From Methanobacteriota archaeon (GTDB lineage Archaea > Hydrothermarchaeota > Hydrothermarchaeia > Hydrothermarchaeales > BMS3B), in assembly GCA_013152685.1 (NCBI GenBank), contig JAADFX010000024.1, forward strand, positions 1-32,846: 32,846 nucleotides of DNA, read 5' to 3'. Below the pieces are notes generated by a model, which was not told where the DNA came from, made no database searches, and was given only the letters and a program-made list of their open reading frames with translations. Positions 1 through 32,846 of this stretch are shown here, one piece after another. How positions within the stretch are numbered: the first letter of the stretch is position 1; every line of letters begins with the position of its first letter. A program made the translations under genes and the position numbers.

Positions 1-1
1 C

Positions 2-247
2 GAGGATGTGCTCAAGCTTGCTGAAAGTGAAGAAAGGATACTAATAACAAACGATAAGGATTTTGGAGAGTTGATTTACAGACTGAATAAGCCCAGCAGT
101 GGAGTTATTCTTTTAAGACTGAAAAAAGACACACCCAAGGCAAGAATTGAGTATGTATCATCTCTGTTGCATAGCAAAGCAGAAAGTCTGGAGGGGAAAT
201 TTGTGGTGTTAACTGAAATGGGGTATAGAATCAGAAAAATAGAGTAG
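2..247 (+). CDS. PIN-like DUF5615 family protein (5' end outside window)
   Basis: The open frame enters from the left edge and ends at TAG 245-247; about 81 residues are visible. The visible part reads EDVLKLAESE, then ITNDKDFGEL, then a beta-strand segment ending GVILLRL. This is the pattern of the DUF5615 PIN-like family, in which the ITxDxDF motif carries acidic residues of the PIN-type metal site. Such proteins are often toxin-like partners of small DUF433 antitoxins, which would normally lie just upstream, outside this window. A GTG at 8 could be read as a start, but the family has roughly 25-30 more N-terminal residues, so I treat the gene as cut by the window edge. Family call is from motif memory; RNase activity is inferred. 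Confidence 0.7.
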   Translation, partial: EDVLKLAESEERILITNDKDFGELIYRLNKPSSGVILLRLKKDTPKARIEYVSSLLHSKAESLEGKFVVLTEMGYRIRKIE

Positions 248-308
248 CTATTCGCATGAAGCTCTAGACAGCAGCCTGCACCTCTCCGAAAGTAAAAACA
301 GGTACCTC

Positions 309-325
309 AAGCCTCTTTTTGGCTT
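309..325 (+). terminator. Weak hairpin after the DUF5615 gene
   Basis: AAGCC and GGCTT form a 5-bp stem around a T-rich 7-nt loop, followed by TTGG. It lies between two convergent genes (stop at 247 and fttA stop at 424). The stem is short and the T-run is mostly in the loop, so this is only a possible termination site. The remainder of 248-423 shows nothing recognisable. Confidence 0.25.
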
Positions 326-423
326 TTGGACGGGTGGAAATCAACTCATCTATCTTTTTGCAAAGTAGTTGAGGTGACATACCGCATAAAAGGGCACATG
401 ACCGGTAGCGACGCAGGGAGAAA

Positions 424-2334
424 CTACTTTACCCTGAAAACCTCCAGGTTCTGCACCGCCCTGGTCTCGCTGCGGGTGCGCTTGTACAGCGAGGAGGCGA
501 GCTCAATGCACTTGCTCTCCTCGCCGTGGCAGGTTATGATGCGCTCGGGCTTGGGGTTCAGCCTGCGCACGTAGTTTATCAGCTGGTTCCTGTCGCTGTG
601 GCCGGAGAAGCCCTCTATGGTGTGGACCTCCATGTTTATCTCCACCACCTTGGTCTTGCCGTTCTCCTTCATGGGTATTTCCTTCCAGCCCTTCTGGATT
701 CGCCTGCCCAGGCTTCCTTCAGCCTGGTAGCCCACGAAGATGAGGGAGTTCCTCTCATCGTCGGCAAGGTACCGCAGGTACTCAATGCTCGGCCCGCCGG
801 TGAGCATGCCCGAGGTGGCGAGGATAACACTGGGCTCGCCGTCGATGACTTCCTTGCGCTTCGCTGTGCCAGTGACCCGCTTGAATATCTCACTCAGGAA
901 GGGGTTGTGCCCCCGGTGGAATATCTCTGTGCGCAGGGAGCGGTTCAGGTACTCGGGGTAGGTGGTGTGGATTGCCGTCGCCTCCCAGATCATCCCGTCC
1001 AGGTAAACAGGAATCTCCTCCAGCACGCCGTTTAGCACATAATCCTCCAGAGCCAGCATCAGCTCCTGTGCCCTGCCAACGCTGAACACCGGCACCAGCA
1101 CCTTGCCCTTCCTCTCTATGGTGCGCCTTATTATCTTTATAAGCTCCTCCTCAGCCCTGCGCCTGCTGGGCAGGATGTCGCGCTTGCCGCCGTAGGTGCT
1201 CTCTATGATGAGCGTCTCCAAGCGCGGGAATCGGAAGTTCGCCGGCTCCAGCAAGCGGGAGCGCTCAAACTTTATGTCCCCGGTGTAGGCCAGGTTGTAG
1301 AGCCCGTCACCTATGTGGAAGTGGGCTATCGAAGAGCCCAGGATGTGCCCCGCGTTGTGGAGAGTTAAGCGCACATCCGGCGCTATGTCGGTGACATCCC
1401 CGTACTCCAGGGGGATGACGTACTTGAGCATCTCCTTTATGAACTTTCTTGGATACGGGGGCTGCCTGCCCTCGCGCTCCACAACGTCGAGATAGTCCCA
1501 CTGCAGCAGGAACATAAGGTCCCTCGTGGGAGGGGTGCAGTACACCGGGCCCTCGTAGCCCATGTAGTAGAGGAAGGGCACAAAGCCGCAGTGGTCCAGG
1601 TGGGCGTGGGTTATGACAACAGCATCAAGCTGCTGCAGGTCAAACTCGGGGATGTTCAGGTAGGGGTACGCCTTTTCAGAGTCGCCGGCAGCCACGTTGA
1701 CGCCGCAGTCTATCAGAATCCTGCTCTCCGGCGTGTGGAGGTACATGCAGGTTCGCCCGACCTCGCGAAAACCTCCAAGGGCAGAGATGCGTATCCAGTA
1801 GGTGTCCCTCGCTCGTGTGGAGCGGTGTATCCTGCGCCCTATCTTGAGGAGGATGTCCTTGCGCTTGTCGCTGCTCGCGAGCAGCTGGTGGCGGATGCTC
1901 TTCACTATCTTCGACTCAATCGGCGGAGCCCTGCGCACCCGGGGGAGCCAGCCCACTGCGGAGCGAATCTCATTCAGCGTCTTACCCGCCTTGCCTATCA
2001 CCAGCCCCGGCTTTACCGCCTCTATTATCACCTCCCCGAAGACGGGGTCGAACTTTATGTCGGTTATGCCCGCCTCCTCGGGCACGATCTGCTTAATCTT
2101 CTCTATCGCCGTCTCCTCATCGGTGAGGACACTCGGATCCGGGCGTATGATGATGCGCTTGCGTATTATCTTCGCGAGCTCCTTAACGATGTTTGCGTCC
2201 GCCGCTATCACTGCCGGGTTCTTGGAGTACAGCACCAGCTCGCTGCCCTCAAAGTCCACCTTAGTTATCAGAGCCTCGGCAGGCACATTCTCCTTGACAA
2301 TGCTCTTTATCTCTTCAAGCGTATTGGCTCCCAT
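424..2334 (-). CDS. fttA: Transcription termination factor FttA / aCPSF1 (KH, MBL, beta-CASP ribonuclease)
   Basis: About 636 residues, full length for the archaeal CPSF1 family. This endoribonuclease cleaves nascent RNA 3' ends at U-rich sites and drives transcription termination. N-terminal KH domains cover roughly residues 1-180, with a KH-type GKAGKT loop near 115. A metallo-beta-lactamase fold follows, with the Zn motif HAHLDHCG at about 242-249 and downstream metal ligands in GHILGSS and TGD. The beta-CASP insert follows, and the C terminus has the SGHSD and CHGE motifs. ATG 2334 is preferred to an in-frame GTG at 2340, because GAGG then sits about 8 nt upstream. It lies about 60 bp behind psmB on the same strand; this psmB-fttA order recurs in euryarchaea (known), so they are likely co-transcribed. 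Confidence 0.95.
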   Translation of the reverse strand: MGANTLEEIKSIVKENVPAEALITKVDFEGSELVLYSKNPAVIAADANIVKELAKIIRKRIIIRPDPSVLTDEETAIEKIKQIVPEEAGITDIKFDPVFGEVIIEAVKPGLVIGKAGKTLNEIRSAVGWLPRVRRAPPIESKIVKSIRHQLLASSDKRKDILLKIGRRIHRSTRARDTYWIRISALGGFREVGRTCMYLHTPESRILIDCGVNVAAGDSEKAYPYLNIPEFDLQQLDAVVITHAHLDHCGFVPFLYYMGYEGPVYCTPPTRDLMFLLQWDYLDVVEREGRQPPYPRKFIKEMLKYVIPLEYGDVTDIAPDVRLTLHNAGHILGSSIAHFHIGDGLYNLAYTGDIKFERSRLLEPANFRFPRLETLIIESTYGGKRDILPSRRRAEEELIKIIRRTIERKGKVLVPVFSVGRAQELMLALEDYVLNGVLEEIPVYLDGMIWEATAIHTTYPEYLNRSLRTEIFHRGHNPFLSEIFKRVTGTAKRKEVIDGEPSVILATSGMLTGGPSIEYLRYLADDERNSLIFVGYQAEGSLGRRIQKGWKEIPMKENGKTKVVEINMEVHTIEGFSGHSDRNQLINYVRRLNPKPERIITCHGEESKCIELASSLYKRTRSETRAVQNLEVFRVK

Positions 2335-2394
2335 AACCACTTCCTCTTCTCAGCCAGCTAAAATAGTGAGGATGACTGCCGGAGAAGACGCTCT

Positions 2395-3033
2395 CTACAG
2401 AGCCTCTATAAGTTTGTTCACCTCATCCTCTGAGAGCTTTACAGCACCATCCCGGGTTATTTTTATCACATCTATGCCGTTTCCGCTCATGGCGTCCCGC
2501 TCCAGCGCGGCACGCATTGCCCGCAGCGCCACCCTGGTGGCCTCATCTATGCCAAGCTCCTGAGAGTAGGCATCCTCCAGCACACCGTATGCGTAGGGCG
2601 AGCCAGAGCCGGTGGCAATCACCCTGTCCTCTATTGCGCTGCCCAGGGGGTCCAGGGAGTAAAGCCTGGCGCCCGTCCTGTCCACACCGCCTATTATGAG
2701 CTGCACTATCAGCGGGAAGTAGCGCGATGAGAAGAGCACATTGCCCATGAGTGTTGAAATTGCCCCAACACTGATCTCCTCACCCTTGCGCATGCGGTAG
2801 AGCCTCGCCTCGGCGCGCATCCACCTTATCAGCGCCTGCGCATCGCCCACCGCTCCAGCAACTGTTGCCGCGAGGTGCTTGTCTATTATGAAGCTCTTCT
2901 GCACCATCTTGTGGGCTATCAGCGTGCCCATTGTAGCGCGCTTGTCGCTGACCAGCACCACGCCATCGCCGGTTGTAAGTCCTATGGTTGTGGTTCCCTT
3001 CATGTATTCCTTAACCCTTTCAACGGCCTCCAT
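2395..3033 (-). CDS. psmB: Proteasome beta subunit
   Basis: 212 residues from ATG 3033. It is the catalytic subunit of the archaeal 20S proteasome, a cytoplasmic threonine protease. A short propeptide ends in Gly just before TTTIGLTTGDGVVLVSDKRA. The mature N-terminal Thr is the nucleophile. Counting from it, Asp17 (in SDKRA) and Lys33 (end of HKMVQK) are in the expected catalytic positions. SGNGIDV and the surrounding glycine-rich segments are also family-typical. GGAGGT lies 6 nt before ATG 3033, whereas an alternative TTG at 3036 would leave only 3 nt, so I chose the ATG. It precedes fttA on the same strand and is divergent from the phosphoesterase at 3147, sharing a promoter region with it. 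Confidence 0.95.
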   Translation of the reverse strand: MEAVERVKEYMKGTTTIGLTTGDGVVLVSDKRATMGTLIAHKMVQKSFIIDKHLAATVAGAVGDAQALIRWMRAEARLYRMRKGEEISVGAISTLMGNVLFSSRYFPLIVQLIIGGVDRTGARLYSLDPLGSAIEDRVIATGSGSPYAYGVLEDAYSQELGIDEATRVALRAMRAALERDAMSGNGIDVIKITRDGAVKLSEDEVNKLIEAL

Positions 3034-3094
3034 CAATTAACCTCCAAGAAAAAGGGAGTAAAACCAGTTTGCTACTACTATTCATGGCTTTATC

Positions 3095-3104
3095 GTATAT
3101 AAAC
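3095..3104. promoter_or_regulatory. Shared TATA element between psmB and the phosphoesterase gene
   Basis: GTATATAAAC reads as TATA-like on both strands (TTTATATAC on the minus strand). It is about 60 nt from the psmB start and about 45 nt from the phosphoesterase ATG at 3147. A second plus-strand A/T element (ACTATAAAAA, 3107-3116) is better spaced for the phosphoesterase. Promoter calls are by eye. Confidence 0.5.
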
Positions 3105-3146
3105 ATTACTATAAAAATGCGGAGGTTAGGCGTAAAGCAGGGGAAC

Positions 3147-3902
3147 ATGAGGAAGATTTTCAACGAGCCGGCGTGCCTCGTGGGAGACTCTCTGGTGGTG
3201 GCTGACCTCCACCTAGGCCTTGAGAGGGAGCTGCTGAGCATGGGGCTCAGGGTGCCCTCCCAGAGGGCTGGCACAGAGGGAAGGCTCCTGAGGCTGGTGG
3301 AAAAGACAGGAGCGCGCAGGGTGGTTATTCTGGGGGACCTCAAGCACAGCATCCCGGGTGCGAGCCGGCAGGAGTATGCGGAGGTAACCGGGCTGGTGGG
3401 GAGTCTGCAGGAGAGGGTGGAGGTGGTGCTGGTCAAGGGCAACCACGACTCCAGGATAGAGGAGCTGGTGCCCTCCCTCAGGGTGGTGGACAGCCTGGTT
3501 GTCGGGGATGTCCTCCTGATTCACGGCCACAGGCGTCCTCCCCACCTGAACTTCAGCCGCATAGTGATGGGGCACAACCACCCCGCCGTGGAGTTCGTGG
3601 ACAATGTGGGAGGAGTCATGAGGGAGAAGGTGTGGCTGGAGCTGGAGCTCAGGGACGAGGCGCTTAGCCGCCACGGACTCGAGCGCAGCCCCAGGGTGAC
3701 AGTGATGCCCGCCTTCAGCGAGCTTATAGAGGGTGTGGGCTTCAACAGGGAGATGAGCGGTCAGGGGCCGCTGCTGAGGGGGGAGATGGTGAGGATGGAG
3801 GAGGCGCGGGCATACCTGCTGGACGGCACAGAGCTTGGGCGCCTCAGGGAGCTGGCGGAGCTGCTGCCGTCGCCCCCGCCAGGAAGGACAGCAGGGCGAT
3901 GA
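3147..3902 (+). CDS. Calcineurin-like metallophosphoesterase
   Basis: 251 residues from ATG 3147, which follows AGGGGAAC. An upstream in-frame ATG at 3117 would add ten residues lying over the promoter. Metallophosphoesterase motifs appear in order: VVADLHLG (D-x-H), ILGDLKH, GNHD, and LIHGH with a later MGHNHP. Together these make the two-metal site of the calcineurin-like family. The size and motif layout match an archaeal/bacterial subfamily (arCOG/YkuE-MJ0037 type, from memory) whose substrate is uncertain; some relatives are annotated as DNA-ligase-associated phosphoesterases. The last 59 bp overlap the 3' end of the convergent UbiA gene, so the extreme C terminus, which is Pro/Gly-rich, is probably not structural. 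Confidence 0.85.
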   Translation: MRKIFNEPACLVGDSLVVADLHLGLERELLSMGLRVPSQRAGTEGRLLRLVEKTGARRVVILGDLKHSIPGASRQEYAEVTGLVGSLQERVEVVLVKGNHDSRIEELVPSLRVVDSLVVGDVLLIHGHRRPPHLNFSRIVMGHNHPAVEFVDNVGGVMREKVWLELELRDEALSRHGLERSPRVTVMPAFSELIEGVGFNREMSGQGPLLRGEMVRMEEARAYLLDGTELGRLRELAELLPSPPPGRTAGR

Positions 3903-4674
3903 ACATCCCCAGCTTTATGTACCTGGCACTTCTGGGGGCGTCACCCCTCCAGAGCACCACCAGAGAGTAGAGGAAGACGGCATCCGCCACCGCCACCACG
4001 GGAAGGTAGGCGGAGCCCAGCAAGCCGGTGAGGTACGGGAGGGGGCTGAGGAGAACCCCGGCGAGGAGTAGGGCAGCCGCAACGGCACTGCTGCGCCGGA
4101 CTCCGATCCTCAGGGGGAGGGTGCTGCAGCTATCCCTGTCGCCACGCAGGTCCGCGATGTCCTTGACAATCTCCCGGGAGGTGTTGGCGAGCGCCGCCAG
4201 CGCGGCGAGGATCAGCGTCGCCCCGGGCTTGCCCGCCGCCACCCCGCCGTACAGGAAGGGGGAGGCCACCAGGTAGCTCACTGTAAGGTTCTTGCTAAGC
4301 CCACCTGCGCGCTTTATGCGGCTGGCATAGGCGTAGAGGAGCGCCGAGTTCACCGCAGCCAGGAGGAAGGCGGGAAGGCTAATGGCAGCGGAGAGGGCGA
4401 CTCCCGCGAAGAAGAGCAGCAGGGCGTAGCTCCTGGCGGCGGCTCTGGAGAGGGCTCCCCTGGGCAGGGGGCGGTGGGGAGCATTTATGCGGTCTATGTC
4501 ATAGTCGTAGTAGTCGTTTATTACATTCCCGGCGCCGCACACCAGAAAGGCCACCAGGCAGGCGAGGAGCACGCCGGTACCGAAGCTGCCGGAGGCTATG
4601 CCAGCCCCGAGAAATACCGCAAAGGCGGCCATTGCGCAGTTAACCGGCCTGAGAATCTCCACGTAGGCCCACAT
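3844..4674 (-). CDS. UbiA-family prenyltransferase, probable digeranylgeranylglyceryl phosphate synthase
   Basis: 276 residues with about eight to nine hydrophobic segments, so an integral membrane enzyme. The two Asp-rich UbiA motifs are present: NDYYDYDIDRINAP near residue 55 and KDIADLRGDRDS near 165. In archaea this enzyme usually adds the second geranylgeranyl chain to geranylgeranylglyceryl phosphate to make the ether-lipid core (EC 2.5.1.42). The combination NDYYDxDIDRIN with HRPLP is typical of that subfamily. ATG 4674 lies about 35 nt below a TATA box at 4709-4718. It overlaps the convergent phosphoesterase gene by 59 bp. UbiA relatives can act on other acceptors such as quinones, so the substrate is inferred. 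Confidence 0.85.
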   Translation of the reverse strand: MWAYVEILRPVNCAMAAFAVFLGAGIASGSFGTGVLLACLVAFLVCGAGNVINDYYDYDIDRINAPHRPLPRGALSRAAARSYALLLFFAGVALSAAISLPAFLLAAVNSALLYAYASRIKRAGGLSKNLTVSYLVASPFLYGGVAAGKPGATLILAALAALANTSREIVKDIADLRGDRDSCSTLPLRIGVRRSSAVAAALLLAGVLLSPLPYLTGLLGSAYLPVVAVADAVFLYSLVVLWRGDAPRSARYIKLGMFIALLSFLAGATAAAPPAP

Positions 4675-4708
4675 TCAGAGCACCGCTGCTGCTATAAGGG
4701 ACGGCGGG

Positions 4709-4718
4709 ATATTTATCG
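4709..4718 (-). promoter_or_regulatory. TATA box of the UbiA gene
   Basis: The minus strand reads CGATAAATAT, an archaeal-type TATA element. Its centre is about 39 nt upstream of ATG 4674, predicting a start of transcription near 4688 and a leader of about 14 nt. Confidence 0.55.
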
Positions 4719-4789
4719 CTTTCTGTGGGGTGTGGAGCAGAAACCACAATAATAGTTACGGGTCGTTAATGCTGAAAATAAAGGCTGAC

Positions 4790-4862
4790 AGCCCCGTGGT
4801 GTAGCGGTCAATCATGCGGGACTCTGGATCCTGCGACGGCGGTTCGAATCCGCCCGGGGCTA
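4790..4862 (+). tRNA. tRNA-Gln (anticodon CTG)
   Basis: 73 nt fold as a complete cloverleaf. The acceptor stem AGCCCCG pairs with CGGGGCT without mismatch. The D arm carries GG in the loop. The anticodon stem CGGGA/TCCTG contains one G-T pair and closes the loop CTCTGGA, giving anticodon CTG, which reads CAG codons for Gln. The T arm GGCGG/CCGCC closes TTCGAAT. The discriminator is A73 and no CCA is encoded (TTC follows), as is common in archaea. There is no intron. A/T-rich sequence about 30-45 nt upstream (ATAATAG, then TTAATG) could supply the promoter. Confidence 0.95.
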
Positions 4863-4878
4863 TTCCTCTTCTGAGCTG

Positions 4879-4914
4879 AAAAAAAGGGAGGTGAACATGC
4901 GGCAGAGCCGCATG
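4879..4914 (-). terminator. Hairpin plus U-tract downstream of the NosL-like gene
   Basis: On the minus strand, just after the stop at 4917, CATGCGG-CTCTG-CCGCATG makes a perfect 7-bp stem with a 5-nt loop. About 10 nt later come seven consecutive T (4885-4879). The hairpin plus T-tract looks like an intrinsic terminator, and the U-tract would also suit FttA cleavage. It separates the NosL gene from the convergent tRNA-Gln gene. Confidence 0.6.
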
Positions 4915-4916
4915 CT

Positions 4917-5501
4917 TTACATCTTCATCTCTCCCTCGCCCATCTCCATCTGCATTCCTTCCATTCCCTCCATGCCGCCCATGGCCATGCCGCCGAGGCC
5001 CTTCACCACCTCGGCCGTCACCTCCTCGTAGGTTAGAACCTCACCGCCGTGCTGCGATGCGAAGGCGTGGGCATCCTCACTCCTGGCAAAAGGTACAAGG
5101 TCCTCGCCCATGGGGCCGCGCACCTCGCTACCCTTCACATAGTACGCCTTCCTGGCGTCGGCGTACTGCTTTGTGGCATAGTCGGTAACGAAGACGGCCG
5201 CCACCTCTGAGGCGTCCACCCAGTGCTTCGGCTCATTCTTGACGCTCAGCCCCAGCAGGAACCTGAACATGTCCTTGGGGGAGTCGAAGTGGTAGCGCTC
5301 GCCGCTCTTCAGCACCACCTGGGCGCGCCACTCGGGGTACTTGGCTGGCATCATGCCGCACACCGGGCACTTGTCGTCCATCGTCGGCTCCACCGGCGCA
5401 ACCGCCGGCTCCTCCTGCACCTGAGCGCTCTCCGCGGGTTTTCCGGTGCACGCAGCGAACAGGAGCAGAAAGCCCATAAGAATCAGAGCCTTCGTCCTCA
5501 A
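4917..5501 (-). CDS. NosL-like copper-binding lipoprotein with Met-rich tail
   Basis: 194 residues from TTG 5501. This start is chosen because GGAGGTGAG lies about 4 nt upstream and translation then begins directly with a lipoprotein signal (RTKALILMGFLLLFAAC, lipid Cys at 18). An in-frame ATG at 5546 would add 15 residues and put the ribosome site inside the gene. The NosL core contains CPVCGM (Cys45, Cys48, Met50) and the following DSPKDM and YVKGSEVRGPMG segments. NosL proteins are extracytoplasmic Cu(I) chaperones known from N2O reductase maturation. The last 23 residues are almost only Met, Gly and Glu, with nine Met, a plausible extra copper site. No nosZ is visible in this window, so the client protein is unknown. 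Confidence 0.85.
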   Translation of the reverse strand: MRTKALILMGFLLLFAACTGKPAESAQVQEEPAVAPVEPTMDDKCPVCGMMPAKYPEWRAQVVLKSGERYHFDSPKDMFRFLLGLSVKNEPKHWVDASEVAAVFVTDYATKQYADARKAYYVKGSEVRGPMGEDLVPFARSEDAHAFASQHGGEVLTYEEVTAEVVKGLGGMAMGGMEGMEGMQMEMGEGEMKM

Positions 5502-5549
5502 ACCGCTCACCTCCATTTCTAAATTTTTGAGAAGTTCTTCTGACATGTG

Positions 5550-5564
5550 GAAATATTTAAAATT
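5550..5564 (-). promoter_or_regulatory. TATA region of the NosL-like gene
   Basis: The minus strand reads AATTTTAAATATTTC. It predicts a transcription start near 5530, leaving about 28 nt of leader that includes GGAGGTGAG before TTG 5501. This spacing independently supports the TTG start. Confidence 0.55.
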
Positions 5565-5633
5565 AATCGCTGAAATCGTTTCAATGGCGGAGTATTTTCC
5601 GTCAGCGCTGAAGCGTTACCACAAAATATGCGC

Positions 5634-5653
5634 AATTTCGCGTTTAAACGCGT
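5634..5653. promoter_or_regulatory. Candidate operator, perfect palindrome CGCGTTTAAACGCG
   Basis: The core 5639-5652 is a perfect 14-bp palindrome, CGCGT-TTAA-ACGCG, flanked on one side by AATTT. It lies between the stop of the membrane regulator gene (5653-5655) and the NosL-like gene, about 75 bp upstream of the NosL TATA region. Read on the minus strand, the 20 nt match 17 of 20 positions with the site at 11911-11930. Position upstream of TATA suggests activation, but no experiment supports this. Confidence 0.5.
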
Positions 5654-6564
5654 CAGACGTTGAGCCTCACCCTGAAGGTCTTCTTGTAGGGCTCCCTGAC
5701 TATCAGACCCCTCGCCTCCAGGTCTGAGATTATCCTGCTAACCTTAGGCCTGGAGAAGGGCAGAACCTCACTCTTCCATATATTCTCCTGCAGCACCTCA
5801 CCCCCCTGGCTTCTGATGAACTCGACGATGGCGCGCTCCTCCTCGTTCAGGAACACGCTGGCCACCTCTGCCCTGCGCCTGCGCTTCGCATAGTGGAAGC
5901 CCACCAGAAAGGCGGCGCCCAGGAGGATTAAAGAGAGGAGGAGGTAGGCAGGGCGACTGTCATTCGGGAGGTGTATCCCCACCTCGAAGCTCTCCCCCGC
6001 TCCCAGGGAGCGCTCCCACATGAGGGTAACCCTCCCCTCCTGAATCGCCACCCCGTCCGGCGGGATGCTGGTGCTCCTCTGGAAGGTGTCGGCGGAGCAG
6101 CAGTTGGGCAGGGTGCGGTTGAAGGTCCTCACCTCGGGGAGCACCCCCCTGGGGAAGACGACCAGCAGGCGGTAGCTGTCTATGGGATATGGGGTCGAGA
6201 AGCCCTTGTAGAAGTAGGTGCTGTCCACGAACTCCACCTTCTCCACTGTGCGCAGGATAAAGGCTATGCTCTCGCCCTCGGCCAGGGGCTCGGGGAAGTA
6301 GATCCGCTTCCTGACGCCGCTGCCCTCCACCCTGAGCCTCTCACCACCCCGCGTGGTGGCCTCCAGGGGGAGGTGGTAGGCAAAGTCGAAGTACTCCAGG
6401 TTATCCACCCGGGAGGTGAGCTCCACGTGGAACTCCTCCACCCCCGTCTCCAGGTCGAGGATTGTAGTAATCCTGTTAATGTGGTATCCGCCGTCGTAGG
6501 CACACGCAGCCGGGAGAAGGAGAACAAAGCCCAGGAGGATGAGGGGATATTTCAGGTTCATCAA
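5653..6564 (-). CDS. Membrane-anchored winged-helix transcriptional regulator with an outside sensor domain
   Basis: 303 residues. The N terminus is hydrophobic and ends in a possible lipobox (LPAAC, Cys21). An extracytoplasmic beta-rich domain of about 185 residues follows, with a CC pair (PNCCSAD, near 153). A transmembrane helix lies at about 208-228 (YLLLSLILLGAAFLVGF), then RRRR on the cytoplasmic side. The C-terminal 60 residues form a winged helix (EEERAIVEFIRSQGG, then FSRPKVSRIISDLEARGLI). This architecture is a one-component membrane sensor-regulator. Known archaeal proteins of this layout sense envelope signals, but this one's ligand is unknown. It is divergent from the propeller lipoprotein gene and upstream of the NosL gene, so both are candidate targets. 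Either ATG 6564 or ATG 6561 may be used. Confidence 0.75.
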   Translation of the reverse strand: MMNLKYPLILLGFVLLLPAACAYDGGYHINRITTILDLETGVEEFHVELTSRVDNLEYFDFAYHLPLEATTRGGERLRVEGSGVRKRIYFPEPLAEGESIAFILRTVEKVEFVDSTYFYKGFSTPYPIDSYRLLVVFPRGVLPEVRTFNRTLPNCCSADTFQRSTSIPPDGVAIQEGRVTLMWERSLGAGESFEVGIHLPNDSRPAYLLLSLILLGAAFLVGFHYAKRRRRAEVASVFLNEEERAIVEFIRSQGGEVLQENIWKSEVLPFSRPKVSRIISDLEARGLIVREPYKKTFRVRLNV

Positions 6565-6593
6565 AACCTTATGATTTGCCTAACATCTTAACA

Positions 6594-6610
6594 CCTGTTG
6601 TAAGCACAGG
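6594..6610. promoter_or_regulatory. Inverted repeat in the divergent promoter region
   Basis: CCTGT-N7-ACAGG lies between the divergent genes starting at 6564 and 6661. Its arms are only 5 bp. It could be an operator for either gene. The preceding TTAACACCTGT is also found in the inverted-repeat region at 29421-29450 (minus strand), which may be chance. Confidence 0.3.
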
Positions 6611-6625
6611 CAGAAAAAACGACGA

Positions 6626-6637
6626 AAAATTTTAATA
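6626..6637 (+). promoter_or_regulatory. TATA box of the propeller lipoprotein gene
   Basis: AAAATTTTAATA is centred about 29 nt before ATG 6661. This implies transcription from the start codon itself or very near it (a leaderless mRNA) and favours ATG 6661 over an in-frame TTG at 6652. Confidence 0.5.
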
Positions 6638-6660
6638 CTCAGGAAAAAGGATTGGTTAGC

Positions 6661-7788
6661 ATGCGTTCGTCCCTGTTACTTCTGTTCTGTGCGGCGATTG
6701 CTGCCGGGTGCATCGGTGCCGGTGAGCCCCCCGCTGGGCTGAACAGCGAGGGCGGGGGATGGGTGATGTTCCAGCACGACCTCTCCCACACGGGGAGGGC
6801 TGAGGAGGCGGTGGAGCCGCCCCTGCGGCTGCTCTGGGAGGCTCCCACCCGCGGCCAGGTGGGCTACTCGTCCCCCGTGGTGGCAGATGGCCTGGTGCTG
6901 CTGGGGAGCACCGACTGGCACCTCTACGCCTTCAACGCCACCACCGGAGAGGTGGTGTGGAAGTTCCCCACCGGCGGTGAGGTACACTCCACGCCAGCCG
7001 TAGCAGGGGGAAAGGTGTACTTCGGAAGCTATGACGGCTCCCTCTATGCCCTGGATCTGAAAACCGGCAAAAAGCTGTGGCGCTACAAGGCAAAGGGGGA
7101 GATTCTGACATCGCCGGCGGTGGCAGATGGGAGGGTGTTCTTCGGAACCTTCGGCGGTTCCATCATCGCCCTCAACGCCGAGAACGGCAAAAAGCTCTGG
7201 GAGAGGAAGACCTCGGGGCAGGTGCACTCATCGCCGGCGGTGGCGGGGGGAGTTGTGTACACCTCCTCCTACCAGGAGTACCGGGTGTATGCCCTCCAGG
7301 CGGAGACGGGCAGGGTTGTGTGGACCTTCGACACCCGCGGGTTTATCCACGCCTCGCCGGCGGTGGCAGAGGGAAGGGTGTACATCCCCTCCAAGGACTC
7401 CTTCCTGTACTGCCTCGACGCAGCCACGGGAGGGGAGGTGTGGAGGTTTGAAACCGGGGCACCCATCGACTCCACGCCAGCCGTAGCATGGGGAAGGGTG
7501 TACTTCGGAAGCTATGACGGGTTCGTGTATGCGGTGGACGCGGAGAGCGGAGAGGAGGTGTGGAGGACGGAGATAGGAGCCCAGTTCATCGGCTCTCCTG
7601 CTGTGGCGGGGGGCGCTGTGTACATAGGCGCACTGGACGGCAGGCTCTACGCCCTCAGCGCTGAAAGCGGGGAGGTGCTGTGGAACCACTCCCTGGGGAG
7701 CATGACCTACTCCTCGCCGGCAGTGGCAGGGGGAAGGGTGTACATCCCCAGCCTTGACGGGGTGCTCTACGCCTTCGCACCAGAGTGA
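6661..7788 (+). CDS. PQQ-type beta-propeller lipoprotein (eight repeats)
   Basis: 375 residues from ATG 6661. The signal peptide ends in a lipobox (IAAGC), so the protein is lipid-anchored outside the membrane. The rest is eight repeats of about 40 residues, each of the form SPAVAxGxVYxGSxDGxLYALxxxTGxxVW. This is the PQQ/quinoprotein-like propeller also found in BamB and in alcohol dehydrogenases. No catalytic domain or dehydrogenase Ca2+/PQQ ligand set is evident, so a scaffold or binding role is more likely. The stop overlaps a GTG start of the JAMM gene by 3 bp (GTGA). The divergent membrane regulator shares the upstream region. BamB-like naming should be avoided because archaea lack the Bam complex. 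Confidence 0.85.
   Translation: MRSSLLLLFCAAIAAGCIGAGEPPAGLNSEGGGWVMFQHDLSHTGRAEEAVEPPLRLLWEAPTRGQVGYSSPVVADGLVLLGSTDWHLYAFNATTGEVVWKFPTGGEVHSTPAVAGGKVYFGSYDGSLYALDLKTGKKLWRYKAKGEILTSPAVADGRVFFGTFGGSIIALNAENGKKLWERKTSGQVHSSPAVAGGVVYTSSYQEYRVYALQAETGRVVWTFDTRGFIHASPAVAEGRVYIPSKDSFLYCLDAATGGEVWRFETGAPIDSTPAVAWGRVYFGSYDGFVYAVDAESGEEVWRTEIGAQFIGSPAVAGGAVYIGALDGRLYALSAESGEVLWNHSLGSMTYSSPAVAGGRVYIPSLDGVLYAFAPE
6986..7520 (+). repeat. Near-identical DNA in propeller repeats 2 and 6
   Basis: The 52-bp segments 6986-7037 and 7469-7520 differ at only two positions, although most repeats in this gene differ far more. They are 483 bp apart, four propeller blades. This suggests recent internal duplication or gene conversion inside the propeller gene. 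Confidence 0.7.
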
Positions 7789-8282
7789 AGCCCATGCTGG
7801 TGATTCCCAGGAAGCTGCTGGAGGAGATGCTGGAGCACGCCAGGAGGTGTGCTCCGCAGGAGGCCTGCGGGGTTATAGCCGGGGAGCGCAGAGGGGGGCG
7901 CGGGATCGCCAGGGCGGTGTACAGGTGCAGAAATGTGTCCTCCATGCCAGAGGTGAGGTACACTATCGCACCCGAGGACCTGGTGAGGGCGCTCGATGAC
8001 GTGGAGAAGAAGGGCATGGAGGTGCTGGGCTTCTACCACTCCCACCCCCACGGGGGCGTGCTCCCCTCGGCGATAGACAGCGCCAGGGCGAGCTGGCACG
8101 GGGCCAGCTATGTGATAGTAAACCTGCGGGGCGAGGCGGCGGCGTGGCTCTGGGATGAGGAGGCGGGGAGGTTCAGGAGGGAGAGGCTGCTAGTGGTAGA
8201 AGAGGGTGCCCACCATGGCGTAGAAGATGAGCATGAAGGCGACGGAAACCGCCAGAAAGCCCCCCAGGGAGAGGAGGGATAG
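7785..8282 (+). CDS. JAMM/MPN+ metalloprotease
   Basis: 165 residues from GTG 7785; ATG 7794 is an alternative. The complete JAMM zinc site is present: Glu26 in QEACGVIAGE, His85 and His87 in FYHSHPHGG, Ser95 and Asp98 in PSAIDSA. In archaea, such stand-alone MPN+ proteins remove ubiquitin-like SAMP proteins (desampylases) or process ThiS/MoaD-like sulfur carriers; the second role would suit the sulfur genes downstream. Translational coupling with the propeller gene (GTGA overlap) is clear. The domain proper ends near RERLLVVEEG. The last 30 or so residues are read from DNA that also encodes the end of the opposite-strand membrane protein (93-bp overlap) and are low in complexity. Confidence 0.85.
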   Translation: MKPMLVIPRKLLEEMLEHARRCAPQEACGVIAGERRGGRGIARAVYRCRNVSSMPEVRYTIAPEDLVRALDDVEKKGMEVLGFYHSHPHGGVLPSAIDSARASWHGASYVIVNLRGEAAAWLWDEEAGRFRRERLLVVEEGAHHGVEDEHEGDGNRQKAPQGEEG

Positions 8283-9209
8283 CCGCGCCAGGCTCCTCTG
8301 AAGCTGAGCAGCGCTTTCCCTGAGGGAGGGCTTCTTCTTGAGAAACTCGGCAAGCGCCACCAGCAGCCCCGAGACGCCTCCGGCGAAGAGGAGGGCGTAG
8401 AGGGGGTACCCCACCAGGGGCTGGCGCAGCACCTCGAAGGGGCAGCGGTGCTGGGTGGGGAGGCCGAAGAGAACCACGTTGAAGTAGGGGCTGAGGAAGG
8501 TGAACATCGCCAGAAGTGAGCTGAGAAAGGCAGAGAGGGCGGCAAAGCCGGAGAAGAGGGCGTAGCGGGAGGTGCGCAGGTGCAGGAACAGCGCCGCCAG
8601 CGCCGCGGTGAAGGTGAGGAAGAAGAGCGCCATGGCAACCTCCCCGGGGAAGCTCATCGCCACAAAGCCGTAGGGGTTCTCAAGGCTGCGCAGCGCAGAG
8701 CCGCAGCAGGAGGTTATCACGTCCGCCTTTATGCTGGTGTAAAACCGCACCTCGAGATAGATGTCCGCCAGCAGAAGGGGGAGGAGGAGCAGGAGGAGCG
8801 CATACTTGGGCCTCACCAGCGGGTAGTCCTCCGCCCGGGAGTCTATGTGGTTGACCATGAGCCAGGAGGAGTAGGCGAAGATGGCAGCCACCTTCACCCA
8901 GAGCGCCCTGAAGCCGTAGTCGTTTGAGTTCAGCGAGCCAAAGGCGCACATGGCGCCGCTTATGAAGCTCGCCAGGTAGTCGGCGGTGACCACAAAGAGG
9001 AGCAGGGAGAGGACCTGAAACGCCAGGGCGTACTGCACCAGTGTGGACACCAGGTAGCTGCGCTTTTCCAGCTCCAGCTGCTCCTCACTGGCACTCCCCG
9101 GCTGCCAGCGCAGCAGTATCCTGACCCCCTGAAGCGCCGCGTACAGCCCCAGGAGCACCACCACTACGAGCCCGAGAATCTGGCTCAGCACCCAGAAGTT
9201 CAGTATCAC
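8190..9209 (-). CDS. Polytopic membrane protein with conserved-looking Cys motifs, last gene of the NosL/ABC operon
   Basis: 339 residues from GTG 9209, which overlaps the ABC ATPase stop by 4 bp (GTGA) and follows GGAGAGG. About eight hydrophobic helices are visible. Between helices are GAMCAFGSLNSN (near 85), SCCGSALRSLENP (near 168) and QHRCPFEVL (near 268). From memory, membrane proteins with a CCGS and a later H-x-CPF motif occur beside NosL and MacB-type ABC genes in other anaerobes, but I know no assigned function. Cysteines on loops next to a Cu(I) chaperone suggest metal handling or thiol redox exchange across the membrane. It ends inside the 3' end of the convergent JAMM gene. Confidence 0.75.
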   Translation of the reverse strand: MILNFWVLSQILGLVVVVLLGLYAALQGVRILLRWQPGSASEEQLELEKRSYLVSTLVQYALAFQVLSLLLFVVTADYLASFISGAMCAFGSLNSNDYGFRALWVKVAAIFAYSSWLMVNHIDSRAEDYPLVRPKYALLLLLLPLLLADIYLEVRFYTSIKADVITSCCGSALRSLENPYGFVAMSFPGEVAMALFFLTFTAALAALFLHLRTSRYALFSGFAALSAFLSSLLAMFTFLSPYFNVVLFGLPTQHRCPFEVLRQPLVGYPLYALLFAGGVSGLLVALAEFLKKKPSLRESAAQLQRSLARLSLLSLGGFLAVSVAFMLIFYAMVGTLFYH

Positions 9210-9886
9210 CTCTCCACACCTACCAGCGAGCCGTCCCGCATGTCGAAGATTACATCAACCAGCCTGTGCTCATACACCAGGGGGTCGTGGGTGGCAATCA
9301 CCACAGTCCTGCCCTCCTCCCTGAGGCTCCGCACTATCTCAAGGAACTCGGCAGCAAGGGAGGTGTCCAGATGGGCGGTGGGCTCGTCGGCTATCACAAT
9401 CTCCGGGTTGTTTATCAGCGCTCTTGCAATGGCGACGCGCTGCATCTCGCCTCCGCTCAGCTCCCTCACCCTGAAGCTTCGCCTGTGCGCCAGGTTCAGG
9501 CGCTCCAGGAGCCTGAGGGCGCGCTCCTCCGCCTCTTTTGGCGGGGTGGAGGTGGGCACCAGGGGGGCGGTGACATTCTCCAGCACTGTGAGGCCGGGTA
9601 TGAGGTTGAACTGCTGGAAGATTATGCCGATGTGCTCCCGCCTGAAGCGGGTGAGGAAGCTCTCGGGAAGCCTGGAGACCTCCTTCCCGAGCACAAACAC
9701 CCTGCCGGAGGTGGGCCTCGCGGCGCAGGCGATGAGGGTGAGGAGTGTCGTCTTTCCGCTCCCGCTGGGCCCCCTGAGCACCGCCACCTCACCGCTTGCG
9801 ATTTCCAGGGTGACGTCCCTCACCGCCACCACTTCGTTGGGCCTTCCCCTGTTGAATACCTTTGTCACCCTCTCACAGCGTATCAA
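9206..9886 (-). CDS. ABC transporter ATPase, MacB/LolD type
   Basis: 226 residues. The Walker A motif GPSGSGKT is at 39-46. Next come the Q-loop FQQFN, the signature LSGGEMQRVAIARAL, Walker B IVIADEPTAHLD and a switch His in ATHD. It pairs with the FtsX/MacB-type permease directly upstream: the permease stop TAG (9889-9887) abuts this TTG start (9886), and GGGGG lies about 6 nt before the TTG. In the MacB family the ATPase drives a mechanotransmission permease that moves lipoproteins or small molecules from the membrane outward rather than classical transmembrane transport. The operon context suggests service to NosL or the small Cys protein; the substrate is unknown. Confidence 0.9.
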   Translation of the reverse strand: MIRCERVTKVFNRGRPNEVVAVRDVTLEIASGEVAVLRGPSGSGKTTLLTLIACAARPTSGRVFVLGKEVSRLPESFLTRFRREHIGIIFQQFNLIPGLTVLENVTAPLVPTSTPPKEAEERALRLLERLNLAHRRSFRVRELSGGEMQRVAIARALINNPEIVIADEPTAHLDTSLAAEFLEIVRSLREEGRTVVIATHDPLVYEHRLVDVIFDMRDGSLVGVER

Positions 9887-11044
9887 CTATATCCCCCGCA
9901 TGGCCTCATCAGGGTCAACTGTGCTCGCCCTCCAGGAGGGCACCACCACCGCCGCCAGAAAGGGAACCACGCTGACCATGAATATGAGCAGGAGGTCCTC
10001 CACGGAGAGGGCCGGCATCAGCTCAAAGCTGGGGTACAGGGTTGACCAGCCCAGGAGCACCGGCTTGAGCAGCGGAGCACCCAGCTGGTAGACGTGGAGG
10101 TACGCCAGGATTATTCCCAGCAGGTAGGAGTTCAGAGCCAGAAGCACGCCCTCGTAGGTGCGCATCTCCAGCACGTCTCCCGTGCTCCACCCCAGCGCCT
10201 TTAGGATGCCGATCTCCCTCTTCTCCTCAGCGCTCAGCCCCGAGGCCCTGTCCCACACCAGAATCGCAAAGGCTAGAAGCGCCCCTATTATGCTGGCCAG
10301 GAAGATTCCTGAGCGCCACCCGAAGATCGCATCGTAGGTCTCGCGTATTTGAGCTCTAGTGAGAACCCTGGCGTCGGGCAGGGCGAGGGAGATCTTGTAG
10401 GCTATGTTGGTGAGCTCCGCCGGATTGGCCACGTACACCGCCAGGTCGTTGGCCACCTCAGGGGGTATCCCGAAGAACTCCCTCGCCGTCGCCCTGGGCA
10501 TGGCTATTATGTCGGCGCTCTGCAGCGAGGAGCTGGAGGAGAAGACGCCGGCGACGGTAAACTTAACATAGTTCCCCCTGTAGTCCCTGAGGATTATCCT
10601 GTCTCCGGGGCGAATCCTCTTTTTCTCGGCTATCGCATAGCCCACCGCCACCTCCCCCTCTCCCGGTGGGCTGCCCTCCACAACGGCGAAGGGCAGGCTT
10701 TCCACGCCCAGGATGGTGTAGGTGGCGTCCTCAACCGCGTCGTAGTAGTAGCCCCACACCCTGGGCTCGACGCGGCTCACCCCCCTTATCTCCTCAATCC
10801 TTGCGGCATAGCTCAGAGGCACGAGCCCCTGCCTTCCAGCGACTATCTTCTGGACGGTTATGTCGGGGGCGAGGGCGAGGGTCTCCTCCGCCTCCTTCTT
10901 GAGGGAGCCCATCATCATCACCACGCTGGCCAGCATGAAGACCACGAGGGTGAAGACCAGCAGAGTTGCCAGGTTCTTGCCCTTCCTCCTCAGCATGAAG
11001 CGCGCCGCATAGTCCAGGATGTTCAGGTGCTTTCTCAGGCTCAT
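9887..11044 (-). CDS. ABC transporter permease, MacB/FtsX type
   Basis: 385 residues from ATG 11044 (MSLRKHLNILDYAARFMLRR), preceded by GAGGTGGAG and overlapping the small Cys protein stop (ATGA). Topology is the FtsX/MacB form. One N-terminal helix (LATLLVFTLVVFMLASVVMM) is followed by an extracytoplasmic domain of about 200 residues containing GVSRVEPRVWGYYYDAV. Three C-terminal helices follow; the cytoplasmic loop reads EEKREIGILKALGWSTGDV, which is the family's coupling signature. The outside domain has no Cys or His cluster that would mark direct metal binding. It works with the adjacent ATPase at 9206-9886. Confidence 0.85.
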   Translation of the reverse strand: MSLRKHLNILDYAARFMLRRKGKNLATLLVFTLVVFMLASVVMMMGSLKKEAEETLALAPDITVQKIVAGRQGLVPLSYAARIEEIRGVSRVEPRVWGYYYDAVEDATYTILGVESLPFAVVEGSPPGEGEVAVGYAIAEKKRIRPGDRIILRDYRGNYVKFTVAGVFSSSSSLQSADIIAMPRATAREFFGIPPEVANDLAVYVANPAELTNIAYKISLALPDARVLTRAQIRETYDAIFGWRSGIFLASIIGALLAFAILVWDRASGLSAEEKREIGILKALGWSTGDVLEMRTYEGVLLALNSYLLGIILAYLHVYQLGAPLLKPVLLGWSTLYPSFELMPALSVEDLLLIFMVSVVPFLAAVVVPSWRASTVDPDEAMRGI

Positions 11045-11346
11045 CTCTCCACCTCTATTGTCGTGTCGAAGCCCGCGAAAACCGGCCTGCCGAAGCCGGT
11101 GCAGGAGGCGTGGTAGCACAGCTGCGCTGGCATGTCCCTGAAGCAGCCCGAGAAGTCCACTGTGCTTGGATTGCGGGTGGAGTAGCAGTCTGTGGCTATT
11201 GACAGGTCGCTCAGACCCAGGGCCCTGGAGAGGGAGCGCTTCTCCTCCAGCAGGACGTGGGGCGCCTCTGAGGAGGCGAGCAGCAGGAAGGTGAGCAGCT
11301 GGAGCAGGAGCACCGCCAGAGCCAGCACTCCAGGACGCACCCTCAT
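11041..11346 (-). CDS. Small exported four-cysteine protein
   Basis: 101 residues from ATG 11346. It overlaps the NosL stop upstream (ATGA) and the permease start downstream (ATGA), so it is translationally coupled on both sides and is very probably a real gene. The first 25 residues are a signal peptide or membrane anchor (LALAVLLLQLLTFLLLASS). The outside part has exactly four cysteines, at 54, 68, 77 and 82 (spacing C-x13-C-x8-C-x4-C), around TDCYSTRNP, SGCFRDMPAQLCYHASC. I do not recognise a family. Two disulfides or a metal site are both possible. Being between a Cu(I) chaperone and its ABC permease makes metal or thiol transfer a reasonable guess. Confidence 0.8.
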   Translation of the reverse strand: MRVRPGVLALAVLLLQLLTFLLLASSEAPHVLLEEKRSLSRALGLSDLSIATDCYSTRNPSTVDFSGCFRDMPAQLCYHASCTGFGRPVFAGFDTTIEVER

Positions 11347-11813
11347 GGAGGCTTCACGCCCCTTTCCACAACCTCCTGGAAGGTGAGCACCTCGGTGGCA
11401 GGGCCCATGGAGTACTCCCTGCGGAAGTTCTCCGCATCCCCGCTGTCTGCGAAAACCGCTATTCCGAATCCCATGGGGGTGGAGATGGCGGCGTTGACCA
11501 CGAAGTAGGCGTCCTCGACGGATACCCACTCCTGGGTGTAGTAGTCGCGGCAGTATATCTTCAGGATGTTCTCCCGGTGCTTCGAGTGGTAGATGAACAT
11601 GTCGCCGGGGTCGTCGAAGAAGACCACCTCCCTGCTCCCGAGTATCGCCTCGCACGCCCAGTTTTCGTATTCCTTTACAAACATTCCGCACTCGGGGCAG
11701 CGCGCGCCCTCGGGCACGGGCACAGGCGAGAGGTCCGGCGAGACGACCCTCTCGCCCTTCTGGGCGCATCCCGCCAGCAGCAGGAGGAAGAAGAGGAGCA
11801 CCAGCACGCGCAT
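11343..11813 (-). CDS. NosL-like copper-binding lipoprotein (second copy)
   Basis: 156 residues from ATG 11813. The signal peptide ends in a lipobox (LLAGC, Cys16). NosL features are CPECGM (Cys39, Cys42, Met44), FFDDPGDM, and the C-terminal TPMGFGIAVFADSGDAENF. It therefore resembles the copy at 4917-5501, but it lacks the Met-rich tail and differs widely in sequence, so this is an old duplication or separate acquisition. It is the first gene of a five-gene operon: NosL, small Cys protein, permease, ATPase, membrane protein. AGGA lies about 8 nt before the ATG. NosL homologues bind Cu(I) in the N2O reductase pathway; no nosZ or nosD is present here, so the client is unknown. Confidence 0.85.
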   Translation of the reverse strand: MRVLVLLFFLLLLAGCAQKGERVVSPDLSPVPVPEGARCPECGMFVKEYENWACEAILGSREVVFFDDPGDMFIYHSKHRENILKIYCRDYYTQEWVSVEDAYFVVNAAISTPMGFGIAVFADSGDAENFRREYSMGPATEVLTFQEVVERGVKPP

Positions 11814-11830
11814 GAGCTATTTCCTGTGGA

Positions 11831-11844
11831 GAAAAATATAAAAA
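11831..11844 (-). promoter_or_regulatory. TATA box of the NosL/ABC operon
   Basis: The minus strand reads TTTTTATATTTTTC, centred about 25 nt before ATG 11813. This predicts a very short leader or leaderless transcript for the operon running down to 8190. Confidence 0.55.
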
Positions 11845-11910
11845 CCTAATCCCTGAAACCGTCCGGAGAGGAGGAGATAGAGGGGGCACCTGCCAGGAAA
11901 ACCCGGGATA

Positions 11911-11930
11911 ACGCGTCAGAACGCGAAATT
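11911..11930. promoter_or_regulatory. Candidate operator CGCGT-CAGA-ACGCG in the divergent ABC promoter region
   Basis: 11912-11925 is an inverted repeat with the same 5-bp arms and 4-bp spacer as the site at 5639-5652. The following AAATT is also shared, giving 17 of 20 identical positions. It sits about 30 bp upstream of the TATA of the plus-strand ABC permease gene and about 70 bp upstream of the TATA of the minus-strand NosL operon, so one bound regulator could control both. Confidence 0.5.
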
Positions 11931-11956
11931 AAATTCCCCTTACCTGCTGACGAAAT

Positions 11957-11967
11957 GTTTATCTTTA
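11957..11967 (+). promoter_or_regulatory. TATA box of the second ABC transporter operon
   Basis: GTTTATCTTTA is about 27 nt before ATG 11989. No ribosome binding site is visible between them, which fits a leaderless mRNA. Confidence 0.45.
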
Positions 11968-11988
11968 AGACCTCCCGACTCAATAGAC

Positions 11989-13182
11989 ATGCGGATGAGC
12001 CTGCTCCACCTGGCACTTCAGAACCTCCGGATGAGGAAGTTCAGAACCCTGGGGGTGGTACTTGCCATAGCCATCGCCTCCGCGGCGCTCTTCTCCTCAA
12101 TTATGCTGATGAAGAGCATGTCCTCCTCCATTGAGCTGGGCATGGCCCAGCTGGGCGCCGACATAATGGTGGTTCCCGGGGATGCGGAGCCGGAGGGGGC
12201 GATACTGCTGGGCGGGGCGCCTGAGTGGGGGTACTTCAGCCTGAGGTACGCTGAGGCTATATCCTCCCTGGAGGACGTCGCCGGAGTTGCCCCCCTCGCC
12301 TTTGTGGAAACCACTGAGGGGTGCTGCTTCAGGAGCGGGGTGTACATCGTGGGCTTTGACAGGGAGAAGGACTTTCTCATAAAGCCCTGGGTTGAGAAGC
12401 AGGTGGGCGAGCTTAGAGCCTTCGACGCGGTAGCCGGCGCAGGCTACGACTGGCTCCCCGGCTCAGAGGTCCGGCTCTACGGCGTCTCCTTCACCATAGT
12501 TGCAAAAATACCCGCCACCGGGGTGGCGAGCTTCGACAGGGGAGTTTTTATACCCCTGGACAGGCTGTACTGGCTGTCAAAGCGCTCCCGGGAAGCGGGC
12601 ATCGCCGGCATGCCGCTGGAGCAGGGGGAGGTGTCAGCGCTCATGGTCAGGCTGGAGCCGGATGCCAACCCTGTTAGCGTCGCCAGAGCAATTGAGTTCC
12701 AGTTCCCGGAACTCAGGGCGGTGGTGGCGAAGAAGGCGCTGAGCAACGTGAAGAGGCAGATGCAGGTGATGCTCCAGAGCCTGCTCGCCCTCAGCGCCCT
12801 CACCTGGCTAACCGCCGTAATTCTGGTCTCTGTAATCCTCTCTATGAGCGTAAATGAGCGCAGGCGGGAGTTTGGAATTCTCCGCGCCCTGGGCGCGACA
12901 AAGCGCTTCATCTTCGGGCAGGTGGTGGTTGAGGCGTACCTTCTCGCCACCCTGGGGAGTGTGCTCGGAATGCTTGCCGGCTACACCTTCCTGGCCCTCT
13001 TCCAGGATGTGATAGAGGGGTACCTGAGGATGCCCTACCTCCTGCCCAACGAGCTCTACGTGGCGCTGATAAGCATCGCCACCATCGACGTCGCCCTCAT
13101 CCTGGCAACCATAGCAAGCGTCTACCCCGCCTACAGGAGCGCAGAGCTGGAGCCGTACGATGCCATAAGGTCGGGTGAATAG
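11989..13182 (+). CDS. ABC transporter permease, MacB/FtsX type (second system)
   Basis: 397 residues from ATG 11989; ATG 11995 is also possible. The N-terminal helix is FRTLGVVLAIAIASAALFSS. The outside domain of about 210 residues holds a CC pair (EGCCFRSGVY, near 111) and begins LGADIMVVPGDAEPEG, a segment seen in MacB-like permeases. Three helices follow, and the coupling loop NERRREFGILRALGATKRFIFG is clear. The protein differs much from the permease at 9887-11044. The ATPase follows with an 8-bp overlap. Promoter and candidate operator are shared, divergently, with the NosL operon. Substrate unknown; a linked role with the NosL operon is inferred from position. Confidence 0.85.
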   Translation: MRMSLLHLALQNLRMRKFRTLGVVLAIAIASAALFSSIMLMKSMSSSIELGMAQLGADIMVVPGDAEPEGAILLGGAPEWGYFSLRYAEAISSLEDVAGVAPLAFVETTEGCCFRSGVYIVGFDREKDFLIKPWVEKQVGELRAFDAVAGAGYDWLPGSEVRLYGVSFTIVAKIPATGVASFDRGVFIPLDRLYWLSKRSREAGIAGMPLEQGEVSALMVRLEPDANPVSVARAIEFQFPELRAVVAKKALSNVKRQMQVMLQSLLALSALTWLTAVILVSVILSMSVNERRREFGILRALGATKRFIFGQVVVEAYLLATLGSVLGMLAGYTFLALFQDVIEGYLRMPYLLPNELYVALISIATIDVALILATIASVYPAYRSAELEPYDAIRSGE

Positions 13183-13852
13183 GGTGATAGCCACTGAGAG
13201 GCTGACCAAGATCTACAATACCGGCGGCAGTGAGATAAAGGCGGTGCGGGGGGTAAGCCTGAGGGTGGAGAAGGGTGAGTTTATTTCAATAGTGGGGCAC
13301 TCGGGGAGCGGGAAGACCACCCTCCTGTCGATGATAGGCGGGCTCACAAGGCCCACCTACGGCAGGGTGCTGATAGACGGCGTGGACATATGGGCGATGA
13401 GCGACGAGGAGCTCTCCCGCTTCAGAAACAGGAAGATCGGCTTCATGTTCCAGTTCTCCAGCCTCATCTCCACCCTCACCGTCAGGGACAACATGCTGCT
13501 TCCCGCCGCCCTCTCGGGAAAGGTGGAGCAGCAGCACGAGGAGAGGGCGCTCGAGCTGCTGGAGCGCCTGGGGCTGGAGCACAGGGCAGGCGCCTACCCG
13601 GCGCAGCTCTCCGGCGGTGAGCAGCGCAGGGTGGCTGTGGCAAGGGCATTTATGAACCGCCCGGAAATCATACTGGCAGACGAGCCCACGGGCGACCTGG
13701 ACGAGGAGTCGGAGGAGCAGGTGATGGAGCTCCTCACCCACATGAACAGGGAGGAGGGCGTGACAATCCTGCTGGTCACCCACAACCTGGAGCTTGCGGC
13801 AAGGACGCGGAGAACCCTCAGGATGAGGAGGGGGCGCCTGGAGGAGCGGTAA
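13175..13852 (+). CDS. ABC transporter ATPase, MacB/LolD type (second system)
   Basis: 225 residues from GTG 13175, overlapping the permease by 8 bp; a second GTG at 13184 could equally start it. Walker A is GHSGSGKT at 41-48. Also present are FQFSS at the Q-loop, signature LSGGEQRRVAVARAF, Walker B IILADEPTGDLDEES and the switch His in LVTHN. All catalytic elements are intact. Partner of the preceding permease. It is followed by an A/T-rich stretch that carries the LysR promoter, so the ABC operon likely ends here. Confidence 0.9.
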   Translation: MNRVIATERLTKIYNTGGSEIKAVRGVSLRVEKGEFISIVGHSGSGKTTLLSMIGGLTRPTYGRVLIDGVDIWAMSDEELSRFRNRKIGFMFQFSSLISTLTVRDNMLLPAALSGKVEQQHEERALELLERLGLEHRAGAYPAQLSGGEQRRVAVARAFMNRPEIILADEPTGDLDEESEEQVMELLTHMNREEGVTILLVTHNLELAARTRRTLRMRRGRLEER

Positions 13853-13952
13853 AGCCGCGGAGACTATACCCAAAAAGATTTTAGCAGAACTTTAAACTAT
13901 TTTATAACTCTCATTTTATGATAATTTCGAAAACTCTTAAAGTGGTTATCAG

Positions 13953-13965
13953 AATAATAAAAATT
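13953..13965 (+). promoter_or_regulatory. TATA region of the LysR-sulfur operon
   Basis: AATAATAAAAATT lies about 18-24 nt before GTG 13977, in an A/T-rich stretch from 13865. No ribosome binding site precedes the GTG, so transcription is probably leaderless. The upstream sequence TTTCGAAAA (13925-13933) is a short palindrome that might take part in regulation. Confidence 0.4.
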
Positions 13966-13976
13966 GGTGCTTAAAT

Positions 13977-14903
13977 GTGAAGCTGAGGCTGGACTACCTT
14001 CAGACTTTTAAAGAGGTTGTTGAAGAGGGAAGTTTTCTCGGCGCCTCAAAGGCGCTCGGGATGAGTGTTAGTACAATAAGTCTGCACATAGACGCTGTAG
14101 AAAAGTTCTTTGAGGCGAGGCTCCTGGAGAGGAACGTCAGCGGGGTTAAGCTGACCAGAGAGGGCGAGATCGCCTACAACAGCATAAGGGAGCTGTTTAC
14201 CCTCCTGGAAAAGACGAAGAAGGGCATAAAGAACCTGACGACAAAGATAGTGAACATCGCCATCGGCTGCGTCGGCGTGCCCATAATCGCTGAGATTCAG
14301 ATGGGCTACAAGACTGTGCAGCCGGATGTGGACGTGAGGGTGAAGCTCACCGGGGAGTACACCTGCCTGGACCTGCTGGAGCACGGGGAGGTGAGCGTCG
14401 TCCTAGCAGGGTACCCCGCACCCCTGAAGCTGGGCGACGGCTACCGCGTGGAGGAGATAGGCTACGACCGCTTTGTGCTGATTGTGCCCCCCAACCACGA
14501 GCTGGCGAACAAGGAGGAGGTCACCGTAGAGGACGTCCTCTCCTACCCCATGGTGACACTGAACAAGGGGTACAGCAGCACCGCTATAGAGGACACCCTG
14601 AAGGAGCTGAGGAACATTGAGAAGGAGCAGAAGATAGAGTGCAGTGTTAACGACATCTTCTCCCAGATATACGGCGTCTCCTCGGGCTTGGGTACGGCGA
14701 TTGCGAGCTACGTGCTGTCGAAGCGGTACGAGGAGGGGGGGCTGGTGGTGATAAAGGAGATCAAGGACTTCACGGATGAGAGGCCGATATACGCAATAAC
14801 CACGGACAAGGCGCTGGAGAACCCGGTCATCGCGGACTTTTATGCGTATCTCGTTGAGAGAGGTACGGAACTCCTGGAAAAATACCGTGTGAGAGGCGGT
14901 TAA
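13977..14903 (+). CDS. LysR-type transcriptional regulator
   Basis: 308 residues from GTG 13977. The N-terminal winged helix is typical of LysR: LQTFKEVVEEGSFLGASKAL, then SVSTISLHIDAVEKFF, then LTREGEIAY. A linker helix and a periplasmic-binding-protein-like effector domain follow (VNIAIGCVGVPIIAEI, then DRFVLIVPPNHELA). The next gene starts at the base after its stop codon, so it is the first gene of the operon LysR-V4R-TusA-YeeE-YeeE and probably senses a sulfur-related effector. LysR proteins are mainly bacterial, so an old acquisition from bacteria is possible. The effector is unknown. Confidence 0.9.
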   Translation: MKLRLDYLQTFKEVVEEGSFLGASKALGMSVSTISLHIDAVEKFFEARLLERNVSGVKLTREGEIAYNSIRELFTLLEKTKKGIKNLTTKIVNIAIGCVGVPIIAEIQMGYKTVQPDVDVRVKLTGEYTCLDLLEHGEVSVVLAGYPAPLKLGDGYRVEEIGYDRFVLIVPPNHELANKEEVTVEDVLSYPMVTLNKGYSSTAIEDTLKELRNIEKEQKIECSVNDIFSQIYGVSSGLGTAIASYVLSKRYEEGGLVVIKEIKDFTDERPIYAITTDKALENPVIADFYAYLVERGTELLEKYRVRGG

Positions 14904-15431
14904 ATGAGGGAAAATGCAAAAAAGTACATACCCTACATATGGCTGGACGACGAGACGGGACATCCCCTCATGATGAACGAGAGGTGCACCATAATCTTCA
15001 GCGAAACCCTCAGCACCCTCAGGCTCAGCCTCTACAAGATCATCGGGGAAGGCTCCGAGATGCTGCTGAGGCTGATCGGCAGGGACATGGGGAAGAAGTA
15101 CGCCCAGCTCGTGCTGAAGCAGTACCCGGAGCTCAACGAGGTCAGCAAGCACACGAGGATATACGAGCTCTGCTCAATAATCCTGAGAAACACCGGCTTC
15201 GGGCAGATTAAAATCCTGGAGCTGGACGTGGAGAAGCCCAGGATGAGGGCGATAATAAAGGACGCCCCCTCGGGGCTTGGCGTCAAGTCCCTCCCGCCGG
15301 TGTACAACCTGGAGGCGGGCATGCTGTGCGGGATCCTGGAGGAGATCTTCGACAGGGAGATGTTCGTCGCCGAGTACAGGTTTAATGAGCACGAGGATAA
15401 CTACGAGCTTACCATAACGAAGGTGGAATAA
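14904..15431 (+). CDS. V4R-like ligand-binding domain protein
   Basis: 175 residues, ATG directly after the LysR stop. The layout resembles the V4R (4-vinyl reductase) small-molecule-binding fold. A helical N-terminal half contains EMLLRLIGRDMGKKYAQLVL. Then comes a strand-rich part with MRAIIKDAPSGLG, then NLEAGMLCGILEEIFDREMF and a final strand pair EYRFNEHEDNYELTITKV. Family members have the order dup-loop, then GxxxG-like helix, then vExxC; here the usual final Cys pair is missing. The gene is coupled to LysR and TusA, so it may sense or carry a sulfur ligand. I hold the V4R label with moderate confidence only. Confidence 0.55.
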   Translation: MRENAKKYIPYIWLDDETGHPLMMNERCTIIFSETLSTLRLSLYKIIGEGSEMLLRLIGRDMGKKYAQLVLKQYPELNEVSKHTRIYELCSIILRNTGFGQIKILELDVEKPRMRAIIKDAPSGLGVKSLPPVYNLEAGMLCGILEEIFDREMFVAEYRFNEHEDNYELTITKVE

Positions 15432-15653
15432 ATGCGGGTTCTGGACGTGAGAGGTGAGATATGTCCCGTGCCCCTGGTTAAGTGCGTTAATGAGATCAAG
15501 AAGATGAAGCCCGGGGAGGTGCTCAAGGTTATATCCGACCACCCCCCGGCGAAGAAGAGCATCCCCATGGAGATGGAGGCTCAGGGCCACGAGTACACAA
15601 TAGAGGAGAACGGCGCCGAGTTCACCATAACAATAACTGTGAAGGGTAAGTGA
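15432..15653 (+). CDS. TusA-family sulfur carrier
   Basis: 73 residues, ATG directly after the preceding stop. It has the TusA core with the CPVP motif (Cys10 in RGEICPVPLVK), followed by MKPGEVLKVISDHPPAKKSIP, all as expected. TusA proteins carry sulfur as a persulfide on that Cys. In operons with YeeE/YedE transporters they receive or deliver sulfur taken up from outside. A second TusA, with CPMP, is encoded at 24921-25154, with a DsrE-type partner instead. The YeeE gene downstream overlaps this stop (GTGA at 15650). Confidence 0.9.
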   Translation: MRVLDVRGEICPVPLVKCVNEIKKMKPGEVLKVISDHPPAKKSIPMEMEAQGHEYTIEENGAEFTITITVKGK

Positions 15654-16126
15654 GTATGCGCTACCTTTCCCCGGTGGTAGCCGCAGTACTGCTGGCAGCG
15701 CTGAACGTGGTGCTGTACGTAACCCTGGACCGCCCCTGGAGCATAACCACGGGGGAGAGCCACCTCGTCGCCTACATCGAGAATCTGTTTTTTCCGGAGC
15801 ACGTGAGCAGCAGCCTCTACTTCAGAAAGTACATCCCGGAGCTCAACTGGCGGGTGTGGCTGAACTTCGGGATAATCCTGGGAGCCTTTATCGGCGCGTA
15901 CCTCGGCAGGGACTTCAAAATCAGGATACCCGCCGCCAAGTCGCGATTTGTGCAGGTTTTTATCGGCGGGGTCCTGATGGGCTACGGGGCAAGACTCGCG
16001 CTGGGCTGCAACGTCGGGCACATCATGTCAGGGGTGCCCCAGATGGCGGTCTCCAGCTTCCTGGCCTTCGGCGCCATCGCCGCGGGCGCATACCTGGGAG
16101 GAAGAATACTGCTGAGGCTGGTGTGA
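15650..16126 (+). CDS. YeeE/YedE-family transporter, first half
   Basis: 158 residues from GTG 15650 (GTGA overlap with tusA); ATG 15656 is an alternative. It has about four hydrophobic helices. The key segment LALGCNVGHIMSG, near 122, holds the single conserved-type Cys of this half. YeeE/YedE (TsuA-like) proteins import thiosulfate or a related sulfur compound, using cysteines in the pore. Usual bacterial members are about 350 residues in one chain; here the two halves are separate genes that abut without a gap (stop 16124-16126, ATG 16127), so they likely assemble as a heterodimer. Confidence 0.85.
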   Translation: MSMRYLSPVVAAVLLAALNVVLYVTLDRPWSITTGESHLVAYIENLFFPEHVSSSLYFRKYIPELNWRVWLNFGIILGAFIGAYLGRDFKIRIPAAKSRFVQVFIGGVLMGYGARLALGCNVGHIMSGVPQMAVSSFLAFGAIAAGAYLGGRILLRLV

Positions 16127-16657
16127 ATGGAATCCCTGGTGGGCTTTGCCATAGGCGTGGCGATAGGGTTCGTGCTGGAGAGGGGGCAGTTCTGCATGGC
16201 ATCCGCCTTCAGGGACTTTTTCCTCTTCAGACACACCCACCTGCTGAGGGCGGTGATGCTATACCTGGCGCTGCTGACTCCCGCCTTCTTCCTGCTCCAC
16301 TCCGCAGAGCTAGTGGAGACCTACCCCTACGTGAAGAACGGCGGGCTGTTCACGGTAATCGGGGGTGTGATTTTCGGGATTGGAATGGTGCTGGCGGGGG
16401 GCTGCGCCTCGGGAACCCTCTACAGGATAGGGGAGGGCTACGTGACGTCGCTGGTGGCACTGATAGGGATGCTCGTGGGGATAGCCATCTTCGGGGAGAG
16501 CTACCCCTGGGTACTGAGGGCGCTTATAGCACCCACAGAGTTTGGAAAGATGACCGCCGGGGAGCTTCTGGGAATAACCCAGCTCCAGGCTGTTGTACTG
16601 GGAACCCTGCTGTTCTCCGGGCTATACCTGCTGCTGGGGAGAAGGTTCAGACGATAG
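16127..16657 (+). CDS. YeeE/YedE-family transporter, second half
   Basis: 176 residues, ATG at the base after the previous stop. About five helices are visible. Cysteine motifs are ERGQFCMASAF (near 24) and LAGGCASGTLYRIGEG (near 93), matching the pore cysteines of the YeeE/YedE family. It forms a split transporter with the gene at 15650-16126. Co-transcribed tusA suggests that imported sulfur is passed to TusA. It is the last gene of the LysR operon; the next gene has its own TATA-like element. Confidence 0.88.
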   Translation: MESLVGFAIGVAIGFVLERGQFCMASAFRDFFLFRHTHLLRAVMLYLALLTPAFFLLHSAELVETYPYVKNGGLFTVIGGVIFGIGMVLAGGCASGTLYRIGEGYVTSLVALIGMLVGIAIFGESYPWVLRALIAPTEFGKMTAGELLGITQLQAVVLGTLLFSGLYLLLGRRFRR

Positions 16658-16709
16658 GAGTTCCAATTTGGAAAAACTTTTATGTATAAACAAAAGAGGA
16701 GTTAGACTT

Positions 16710-17483
16710 ATGAAGTATTTGCTGCTGGTTTTTACTCTGCTGGCGGGGCTGGCGGGGTGCACCTCGGCGCCGGAGAAGAAGCTCCCCTACAACTACAGGG
16801 AGGAGGCCCTGCTCTCAGCCCTGGCTGAGGGAACACCCGTGGTGCTGGAGATAGCCGCAGACTGGTGCAGGAACTGCATTGAGCAGCAGCCAATAATGGA
16901 GGAGCTCAGGGAGAGGTTTCCCGAGGTGACCTTTCTGCTGGCAGACTTCGACAGGGAGAAGGAGCTGGTGGAGAGGTACGGTGTGAGGGGAGTGCCCTAC
17001 TTTGTGCTTTTTGACTCCTCCGGGAGGGAGTTCGCCAGGATAAGCGGATTCCAGAAGAAGGAGACGCTCGAAACGCTGATAAACCAGATACTCCACAAAA
17101 ACTACGTGCTGAACGCCTCCTTCTCCACCTTCGAGGGGCTGGAGGACCCGGAAGTCAAAATTGAGAACAGAAGTCTGGTGGTAATAAAAACGGTGGCGCT
17201 GGAAAACCTCTCCATCTGGGGTGAGGGGGTGGAGGTGGCAATCGGTAACCTCACCCTGAGGATTGTGAATGTGACCCCAGACCTCTTCGCCATAAGGGAC
17301 TTCGAGACCCTCAACGTTACCCCGGGCACCCCCATTGAGATAGTGGCGGAGCTGCCCTCCAACTACACCCTGTACGAGCCGCTCAACCTGGACATCAAGA
17401 TAGGAATATGGGACGAGGCGTGCTGCGGAAACTACAGGGATGTGCTCCTGTGGGCGAACCTCACCGCCGCCACGGCACAGTGA
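16710..17483 (+). CDS. Thioredoxin-fold lipoprotein with C-terminal beta domain
   Basis: 257 residues from ATG 16710, with AGAGGAG 9 nt upstream. Signal peptide with lipobox (LLAGLAGC, Cys17). A thioredoxin fold follows, with active site ADWCRNC (Cys53, Cys56) and the cis-Pro loop GVPYFVLF, close to the C-terminal domain of DsbD or to TlpA-type thiol-disulfide proteins. About 115 further residues look like a beta-sandwich and end with a CC pair (DEACCGNY). An upstream TATA-like TTTATGTATAAA (16678-16689) suggests its own promoter. The protein would keep outside thiols reduced or handle sulfur or copper sites; the partner is unknown. The rhodanese at 17744 follows after 260 bp. Confidence 0.85.
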   Translation: MKYLLLVFTLLAGLAGCTSAPEKKLPYNYREEALLSALAEGTPVVLEIAADWCRNCIEQQPIMEELRERFPEVTFLLADFDREKELVERYGVRGVPYFVLFDSSGREFARISGFQKKETLETLINQILHKNYVLNASFSTFEGLEDPEVKIENRSLVVIKTVALENLSIWGEGVEVAIGNLTLRIVNVTPDLFAIRDFETLNVTPGTPIEIVAELPSNYTLYEPLNLDIKIGIWDEACCGNYRDVLLWANLTAATAQ

Positions 17484-17590
17484 AGATAATTTAAAATACC
17501 CGCCGGCATCTCCAGGCGAGGAGGGGGCAATAGTTTCGAATTTAGCGTAAGGGCTTCTCCTATATTTTCGTCATTACTGCAAAAGCTTTC

Positions 17591-17605
17591 GAAAAATTTA
17601 AATAC
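17591..17605 (+). promoter_or_regulatory. Promoter region of the exported rhodanese gene
   Basis: The 260-bp gap 17484-17743 is A/T-rich. GAAAAATTTAAATAC is a strong TATA candidate, predicting a leader of about 110 nt; a second A/T element (TTAAAAAATAATTAA, 17667-17681) would give a start near 17700. TTTCGAA elements occur at 17534-17540 and 17587-17593. The rest of the gap shows no gene except the minimal reading frame at 17700. Confidence 0.4.
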
Positions 17606-17699
17606 ATGTTTCTATACCTAATAAATCGACATGATTAATGCAAAAACACATGGGCTTCAGAGGTATTAAAAAATAATTAAACAAAAAGAGGAGGTGAAA

Positions 17700-17747
17700 G
17701 TGTTGGAGACCTGCCAACCCGCTGAAAAAAGGAGGTGGAGGGCATGA
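17700..17747 (+). CDS. Possible 15-residue leader peptide upstream of the rhodanese
   Basis: GTG 17700 follows a strong ribosome site (AGAGGAGGTGAAA). It encodes a 15-residue peptide, MLETCQPAEKRRWRA, whose stop TGA overlaps the ATG of the rhodanese gene (ATGA). The second ribosome site for the rhodanese (GGAGGTGG) lies inside this frame. It contains one Cys and a basic end. It may be a coupled leader peptide that controls rhodanese translation, or simply chance. Confidence 0.35.
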   Translation: MLETCQPAEKRRWRA

Positions 17748-18910
17748 ATAGAGGTTTAATGGCGCTGCTTGTGGGCGTGCTGTTTCTGGCGAGCGCTTCG
17801 CTGGTGAGCGCCGAGGAGTACCCCGGACCGCTGGTGTCGATGGACTGGGTGCAGGAGCGCCTGGACATCATAAAGGATCCAACGCAGACTGAGATTCGCC
17901 TCGTCGAGGTAAGCAAGAGCAAGAGCTACCAGAAGGAGCACATCCCCGGTGCGGTGAACGTGAAGTGGAGTAGCGAGGTGTTCCTGCCGTACACCAACCG
18001 CATGGTGCTGGATTATGCGGCCATGAAGGCCGTGATGAAGAAGCTGGGCGTGACCCCGGACACTCACATAGTCATCTACGGCGACAGCCTCACCATGGCA
18101 ACCCGCTTCTACTGGACCCTGAAGTTCTGGAACGTGGAGAAGATCAGCGTCATGGACGGCACCAAGGCTGCCTGGAAGAAGGAGGGCCGCCCGCTGACAA
18201 CCGAGGTGCCAGAGGTTGAGCCGCGCGAGTATCCGCTCAAGTACCCGCCAAACGGCAAGATATACGCCGTCAAGGAGTTTGACGTGATGCGCGGCCTCGC
18301 CACCGGCAAGGTTATCTTCGTGGACACCAGGCCCAAGGCCTACTACGATGGCAAGAAGTTCTCGGTGAGCAAGTGGGTGAGGAGCGGCCACATACCCGGT
18401 GCTATCCAGTGGTCCGCCCCCGAGGAGGTGTCCAAGGACGGCAAGTTCCTGCCCGTTGACCAGCTGAAGAAGATGGCCGAGGAGAAGGGCATCACCGGCG
18501 ACAAGGAGATAATAGTGTACTGCAACACCGGCGTCAGGTCCTCCACAACCTGGTTCATCCTCAGTGAGCTCCTGGGCTACGAGAACGTCAAGAACTACGA
18601 CGGCTCCCTGAGGGAGTGGGCAAACGAGTTCTACCTGCCGATGGAGCCCGACAACTTCAACATCTACAAGGACTTCCCCAAGACACCGCTCCAGGAGCTG
18701 AAGGAGGCCACTGACGCCAACGCAGAGAAGGTCGCCGCCCTGGAGAAGGAGGTCCAGGACCTCAAGCAGCAGCTTGCCGAGACCAAGAAGATAGCCGAGG
18801 CTGCCAAGGCCGAGGGCAAGGGTGTCTGCGGACCCACGAGCGTTGCTCTGCTTGCGGCGCTTCCGCTGGCAGGGTATGCGCTGCGCAGGAGGTTCATGAA
18901 GAAGAACTAG
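17744..18910 (+). CDS. Exported two-domain rhodanese (sulfurtransferase) with CGP-type C-terminal anchor
   Basis: 388 residues from ATG 17744, with GGAGGTGG 6 nt upstream. A Sec signal peptide ends at about LVSAEE. Two rhodanese domains follow. The first has lost the catalytic Cys (VIYGDSLTMATR). The second has an active loop YCNTGVRSS with Cys260. This is the thiosulfate/3-mercaptopyruvate sulfurtransferase layout. A coiled coil (about 320-358, AALEKEVQDLKQQLAETKK) comes next, then Cys-Gly-Pro at 362-364, a hydrophobic helix and RRRF near the end. Cys-Gly-Pro, helix, RRR is the CGP-CTERM sorting signal described in Thermococci; the protein is probably anchored outside. Cys260 and Cys362 are its only cysteines. 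It likely transfers sulfane sulfur outside the cell, near the thioredoxin lipoprotein and the YeeE importer. Confidence 0.88.
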   Translation: MNRGLMALLVGVLFLASASLVSAEEYPGPLVSMDWVQERLDIIKDPTQTEIRLVEVSKSKSYQKEHIPGAVNVKWSSEVFLPYTNRMVLDYAAMKAVMKKLGVTPDTHIVIYGDSLTMATRFYWTLKFWNVEKISVMDGTKAAWKKEGRPLTTEVPEVEPREYPLKYPPNGKIYAVKEFDVMRGLATGKVIFVDTRPKAYYDGKKFSVSKWVRSGHIPGAIQWSAPEEVSKDGKFLPVDQLKKMAEEKGITGDKEIIVYCNTGVRSSTTWFILSELLGYENVKNYDGSLREWANEFYLPMEPDNFNIYKDFPKTPLQELKEATDANAEKVAALEKEVQDLKQQLAETKKIAEAAKAEGKGVCGPTSVALLAALPLAGYALRRRFMKKN

Positions 18911-18927
18911 AGAACCTCCAACCCTCC

Positions 18928-18938
18928 TTTCTTTTTTA
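18928..18938 (+). terminator. T-tract terminator after the rhodanese
   Basis: TTTCTTTTTTA begins 18 nt after the rhodanese stop with no convincing hairpin. Archaeal RNA polymerase ends at such T-runs, with FttA. The rest of 18911-19100 shows no gene. Confidence 0.5.
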
Positions 18939-19100
18939 ATTGTTAGCTTCCTGATTGTTATCCGGTAACTTTTTATGGTGTGTGTGGTTTCTGAAACAAT
19001 GCCAAGAGGGCTCCCTGCACCATGAGAGAGGATTCCACAGGCGGAGAAACCCGGAGCAGGAGCGCCGGCTCAAAAAATTTCCCCGGAGGTAGCCAGGAAA

Positions 19101-20504
19101 TTGAGCGGAAGGTTTAATGCAGTGGTGCTGGGTGCAGGTCTGGCAGGGCTGGCCGCAGCATACACCCTCTCCAGGGCCAGGAAGAGGGTGGTTGTGGTTG
19201 AGAAGGACACCCAGGTGGGCGGCCTATCGCGCACCGTTGTGCACAGGGGGTTCAGGTTCGACCTCGGGGGGCACAGGTTCTTCACAAAGAACCCCGAGAT
19301 AGAGGAGCTGGTGAGGGAGCTGCTGGACGGGGAGCTCGTCCTCACAAAGAGGAGCAGCAAGATTTTCATGAGGGGCAGGTACTTCGACTATCCCCTGCGC
19401 CCCCTCAACGCCCTCCTGGGGCTGGGCATATGGGAGAGCGCAAAGATTGTGCTGGACTACACCAGGGAGAGGCTGCGCTCCAGGGAGGAGCCGGTATCCC
19501 TGGAGGACTGGGTGGTTGCCAACTTTGGAAGAGAGCTCTTCAACATATTCTTCAAGGAGTACAGCGAGAAGGTCTGGGGAATAAGCTGCGACAGGATCAG
19601 CGCGGAGTGGGTGGCACAGCGCATCCGCGGGCTCTCCCTGAGCGTCGCCCTGCGGGACGCCCTGCTGAAGCTGAACCGGAGGAGCAGGCCTCCGACCCTC
19701 ATAAGGGAGTTCCTCTATCCAGAGATGGGGATCGGCAGGGTTGCGGAGCGGCTGGCTGAGGAGGTGTCCCCCAACCCGGTGCTCCTGGGGTTCAATGTGT
19801 TCAGAATCCGCCACTCCGGCGGGAGGATTATGAGCATCACGGCGAGGAACTGCGACAGTGAGATAACAGTGGAAGCGGACAGCTACATCTCCAGCATCCC
19901 CCTCCCGAGCCTGGTGAGGATGCTCTCCCCCGAGCCTCCCGAGGAGGTGCTGCGCGCCGCGGAGAGGCTGAGGTTCAGGGACACAATAATCGTGGCTGTG
20001 ATGGTAAACAGGCCCAGGGTTACGAGGCTCAGCTGGGTCTACCTGCCGGAGAAGAAGGTGCCCTTCGGTAGGATCCACGAGCCCAACAACTGGAGCCGGG
20101 CGATGTCGCCCCCGGGCAAGACATCGCTGGTTGCGGAGTACTTCTGCTTTGCCGGGGAGAAGCTCTGGAACATGCAGGAGGAGGAGCTGGCCCAGCTTAC
20201 AGTTGAGCACCTGGAGGCGCTCGGCTTCCTGGGCGGGGACGAGGTCATAGACACCAGGGTGGTGAGGGTTCCCAACGCGTACCCCCTGCTGGAGGTGGGC
20301 TACCGGAGGCACTACGAGACAATTCTGGACTACCTGGCCGGCTTTGAGAACCTGCAGCTGGTGGGGAGAACCGGGATGTTCCGCTACCACAACATGGACC
20401 ACGCCATGGAGACGGGTATAAAGGCGGCGAGGAACCTCCTGGGGGAGAGGCACAACCTCCTGGAGGTAAACTGCTCCGCCGAGTACATAGAGGAGGCCAG
20501 GTAG
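19101..20504 (+). CDS. FAD/NAD(P)-dependent oxidoreductase (amine oxidase/protoporphyrinogen oxidase-like fold)
   Basis: 467 residues from TTG 19101; AGGAAA directly precedes it and GGAGGT is 10 nt away. The N-terminal Rossmann motif GAGLAGLAAAYTL, then VVEKDTQVGGLSRT and FDLGGHRFFT, mark FAD binding of the amine-oxidase/UDP-galactopyranose-mutase-like group. The middle has FFKEYSEKVWGI and SAEWVAQRI, segments of a subfamily often found near glycan or lipid genes. The C terminus carries GRTGMFRYHNMDHAMETG, the second FAD-contact region. The radical SAM gene begins at the next base after its stop, so the two form a pair. No substrate can be read from the sequence; redox maturation of an isoprenoid or a sugar is a guess. 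Confidence 0.8.
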   Translation: MSGRFNAVVLGAGLAGLAAAYTLSRARKRVVVVEKDTQVGGLSRTVVHRGFRFDLGGHRFFTKNPEIEELVRELLDGELVLTKRSSKIFMRGRYFDYPLRPLNALLGLGIWESAKIVLDYTRERLRSREEPVSLEDWVVANFGRELFNIFFKEYSEKVWGISCDRISAEWVAQRIRGLSLSVALRDALLKLNRRSRPPTLIREFLYPEMGIGRVAERLAEEVSPNPVLLGFNVFRIRHSGGRIMSITARNCDSEITVEADSYISSIPLPSLVRMLSPEPPEEVLRAAERLRFRDTIIVAVMVNRPRVTRLSWVYLPEKKVPFGRIHEPNNWSRAMSPPGKTSLVAEYFCFAGEKLWNMQEEELAQLTVEHLEALGFLGGDEVIDTRVVRVPNAYPLLEVGYRRHYETILDYLAGFENLQLVGRTGMFRYHNMDHAMETGIKAARNLLGERHNLLEVNCSAEYIEEAR

Positions 20505-21947
20505 GTGAAGGTCGCCCTGGTGATGCCCGCCTGGCTGCCCGAAGACATCTTCCCCACAAAGACCGCAAAGGCCCAGGTGAACTACTGGCAGCCCCTGGGG
20601 GTGCTATACCTGGGCGCAGCCCTGCGCGAGGCGGGGCACGAGGTCAGGTTCTTCGACGGCTCCTTTCTCAACCACGCCGAGGTGATAGAGCGGATACGCA
20701 GGTTCGACCCCGAAGTGGTGGGGATATACGCAAACACACCCCTCTGGCCCAAGGCCGTTAAGACCGCCGGCGACGCGAAGCGGGTGTGCGACGCTCAGGT
20801 CTTCGTAGGCGGCCCCTACCCCACCGCCATGGGGAAGAAGGCCCTGAAAGACGCCGCAGAGGTTGACGCGCTGGTGGTGGGCGAGGGCGAGGTCACAATG
20901 CGCGAGGCGCTGGAGAGGCTGGAGCGCGGGAAGAGCCTGGAGGGCGTCAGGGGGGTAATTTACAGGGAGGGGGAGAGGGTGGTGGAGAACCCCCCGCGTC
21001 CGCCCATAGAGGACCTGGACTCTCTCCCCTTCCCGGCCAGGGACCTGCTCGAGGACAAGAACCTCTACGTGCCCCCCGCAGGAACCTACCGCAGAAAGCC
21101 CGTCGCCATTGTGATGACCTCCCGGGGGTGCAACGCCCGCTGCATCTACTGCTACCAGCTTACCGGAGAGCGCAGGATACGCTACAGGAGTGTGGAAAAC
21201 GTCCTGGCGGAGATCGAGCAGTGCGTGGAGCAGGGCTACCGCGAGATACGCTTTCTCGACGACACCTTCTGCGGAGACTACGAAAGGGCGCGCAGGATAG
21301 CCGAGGAGATAAGGCGCCGCGGACTCGACATAACCTGGTTCGTCTCCGCCAGGGTAAATCAGGTGGACTACCAGCTGCTGCGCACCTTCAAGAGGGCTGG
21401 ATGCTGGGCAATATTCTTCGGCGCCGAGAGCGGGGTGCAGAAGAACCTGAATGCCCTCAAAAAGGGCATAACCCTCGAGCAGACCAGGAGGGCGGTGAGG
21501 GCGGCAAAGAAAGCCGGGCTCAGGGTGGTGACTGCCTTCATCTTCGGAATACCCGGGGAGACCTACGAGGAGGCGCTGCGCACCATAGACTTCGCCATTG
21601 AGCTCGACCCCGACTTTGTGAACTTCCACACCATGACGCCCTTCCCTGGCACTGAGCTTTATGAGCGCGCCTCGGAGCTGGGCCACGCCTCCCCGCGGCT
21701 GGAGGACTTCACCTTCGAGGGAGCAGCCTTCATACCCCGCACAATGACAAAGGAGCAGATAGAGGAGCTGCGCAGGATAGCCTTCAAGCGGTTCTACTCA
21801 CGTCCCCGCTACATAGCCAGGCGCCTCCTGGGCATCCGCACGCTGGACGACCTGAGGCTCATAACCAGGGGGCTCAAGAGCCTCTTCTGGATCTGGATCA
21901 GGGAGGACGTCTTCAGGGCACCCGGTGCCGGAAGCGCCAACAAGTGA
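20505..21947 (+). CDS. B12-binding-domain radical SAM enzyme
   Basis: 480 residues from GTG 20505, directly behind the stop of the oxidoreductase. The first 180 residues are a B12-binding-like Rossmann domain (PLGVLYLGAALREAGHEV, then VGGPYPTAMG, then ALVVGEGE), without an obvious DxHxxG base-off motif. The radical SAM core follows: SRGCNARCIYCYQ with Cys209, Cys213 and Cys216, then RFLDDTF, FFGAESG and FIFGIPGET. This BchE/HpnP-like class performs methylations, cyclisations and C-C couplings at unactivated carbons. GDGT ring synthases (GrsA/B) also belong to the wide class, but nothing here shows that specificity. The pairing with a FAD oxidoreductase hints at a lipid or tetrapyrrole modification. 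Confidence 0.85.
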   Translation: MKVALVMPAWLPEDIFPTKTAKAQVNYWQPLGVLYLGAALREAGHEVRFFDGSFLNHAEVIERIRRFDPEVVGIYANTPLWPKAVKTAGDAKRVCDAQVFVGGPYPTAMGKKALKDAAEVDALVVGEGEVTMREALERLERGKSLEGVRGVIYREGERVVENPPRPPIEDLDSLPFPARDLLEDKNLYVPPAGTYRRKPVAIVMTSRGCNARCIYCYQLTGERRIRYRSVENVLAEIEQCVEQGYREIRFLDDTFCGDYERARRIAEEIRRRGLDITWFVSARVNQVDYQLLRTFKRAGCWAIFFGAESGVQKNLNALKKGITLEQTRRAVRAAKKAGLRVVTAFIFGIPGETYEEALRTIDFAIELDPDFVNFHTMTPFPGTELYERASELGHASPRLEDFTFEGAAFIPRTMTKEQIEELRRIAFKRFYSRPRYIARRLLGIRTLDDLRLITRGLKSLFWIWIREDVFRAPGAGSANK

Positions 21948-21981
21948 GCACTTGCATGAAAGCGAAAATCCGAAGAGAAAA

Positions 21982-21990
21982 TTTTATATA
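21982..21990 (+). promoter_or_regulatory. TATA box for the small gene at 22027
   Basis: TTTTATATA is a clear archaeal TATA element inside the gap after the radical SAM gene, predicting transcription from near 22012, 15 nt before ATG 22027. Confidence 0.5.
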
Positions 21991-22026
21991 TCGCAGGCCA
22001 CAGATTGCCTATCAGGTACCTCGAGG

Positions 22027-22173
22027 ATGGAGGAGGCACCAGGGGTGAAGATAGACATAGGGAGTGAGGAGTTCGAGAAGCTTCCGCTGTTCCAGAAGCT
22101 GCTGCTGATAGAGGAGCGAAAGAGGGAGATATACCGGAGAATAGAGAACATCTTCAACGGAAACAACCTCTAG
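22027..22173 (+). CDS. Small hypothetical protein (48 residues)
   Basis: From ATG 22027, preceded by GAGG and a TATA box 40 nt upstream; an in-frame GTG at 22045 (GGAGGAGG upstream) would give 42 residues. The protein is charged and predicted helical (EEFEKLPLFQKLLLIEERKR), like short archaeal adaptor or ribosome-associated peptides. I recognise no family. The stop codon overlaps the convergent amrS stop by 4 bp. Its own promoter makes it more likely real than a chance frame. Confidence 0.6.
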   Translation: MEEAPGVKIDIGSEEFEKLPLFQKLLLIEERKREIYRRIENIFNGNNL

Positions 22174-23186
22174 GGAGGGTCTTCCCAGACTCCGTGGATT
22201 TCAGTTCCGCACTCCGGGCACCTGCCCTCTCTAATTCTGTATTTTAATATTTCAAACCCCCTGCGCTGAATCAGCACCTCCCCGCACCCCGGGCAGAGGG
22301 TGTCCTCCCCCTCGCCGGGCACATTGCCCATGTAAACATAGAGCAGTCCCTCCTCCCGCCCTATCTCCATCGCCCTCCTCAGCGTCTCCAGGGGGGTGGA
22401 AGGGACCTCTGTGAGCCTGTAGTCAGGGTGGAACCTGGTCACATGCCAGGGCACCTCCCTGCCCACACTCCTTATGAACCTGGCTATCCCCCGGAGCTGC
22501 TCCTCATCGTCGTTGTGGCCGGGTATTATCAGCGTTGTGACCTCCACCCACACGCCCATCTCCCTGTACAGGCGGATGCTTCTCAGCACCGGCTCCAGCC
22601 TCGCGCCGCACACCTCCCTGTAAAATTCGTCGGTGAAGCCCTTCAGGTCTATGTTGGCGGCATCCAGATGGGGCGCTACCTCCCTGAGGGCATCCTCGGT
22701 AATGTAGCCGTTGGTCACAAACACGTTCTTTATCCCCCTCTCCCCCGCAAGCCTGGCGCAGTCCACGGCGTACTCGGCGAAGATCGTGGGCTCAGTGTAG
22801 GTGTAGGAGATGCTTGCGCACCCGTGGCGCTGCGCCTGCTCCACCACCTCCTCCGGCGGGAGGTGGATGCCAGAGACGCCCCTGCCCTCCCTGGGCATCT
22901 GGGAGATCTCCCAGTTCTGGCAGTGCAGGCACCTGAAGTTGCACCCCACCGTGGCTATGGAGTAGCTTTTTGTTCCCGGGAGGAAGTGGAAGAGGGGCTT
23001 CTTCTCTATGGGGTCAACGTGATACGCTATTGCCCTGCCGTACACCAGGGTGTAGAGCCTGCCACCGCGGTTTTCCCTGACGCCGCATATCCCGCGCTTT
23101 CCCTCGGCAATTACGCAGCGGTGGCTGCAGAGGTTGCACCTCACCCTTCCGCCGCCGAGAGGCTCATAAAACCTGGCCTCATCCAT
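22170..23186 (-). CDS. amrS: AmmeMemoRadiSam system radical SAM enzyme
   Basis: 338 residues from ATG 23186. An N-terminal four-Cys zinc-type region (Cys17, 20, 24, 34; CNLCSHRC, then GICGV) leads into the radical SAM core, with Cys82, Cys86 and Cys89 in VGCNFRCLHCQNWEIS. The core segments TYTEPTIFAEYA, NIDLKGF and HNDDEEQL are typical of the pyruvate-formate-lyase-activase-like AmrS group. A C-terminal zinc ribbon has CPGCG and CPECG. AmrS, AmrA and AmrB form a conserved but functionally unassigned trio (AMMECR1 and MEMO families); only AmrS is here. It is convergent with the small gene at 22027, and 49 bp separate it from the Roadblock gene. Confidence 0.92.
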   Translation of the reverse strand: MDEARFYEPLGGGRVRCNLCSHRCVIAEGKRGICGVRENRGGRLYTLVYGRAIAYHVDPIEKKPLFHFLPGTKSYSIATVGCNFRCLHCQNWEISQMPREGRGVSGIHLPPEEVVEQAQRHGCASISYTYTEPTIFAEYAVDCARLAGERGIKNVFVTNGYITEDALREVAPHLDAANIDLKGFTDEFYREVCGARLEPVLRSIRLYREMGVWVEVTTLIIPGHNDDEEQLRGIARFIRSVGREVPWHVTRFHPDYRLTEVPSTPLETLRRAMEIGREEGLLYVYMGNVPGEGEDTLCPGCGEVLIQRRGFEILKYRIREGRCPECGTEIHGVWEDPP

Positions 23187-23235
23187 GCTCTAAACTTGCC
23201 GCCGGTTGTATTAAAACTTTCCCGGCGGGGAAGGG

Positions 23236-23604
23236 CTACTGTCCGCCAATGGCGCTCTCTATCCTCTCCAGTGCCTTCTTTGCCTGAACGCGCATGTAGC
23301 CCAGGTTTATCCCCGGCTCCGTGAGGAACCAGAAGTAGGCATCGCCCGCGCCAAGAACGAAGAACTTCCCGTTCTCCGTCTCTGAGATTATGTCCCTCAC
23401 CTCGCCCATGCCGCTGGCTGTGGACACCTCCCTGGCGGCGCTCACCAGCTGGGCTATGAGGCCACCCGTAACCTCAAGCTCCCCATCGCTCATCTTCGGC
23501 GACTGGGAGGCGATTATCAGCCCGTCCGAGTCTATAATCCCGGCAGCCGTCGTGCCGGAGATCTTAAGAAAGTCCACAAGTATCCTCTCAAGCACCTCCT
23601 GCAT
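23236..23604 (-). CDS. Roadblock/LC7-domain protein
   Basis: 122 residues from ATG 23604; GTG starts at 23616/23613 would add four residues. The fold pattern is MQEVLERILVDFLKISGTTAAGIIDSDG, then a central helix, then MSDGELEVTGGLIAQLV, and a last strand FWFLTEPGINLGYMRVQAKKALERI. Roadblock/LC7 (MglB-like) proteins form dimers that regulate small GTPases in bacteria and archaea. No small GTPase gene is nearby. The gene overlaps the end of the DUF2226-like gene upstream by about 17 bp, so the two are co-translated. Confidence 0.85.
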   Translation of the reverse strand: MQEVLERILVDFLKISGTTAAGIIDSDGLIIASQSPKMSDGELEVTGGLIAQLVSAAREVSTASGMGEVRDIISETENGKFFVLGAGDAYFWFLTEPGINLGYMRVQAKKALERIESAIGGQ

Positions 23605-24415
23605 CCTGCTCACCACCCTCTACTATACTTCCGAGCTTCCACAGCATCAGCTCCGCAACCGCATCCGCCTCCTTGTCTCCCAGCTTGTTCCTCAGCGCGG
23701 TCCTTCTCAGGTACTCTATGAGCTCCACCACGTCGGCGCAGGTGGCTTCGCCCTCCCGGAACCTCATCTCCGTAAGCCTGAGCCTCAGCAGGTTCCTGCC
23801 CTTGACCTCCCCGAAGATCCTGCCCAGCTCTCCCTCGATGAAGCTGAGAACCCTGCGGCACTTCTCTGTGGAGAGCTTCGTCTTCTTTAACTTCTCCACG
23901 TCAAGTTTCGGCCGGAACCTCTCTATGGCGATCTCCGCAGCCCTCTCCGCATCTGCCATTATCCTCTCCTTGAACTTCAGTATCTCCTCCGGCACCTCCG
24001 GCTCCGCCTTTGCGCCGGTTGCTGCGTGCGTCTGGCTGCTGCTCACCCTTACCTCCACGCGCTCAGGGAGCCTCTCCGCCACCCTCCTCATCGACTCCTC
24101 CCTGACCAGGAGTACCTCCAAGGCGCCGTCCCTGAACTCAGGCTCGGGGAGGGAGAAGAAGGTGGAGTCGCCTCCGGAGGAGACCACCTCCTTCATCGTG
24201 AGCAGCAGGGAGCCGTTCAGAAAGATGTAGTAGAGGGAAACCAGGCTTCCCTCCTCCTTGAAGTTCAGACGGAGCACGCCCGTGAAGCCCTGCTCCTTCC
24301 TGCTCTCTATCTCCTCCTGCAGCTCATCAGCACTGAGCTTTGTGACCGACTCGAGCTTTGCGTTGTTGCACAGGCTGCATATTGTCCTGACAATCCCCCG
24401 GGGGATTTCGTTCAT
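23588..24415 (-). CDS. DUF2226-like archaeal protein
   Basis: 275 residues from ATG 24415, with AGGTAAGGAA directly upstream. It starts MNEIPRGIVRTICSLC and has a glycine-containing strand segment, EQGFTGVLRLNFKEEGSLVSLYYIFLNG, like the N-terminal domain of archaeal DUF2226 proteins. A linker (about 120-150) and a helical, charged C-terminal domain of about 125 residues follow (FKERIMADAERAAEIAIERF). Function is not known for the family. The downstream Roadblock gene overlaps it, suggesting a signalling pair. Family call is from a short N-terminal pattern, so moderate confidence. Confidence 0.5.
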   Translation of the reverse strand: MNEIPRGIVRTICSLCNNAKLESVTKLSADELQEEIESRKEQGFTGVLRLNFKEEGSLVSLYYIFLNGSLLLTMKEVVSSGGDSTFFSLPEPEFRDGALEVLLVREESMRRVAERLPERVEVRVSSSQTHAATGAKAEPEVPEEILKFKERIMADAERAAEIAIERFRPKLDVEKLKKTKLSTEKCRRVLSFIEGELGRIFGEVKGRNLLRLRLTEMRFREGEATCADVVELIEYLRRTALRNKLGDKEADAVAELMLWKLGSIVEGGEQDAGGA

Positions 24416-24424
24416 TTCCTTACC

Positions 24425-24907
24425 TCATATGAAGAGGTTCACGTCGGCGTCGCTGGCTATGTCCAGGTAGCCCGCGGCGCCAAGGCAGGCGTCGATCACG
24501 GGCAGCAGGTCGTCCTCGCTTATGCCCATCACGTCCATGGTCATCTGGCACCCGTAGAACTTCACGCCCATCTCCTTGCACATGTTTATAAGCTCCTCGA
24601 CGCTGGGCACGTTGCCCTTCTTCATCATGCGCTTCATCATCATCGTCGCCATCGCCGTCATGCCCGGGAGCATGCCTATGATGTTGGGCACCGGCATCGG
24701 CATCGCAGGATTGGCGATGGGCGCCACCTTGAGGTTCTTGTACTTCTTCTTGTTGATGATGTCCAGGCCGTAGAAGGTGAAGAACAGGTGGACCTCCCAG
24801 TCCATGCTCGCGGCGGTGCTGGCCAGAATCAGGGGGGGATAGGCGGCGTCGAGAGTCCCCTTGCTCACTATTATGCACATCTTCTTCTTTTTCTTCTCCT
24901 CTGCCAT
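24425..24907 (-). CDS. DsrE2-type sulfurtransferase-like protein
   Basis: 160 residues from ATG 24907. Segments are CIIVSKGTLDAAYPPLIL, then EVHLFFTFYGLDIINKKK, a Met-rich hydrophobic stretch NPAMPMPVPNIIGMLPGM, and KFYGCQMTMDVMGISEDDL. The Cys of YGCQMTMDVMG is the putative persulfide site. This is the DsrE2 branch of the DsrE/F/H family, which in many organisms is encoded with TusA and rhodanese and exchanges persulfide with TusA. The Met-rich helix and the lysine-rich start (KKKKK) are typical of membrane-associated DsrE2 (family memory). Its tusA lies directly upstream, 13 bp away. Confidence 0.9.
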   Translation of the reverse strand: MAEEKKKKKMCIIVSKGTLDAAYPPLILASTAASMDWEVHLFFTFYGLDIINKKKYKNLKVAPIANPAMPMPVPNIIGMLPGMTAMATMMMKRMMKKGNVPSVEELINMCKEMGVKFYGCQMTMDVMGISEDDLLPVIDACLGAAGYLDIASDADVNLFI

Positions 24908-24920
24908 TCAGCTCATCCTC

Positions 24921-25154
24921 CTACTCGGGCTTTTTAATGTAAAATATGAACTTGCCATTCTCCTCTCCGCTCTCCAGGAGCTCATACCCGTTGTTCTTCG
25001 CCCAGGCAGGTATGTCGTTTCTCGAGCCCCTGTCGGTGGCTATCAGCTTGAGAACCTTTCCGGGCGCAAGGCTGTCCATGGCCTTCTTCGCCTTCAGAAC
25101 AGGCATCGGGCAGCTCAGACCGCTGGTATCCAGAACCTCATCAGCCTCAACCAT
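24921..25154 (-). CDS. TusA-family sulfur carrier (second)
   Basis: 77 residues from ATG 25154. GGAGGT is 6 nt upstream, which makes the ATG preferable to a GTG two codons earlier. It has CPMP (Cys15 in TSGLSCPMPVLKAKKAM), the persulfide-carrying site, then LAPGKVLKLIATDRGSRNDIPAW. First gene of the operon tusA-dsrE2-DUF2226-Roadblock, which is divergent from the TrmB-like regulator and shares an overlapping TATA with it. Distinct from the CPVP-type TusA at 15432. Confidence 0.9.
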   Translation of the reverse strand: MVEADEVLDTSGLSCPMPVLKAKKAMDSLAPGKVLKLIATDRGSRNDIPAWAKNNGYELLESGEENGKFIFYIKKPE

Positions 25155-25197
25155 GCACACACCTCCGAAACTTTTTTACTTGATTTTAAGTAAATAA

Positions 25198-25209
25198 TCT
25201 ATATATAAA
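25198..25209. promoter_or_regulatory. Overlapping divergent TATA of tusA-dsrE2 and TrmB-like genes
   Basis: The sequence CTATATATAAAC reads TTTATATATAG on the minus strand, so both strands carry a TATA element in the same place. It is about 45-50 nt from the tusA ATG at 25154 and 30-40 nt from ATG 25239. Only one direction could be served at a time, and the regulator encoded next to it is a natural candidate for control. Confidence 0.55.
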
Positions 25210-25238
25210 CTTTTCCTTATATGTGGAGTGAGAGGAAC

Positions 25239-25973
25239 ATGATAGACGACAGACTGGTGGAGCACCTCAAGCTGATGAACCTGACGGAGTATGAGTCCCG
25301 CACCTACCTGGCGCTTGTAGCCAAGGGCACCGCAACGGTGAAGGAAATCCGCGAGCTGGCGGGCATACCCTACTCCAGGGAGTACGACATCCTGGAGAGC
25401 CTGGAGAGGAGGGGTTATGTGGTGGTGCAGCCGGGAAGGCCGCGCAGGTACCGCGCCGTGGACCCCAGGGAGGTGCTCTCCCGGGAGCTGGAGATCAGAG
25501 CCAGGGCGGTGGAGGAGCTGATAAAAAAGCTCGCCCCCATCTACAGCAGCCACGGGGATGAGGTGACCTTCGATGAGGTAATATGGATGCTCAAGGGGAG
25601 GGAGAACATCCACGAGAGGCTGATAAAGATGCTCTCCAGCGCCGAGAGAGAGGTGCTGATACTGGGGATGAAGCCAGTAACAACCAGGGCAATCGCCAGG
25701 GCGCTGCGGGACGCCAGAGATAGGGGGGTTGAGGTCAGGGCGCTGGGCGAGTTCGACGACGACACCAGAAGCCTCTTTGAGGAGATCGGCGTGGAGTACA
25801 GGTACTACCCCCACGACCACTCCAGGTTTGTGCTCGTGGACGAGAGGGAGCTCATCCTGGCCAGCGAGGACCCCGCCAACTATGTGTTCGCCCTCTACAA
25901 CCGCAACCCGGGATGCATAAAGCTGTACAGAAACTACTTCCACCACGTCTGGAAGGAGACCCGCAAGATTTAA
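25239..25973 (+). CDS. TrmB-family transcriptional regulator
   Basis: 244 residues from ATG 25239, with AGAGGAAC upstream; ATG 25221 would leave almost no leader after the TATA at 25199. The N-terminal winged helix matches TrmB: LTEYESRTYLALVAKGTATV, then IPYSREYDILESLERRGYV, then RYRAVDP. The C-terminal half is a phospholipase-D-like regulatory fold (VLILGMKPVTTRAIARALRD, then FVLVDERELILAS). TrmB proteins bind sugars in Thermococcales, but this one sits divergent from a tusA-dsrE2 operon and upstream of nikR, so a sulfur signal is more likely. The effector is unknown. Confidence 0.85.
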   Translation: MIDDRLVEHLKLMNLTEYESRTYLALVAKGTATVKEIRELAGIPYSREYDILESLERRGYVVVQPGRPRRYRAVDPREVLSRELEIRARAVEELIKKLAPIYSSHGDEVTFDEVIWMLKGRENIHERLIKMLSSAEREVLILGMKPVTTRAIARALRDARDRGVEVRALGEFDDDTRSLFEEIGVEYRYYPHDHSRFVLVDERELILASEDPANYVFALYNRNPGCIKLYRNYFHHVWKETRKI

Positions 25974-25997
25974 AACTGCGGGGAGAGATTCTCTCGC

Positions 25998-26408
25998 ATG
26001 GAGAGAATAAGCATCTCCCTGCCGGAGAATCTCCTGGAGGAGTTCGACAAAATCCTCAGGGAGAAGGGCTACGTATCCAGGAGTGAGGGGATCCGGGACG
26101 CCATAAGGAGCTACATACTGGAGCACCGCTTTATCAGCCAGCTCTCCGGCGAGGTTGCCGGCACCATCTCCATCATTTACGACCACGACGCACCCGGCGT
26201 GCTGGAAAGGCTCACAGACGTCCAGCACGACTTCTCGGGGGTTATCGACTCATCCCTCCACATCCACCTGGACAGGCACCACTGCCTGGAGGTAATAGTT
26301 GTGCGCGGTGACAGCGACGAGATAAAGCAGCTGCTCAACCGCCTGAAGGCGACAAAGGGCGTGAAGTATGCGAAGCTCACCACCAACGTGGCAGAGGTGC
26401 CTGGCTGA
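25998..26408 (+). CDS. nikR: Nickel-responsive regulator NikR
   Basis: 136 residues from ATG 25998. N-terminal ribbon-helix-helix (ERISISLPENLLEEFDKIL, then SRSEGIRDAIRSYI) and a C-terminal ACT domain. The high-affinity nickel ligands of NikR are all here: His77, His88, His90 and Cys96 (shifted +1 from E. coli His76, His87, His89, Cys95), in VQHDFS, SLHIHLDRHHC. It therefore binds Ni(II) and represses nickel uptake or enzyme genes. A TATA-like GATTTAAAAC about 27 nt before the ATG suggests its own leaderless start. No nickel transporter gene is adjacent; the next gene is cofD, 17 bp later. Confidence 0.95.
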   Translation: MERISISLPENLLEEFDKILREKGYVSRSEGIRDAIRSYILEHRFISQLSGEVAGTISIIYDHDAPGVLERLTDVQHDFSGVIDSSLHIHLDRHHCLEVIVVRGDSDEIKQLLNRLKATKGVKYAKLTTNVAEVPG

Positions 26409-26425
26409 CGCCCGAGGGCGAAAAG

Positions 26426-27343
26426 ATGATAACCCTCCTGTCCGGCGGCACGGGTACGCCTAAGCTGCTTCAGGGGTTCATGCAGCTCCTGCCCCAGCGG
26501 GAGATAGCGGTGGTGGTCAACACCGCCGAGGACGTGTGGCTCCCCCACGGGCACCTGTCGCCGGACGTGGACACGGTGGTTTACACCCTCGCGGAGCTGA
26601 TTAACGAGGAAACCTGGTACGGCATCCAGGGCGACACCTTCGCTACGCACGAGCAGCTGCTGAGACTCGGCTTCGAGGAGTTCATGAACATAGGCGACCT
26701 GGACAGGGCGACCCACATAGTGAGGGGCGAGCTTCTAAGGCGGGGGCTCACCCTGGAGGAGGCGACCAGGAGGATATCCAGGGCGCTGGGTGTCCAGGCT
26801 AGGGTGCTGCCCATGACCAACGGTGAGGTGAGAAGCGTAATACGCACAGACCTGGGGGAGATGAACCTCCACGAGTTTCTGATAAAGCACGGCTCTGCGC
26901 CTGAGGTGCTGGAGGTGAAACTCGTCGGGGAGGCAAGGCCCTGCGAGGGCTGCATCTCCGCACTTGAGGAGGCGGAGTTCGTGGTTATCGGGCCCAGCAA
27001 CCCGGTGACAAGCATTATGCCCATCCTATCCCTGGAGGGTGTGAGGGAGGTGCTCGCAGATAGAAGGGAGAGCGTCGTCGCCGTCTCCCCGCTGGTGGGC
27101 GGCAAACCCGTGAGCGGGCCCGCGGACAAGTTCCTGAGGGCAGTGGGCATAGAGCCCACTCCCCGGGGAATCGCCGAATTCTACGCCGACGTGGCAGGAC
27201 ACTTTGTGATCGACCTGAGGGATGAGCAGTTCTCCGTGGGCGGTGTAAAGGTGCACAGGACGGGCATAATAATGAAAACCCGGGAGGACAAGCGCAGGCT
27301 GGCGGAGTTCATAATGGGCATTTTCGCCGGTGGGAGGAGATGA
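26426..27343 (+). CDS. cofD: 2-phospho-L-lactate transferase (coenzyme F420 biosynthesis)
   Basis: 305 residues from ATG 26426. CofD motifs are present in order: MITLLSGGTGTPKLLQGF, then VVVNTAEDVWLPHGHLSPDVDTVVY, then IGPSNPVTSIMPIL, then VSPLVGGKPVSGPA. This enzyme joins the phospholactyl (or enolpyruvyl) moiety to Fo in F420 biosynthesis. The citG gene overlaps the stop (ATGA at 27340) and DUF447 follows, so cofD is in an operon with them. The organism therefore very probably makes F420. Confidence 0.95.
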   Translation: MITLLSGGTGTPKLLQGFMQLLPQREIAVVVNTAEDVWLPHGHLSPDVDTVVYTLAELINEETWYGIQGDTFATHEQLLRLGFEEFMNIGDLDRATHIVRGELLRRGLTLEEATRRISRALGVQARVLPMTNGEVRSVIRTDLGEMNLHEFLIKHGSAPEVLEVKLVGEARPCEGCISALEEAEFVVIGPSNPVTSIMPILSLEGVREVLADRRESVVAVSPLVGGKPVSGPADKFLRAVGIEPTPRGIAEFYADVAGHFVIDLRDEQFSVGGVKVHRTGIIMKTREDKRRLAEFIMGIFAGGRR

Positions 27344-28254
27344 GAACGGGAGACATCGCAGTGGCGGCCCAGCTGGCAATTCTGCTTGAGGTCTCAGCCC
27401 CCAAGCCGGGAAATGTCACCTGCACCAGGGACTTCGGGGACACCAGATATGAGCACTTCCTGGCGAGCTCCGCCGCCTTCCTCCGCGTGGCAGAGGAGGC
27501 GGCGCGGCGAGGCAGGGCCGCCGCGGGTGGGAGGCTGCCCCTGGAGCGGGTGCGCATCGGGGCGCTCATAAGGCGGGCGGTGAGGGAGGCGAAGCGGTGG
27601 CACTCCGGCGGAAACACCATCCTGGGGGAGGCGATGCTGCTTCTCCCCCTGTGCGCCGGGGCGGGGTACGCCTCCCTCGAGGGCGGGAGGCCCACACCAC
27701 GGGAAGTCGCAGAGTGTGCGGCGGAGGTTATCAGGGCGGCAGACTACAGGGACACCGTTGACCTCTTCGGAGCAATAAGGGCAGCGTCGCCCCGGCTGGA
27801 GAGGCGGGAGAGCCTGGACGCCCTCTCCCCCGGGAGCGTTGCCGAAGTCTCGAGGCGAAAGGTGAGCCTCCTTGAGGTTATGGAGATGAGCACCGGCGAC
27901 TCCGTGGCGGGGGAGCTGGTCAGGGGCTACCCGGTGACACTGGGCACCGGATACCCCGCCCTGCTCAGCGCATACAGGCGCACCCGCAGAATCAGAAGCG
28001 CCATAGTGGAGTGCTTCCTGCGCATCCTGGCGGAGGTGCCCGACTCGCTCATTGCGAAGAAGGCGGGGTGGGATGCCGCCAGGGAGGTGTCCCGGCGGGC
28101 GAGGGCTGTGCTGGAGGCGGGGCTGGAGAGGGCTGAGCTCGACGCGCTGGACGCCTACCTGCGCAGCAGGGGTAACCTGCTCAACCCCGGCACCACCGCA
28201 GACCTGGTGGCGGCGTCTGTCTTCCTGGCACTGCTGGAGGGAATCACCCCGTAG
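27340..28254 (+). CDS. CitG/MdcB-family (triphosphoribosyl-dephospho-CoA synthase-like) protein
   Basis: 304 residues from ATG 27340, after GGGAGGAG. Family motifs are ISAPKPGNVT-like EVSAPKPGNVTC, then RWHSGGNTILGEAMLLLPL, then GDSVAGELVRGYPVT, and GNLLNPGTTADLVAASVF, which match the CitG/MdcB family. CitG makes 2'-(5''-triphosphoribosyl)-dephospho-CoA, but archaea lack the citrate and malonate lyases that need it. The family occurs beside C1-carrier (tetrahydromethanopterin) and F420 genes and with DUF447, so it probably uses an ATP plus nucleotide-type substrate in cofactor synthesis (inference). Coupled to cofD and DUF447. Confidence 0.85.
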   Translation: MRTGDIAVAAQLAILLEVSAPKPGNVTCTRDFGDTRYEHFLASSAAFLRVAEEAARRGRAAAGGRLPLERVRIGALIRRAVREAKRWHSGGNTILGEAMLLLPLCAGAGYASLEGGRPTPREVAECAAEVIRAADYRDTVDLFGAIRAASPRLERRESLDALSPGSVAEVSRRKVSLLEVMEMSTGDSVAGELVRGYPVTLGTGYPALLSAYRRTRRIRSAIVECFLRILAEVPDSLIAKKAGWDAAREVSRRARAVLEAGLERAELDALDAYLRSRGNLLNPGTTADLVAASVFLALLEGITP

Positions 28255-28263
28255 GTGAGCAGC

Positions 28264-28863
28264 ATGCTGCACAGGCTAGGATTTAAAAAGGGGGGAATCG
28301 CCGAGTGCATTGTTACCACCCGGAACAGGGACGGCTCAGCTAACGCGGCGCCCATGGGCGTCTATACCATAGACGACTCCACAGTGGCGATGAAGCTCCA
28401 CGCCGGGAGCGACACCCTGAGAAACCTGACCCGCGAGGGGCGTGCCGCCCTGAACATCACCTTCGACCCCCTCCTGTTCCTGAGGACCGCCCTCGTAAAG
28501 GGCTCACCGGAGGTGGAGAAGCATGAGGTGTCCACCACCCGCCACGGCATACCCTACCTGAAGCATGCCCACGCCTACGCCGCCCTTCAGCTGGAGGCTG
28601 TGAACAGCTATTCTCTAACCGACTCCCTGGGAAAGAGCCGAGTGAGTGTGGTGAGGTGCGGCGTCACAGAGGTCAGGATTCTCAGACCCTTCCCCCAGGC
28701 GCCCTGCCGCGGCTTCTTCGCCGCCCTGGAGCTCGCCATAGACCTGAGCAGGGGAAAGACGGACAGGAGGGAGGAGCTGATGCGGGTGATGCGCCGTACC
28801 CTGCCGGCGGGTGAATACGAGAGGATAGTCAGACTCCTAGACGCCCTGAACCCCCAGCCTTGA
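28264..28863 (+). CDS. DUF447-family, flavin-type split-barrel protein
   Basis: 199 residues from ATG 28264 (GGTGAGC upstream; GTG 28255 is the alternative). The N-terminal half reads AECIVTTRNRDGSANAAPMGVY, then STVAMKLHAGSDTLRNL, a split-beta-barrel pattern like flavin-reductase and pyridoxamine-oxidase relatives. A helical C-terminal part follows (PCRGFFAALELAIDLSRGKTDR). DUF447 proteins are archaeal, or from methylotrophs with tetrahydromethanopterin genes, and usually lie beside CitG-like genes as here. Catalytic role not established. The last 27 bp overlap the convergent winged-helix gene. Confidence 0.85.
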   Translation: MLHRLGFKKGGIAECIVTTRNRDGSANAAPMGVYTIDDSTVAMKLHAGSDTLRNLTREGRAALNITFDPLLFLRTALVKGSPEVEKHEVSTTRHGIPYLKHAHAYAALQLEAVNSYSLTDSLGKSRVSVVRCGVTEVRILRPFPQAPCRGFFAALELAIDLSRGKTDRREELMRVMRRTLPAGEYERIVRLLDALNPQP

Positions 28864-29412
28864 GGCCTCGGGAAGGCGGTACTCCCACTGCGCCCGGGAG
28901 CCGCGCCTCTCGAGTAAGCCGGACTCGTAGAACCTCGCCAGGTAGGTGGACAGGCTGCTCAGCTTTATCCTCTCCCCGAAGAGTATCTCGTACTCCTCCT
29001 GTATGTCCTGGGAGCGCACCCACTCCCCGGGGTGGTTGTGCTTCAGCAGGAGCAGCAGCTTCTCCTTCTGCGTCATCCTCTCTATGTCGTAGCCGCTGAG
29101 CCAGCTTTCCCGGGCGGGCGCAAACTCCTCCGCACCCGTCTCCTCAACGCCATAAACGTAGCTCAAAAAGTCCATCACCTTCTCCAGGGCAACGCGGTGG
29201 CTCAGCTTCCTGAACTCCCTCTCCACCTCCCTCTCCTCGCCCCTGGCTGCAATCTTTATGCCCACGAACCTCTCCGTCCTGAAGATGTAGCCCAGATGCT
29301 CCCTCACCCTCTCCCTCGCCTCCTCGTACTCCAGCCCCTCCAGCCTGAGACGTGAGGTGCCTCCGCTCTCCCTCGTCTCCAGGACTATTTCCAGGTACTC
29401 CATCTCCACCAT
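28837..29412 (-). CDS. Winged-helix protein divergent from ftsZ
   Basis: 191 residues from ATG 29412; ATG 29403 (MEYLEIVLETRES) is equally plausible. The N-terminal part has charged helices (YEEARERVREHLGYIF, then EVEREFRKLSH), and the C-terminal 75 residues resemble a winged helix: ERMTQKEKLLLLLKHNHPGE, then SSLSTYLARFYESGLLERRG. The C-terminal domain looks like a DNA-binding repressor, but I know no named family. It is transcribed away from ftsZ, with promoters 110 bp apart, and a palindromic element lies in front of its start, so self-regulation and control of ftsZ are plausible. Confidence 0.7.
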   Translation of the reverse strand: MVEMEYLEIVLETRESGGTSRLRLEGLEYEEARERVREHLGYIFRTERFVGIKIAARGEEREVEREFRKLSHRVALEKVMDFLSYVYGVEETGAEEFAPARESWLSGYDIERMTQKEKLLLLLKHNHPGEWVRSQDIQEEYEILFGERIKLSSLSTYLARFYESGLLERRGSRAQWEYRLPEASRLGVQGV

Positions 29413-29420
29413 CCGCCAGC

Positions 29421-29450
29421 GTTCACAGGTGTTAACACTATTCAGTGAAC
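29421..29450. promoter_or_regulatory. Inverted repeat GTTCAC-N18-GTGAAC with central palindrome
   Basis: The arms GTTCAC and GTGAAC flank a GTGTTAACAC palindrome. The element lies between the winged-helix gene start (29412) and its TATA, that is around the predicted transcription start, where a bound repressor would block transcription. Confidence 0.4.
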
Positions 29451-29455
29451 AGCCG

Positions 29456-29467
29456 CATATATAAATC
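29456..29467 (-). promoter_or_regulatory. TATA box of the winged-helix gene
   Basis: Minus strand GATTTATATATG is centred about 50 nt before ATG 29412, predicting transcription from near 29436 and a leader of about 24 nt. Confidence 0.55.
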
Positions 29468-29579
29468 TTCCGAATATCATTTAAATATAAGATAATGCAA
29501 ACAATATAAAAACGACGGTTAATAAGCACGCTGTTTACATCTCTTTTTACTAACAGAACCTTCGAAAACTAAATCGAAA

Positions 29580-29590
29580 GCTTTATATAT
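29580..29590 (+). promoter_or_regulatory. TATA box of ftsZ
   Basis: GCTTTATATAT lies 54-64 nt before ATG 29644, predicting a leader of about 30 nt that contains the GGGGGGT ribosome site. TTCGAAAACTAAATCGAAAG sits just upstream with short direct repeats of CGAAA. Confidence 0.6.
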
Positions 29591-29643
29591 GCATACTGTG
29601 AATGAGTGAATACTAACGAATACACCTGGGGGGTAAGAAAAGG

Positions 29644-30813
29644 ATGAAGAGTCTGGTACAAAAGGCGAAGGAAAACACAGAAAAAATGCAGCCAATAGAA
29701 GCGCTGGACAAGGAGATTGGCGAGGCCAAGATAGTCGTCGTCGGCTGCGGCGGAGCTGGCAACAACACCATAAATCGCCTGGCGCACATAGGCATTAACG
29801 GCGCCCAGCTGATTGCCATAAACACCGACAAGCAGCACCTGGCGAACATCAAGGCGGATAAGAAGGTGCTCATTGGATATGAGATAACCAAGGGTCTGGG
29901 TGCGGGAGGCTATCCTGAGATTGGGGAGCAGGCTGCAATTGAGGCGAAGCCCGCCCTCAAGGACCTCCTGGACGGTGCGGACCTGGTCTTTGTCACAGGC
30001 GGCCTTGGTGGTGGCACCGGCACGGGCTCCCTTCCCGTTGTTGCGGAGGTTGCGAGGGACATCGGAGCAGTCGTCGTGGGTGCGGTGACAATGCCCTTCA
30101 AGATAGAGCGCGCCCGCATCGGCAAGGCGAAGCAGGCGCTGGTCAAGCTGCGCAAGAGCAGCGACAGCGTTGTGGTTATAGACAACAACAAGCTCCTCAG
30201 CTATGTGCCCGACCTGCCCATGAACGACGCCTTTGCGGTGGCGGACGAGGTCCTTGCCAGAATGGTGAAGGGCATAACTGAAACCATATCCCTGCCCAGC
30301 CTGGTAAACCTGGACTTCGCTGATGTGCGCGCTGTTATGCGCGAGGGCTCCAAGAACGGCATCGCCATGATAGGCCTGGGCGAGAGCGACACCCGCAACC
30401 GCGCTGAAGAGGCGGTGCTTCATGCGCTTGAGAACCCGCTGCTGGAGGTGGACTACCGGGGCGCTACCGGAGCGCTGGTGCACATCACCGGCGGCGAGGA
30501 CCTGACGCTTGCGGAGGCGACCAAGATAGGGGAGATAGCCACCAGCTACCTGCGCGAGGATTCCAACGTCATCTGGGGCGCCCGCATCGACCCGGAGTTC
30601 AACGGCATGGTTCAGGTGATGGTGATCATGACTGGCGTGCACTCGCCGGACATCATGGGCAGGGAGAGCAGCGACATCCAGGTGCCCAAGAGGGTGGAGA
30701 TCTCCCGCTTCACGCGCCCCAGGCAGCCGCGGGTGCCCTCCAGGCCAGCGATGCACCAGCCCCGCGAAGTTCCCGCAATGATCGCAGACCTGGGGATCGA
30801 CTACATCTTCTGA
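29644..30813 (+). CDS. ftsZ: Cell division protein FtsZ
   Basis: 389 residues from ATG 29644. It is the tubulin-like GTPase of the division ring. Motifs: VVVGCGGAGNNTINRL (nucleotide loop T1), then INTDKQHL, GLGAGGYPEIG, the GTP signature GGLGGGTGTG at about 119-128, and the catalytic T7 loop NLDFADVR near 221. The C terminus carries a basic linker (RFTRPRQPRVPSRP) and a short conserved peptide (MIADLGIDYIF) of the kind that binds SepF in archaea. The IGDNN-like DNNKLL and WGARIDPEF segments are archaeal. I would lean to the FtsZ2 type but cannot prove it. Three small genes follow closely. Confidence 0.95.
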   Translation: MKSLVQKAKENTEKMQPIEALDKEIGEAKIVVVGCGGAGNNTINRLAHIGINGAQLIAINTDKQHLANIKADKKVLIGYEITKGLGAGGYPEIGEQAAIEAKPALKDLLDGADLVFVTGGLGGGTGTGSLPVVAEVARDIGAVVVGAVTMPFKIERARIGKAKQALVKLRKSSDSVVVIDNNKLLSYVPDLPMNDAFAVADEVLARMVKGITETISLPSLVNLDFADVRAVMREGSKNGIAMIGLGESDTRNRAEEAVLHALENPLLEVDYRGATGALVHITGGEDLTLAEATKIGEIATSYLREDSNVIWGARIDPEFNGMVQVMVIMTGVHSPDIMGRESSDIQVPKRVEISRFTRPRQPRVPSRPAMHQPREVPAMIADLGIDYIF

Positions 30814-30846
30814 CTTCCCCTTTCCCCCTTTTAGGGGGTGTCCTCA

Positions 30847-31035
30847 ATGCTGGAGGCGTGTGTTTCCCGCACCGGCGGGCTCGGGACGGCACCTGGACGC
30901 CGCTATCCCACAAGAACCTACTCGCTGCTCTGCCTCTCTGAGGGGAGCCGGGATATATCCAACTACGTCCTGATACCTGTCGAAGGTGCGGGCTTCGTGG
31001 TGATAAAACACGAGCTGGAGGTGGAAGAGCCATGA
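30847..31035 (+). CDS. Small hypothetical protein downstream of ftsZ
   Basis: 62 residues from ATG 30847, with AGGGGGTG 8 nt before it; GTG 30838 is a less likely start. There is no recognisable domain. Two Cys (near 5 and 31) and a strand-rich end (NYVLIPVEGAGFVVIKHELEVEE) are seen. It overlaps the next gene by 4 bp (ATGA), so it is part of the three-gene set behind ftsZ. No homologue is known to me. Confidence 0.6.
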   Translation: MLEACVSRTGGLGTAPGRRYPTRTYSLLCLSEGSRDISNYVLIPVEGAGFVVIKHELEVEEP

Positions 31036-31514
31036 TAAGCCAGGAGCTTATGAAGGAGATGGCCGGCAATGTTGCCACCAGGGGGGATTTTCTGATGCTC
31101 AACGTTGAGTTCATCGACACCGACGACCTCAAGGTCCTGCCCAGGGTTGTGGACCGCCTCCTGGAGATGGAGGGGGTCTCAACGGCGCTGGTCTACGGCA
31201 TCAGGGGAGGCGTGGTTTACCTGGTGGGGAGGAGCAGGAGGAGGACAAACCTCACGGCAAAAATTCAGAAGGCCTTTCCCGAGCTGGGAAGGGTAAAGGA
31301 GGTCAACGGCTACACCCTGGCGATGCTCCCTCTGGGCATGCTTGGGGTGTTCCAGAGCAGGGAGAAGCTGCTGAGCGTTGTGGACGAGCTCATGAACGAC
31401 GCCCTCGCGGGGGGCAAGGCAACCAGGGGCTTCGGCAGCGTCTTTGAGAGGGTGGCAGAGGTGAAGAACCTGATAAGCCTGCCCGTGCAGCACAGGCAGG
31501 GGGTGGTGCTGTAA
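31032..31514 (+). CDS. DHHA1-like domain protein without a DHH catalytic domain
   Basis: 160 residues from ATG 31032. The middle reads VSTALVYGIRGGVVYLVGRSRR, then AFPELGRVKEVNGYTLAMLPLGMLG, which matches the C-terminal DHHA1 half of archaeal DHH phosphoesterases (there: GRSR, then AFGxIGxxGGHxxxA, then PLG). Here the GGH, which completes the substrate site, is replaced by KEVNGYT, and the DHH half is absent. The protein is thus likely a non-catalytic nucleotide or RNA-binding relic, or a subunit. It is encoded between two tiny genes behind ftsZ; overlaps are 4 bp and 1 bp. Confidence 0.55.
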   Translation: MISQELMKEMAGNVATRGDFLMLNVEFIDTDDLKVLPRVVDRLLEMEGVSTALVYGIRGGVVYLVGRSRRRTNLTAKIQKAFPELGRVKEVNGYTLAMLPLGMLGVFQSREKLLSVVDELMNDALAGGKATRGFGSVFERVAEVKNLISLPVQHRQGVVL

Positions 31515-31753
31515 TGGGGGTGAGGAGAGTGAAGAAGTTTGGAAATGTGTCCCACAAGGTGAATGTGATTTTGAGTGTTTTTAAGGAGGGAGAGAAGCTC
31601 AACGGCAAGCAGATCGTGGAGCGCGTGCGGCAGCAGGGATACAAGATAACCGACGCCCACCTGAAGATGTTCATATACTACAACATGCTGCACAAGCACC
31701 TGAAGAAGGAGGAGATAAACGGCGTCAACTACTACTACCCGATAAACAGGTGA
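31514..31753 (+). CDS. Small basic winged-helix-like archaeal protein
   Basis: 79 residues from ATG 31514 (shares one base with the preceding stop TAA). The sequence has helix-rich segments LNGKQIVERVRQQGY and DAHLKMFIYYNMLHKHL, then a strand pair KKEEINGVNYYYPI, as in a small winged helix. Basic (many Lys), so nucleic-acid binding is possible. I do not recognise a family. A T-tract follows, so this gene ends the ftsZ-downstream transcript. Confidence 0.65.
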   Translation: MGVRRVKKFGNVSHKVNVILSVFKEGEKLNGKQIVERVRQQGYKITDAHLKMFIYYNMLHKHLKKEEINGVNYYYPINR

Positions 31754-31760
31754 CTCTCCC

Positions 31761-31784
31761 TCTTTTTGTTTTGTAAATTTTTTT
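31761..31784 (+). terminator. T-tract terminator after the small winged-helix gene
   Basis: TCTTTTTGTTTTGTAAATTT followed by more T gives a run of broken T-tracts beginning 8 nt after the stop, as in archaeal termination sites used by RNA polymerase and FttA. Confidence 0.6.
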
Positions 31785-31848
31785 GGGTGGAAATTTTTGG
31801 TTGTGCTGTGCGGTAAGCTTTTCTTGCCTTTCGCCAAAGACTTCTGCG

Positions 31849-32190
31849 GTGAATGTATTGAGTGGCGTGGAGGAGATAAGCGTCGAGGAGGCCGCGGAGC
31901 TGGTCAGAGGGGGAAGCGCCATCCTGCTGGATGTGCGCACGCCCCAGGAGTACCACGCCGAGCATGTGGAGGGCGCCAGGTGGATACCCCTGGACGAGCT
32001 CCCGGAGAGGCTGGACGAACTGGACAGGGAGAAGGTAATCCTGGCGTGCTTCTGCAGGAGCGGCATGAGGAGCTCGAGGGCGTGTGAGATTCTCAGAGAG
32101 CACGGCTTCAAAAAGCTCTACAATGTGCGCGGCGGGATAACCGCCTGGAAGAGGGCGGGCTTCAGAACAGTCTCGAGGGGGAAGGTTTAA
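31849..32190 (+). CDS. Single-domain rhodanese
   Basis: 113 residues from GTG 31849; the open frame runs upstream but this start is where the domain begins (NVLSGVEEISVEEAAELVRGG). Rhodanese core: AILLDVRTPQEYHAEHVEGARWIP, active loop ACFCRSGMRSS with catalytic Cys in CRSGMR, then NVRGGITAWKRAGF. CRSGMR is a thiosulfate- or persulfide-sulfurtransferase loop. No signal peptide, so it is cytoplasmic, unlike the anchored rhodanese at 17744. It lies 40 bp before the oxidase gene, and a TATA-like GGTTTAAG at its end may serve that gene. Confidence 0.88.
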   Translation: MNVLSGVEEISVEEAAELVRGGSAILLDVRTPQEYHAEHVEGARWIPLDELPERLDELDREKVILACFCRSGMRSSRACEILREHGFKKLYNVRGGITAWKRAGFRTVSRGKV

Positions 32191-32229
32191 GTTCCCCGCC
32201 TCCCAGAGTTATGTGAGGGAGGTGCTGTG

Positions 32230-32846
32230 ATGCCTGCAGAGAGGGAGGAGATTGAGCAGGGGTTATAGCGATGCCTCCGCCAGGTGGCTCTTCATCTCCG
32301 CCGCAGCCTGGCTGGGAGCGGCGGTCACCTTAGCTCTGCTGCTCGCGGTGAAGTTCGTCTATCCCGACTTCCTCTCGGGCCATGCATGGCTGCAGTTCGG
32401 CAGGCTCAGACCGGTGCACATAACCTTAGCCGCCTTCGGCTGGCTATCCATGGTGCAGGTGGCAATGGCCTACTACGTGGTGCCACGCCTGGCAAGGCAG
32501 GAGCTGCACAGCGGGAGGCTTGCAGGGCTGAGCGTGCTCCTGTGGAACCTCTTCCTCCTCCTCGCCGCCGCAACACTGCTCGCCGGGATGACGCAGGGCA
32601 GGGAGTACGCGGAGCTGGTTTATCCCCTTGACTTGCTCTTCCTGCTACTCCTCCTGCTGGTGGCGTACAACCTGGTGCGCACGGTGCTCGCCAGGAGGGA
32701 GGAGAAGCTCTACGTCAGCCTCTGGTACTTCCTGGCGGCGCTCCTCAGCATGCCTGTGGTGTACTTCGTGGGCAATGCCATGTGGGCTGGAGGAGCGCTC
32801 TACGGCGTGAACGACGCCATAGTCAACTGGTTCTACGGGCACAACA
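32230..32846 (+). CDS. cbb3-type cytochrome c oxidase subunit I (3' cut; apparent frameshift near the start)
   Basis: ATG 32230 follows GGAGGTG. It is read as MPAEREEIEQGL and then hits TAG 32266. A one-base shift in the GGGG at 32259-32262 instead continues as EQGYSDASARWLFISAAAW, and the frame is then open to the window end. That product is a membrane protein with RLRPVHITLAAFGW (His ligand of the low-spin heme), TQGREYAELVYPLDLL and the YGHN motif (CuB ligand) close to the edge. These are CcoN/NorB-like subunit I features; cbb3-type is favoured by TQGREYAEL. A TTG at 32252 in the long frame, with GGAGG 3 nt upstream, is an alternative start. The rest lies beyond the window. Confidence 0.75.

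Follow-up and report, generated by a model that had tools for sequence, protein, structure and literature searches.

NosL lipoproteins in a conserved MacB-type ABC locus of a hot-vent archaeon probably serve a second metal-handling machine

NosL has been described as a chaperone dedicated to the CuZ site of N2O reductase, and in clade II NosL proteins a CXXCXM motif together with a second conserved Met has been tied to Cu(I) binding (PMC6530538). In the NosDFY-NosL system the lipoprotein is associated with an ABC complex, and an extracytoplasmic metal hand-off is presumed. In the FetABCDEF system (C. jejuni fetMP-fetABCDEF), two ABC permeases, an ATPase and thioredoxins accompany an 8-TM membrane protein that bears Cys (PMC10783030). 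MacB, LolCDE, FtsEX and HrtAB, the type VII ABC systems, combine a MacB_PCD + FtsX permease with a separate LolD/FtsE-like ATPase; MacB-type ABCs do mechanical work outside the membrane, and their substrate is not moved across it (PMC5985334). Finally, uncharacterised loci in Fusobacterium and Treponema encode a permease of a family with an invariant Cys-Cys pair (CC-FtsX), an ATPase and DUF4418, a small multi-TM Cys protein. The literature covered, in which few subscription journals were within scope, held no description of NosL paired with MacB/FtsX permeases.

The locus described here brings such components together. The window, that is, the whole stretch of 32,846 nucleotides analysed, is one entire contig (C24) of a 1.8-Mb archaeal genome (G000). 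Orthologous contigs belong to Candidatus Hydrothermarchaeota, including Ca. Pyrohabitans JdFR-16 (G001) and JdFR-17 (G002); the host is a hot-vent archaeon of the Hydrothermarchaeota, genus Ca. Pyrohabitans. The genus comparison set consisted of five members, these three with G003 and G004. The features of the locus, and two neighbours, are as follows.

4917-5546, minus strand: NosL2 lipoprotein (PF05573 E 9e-34, 117 bits; PDB 7osf NosL E 1.6e-16; lipobox LFAAC; CPVCGM; GPMG)
5639-5652, no strand: perfect palindrome CGCGTTTAAACGCG, putative operator upstream of NosL2 (same place in G001, G002 and G003; not seen in G004)
5653-6564, minus strand: membrane-anchored winged-helix protein (DUF7343/MarR_2 C-terminal domain; ectodomain insertion with invariant CC, 155-156)
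6652-7788, plus strand: PQQ/BamB-like beta-propeller lipoprotein (PF13360)
7785-8282, plus strand: Prok-JAB (JAMM/MPN) protein (PF14464; syntenic), membership uncertain
8190-9209, minus strand: MEMB, 8-TM membrane protein with H-x-CPF and CCGS (from conservation, predicted topology and structure model)
9206-9886, minus strand: ATPase A, LolD/FtsE type (PF00005)
9887-11044, minus strand: permease A, MacB_PCD + FtsX (PF12704 and PF02687), no Cys
11041-11346, minus strand: small exported protein, 4 Cys in the genus (from sequence; homologue in Verrucomicrobia)
11343-11813, minus strand: NosL1 lipoprotein (PF05573 E 1e-18, 68 bits; PDB 7osf E 3.1e-6; lipobox LLAGC; CPECGM; TPMG)
11912-11925, no strand: palindromic putative operator CGCGTCAGAACGCG in the divergent NosL1/permease B promoter region (core conserved in 5 species)
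11989-13182, plus strand: permease B, CC-FtsX type (PF02687/PF12704), invariant Cys112-Cys113 in the extracytoplasmic domain
13175-13852, plus strand: ATPase B, LolD type (PF00005; NCBIfam LolD E 3.6e-74, below cut-off)
15650-16657, plus strand: YeeE/YedE half-transporter pair for sulphur transport (PF04143), neighbour and candidate member only
16710-17483, plus strand: thioredoxin-like lipoprotein with invariant CC at 238-239 (PF00085; Cys conserved in four species), neighbour and candidate member only

Every component that the initial annotation had recognised at 4917-13852 is present: two genuine NosL lipoproteins with CxxCGM, both matching PDB 7osf and exceeding the PF05573 gathering score of 24 bits, two FtsX/MacB_PCD permeases each with its LolD/FtsE-type ATPase, the exported 4-Cys protein, the H-x-CPF/CCGS membrane protein, the propeller lipoprotein and the membrane winged-helix protein. 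The start of permease A was corrected; it is the ATG at 11044, within an ATGA overlap with the small exported protein gene, and not an upstream GTG.

Compared with NosDFY-NosL, the permeases here are of the FtsX/MacB type rather than ABC-2-type NosY, there is an additional 8-TM protein, most carriers have no NosZ, and in JdFR-17 a separate canonical nos cluster coexists with the locus. No NosD match was found among the locus proteins, as the initial annotation had reported, and the neighbouring ABCs are not nosFY. Compared with FetABCDEF, NosL is found rather than DUF2318/YHS. The locus differs from known MacB-type systems in having NosL and MEMB as operon partners and an invariant Cys-Cys in permease B, and from the CC-FtsX-ATPase-DUF4418 loci in having MEMB and NosL where those have DUF4418. 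The locus contains neither nosZ nor nosD, and DUF2318 is likewise missing; by analogy, the system most likely works like NosDFY-L or FetABCDEF while belonging to neither.

The block from 4917 to 13852 is collinear in five species, with about 44-97% protein identity, and thus the locus is not a chance assembly. Recurrence of the gene order in relatives, which had been proposed as a check, was found in all five genus members, and the core recurs also in bacteria. Wherever contigs allow comparison, the genes from KH-CPSF to ccoN follow one another in the same order across the genus, with the exception of JdFR-16, which is without ccoN and without the thioredoxin gene. The propeller lipoprotein still adjoins MEMB in another family (G015, 54% identity), and in two other genomes (G006 and G008) the permease B orthologue is immediately preceded by a JAB gene.

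Read in translations, both NosL proteins retain the lipobox Cys, CXXCXM and the second Met. Both permeases have the composition of MacB-type (type VII) ABCs, with PF12704 + PF02687 and a PF00005 partner, and match MacB, LolC and LolF in the PDB. Mechanotransmission without membrane transport would be expected of them by transfer from the family (PMC5985334). Permease B also occurs without MEMB or NosL in sister genera; its structure model, built from five close sequences, was of low confidence (pLDDT 45) and was not used. A homologue of the small exported protein precedes permease A in Verrucomicrobia (local scores of 59 and 56 vs shuffle maxima of 35 and 37, 0/1000). The 4-Cys protein was rejected as a conserved metal site, its Cys residues being absent from the Verrucomicrobia homologues and not conserved outside the genus.

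MEMB matched no family in Pfam, NCBIfam or PDB sequences. A structure model from 19 natural sequences (pLDDT 89.6, pTM 0.87) has eight long helices and gave no match to PDB folds at E<=0.001; judged by sequence and model, MEMB is a new family. Met87, Cys88, Cys168, Cys169, His254 and Cys256 are invariant in 19/19 sequences, and all are found in three loops, TM2-3, TM4-5 and TM6-7, which share one face of the membrane. The loops on the opposite side are rich in Arg and Lys (mean K+R 11.5 vs 2.6), so that, by the positive-inside rule, the ligand set is predicted to face outwards. The second Cys of the CPFC motif of other MEMB members is Glu in the lineage of the window. A relationship of MEMB to VKOR or DUF4418 was considered and set aside; the resemblances are by eye only.

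In a scan with one genome per species, MEMB was found in Verrucomicrobia, Myxococcales/Polyangia, Deltaproteobacteria and Asgard archaea; a plasmid search found none. Permease A, ATPase A, MEMB and NosL are encoded in a row on one strand in three Verrucomicrobia loci (L083, L085 and L086), the permease-ATPase and MEMB-NosL pairs lie about 1.2 kb apart in a Polyangia record (L091), and ATPase, MEMB and NosL are adjacent in two Myxococcales loci (L084 and L089). ATPase A adjoins MEMB in nearly all related loci. The permease A homologue precedes both in Verrucomicrobia and in L091; in Asgards it forms a pair with ATPase A. NosL is not obligatory, because the Asgard loci keep permease-ATPase-MEMB with no NosL nearby and three bacterial MEMB loci (L087, L088 and L097) are without it.

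The pattern CGCGT-N4-ACGCG occurs exactly twice in the window, upstream of NosL2 and in the NosL1/permease B divergent promoter region, and was found 0 times in 30 Markov-shuffled windows. That the sites at 5639-5652 and 11912-11925 have a palindrome in common was absent from the initial annotation. Genome-wide (statements of this kind are based on family and pattern searches of the genomes), the operator pattern gave these two sites and no others in G000, G001, G002 and G003, and the NosL1 site alone in G004; it is absent from oxidase genes, nosZ and any other gene. Control patterns gave 0-3 scattered matches per genome. Because the putative operator is private to these places, NosL1, NosL2 and both ABCs are predicted to form one regulon. 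The favoured sensor acting at the operator is the membrane winged-helix protein with its external Cys-Cys, which is invariant in 5 species and lies within an insertion absent from its paralogue; a LysR gene downstream, at 13977-14903, is a further candidate regulator. One predicted regulon and a core conserved in bacteria support the earlier description of a NosL-centred envelope system without nosZ.

The obvious clients for NosL do not account for this distribution. One reading is that the locus is left over from the nitrous oxide reductase pathway or an adjunct to it, in keeping with the CuZ role of NosL (PMC6530538) and with the presence of nosZ in JdFR-17. The nosZ of JdFR-17, however, lies in a complete nosZ-nosD-nosF-nosY-nosL cluster with its own, third NosL and without the regulon operator. 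No match to PF18764 (nos_propeller) was found anywhere in the window's own genome, in agreement with the initial annotation, which had seen no nosZ. The gene is absent from G000, G001, G003 and G004, four of the five species with the intact system, and 12 of the 15 genomes behind the MEMB loci, whose completeness is not given, had no nosZ match. NosL without a nos_propeller match was also found in the control genomes of Bacillus subtilis and Haloferax volcanii. NosZ was therefore rejected as client on phyletic pattern and operator, and we attach very little probability to this reading.

Oxidases require copper, and the initial annotation had suggested delivery to the heme-copper oxidase encoded from 32230, which is a cbb3-type (CcoN-like) fragment at the contig end, ∼18 kb away; a gene for a His-rich P-type ATPase comes after ccoN and ccoO in a relative. 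A double dissociation contradicts this proposal. In JdFR-16 (99% complete) the system is present in full, but COX2, ccoN, any other copper oxidase and nosZ are absent, the only clear protein of the COX1 family being a NorB-type nitric oxide reductase that stands above weak repeated partial matches. Conversely, G006 (also 99% complete), a relative that has three oxidases, encodes COX2, COX1 and a ccoN sharing 90% identity with that of the window, but no NosL and no MEMB. The oxidase genes also have no operator in common with the locus. Thus, oxidase supply is highly improbable, and the distribution of nosZ and oxidases across G001, G002, G006 and other genomes indicates that neither N2O reductase nor heme-copper oxidase explains the system. 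Multicopper oxidase or NirK as client was rejected, there being no PF07732 match in G000, G001, G003 or G004.

The residues of the locus would fit copper or thiol chemistry. Among the 37 window proteins, Cys-Cys is confined to MEMB, permease B, the ectodomain of the winged-helix protein and the thioredoxin lipoprotein (a pair in the second rhodanese being a likely start-site artefact), and genus members that have these genes retain the pairs. The invariant pairs in permease B and the winged-helix protein had not been mentioned in the initial annotation. In the permease B family the pair recurs in Hydrothermarchaeota paralogues and in Fusobacterium and Treponema, and is absent in Methylocella. 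Such vicinal cysteines could belong to a thiol or sulphur machine. In it, MEMB and the ABC pairs would hold the cysteines of exported proteins in the reduced state or move sulphane sulphur, and NosL would carry thiols or shield metal. The window continues with genes for YeeE/YedE, rhodanese and thioredoxin, L085 has a thioredoxin gene close to the operon, and a second CC-FtsX locus of the genome (on contig C32) adjoins a YeeE/TsuA-type gene, TusA and a cupredoxin-domain gene. Such neighbours would be in keeping with a sulphur or thiol role. However, the conserved MEMB set includes Met and His, and the second CPFC Cys is replaced by Glu in the lineage of the window, features that suit metal ligation more than an exchange of disulphides. 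NosL retains the Cu(I) motif and the second Met, and no orthologue of the thioredoxin lipoprotein was found in JdFR-16; we consider the thiol reading rather unlikely. A support system for iron uptake like FetABCDEF would account for the 8-TM Cys-bearing protein, the permeases, the ATPase and the neighbouring thioredoxin, and the Fet-like cluster that holds the Fusobacterium homologue of permease B also includes an FtrD/DUF2318 FetA-like gene, DUF4418 and two more FtsX-type permeases. Kinship of MEMB with FetA is not supported, however, since no homology to the FetA-like protein was detectable (hhalign probability 0.1%). No FtrD/DUF2318 domain was found in any locus protein scanned, and FTR1/P19 were not recognised by eye in the ORF translations at the locus. 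A Fet-like role is improbable.

The function is most likely ATP-driven extracytoplasmic handling of Cu(I) or another soft metal. We see an even chance that the locus encodes a single co-regulated machine of the envelope, driven by MacB-type ABC pairs through mechanotransmission and acting on Cu(I) or some other thiophilic metal outside the membrane. As MacB-type ABCs work outside the membrane, and NosL and a MEMB with external Met, Cys and His are operon partners, an ATP-driven MEMB-NosL hand-off is the most economical model. The Met, Cys-Cys, His and Cys ligands on the three outward loops of MEMB would capture Cu(I) at the membrane face. With the small exported protein as partner, permease A-ATPase A would convert ATP hydrolysis into an extracytoplasmic shape change, and the metal would be passed between MEMB and NosL1. 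NosL2 and the Cys-Cys permease B-ATPase B, under the same operator, would act in the same traffic. For this model we infer copper as the metal, the direct contacts and the direction of transfer. The purpose would be capture, hand-off or clearance of metal for the envelope generally, and not maturation of N2O reductase or a respiratory oxidase.

On a broader and more tentative reading, to which we give less than an even chance, the locus represents an undescribed ATP-driven Cu(I) relay across archaea and bacteria, composed of a type VII ABC, a new 8-TM Cu(I)-docking family and a NosL that serves neither N2O reductase nor respiratory oxidase. MEMB itself defines a membrane family that had no name, with soft-metal ligands that are strictly kept. 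NosL, previously described as dedicated to the CuZ site, is found here in a conserved, privately regulated MacB-type ABC machine that has no need of N2O reductase, and the machine it probably serves is a second one for metal handling, not described before. The role of nosZ-less NosL proteins thereby gains an explanation open to test, and nosL alone should not be taken as a marker of N2O reduction. If the broader reading is true, NosL would be a general module paired with different ABC engines.

The JAB/JAMM gene of the window (7785-8282) is convergent with that for MEMB, the 8-TM Cys-bearing membrane protein, their 3' ends overlapping by ~90 bp. In sister genera without MEMB (loci L157 and L134), a JAB gene lies immediately 5' of the orthologue of permease B, an FtsX permease with an invariant Cys-Cys (CC-FtsX type). 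Adjacent genes for a LysR-type regulator and an unknown protein occupy 13977-15431; both are 86-95% identical within the genus, a genus-wide conservation greater than that of the surrounding genes.

Another contig of the window's genome (C32; L158:1979-7839) carries two CC-FtsX permeases and an ATPase, adjoining YeeE/TsuA-type, TusA and cupredoxin-domain genes, and is possibly a sulphur or copper locus. In a bacterial MAG, placed with Verrucomicrobia loci on similarity, the permease-ATPase-MEMB-NosL operon has as its flanking genes a thioredoxin and NifX-like proteins whose tails are rich in His (L085:6600-13400).

Two Hydrothermarchaeota genomes encode a fusion of NosL with a NosR/NapH-like membrane module of the 4Fe-4S type:

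L102:4550-6529, NosL-4Fe-4S (NosR/NapH-like) fusion, adjoined by small exported proteins
L105:263-2518, NosL-4Fe-4S (NosR/NapH-like) fusion

A complete canonical nos cluster with a TAT-type nosZ is present in JdFR-17, also Hydrothermarchaeota (L101:1-14060). The window itself ends in an archaeal cbb3-type CcoN (32252-32845), truncated at the contig end; in a relative (L110), the gene for a His-rich P-type ATPase comes after ccoN-ccoO(cyt c).

A published survey put aside the Nos and Cox of Hydrothermarchaeota as possible contamination (PMC6759336). That they recur across several MAGs speaks against this reading.

Follow-up and report, generated by a model that had tools for sequence, protein, structure and literature searches.

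Our analyses placed a cysteine-containing C-terminal sorting signal of the CGP-CTERM type in a second archaeal lineage, Candidatus Hydrothermarchaeota, where it is carried by multiheme cytochromes and a predicted sulfurtransferase. Here cytochromes are among the carriers of the tag, its presumed protease is frequently undetected, and the rhodanese is a new member. The signal might explain how proteins of electron and sulfur transfer are kept at the surface of these archaea. In addition, since the tag occurs without its presumed protease, genomes of one phylum with and without MrtA, and with and without the tag, form a natural comparison in which the missing enzyme that transfers the lipid or cleaves the tail could be sought. 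The window, meaning the whole stretch of 32,846 nucleotides that was analyzed, belongs to an assembly of 1.80 Mb in 130 contigs (G000, 96% complete), and its host is an uncultured deep-sea archaeon of the genus Ca. Pyrohabitans, placed within Ca. Hydrothermarchaeota. Scanning named genomes with a six-sequence alignment recovered rhodanese orthologues at 94, 89, 74, and 73% identity from MAGs labelled Candidatus Hydrothermarchaeota archaeon and Candidatus Pyrohabitans (JdFR-16, JdFR-17). With these four congener MAGs (G001–G004), the genus is represented by five genomes, including G000.

The rhodanese gene runs on the forward strand from an ATG at 17744 to a stop codon at 18910, codes for 388 amino acids and is directly preceded by a Shine-Dalgarno-like AAAGGAGGTGG; the TATA/BRE-like element further upstream (Table 1) is a putative promoter. 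Two rhodanese stretches were recognized (PF00581, E 1.3e-31). The protein contains exactly two cysteines, 260 and 362, the former unchanged in all 17 aligned homologues, and its N-terminal rhodanese domain has none. The closest solved protein was the Thermus rhodanese 1uar, both by sequence (E 1.9e-48) and by fold (Foldseek, E 8e-27), and the fold search also pointed to mycobacterial CysA2/CysA3. The TST-type arrangement, two rhodanese domains with an active-site-loop Cys in the second, was found with PF00581, 1uar, the alignment and Foldseek alike. These enzymes resemble the window protein in having a tandem fold whose C-terminal domain contains one active-type Cys; however, they match residues 26–301 only and leave the signal peptide, stalk and C-terminal anchor unmatched. 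The AlphaFold model (17 sequences) had high confidence for residues 26–300, a single helix of 42 residues at 315–356, low confidence at 359–363 around the CGP and a further helix at 364–387. By its sequence, the protein is an exported TST-type tandem rhodanese, that is, a predicted sulfurtransferase with one active-type site (Cys260). The first-pass annotation had described this reading frame as a signal peptide, two rhodanese domains and a tail of Cys-Gly-Pro, helix and RRR, and its description was correct in every testable point. A plasmid search gave matches to ordinary sulfurtransferases only.

Table 1. Features of the rhodanese gene and its upstream neighborhood in the window.
Feature	Position	Strand	Basis or remark
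LysR-type regulator	13977..14903	+	Best NCBIfam family selenium metabolism-associated LysR, below cut-off; 4/4 congeners
V4R/XylR_N-like protein	14904..15431	+	PF06505, weak (18.7 bits against 23); 4/4 congeners
YeeE/YedE-type sulfur transporter, C-terminal half	15650..16126	+	PF04143 positions 175–310
YeeE/YedE-type sulfur transporter, N-terminal half	16127..16657	+	PF04143 positions 1–148
Thioredoxin-fold protein, N-terminal lipobox-like LAGC	16704..17483	+	PF00085; 3/4 congeners
TATA/BRE-like element CGAAAAATTTAAATA	17590..17604	+	Exact string located 5' of the rhodanese gene
N-terminal signal peptide, residues 1–23, MNRGLMALLVGVLFLASASLVSA	17744..17812	+	Hydrophobic; model helix 3–18
Tandem rhodanese domains, TST type, ~residues 24–300	17813..18643	+	PF00581, 1uar, Foldseek
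Catalytic Cys260, CNTGVRS loop of C-terminal rhodanese	18521..18523	+	Invariant in homologues
Long helix, predicted stalk, residues 315–356	18686..18811	+	AlphaFold model
CGP-CTERM-type sorting signal, Cys362-Gly-Pro/TM helix/RRRFMKKN	18827..18907	+	Leave-out profile, A3 match

The tail of the rhodanese (GVCGPTSVALLAALPLAGYALRRRFMKKN) is tripartite, with C362-G-P, a hydrophobic helical stretch and a basic cluster at R381–R383 after a spacer of 16, all at the C terminus of an exported-looking protein. It resembles the CGP-CTERM signal (TIGR04288) of Thermococcales, in which exported proteins end in the same three parts, and some tails of the window genome and of the phylum pass the curated cut-off of that model. 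Unlike the known signal, the window tail is below the cut-off (9.1 bits against 21), has a spacer of 16 instead of 13, and sits on a rhodanese in a different phylum and in a genome where MrtA was not found. Another tail of the same genome scored 21.9 bits; in total, TIGR04288 at E<=10 gave 11 matches in G000, one over the cut-off and 10 being true C-terminal tails, and the eleventh (L010), not a C-terminal tail, was dropped. Since neither the window tail nor that of C105 was recognized by TIGR04288, we built a phylum profile (A3) from 35 Hydrothermarchaeota tails. This profile had 12 matches in G000, namely the window tail and 11 other proteins, and all 12 were C-terminal tails in which CGP lies 21–27 residues from the end; each of the 12 proteins also has a hydrophobic signal at its N terminus. 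The proposed anchor had hinged on other proteins of the genome ending in the same way, and with 11 of them present the attempt at refutation fails.

The same tail is found on several unrelated proteins of this one genome. Besides the rhodanese, these are three multiheme cytochromes (C130:22358, C130:25897, C43:21885; L219, L220), which contain 9, 8, and 7 CxxCH motifs, a subtilase that has Ig-like domains, a propeller of the PQQ type, two NosD-type beta-helix proteins and four proteins without a Pfam family. Haem attachment to c-type cytochromes takes place outside the cytoplasm; the CGP-tagged cytochromes must hence be exported, and the tag marks exported proteins. Similar CGP-tagged cytochromes were also seen in several further Hydrothermarchaeota genomes. 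To avoid circularity, the rhodanese rows were removed from the profile (30 of 35 rows kept), and this leave-out version, run against the 435 open reading frames of the window, returned the rhodanese tail at E 3.5e-14 with the next best at 0.65. The full profile matched none of the 21 control archaeal genomes and all three Thermococcaceae-type genomes. In G016, the rhodanese tail and the tail of an unrelated propeller shared 93% of their protein and 78% of their DNA sequence (32 codons), as would be expected for a signal under selection; recent gene conversion as the source of such near-identical tails was ruled out, the DNA identity being far below the protein identity. We consider it likely that the rhodanese is exported and belongs to the CGP-type surface set of this genome.

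Across 296 archaeal genomes, each at least 85% complete, TIGR04288 exceeded its cut-off in 27, of which 17 belong to a single family, f14, and the other 10 to Hydrothermarchaeota, a phylum with 16 genomes in this set, so that the earlier guess of an anchor wider than Thermococcales held true. We read f14 as Thermococcaceae because two of its proteases match the NCBIfam model CPBP_Pyro_MrtA (269 and 312 bits). A3 gave 114 matches in Hydrothermarchaeota, spread over 19 of the 23 genomes; some of the genomes without detected MrtA are weak cases, such as G007, with one match at E 8.7e-4. Genus g3 shows a drift of the motif to Cys-Ala-Pro (L039, L171, L172), and a CPBP protease was undetected there. 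According to the passage on this signal in a 2016 paper, CGP-CTERM was at that date known from Thermococcales only (PMC4870337), and a literature search on the term CGP-CTERM found nothing beyond that paper.

The anchor of the rhodanese varies among its orthologues. All five genomes of the genus, and G016 too, have the CGP type, and G006 has the CAP type. In the sister genus g2, four copies (one cut by a contig end) end in a plain helix that lacks Cys, as is also the case in G015, and other orthologues have N-terminal lipobox-like starts. Given this variation, membrane attachment is what is conserved.

Hydrothermarchaeota tails fall into two classes by the spacer between CGP and the basic cluster, short (12–15) or long (16–18). 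The spacer set comprised 50 distinct tails out of the 114 A3 matches, two of which gave no spacer; very short frames (e.g., L067) and tails failing the motif/hydrophobicity filter were left out. When redox clients were defined as rhodaneses or proteins with at least four CxxCH, a long spacer was found in 19/20 redox proteins and 3/28 others, counts in which orthologues are not independent. At the level of families clustered without their tails, the figures were 4/5 for redox and 3/14 for other clients (one-sided P 0.038), and the single redox exception was L050/L180. A Pfam scan showed an ethylbenzene-dehydrogenase-like protein with CxxxCH and a cytochrome-d1/YVTN-like propeller among the long "others"; reassigning these two as redox would strengthen the contrast, but it would be post hoc. 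All 19 Thermococcaceae tails had a spacer of 13, a sample biased to the short form since it consists of top hits, eight loci coming through a 20-position model fitted to that form. The association of spacer class with client type should be taken as a lead rather than a result.

MrtA (NF040590) is the predicted protease paired with CGP-CTERM, a prediction reportedly made in Haft's 2024 paper. MrtA was present in 17/17 CGP-tagged f14 genomes and in 7/23 Hydrothermarchaeota genomes, none of them in the genus of the window. Five of these seven were found among 16 Hydrothermarchaeota tested with an MrtA alignment, A2 (G010, G011, G012, G014, G018), and the less complete G013 and G017 through PF02517 and clustering. 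MrtA was not found in G000, G001, G003, and G004 with A2 at E<=1e-8, nor in G002, which was searched by PF02517 only. The 23 genomes thus divide into five with tag and MrtA, 14 with the tag and no detected MrtA (the window's family, G015, G016, G020, G021), two with MrtA only (G014, G018) and two with neither; the ~3-kb loci around MrtA in G014 and G018 contained no C-terminal hydrophobic tails. In seven genomes (G006, G008, G009, G016, G020, G021, G022), no match to a CPBP protease reached E<=1e-3, and all of them except G022 carry CGP or CAP tails, 11 in the case of G016; five of those six were rechecked at E<=10 and gave no CPBP match over the cut-off. Single absences are weak because the genomes are draft MAGs, and the agreement across several genomes that are 93–100% complete is stronger. 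Homologues of MrtA were also noticed outside Thermococcaceae and Hydrothermarchaeota (L147, L148, and L149 in G197, G130, and G032), in genomes where A3 found no tails; they may serve another Cys-type signal. One report demonstrated that MrtX of Myxococcus, part of a related system, cleaves C-terminal signals that contain Cys (PMC11980579). The MrtA and MYXO-CTERM/MrtX systems are comparable with the present one through the MrtA homologues of the phylum, but none was found in the window's genus, and the three phylum homologues tested scored 152–157 bits against a cut-off of 200.

Whether Cys362 is lipidated and the tail cleaved is, in our estimate, evenly balanced. It is possible, though we think it doubtful, that the tail is instead a permanent single-pass anchor whose Cys-Gly-Pro serves as a helix-capping or packing motif, neither lipidated nor cut. 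The orthologues of g2 and G015 with a plain helix without Cys indicate that the enzyme can work that way, the failure to find MrtA in G000 and the six CGP/CAP genomes without a CPBP protease at E<=1e-3 point in the same direction, and long-spacer tails are better suited than short ones to spanning the membrane. Yet Cys and Pro, neither of which a plain membrane helix would require, are unchanged in 35/35 tails (partly circular, the rows having been picked by motif), the same tail occurs on unrelated proteins, and the same motif is found in a second lineage in which it co-occurs with MrtA in 17/17 genomes. A replacement of MrtA by another CPBP protease, processing the CGP tails in the window's genus, likewise seems rather unlikely. 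The sole clear CPBP protein of G000 (L042, 224 aa) lies outside the MrtA clade (support 0.997); proteases of this type occur in 5/5 genomes of the genus, in both g2 genomes and in G015, with conserved EE...R and H motifs. However, G006, G008, G009, G016, G020, and G021 are tagged in the absence of any CPBP match at E<=1e-3, and the gene in G000 adjoins genes that, by their motif, look like cobalamin methyltransferases, and not tagged clients. The second PF02517 match of G000 (L043) was discarded on inspection, as it falls within a SecY-like protein.

Processing by an enzyme of the archaeosortase/exosortase type is very improbable. PF09721 does exceed its cut-off in eight of the 23 genomes (G000, G003, G006, G008, G009, G010, G012, G015), but the CGP-bearing genomes G001, G002, G004, G016, G020, and G021 lack any PF09721 match at E<=1, and on this distribution archaeosortase was rejected as the general partner. 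Archaeosortase-type genes were seen adjoining a non-MrtA CPBP gene in G010:C195 (L185/L105) and G012:C9 (1445393–1448413), with a looser pair in G015:C29. On a broader reading that we put forward tentatively, CGP-CTERM would be a general surface anchor of Hydrothermarchaeota, handled where MrtA is absent by an enzyme family new to Cys signals, and the two length classes would differ in anchor or in envelope position. The short class would then serve adhesins, propellers and a protease, and the long class, often ending in LPLxxYxLxRRR, would serve multiheme cytochromes, the rhodanese and the ethylbenzene-dehydrogenase-like haem protein.

For the rhodanese itself, we propose that the CGP-CTERM-type signal, on its helical stalk, would hold the enzyme at the outer face of the cytoplasmic membrane. 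Sec export would be followed by lipidation of Cys362 and by removal of the helix-RRR part, for which an enzyme different from MrtA would be responsible. Cys260 may carry a persulfide derived from thiosulfate or polysulfide, the sulfur of which would be passed towards the neighboring YeeE/YedE-type transporter, with the thioredoxin-like lipoprotein as the putative reductant. This role in sulfur uptake is plausible but somewhat short of probable; we favor surface capture of sulfane sulfur and its delivery to the transporter because the transporter/thioredoxin neighborhood is conserved. The order LysR, V4R-like, transporter halves and rhodanese was kept in all four congeners, and the thioredoxin-like gene lies between them in three, missing there in L075. 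In G005, the transporter halves have two copies of the rhodanese next to them, and the thioredoxin gene lies on the opposite side. Against this explanation counts that the authors of the JdFR MAGs found no thiosulfate reductase (PMC6775978). Excerpts of two studies describe sulfate reduction genes and multiheme cytochromes in Hydrothermarchaeota MAGs and, in one of them, a thiosulfate sulfurtransferase gene; the same excerpts contain nothing on an anchor (PMC6775978, PMC6759336).

The rhodanese might alternatively act not in sulfur import but in detoxification or in oxyanion (selenite/tellurite) or metal redox chemistry at the surface together with the cytochromes, which we regard as the less likely role. 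Here the nearest known systems are ExtH of Geobacter and a rhodanese of Acidithiobacillus ferrooxidans, which according to one report are exported surface rhodaneses linked to extracellular redox; ExtH, however, has a lipoprotein anchor, and the window rhodanese is archaeal and anchored C-terminally (PMC6148476). The match to the ExtH model (NF040901), 81.9 bits and under the cut-off of 200, speaks for such a role, as do the long tail class held in common with multiheme cytochromes and the selenium-associated LysR family of the neighboring regulator. The same report places a LysR gene upstream in Geobacter extHIJKL clusters (PMC6148476). Nevertheless, the genes adjoining the rhodanese are the YeeE/YedE-type transporter and the thioredoxin, not cytochromes.

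Some further observations were made in the window. The YeeE/YedE-type transporter (15650–16657) consists of two adjacent genes in permuted order, the C-terminal half coming first, and this arrangement is kept in four congeners. At 31783–32190 another rhodanese is encoded, which has one domain and a loop of the active type (CRSGMRSS); its start codon is uncertain, and it is possibly exported. In addition, two proteins that look NosL-like by a CPxCGM motif are encoded at 4917–5546 and 11343–11813, near ABC transporter genes, and the latter is conserved in congeners together with its neighbors.
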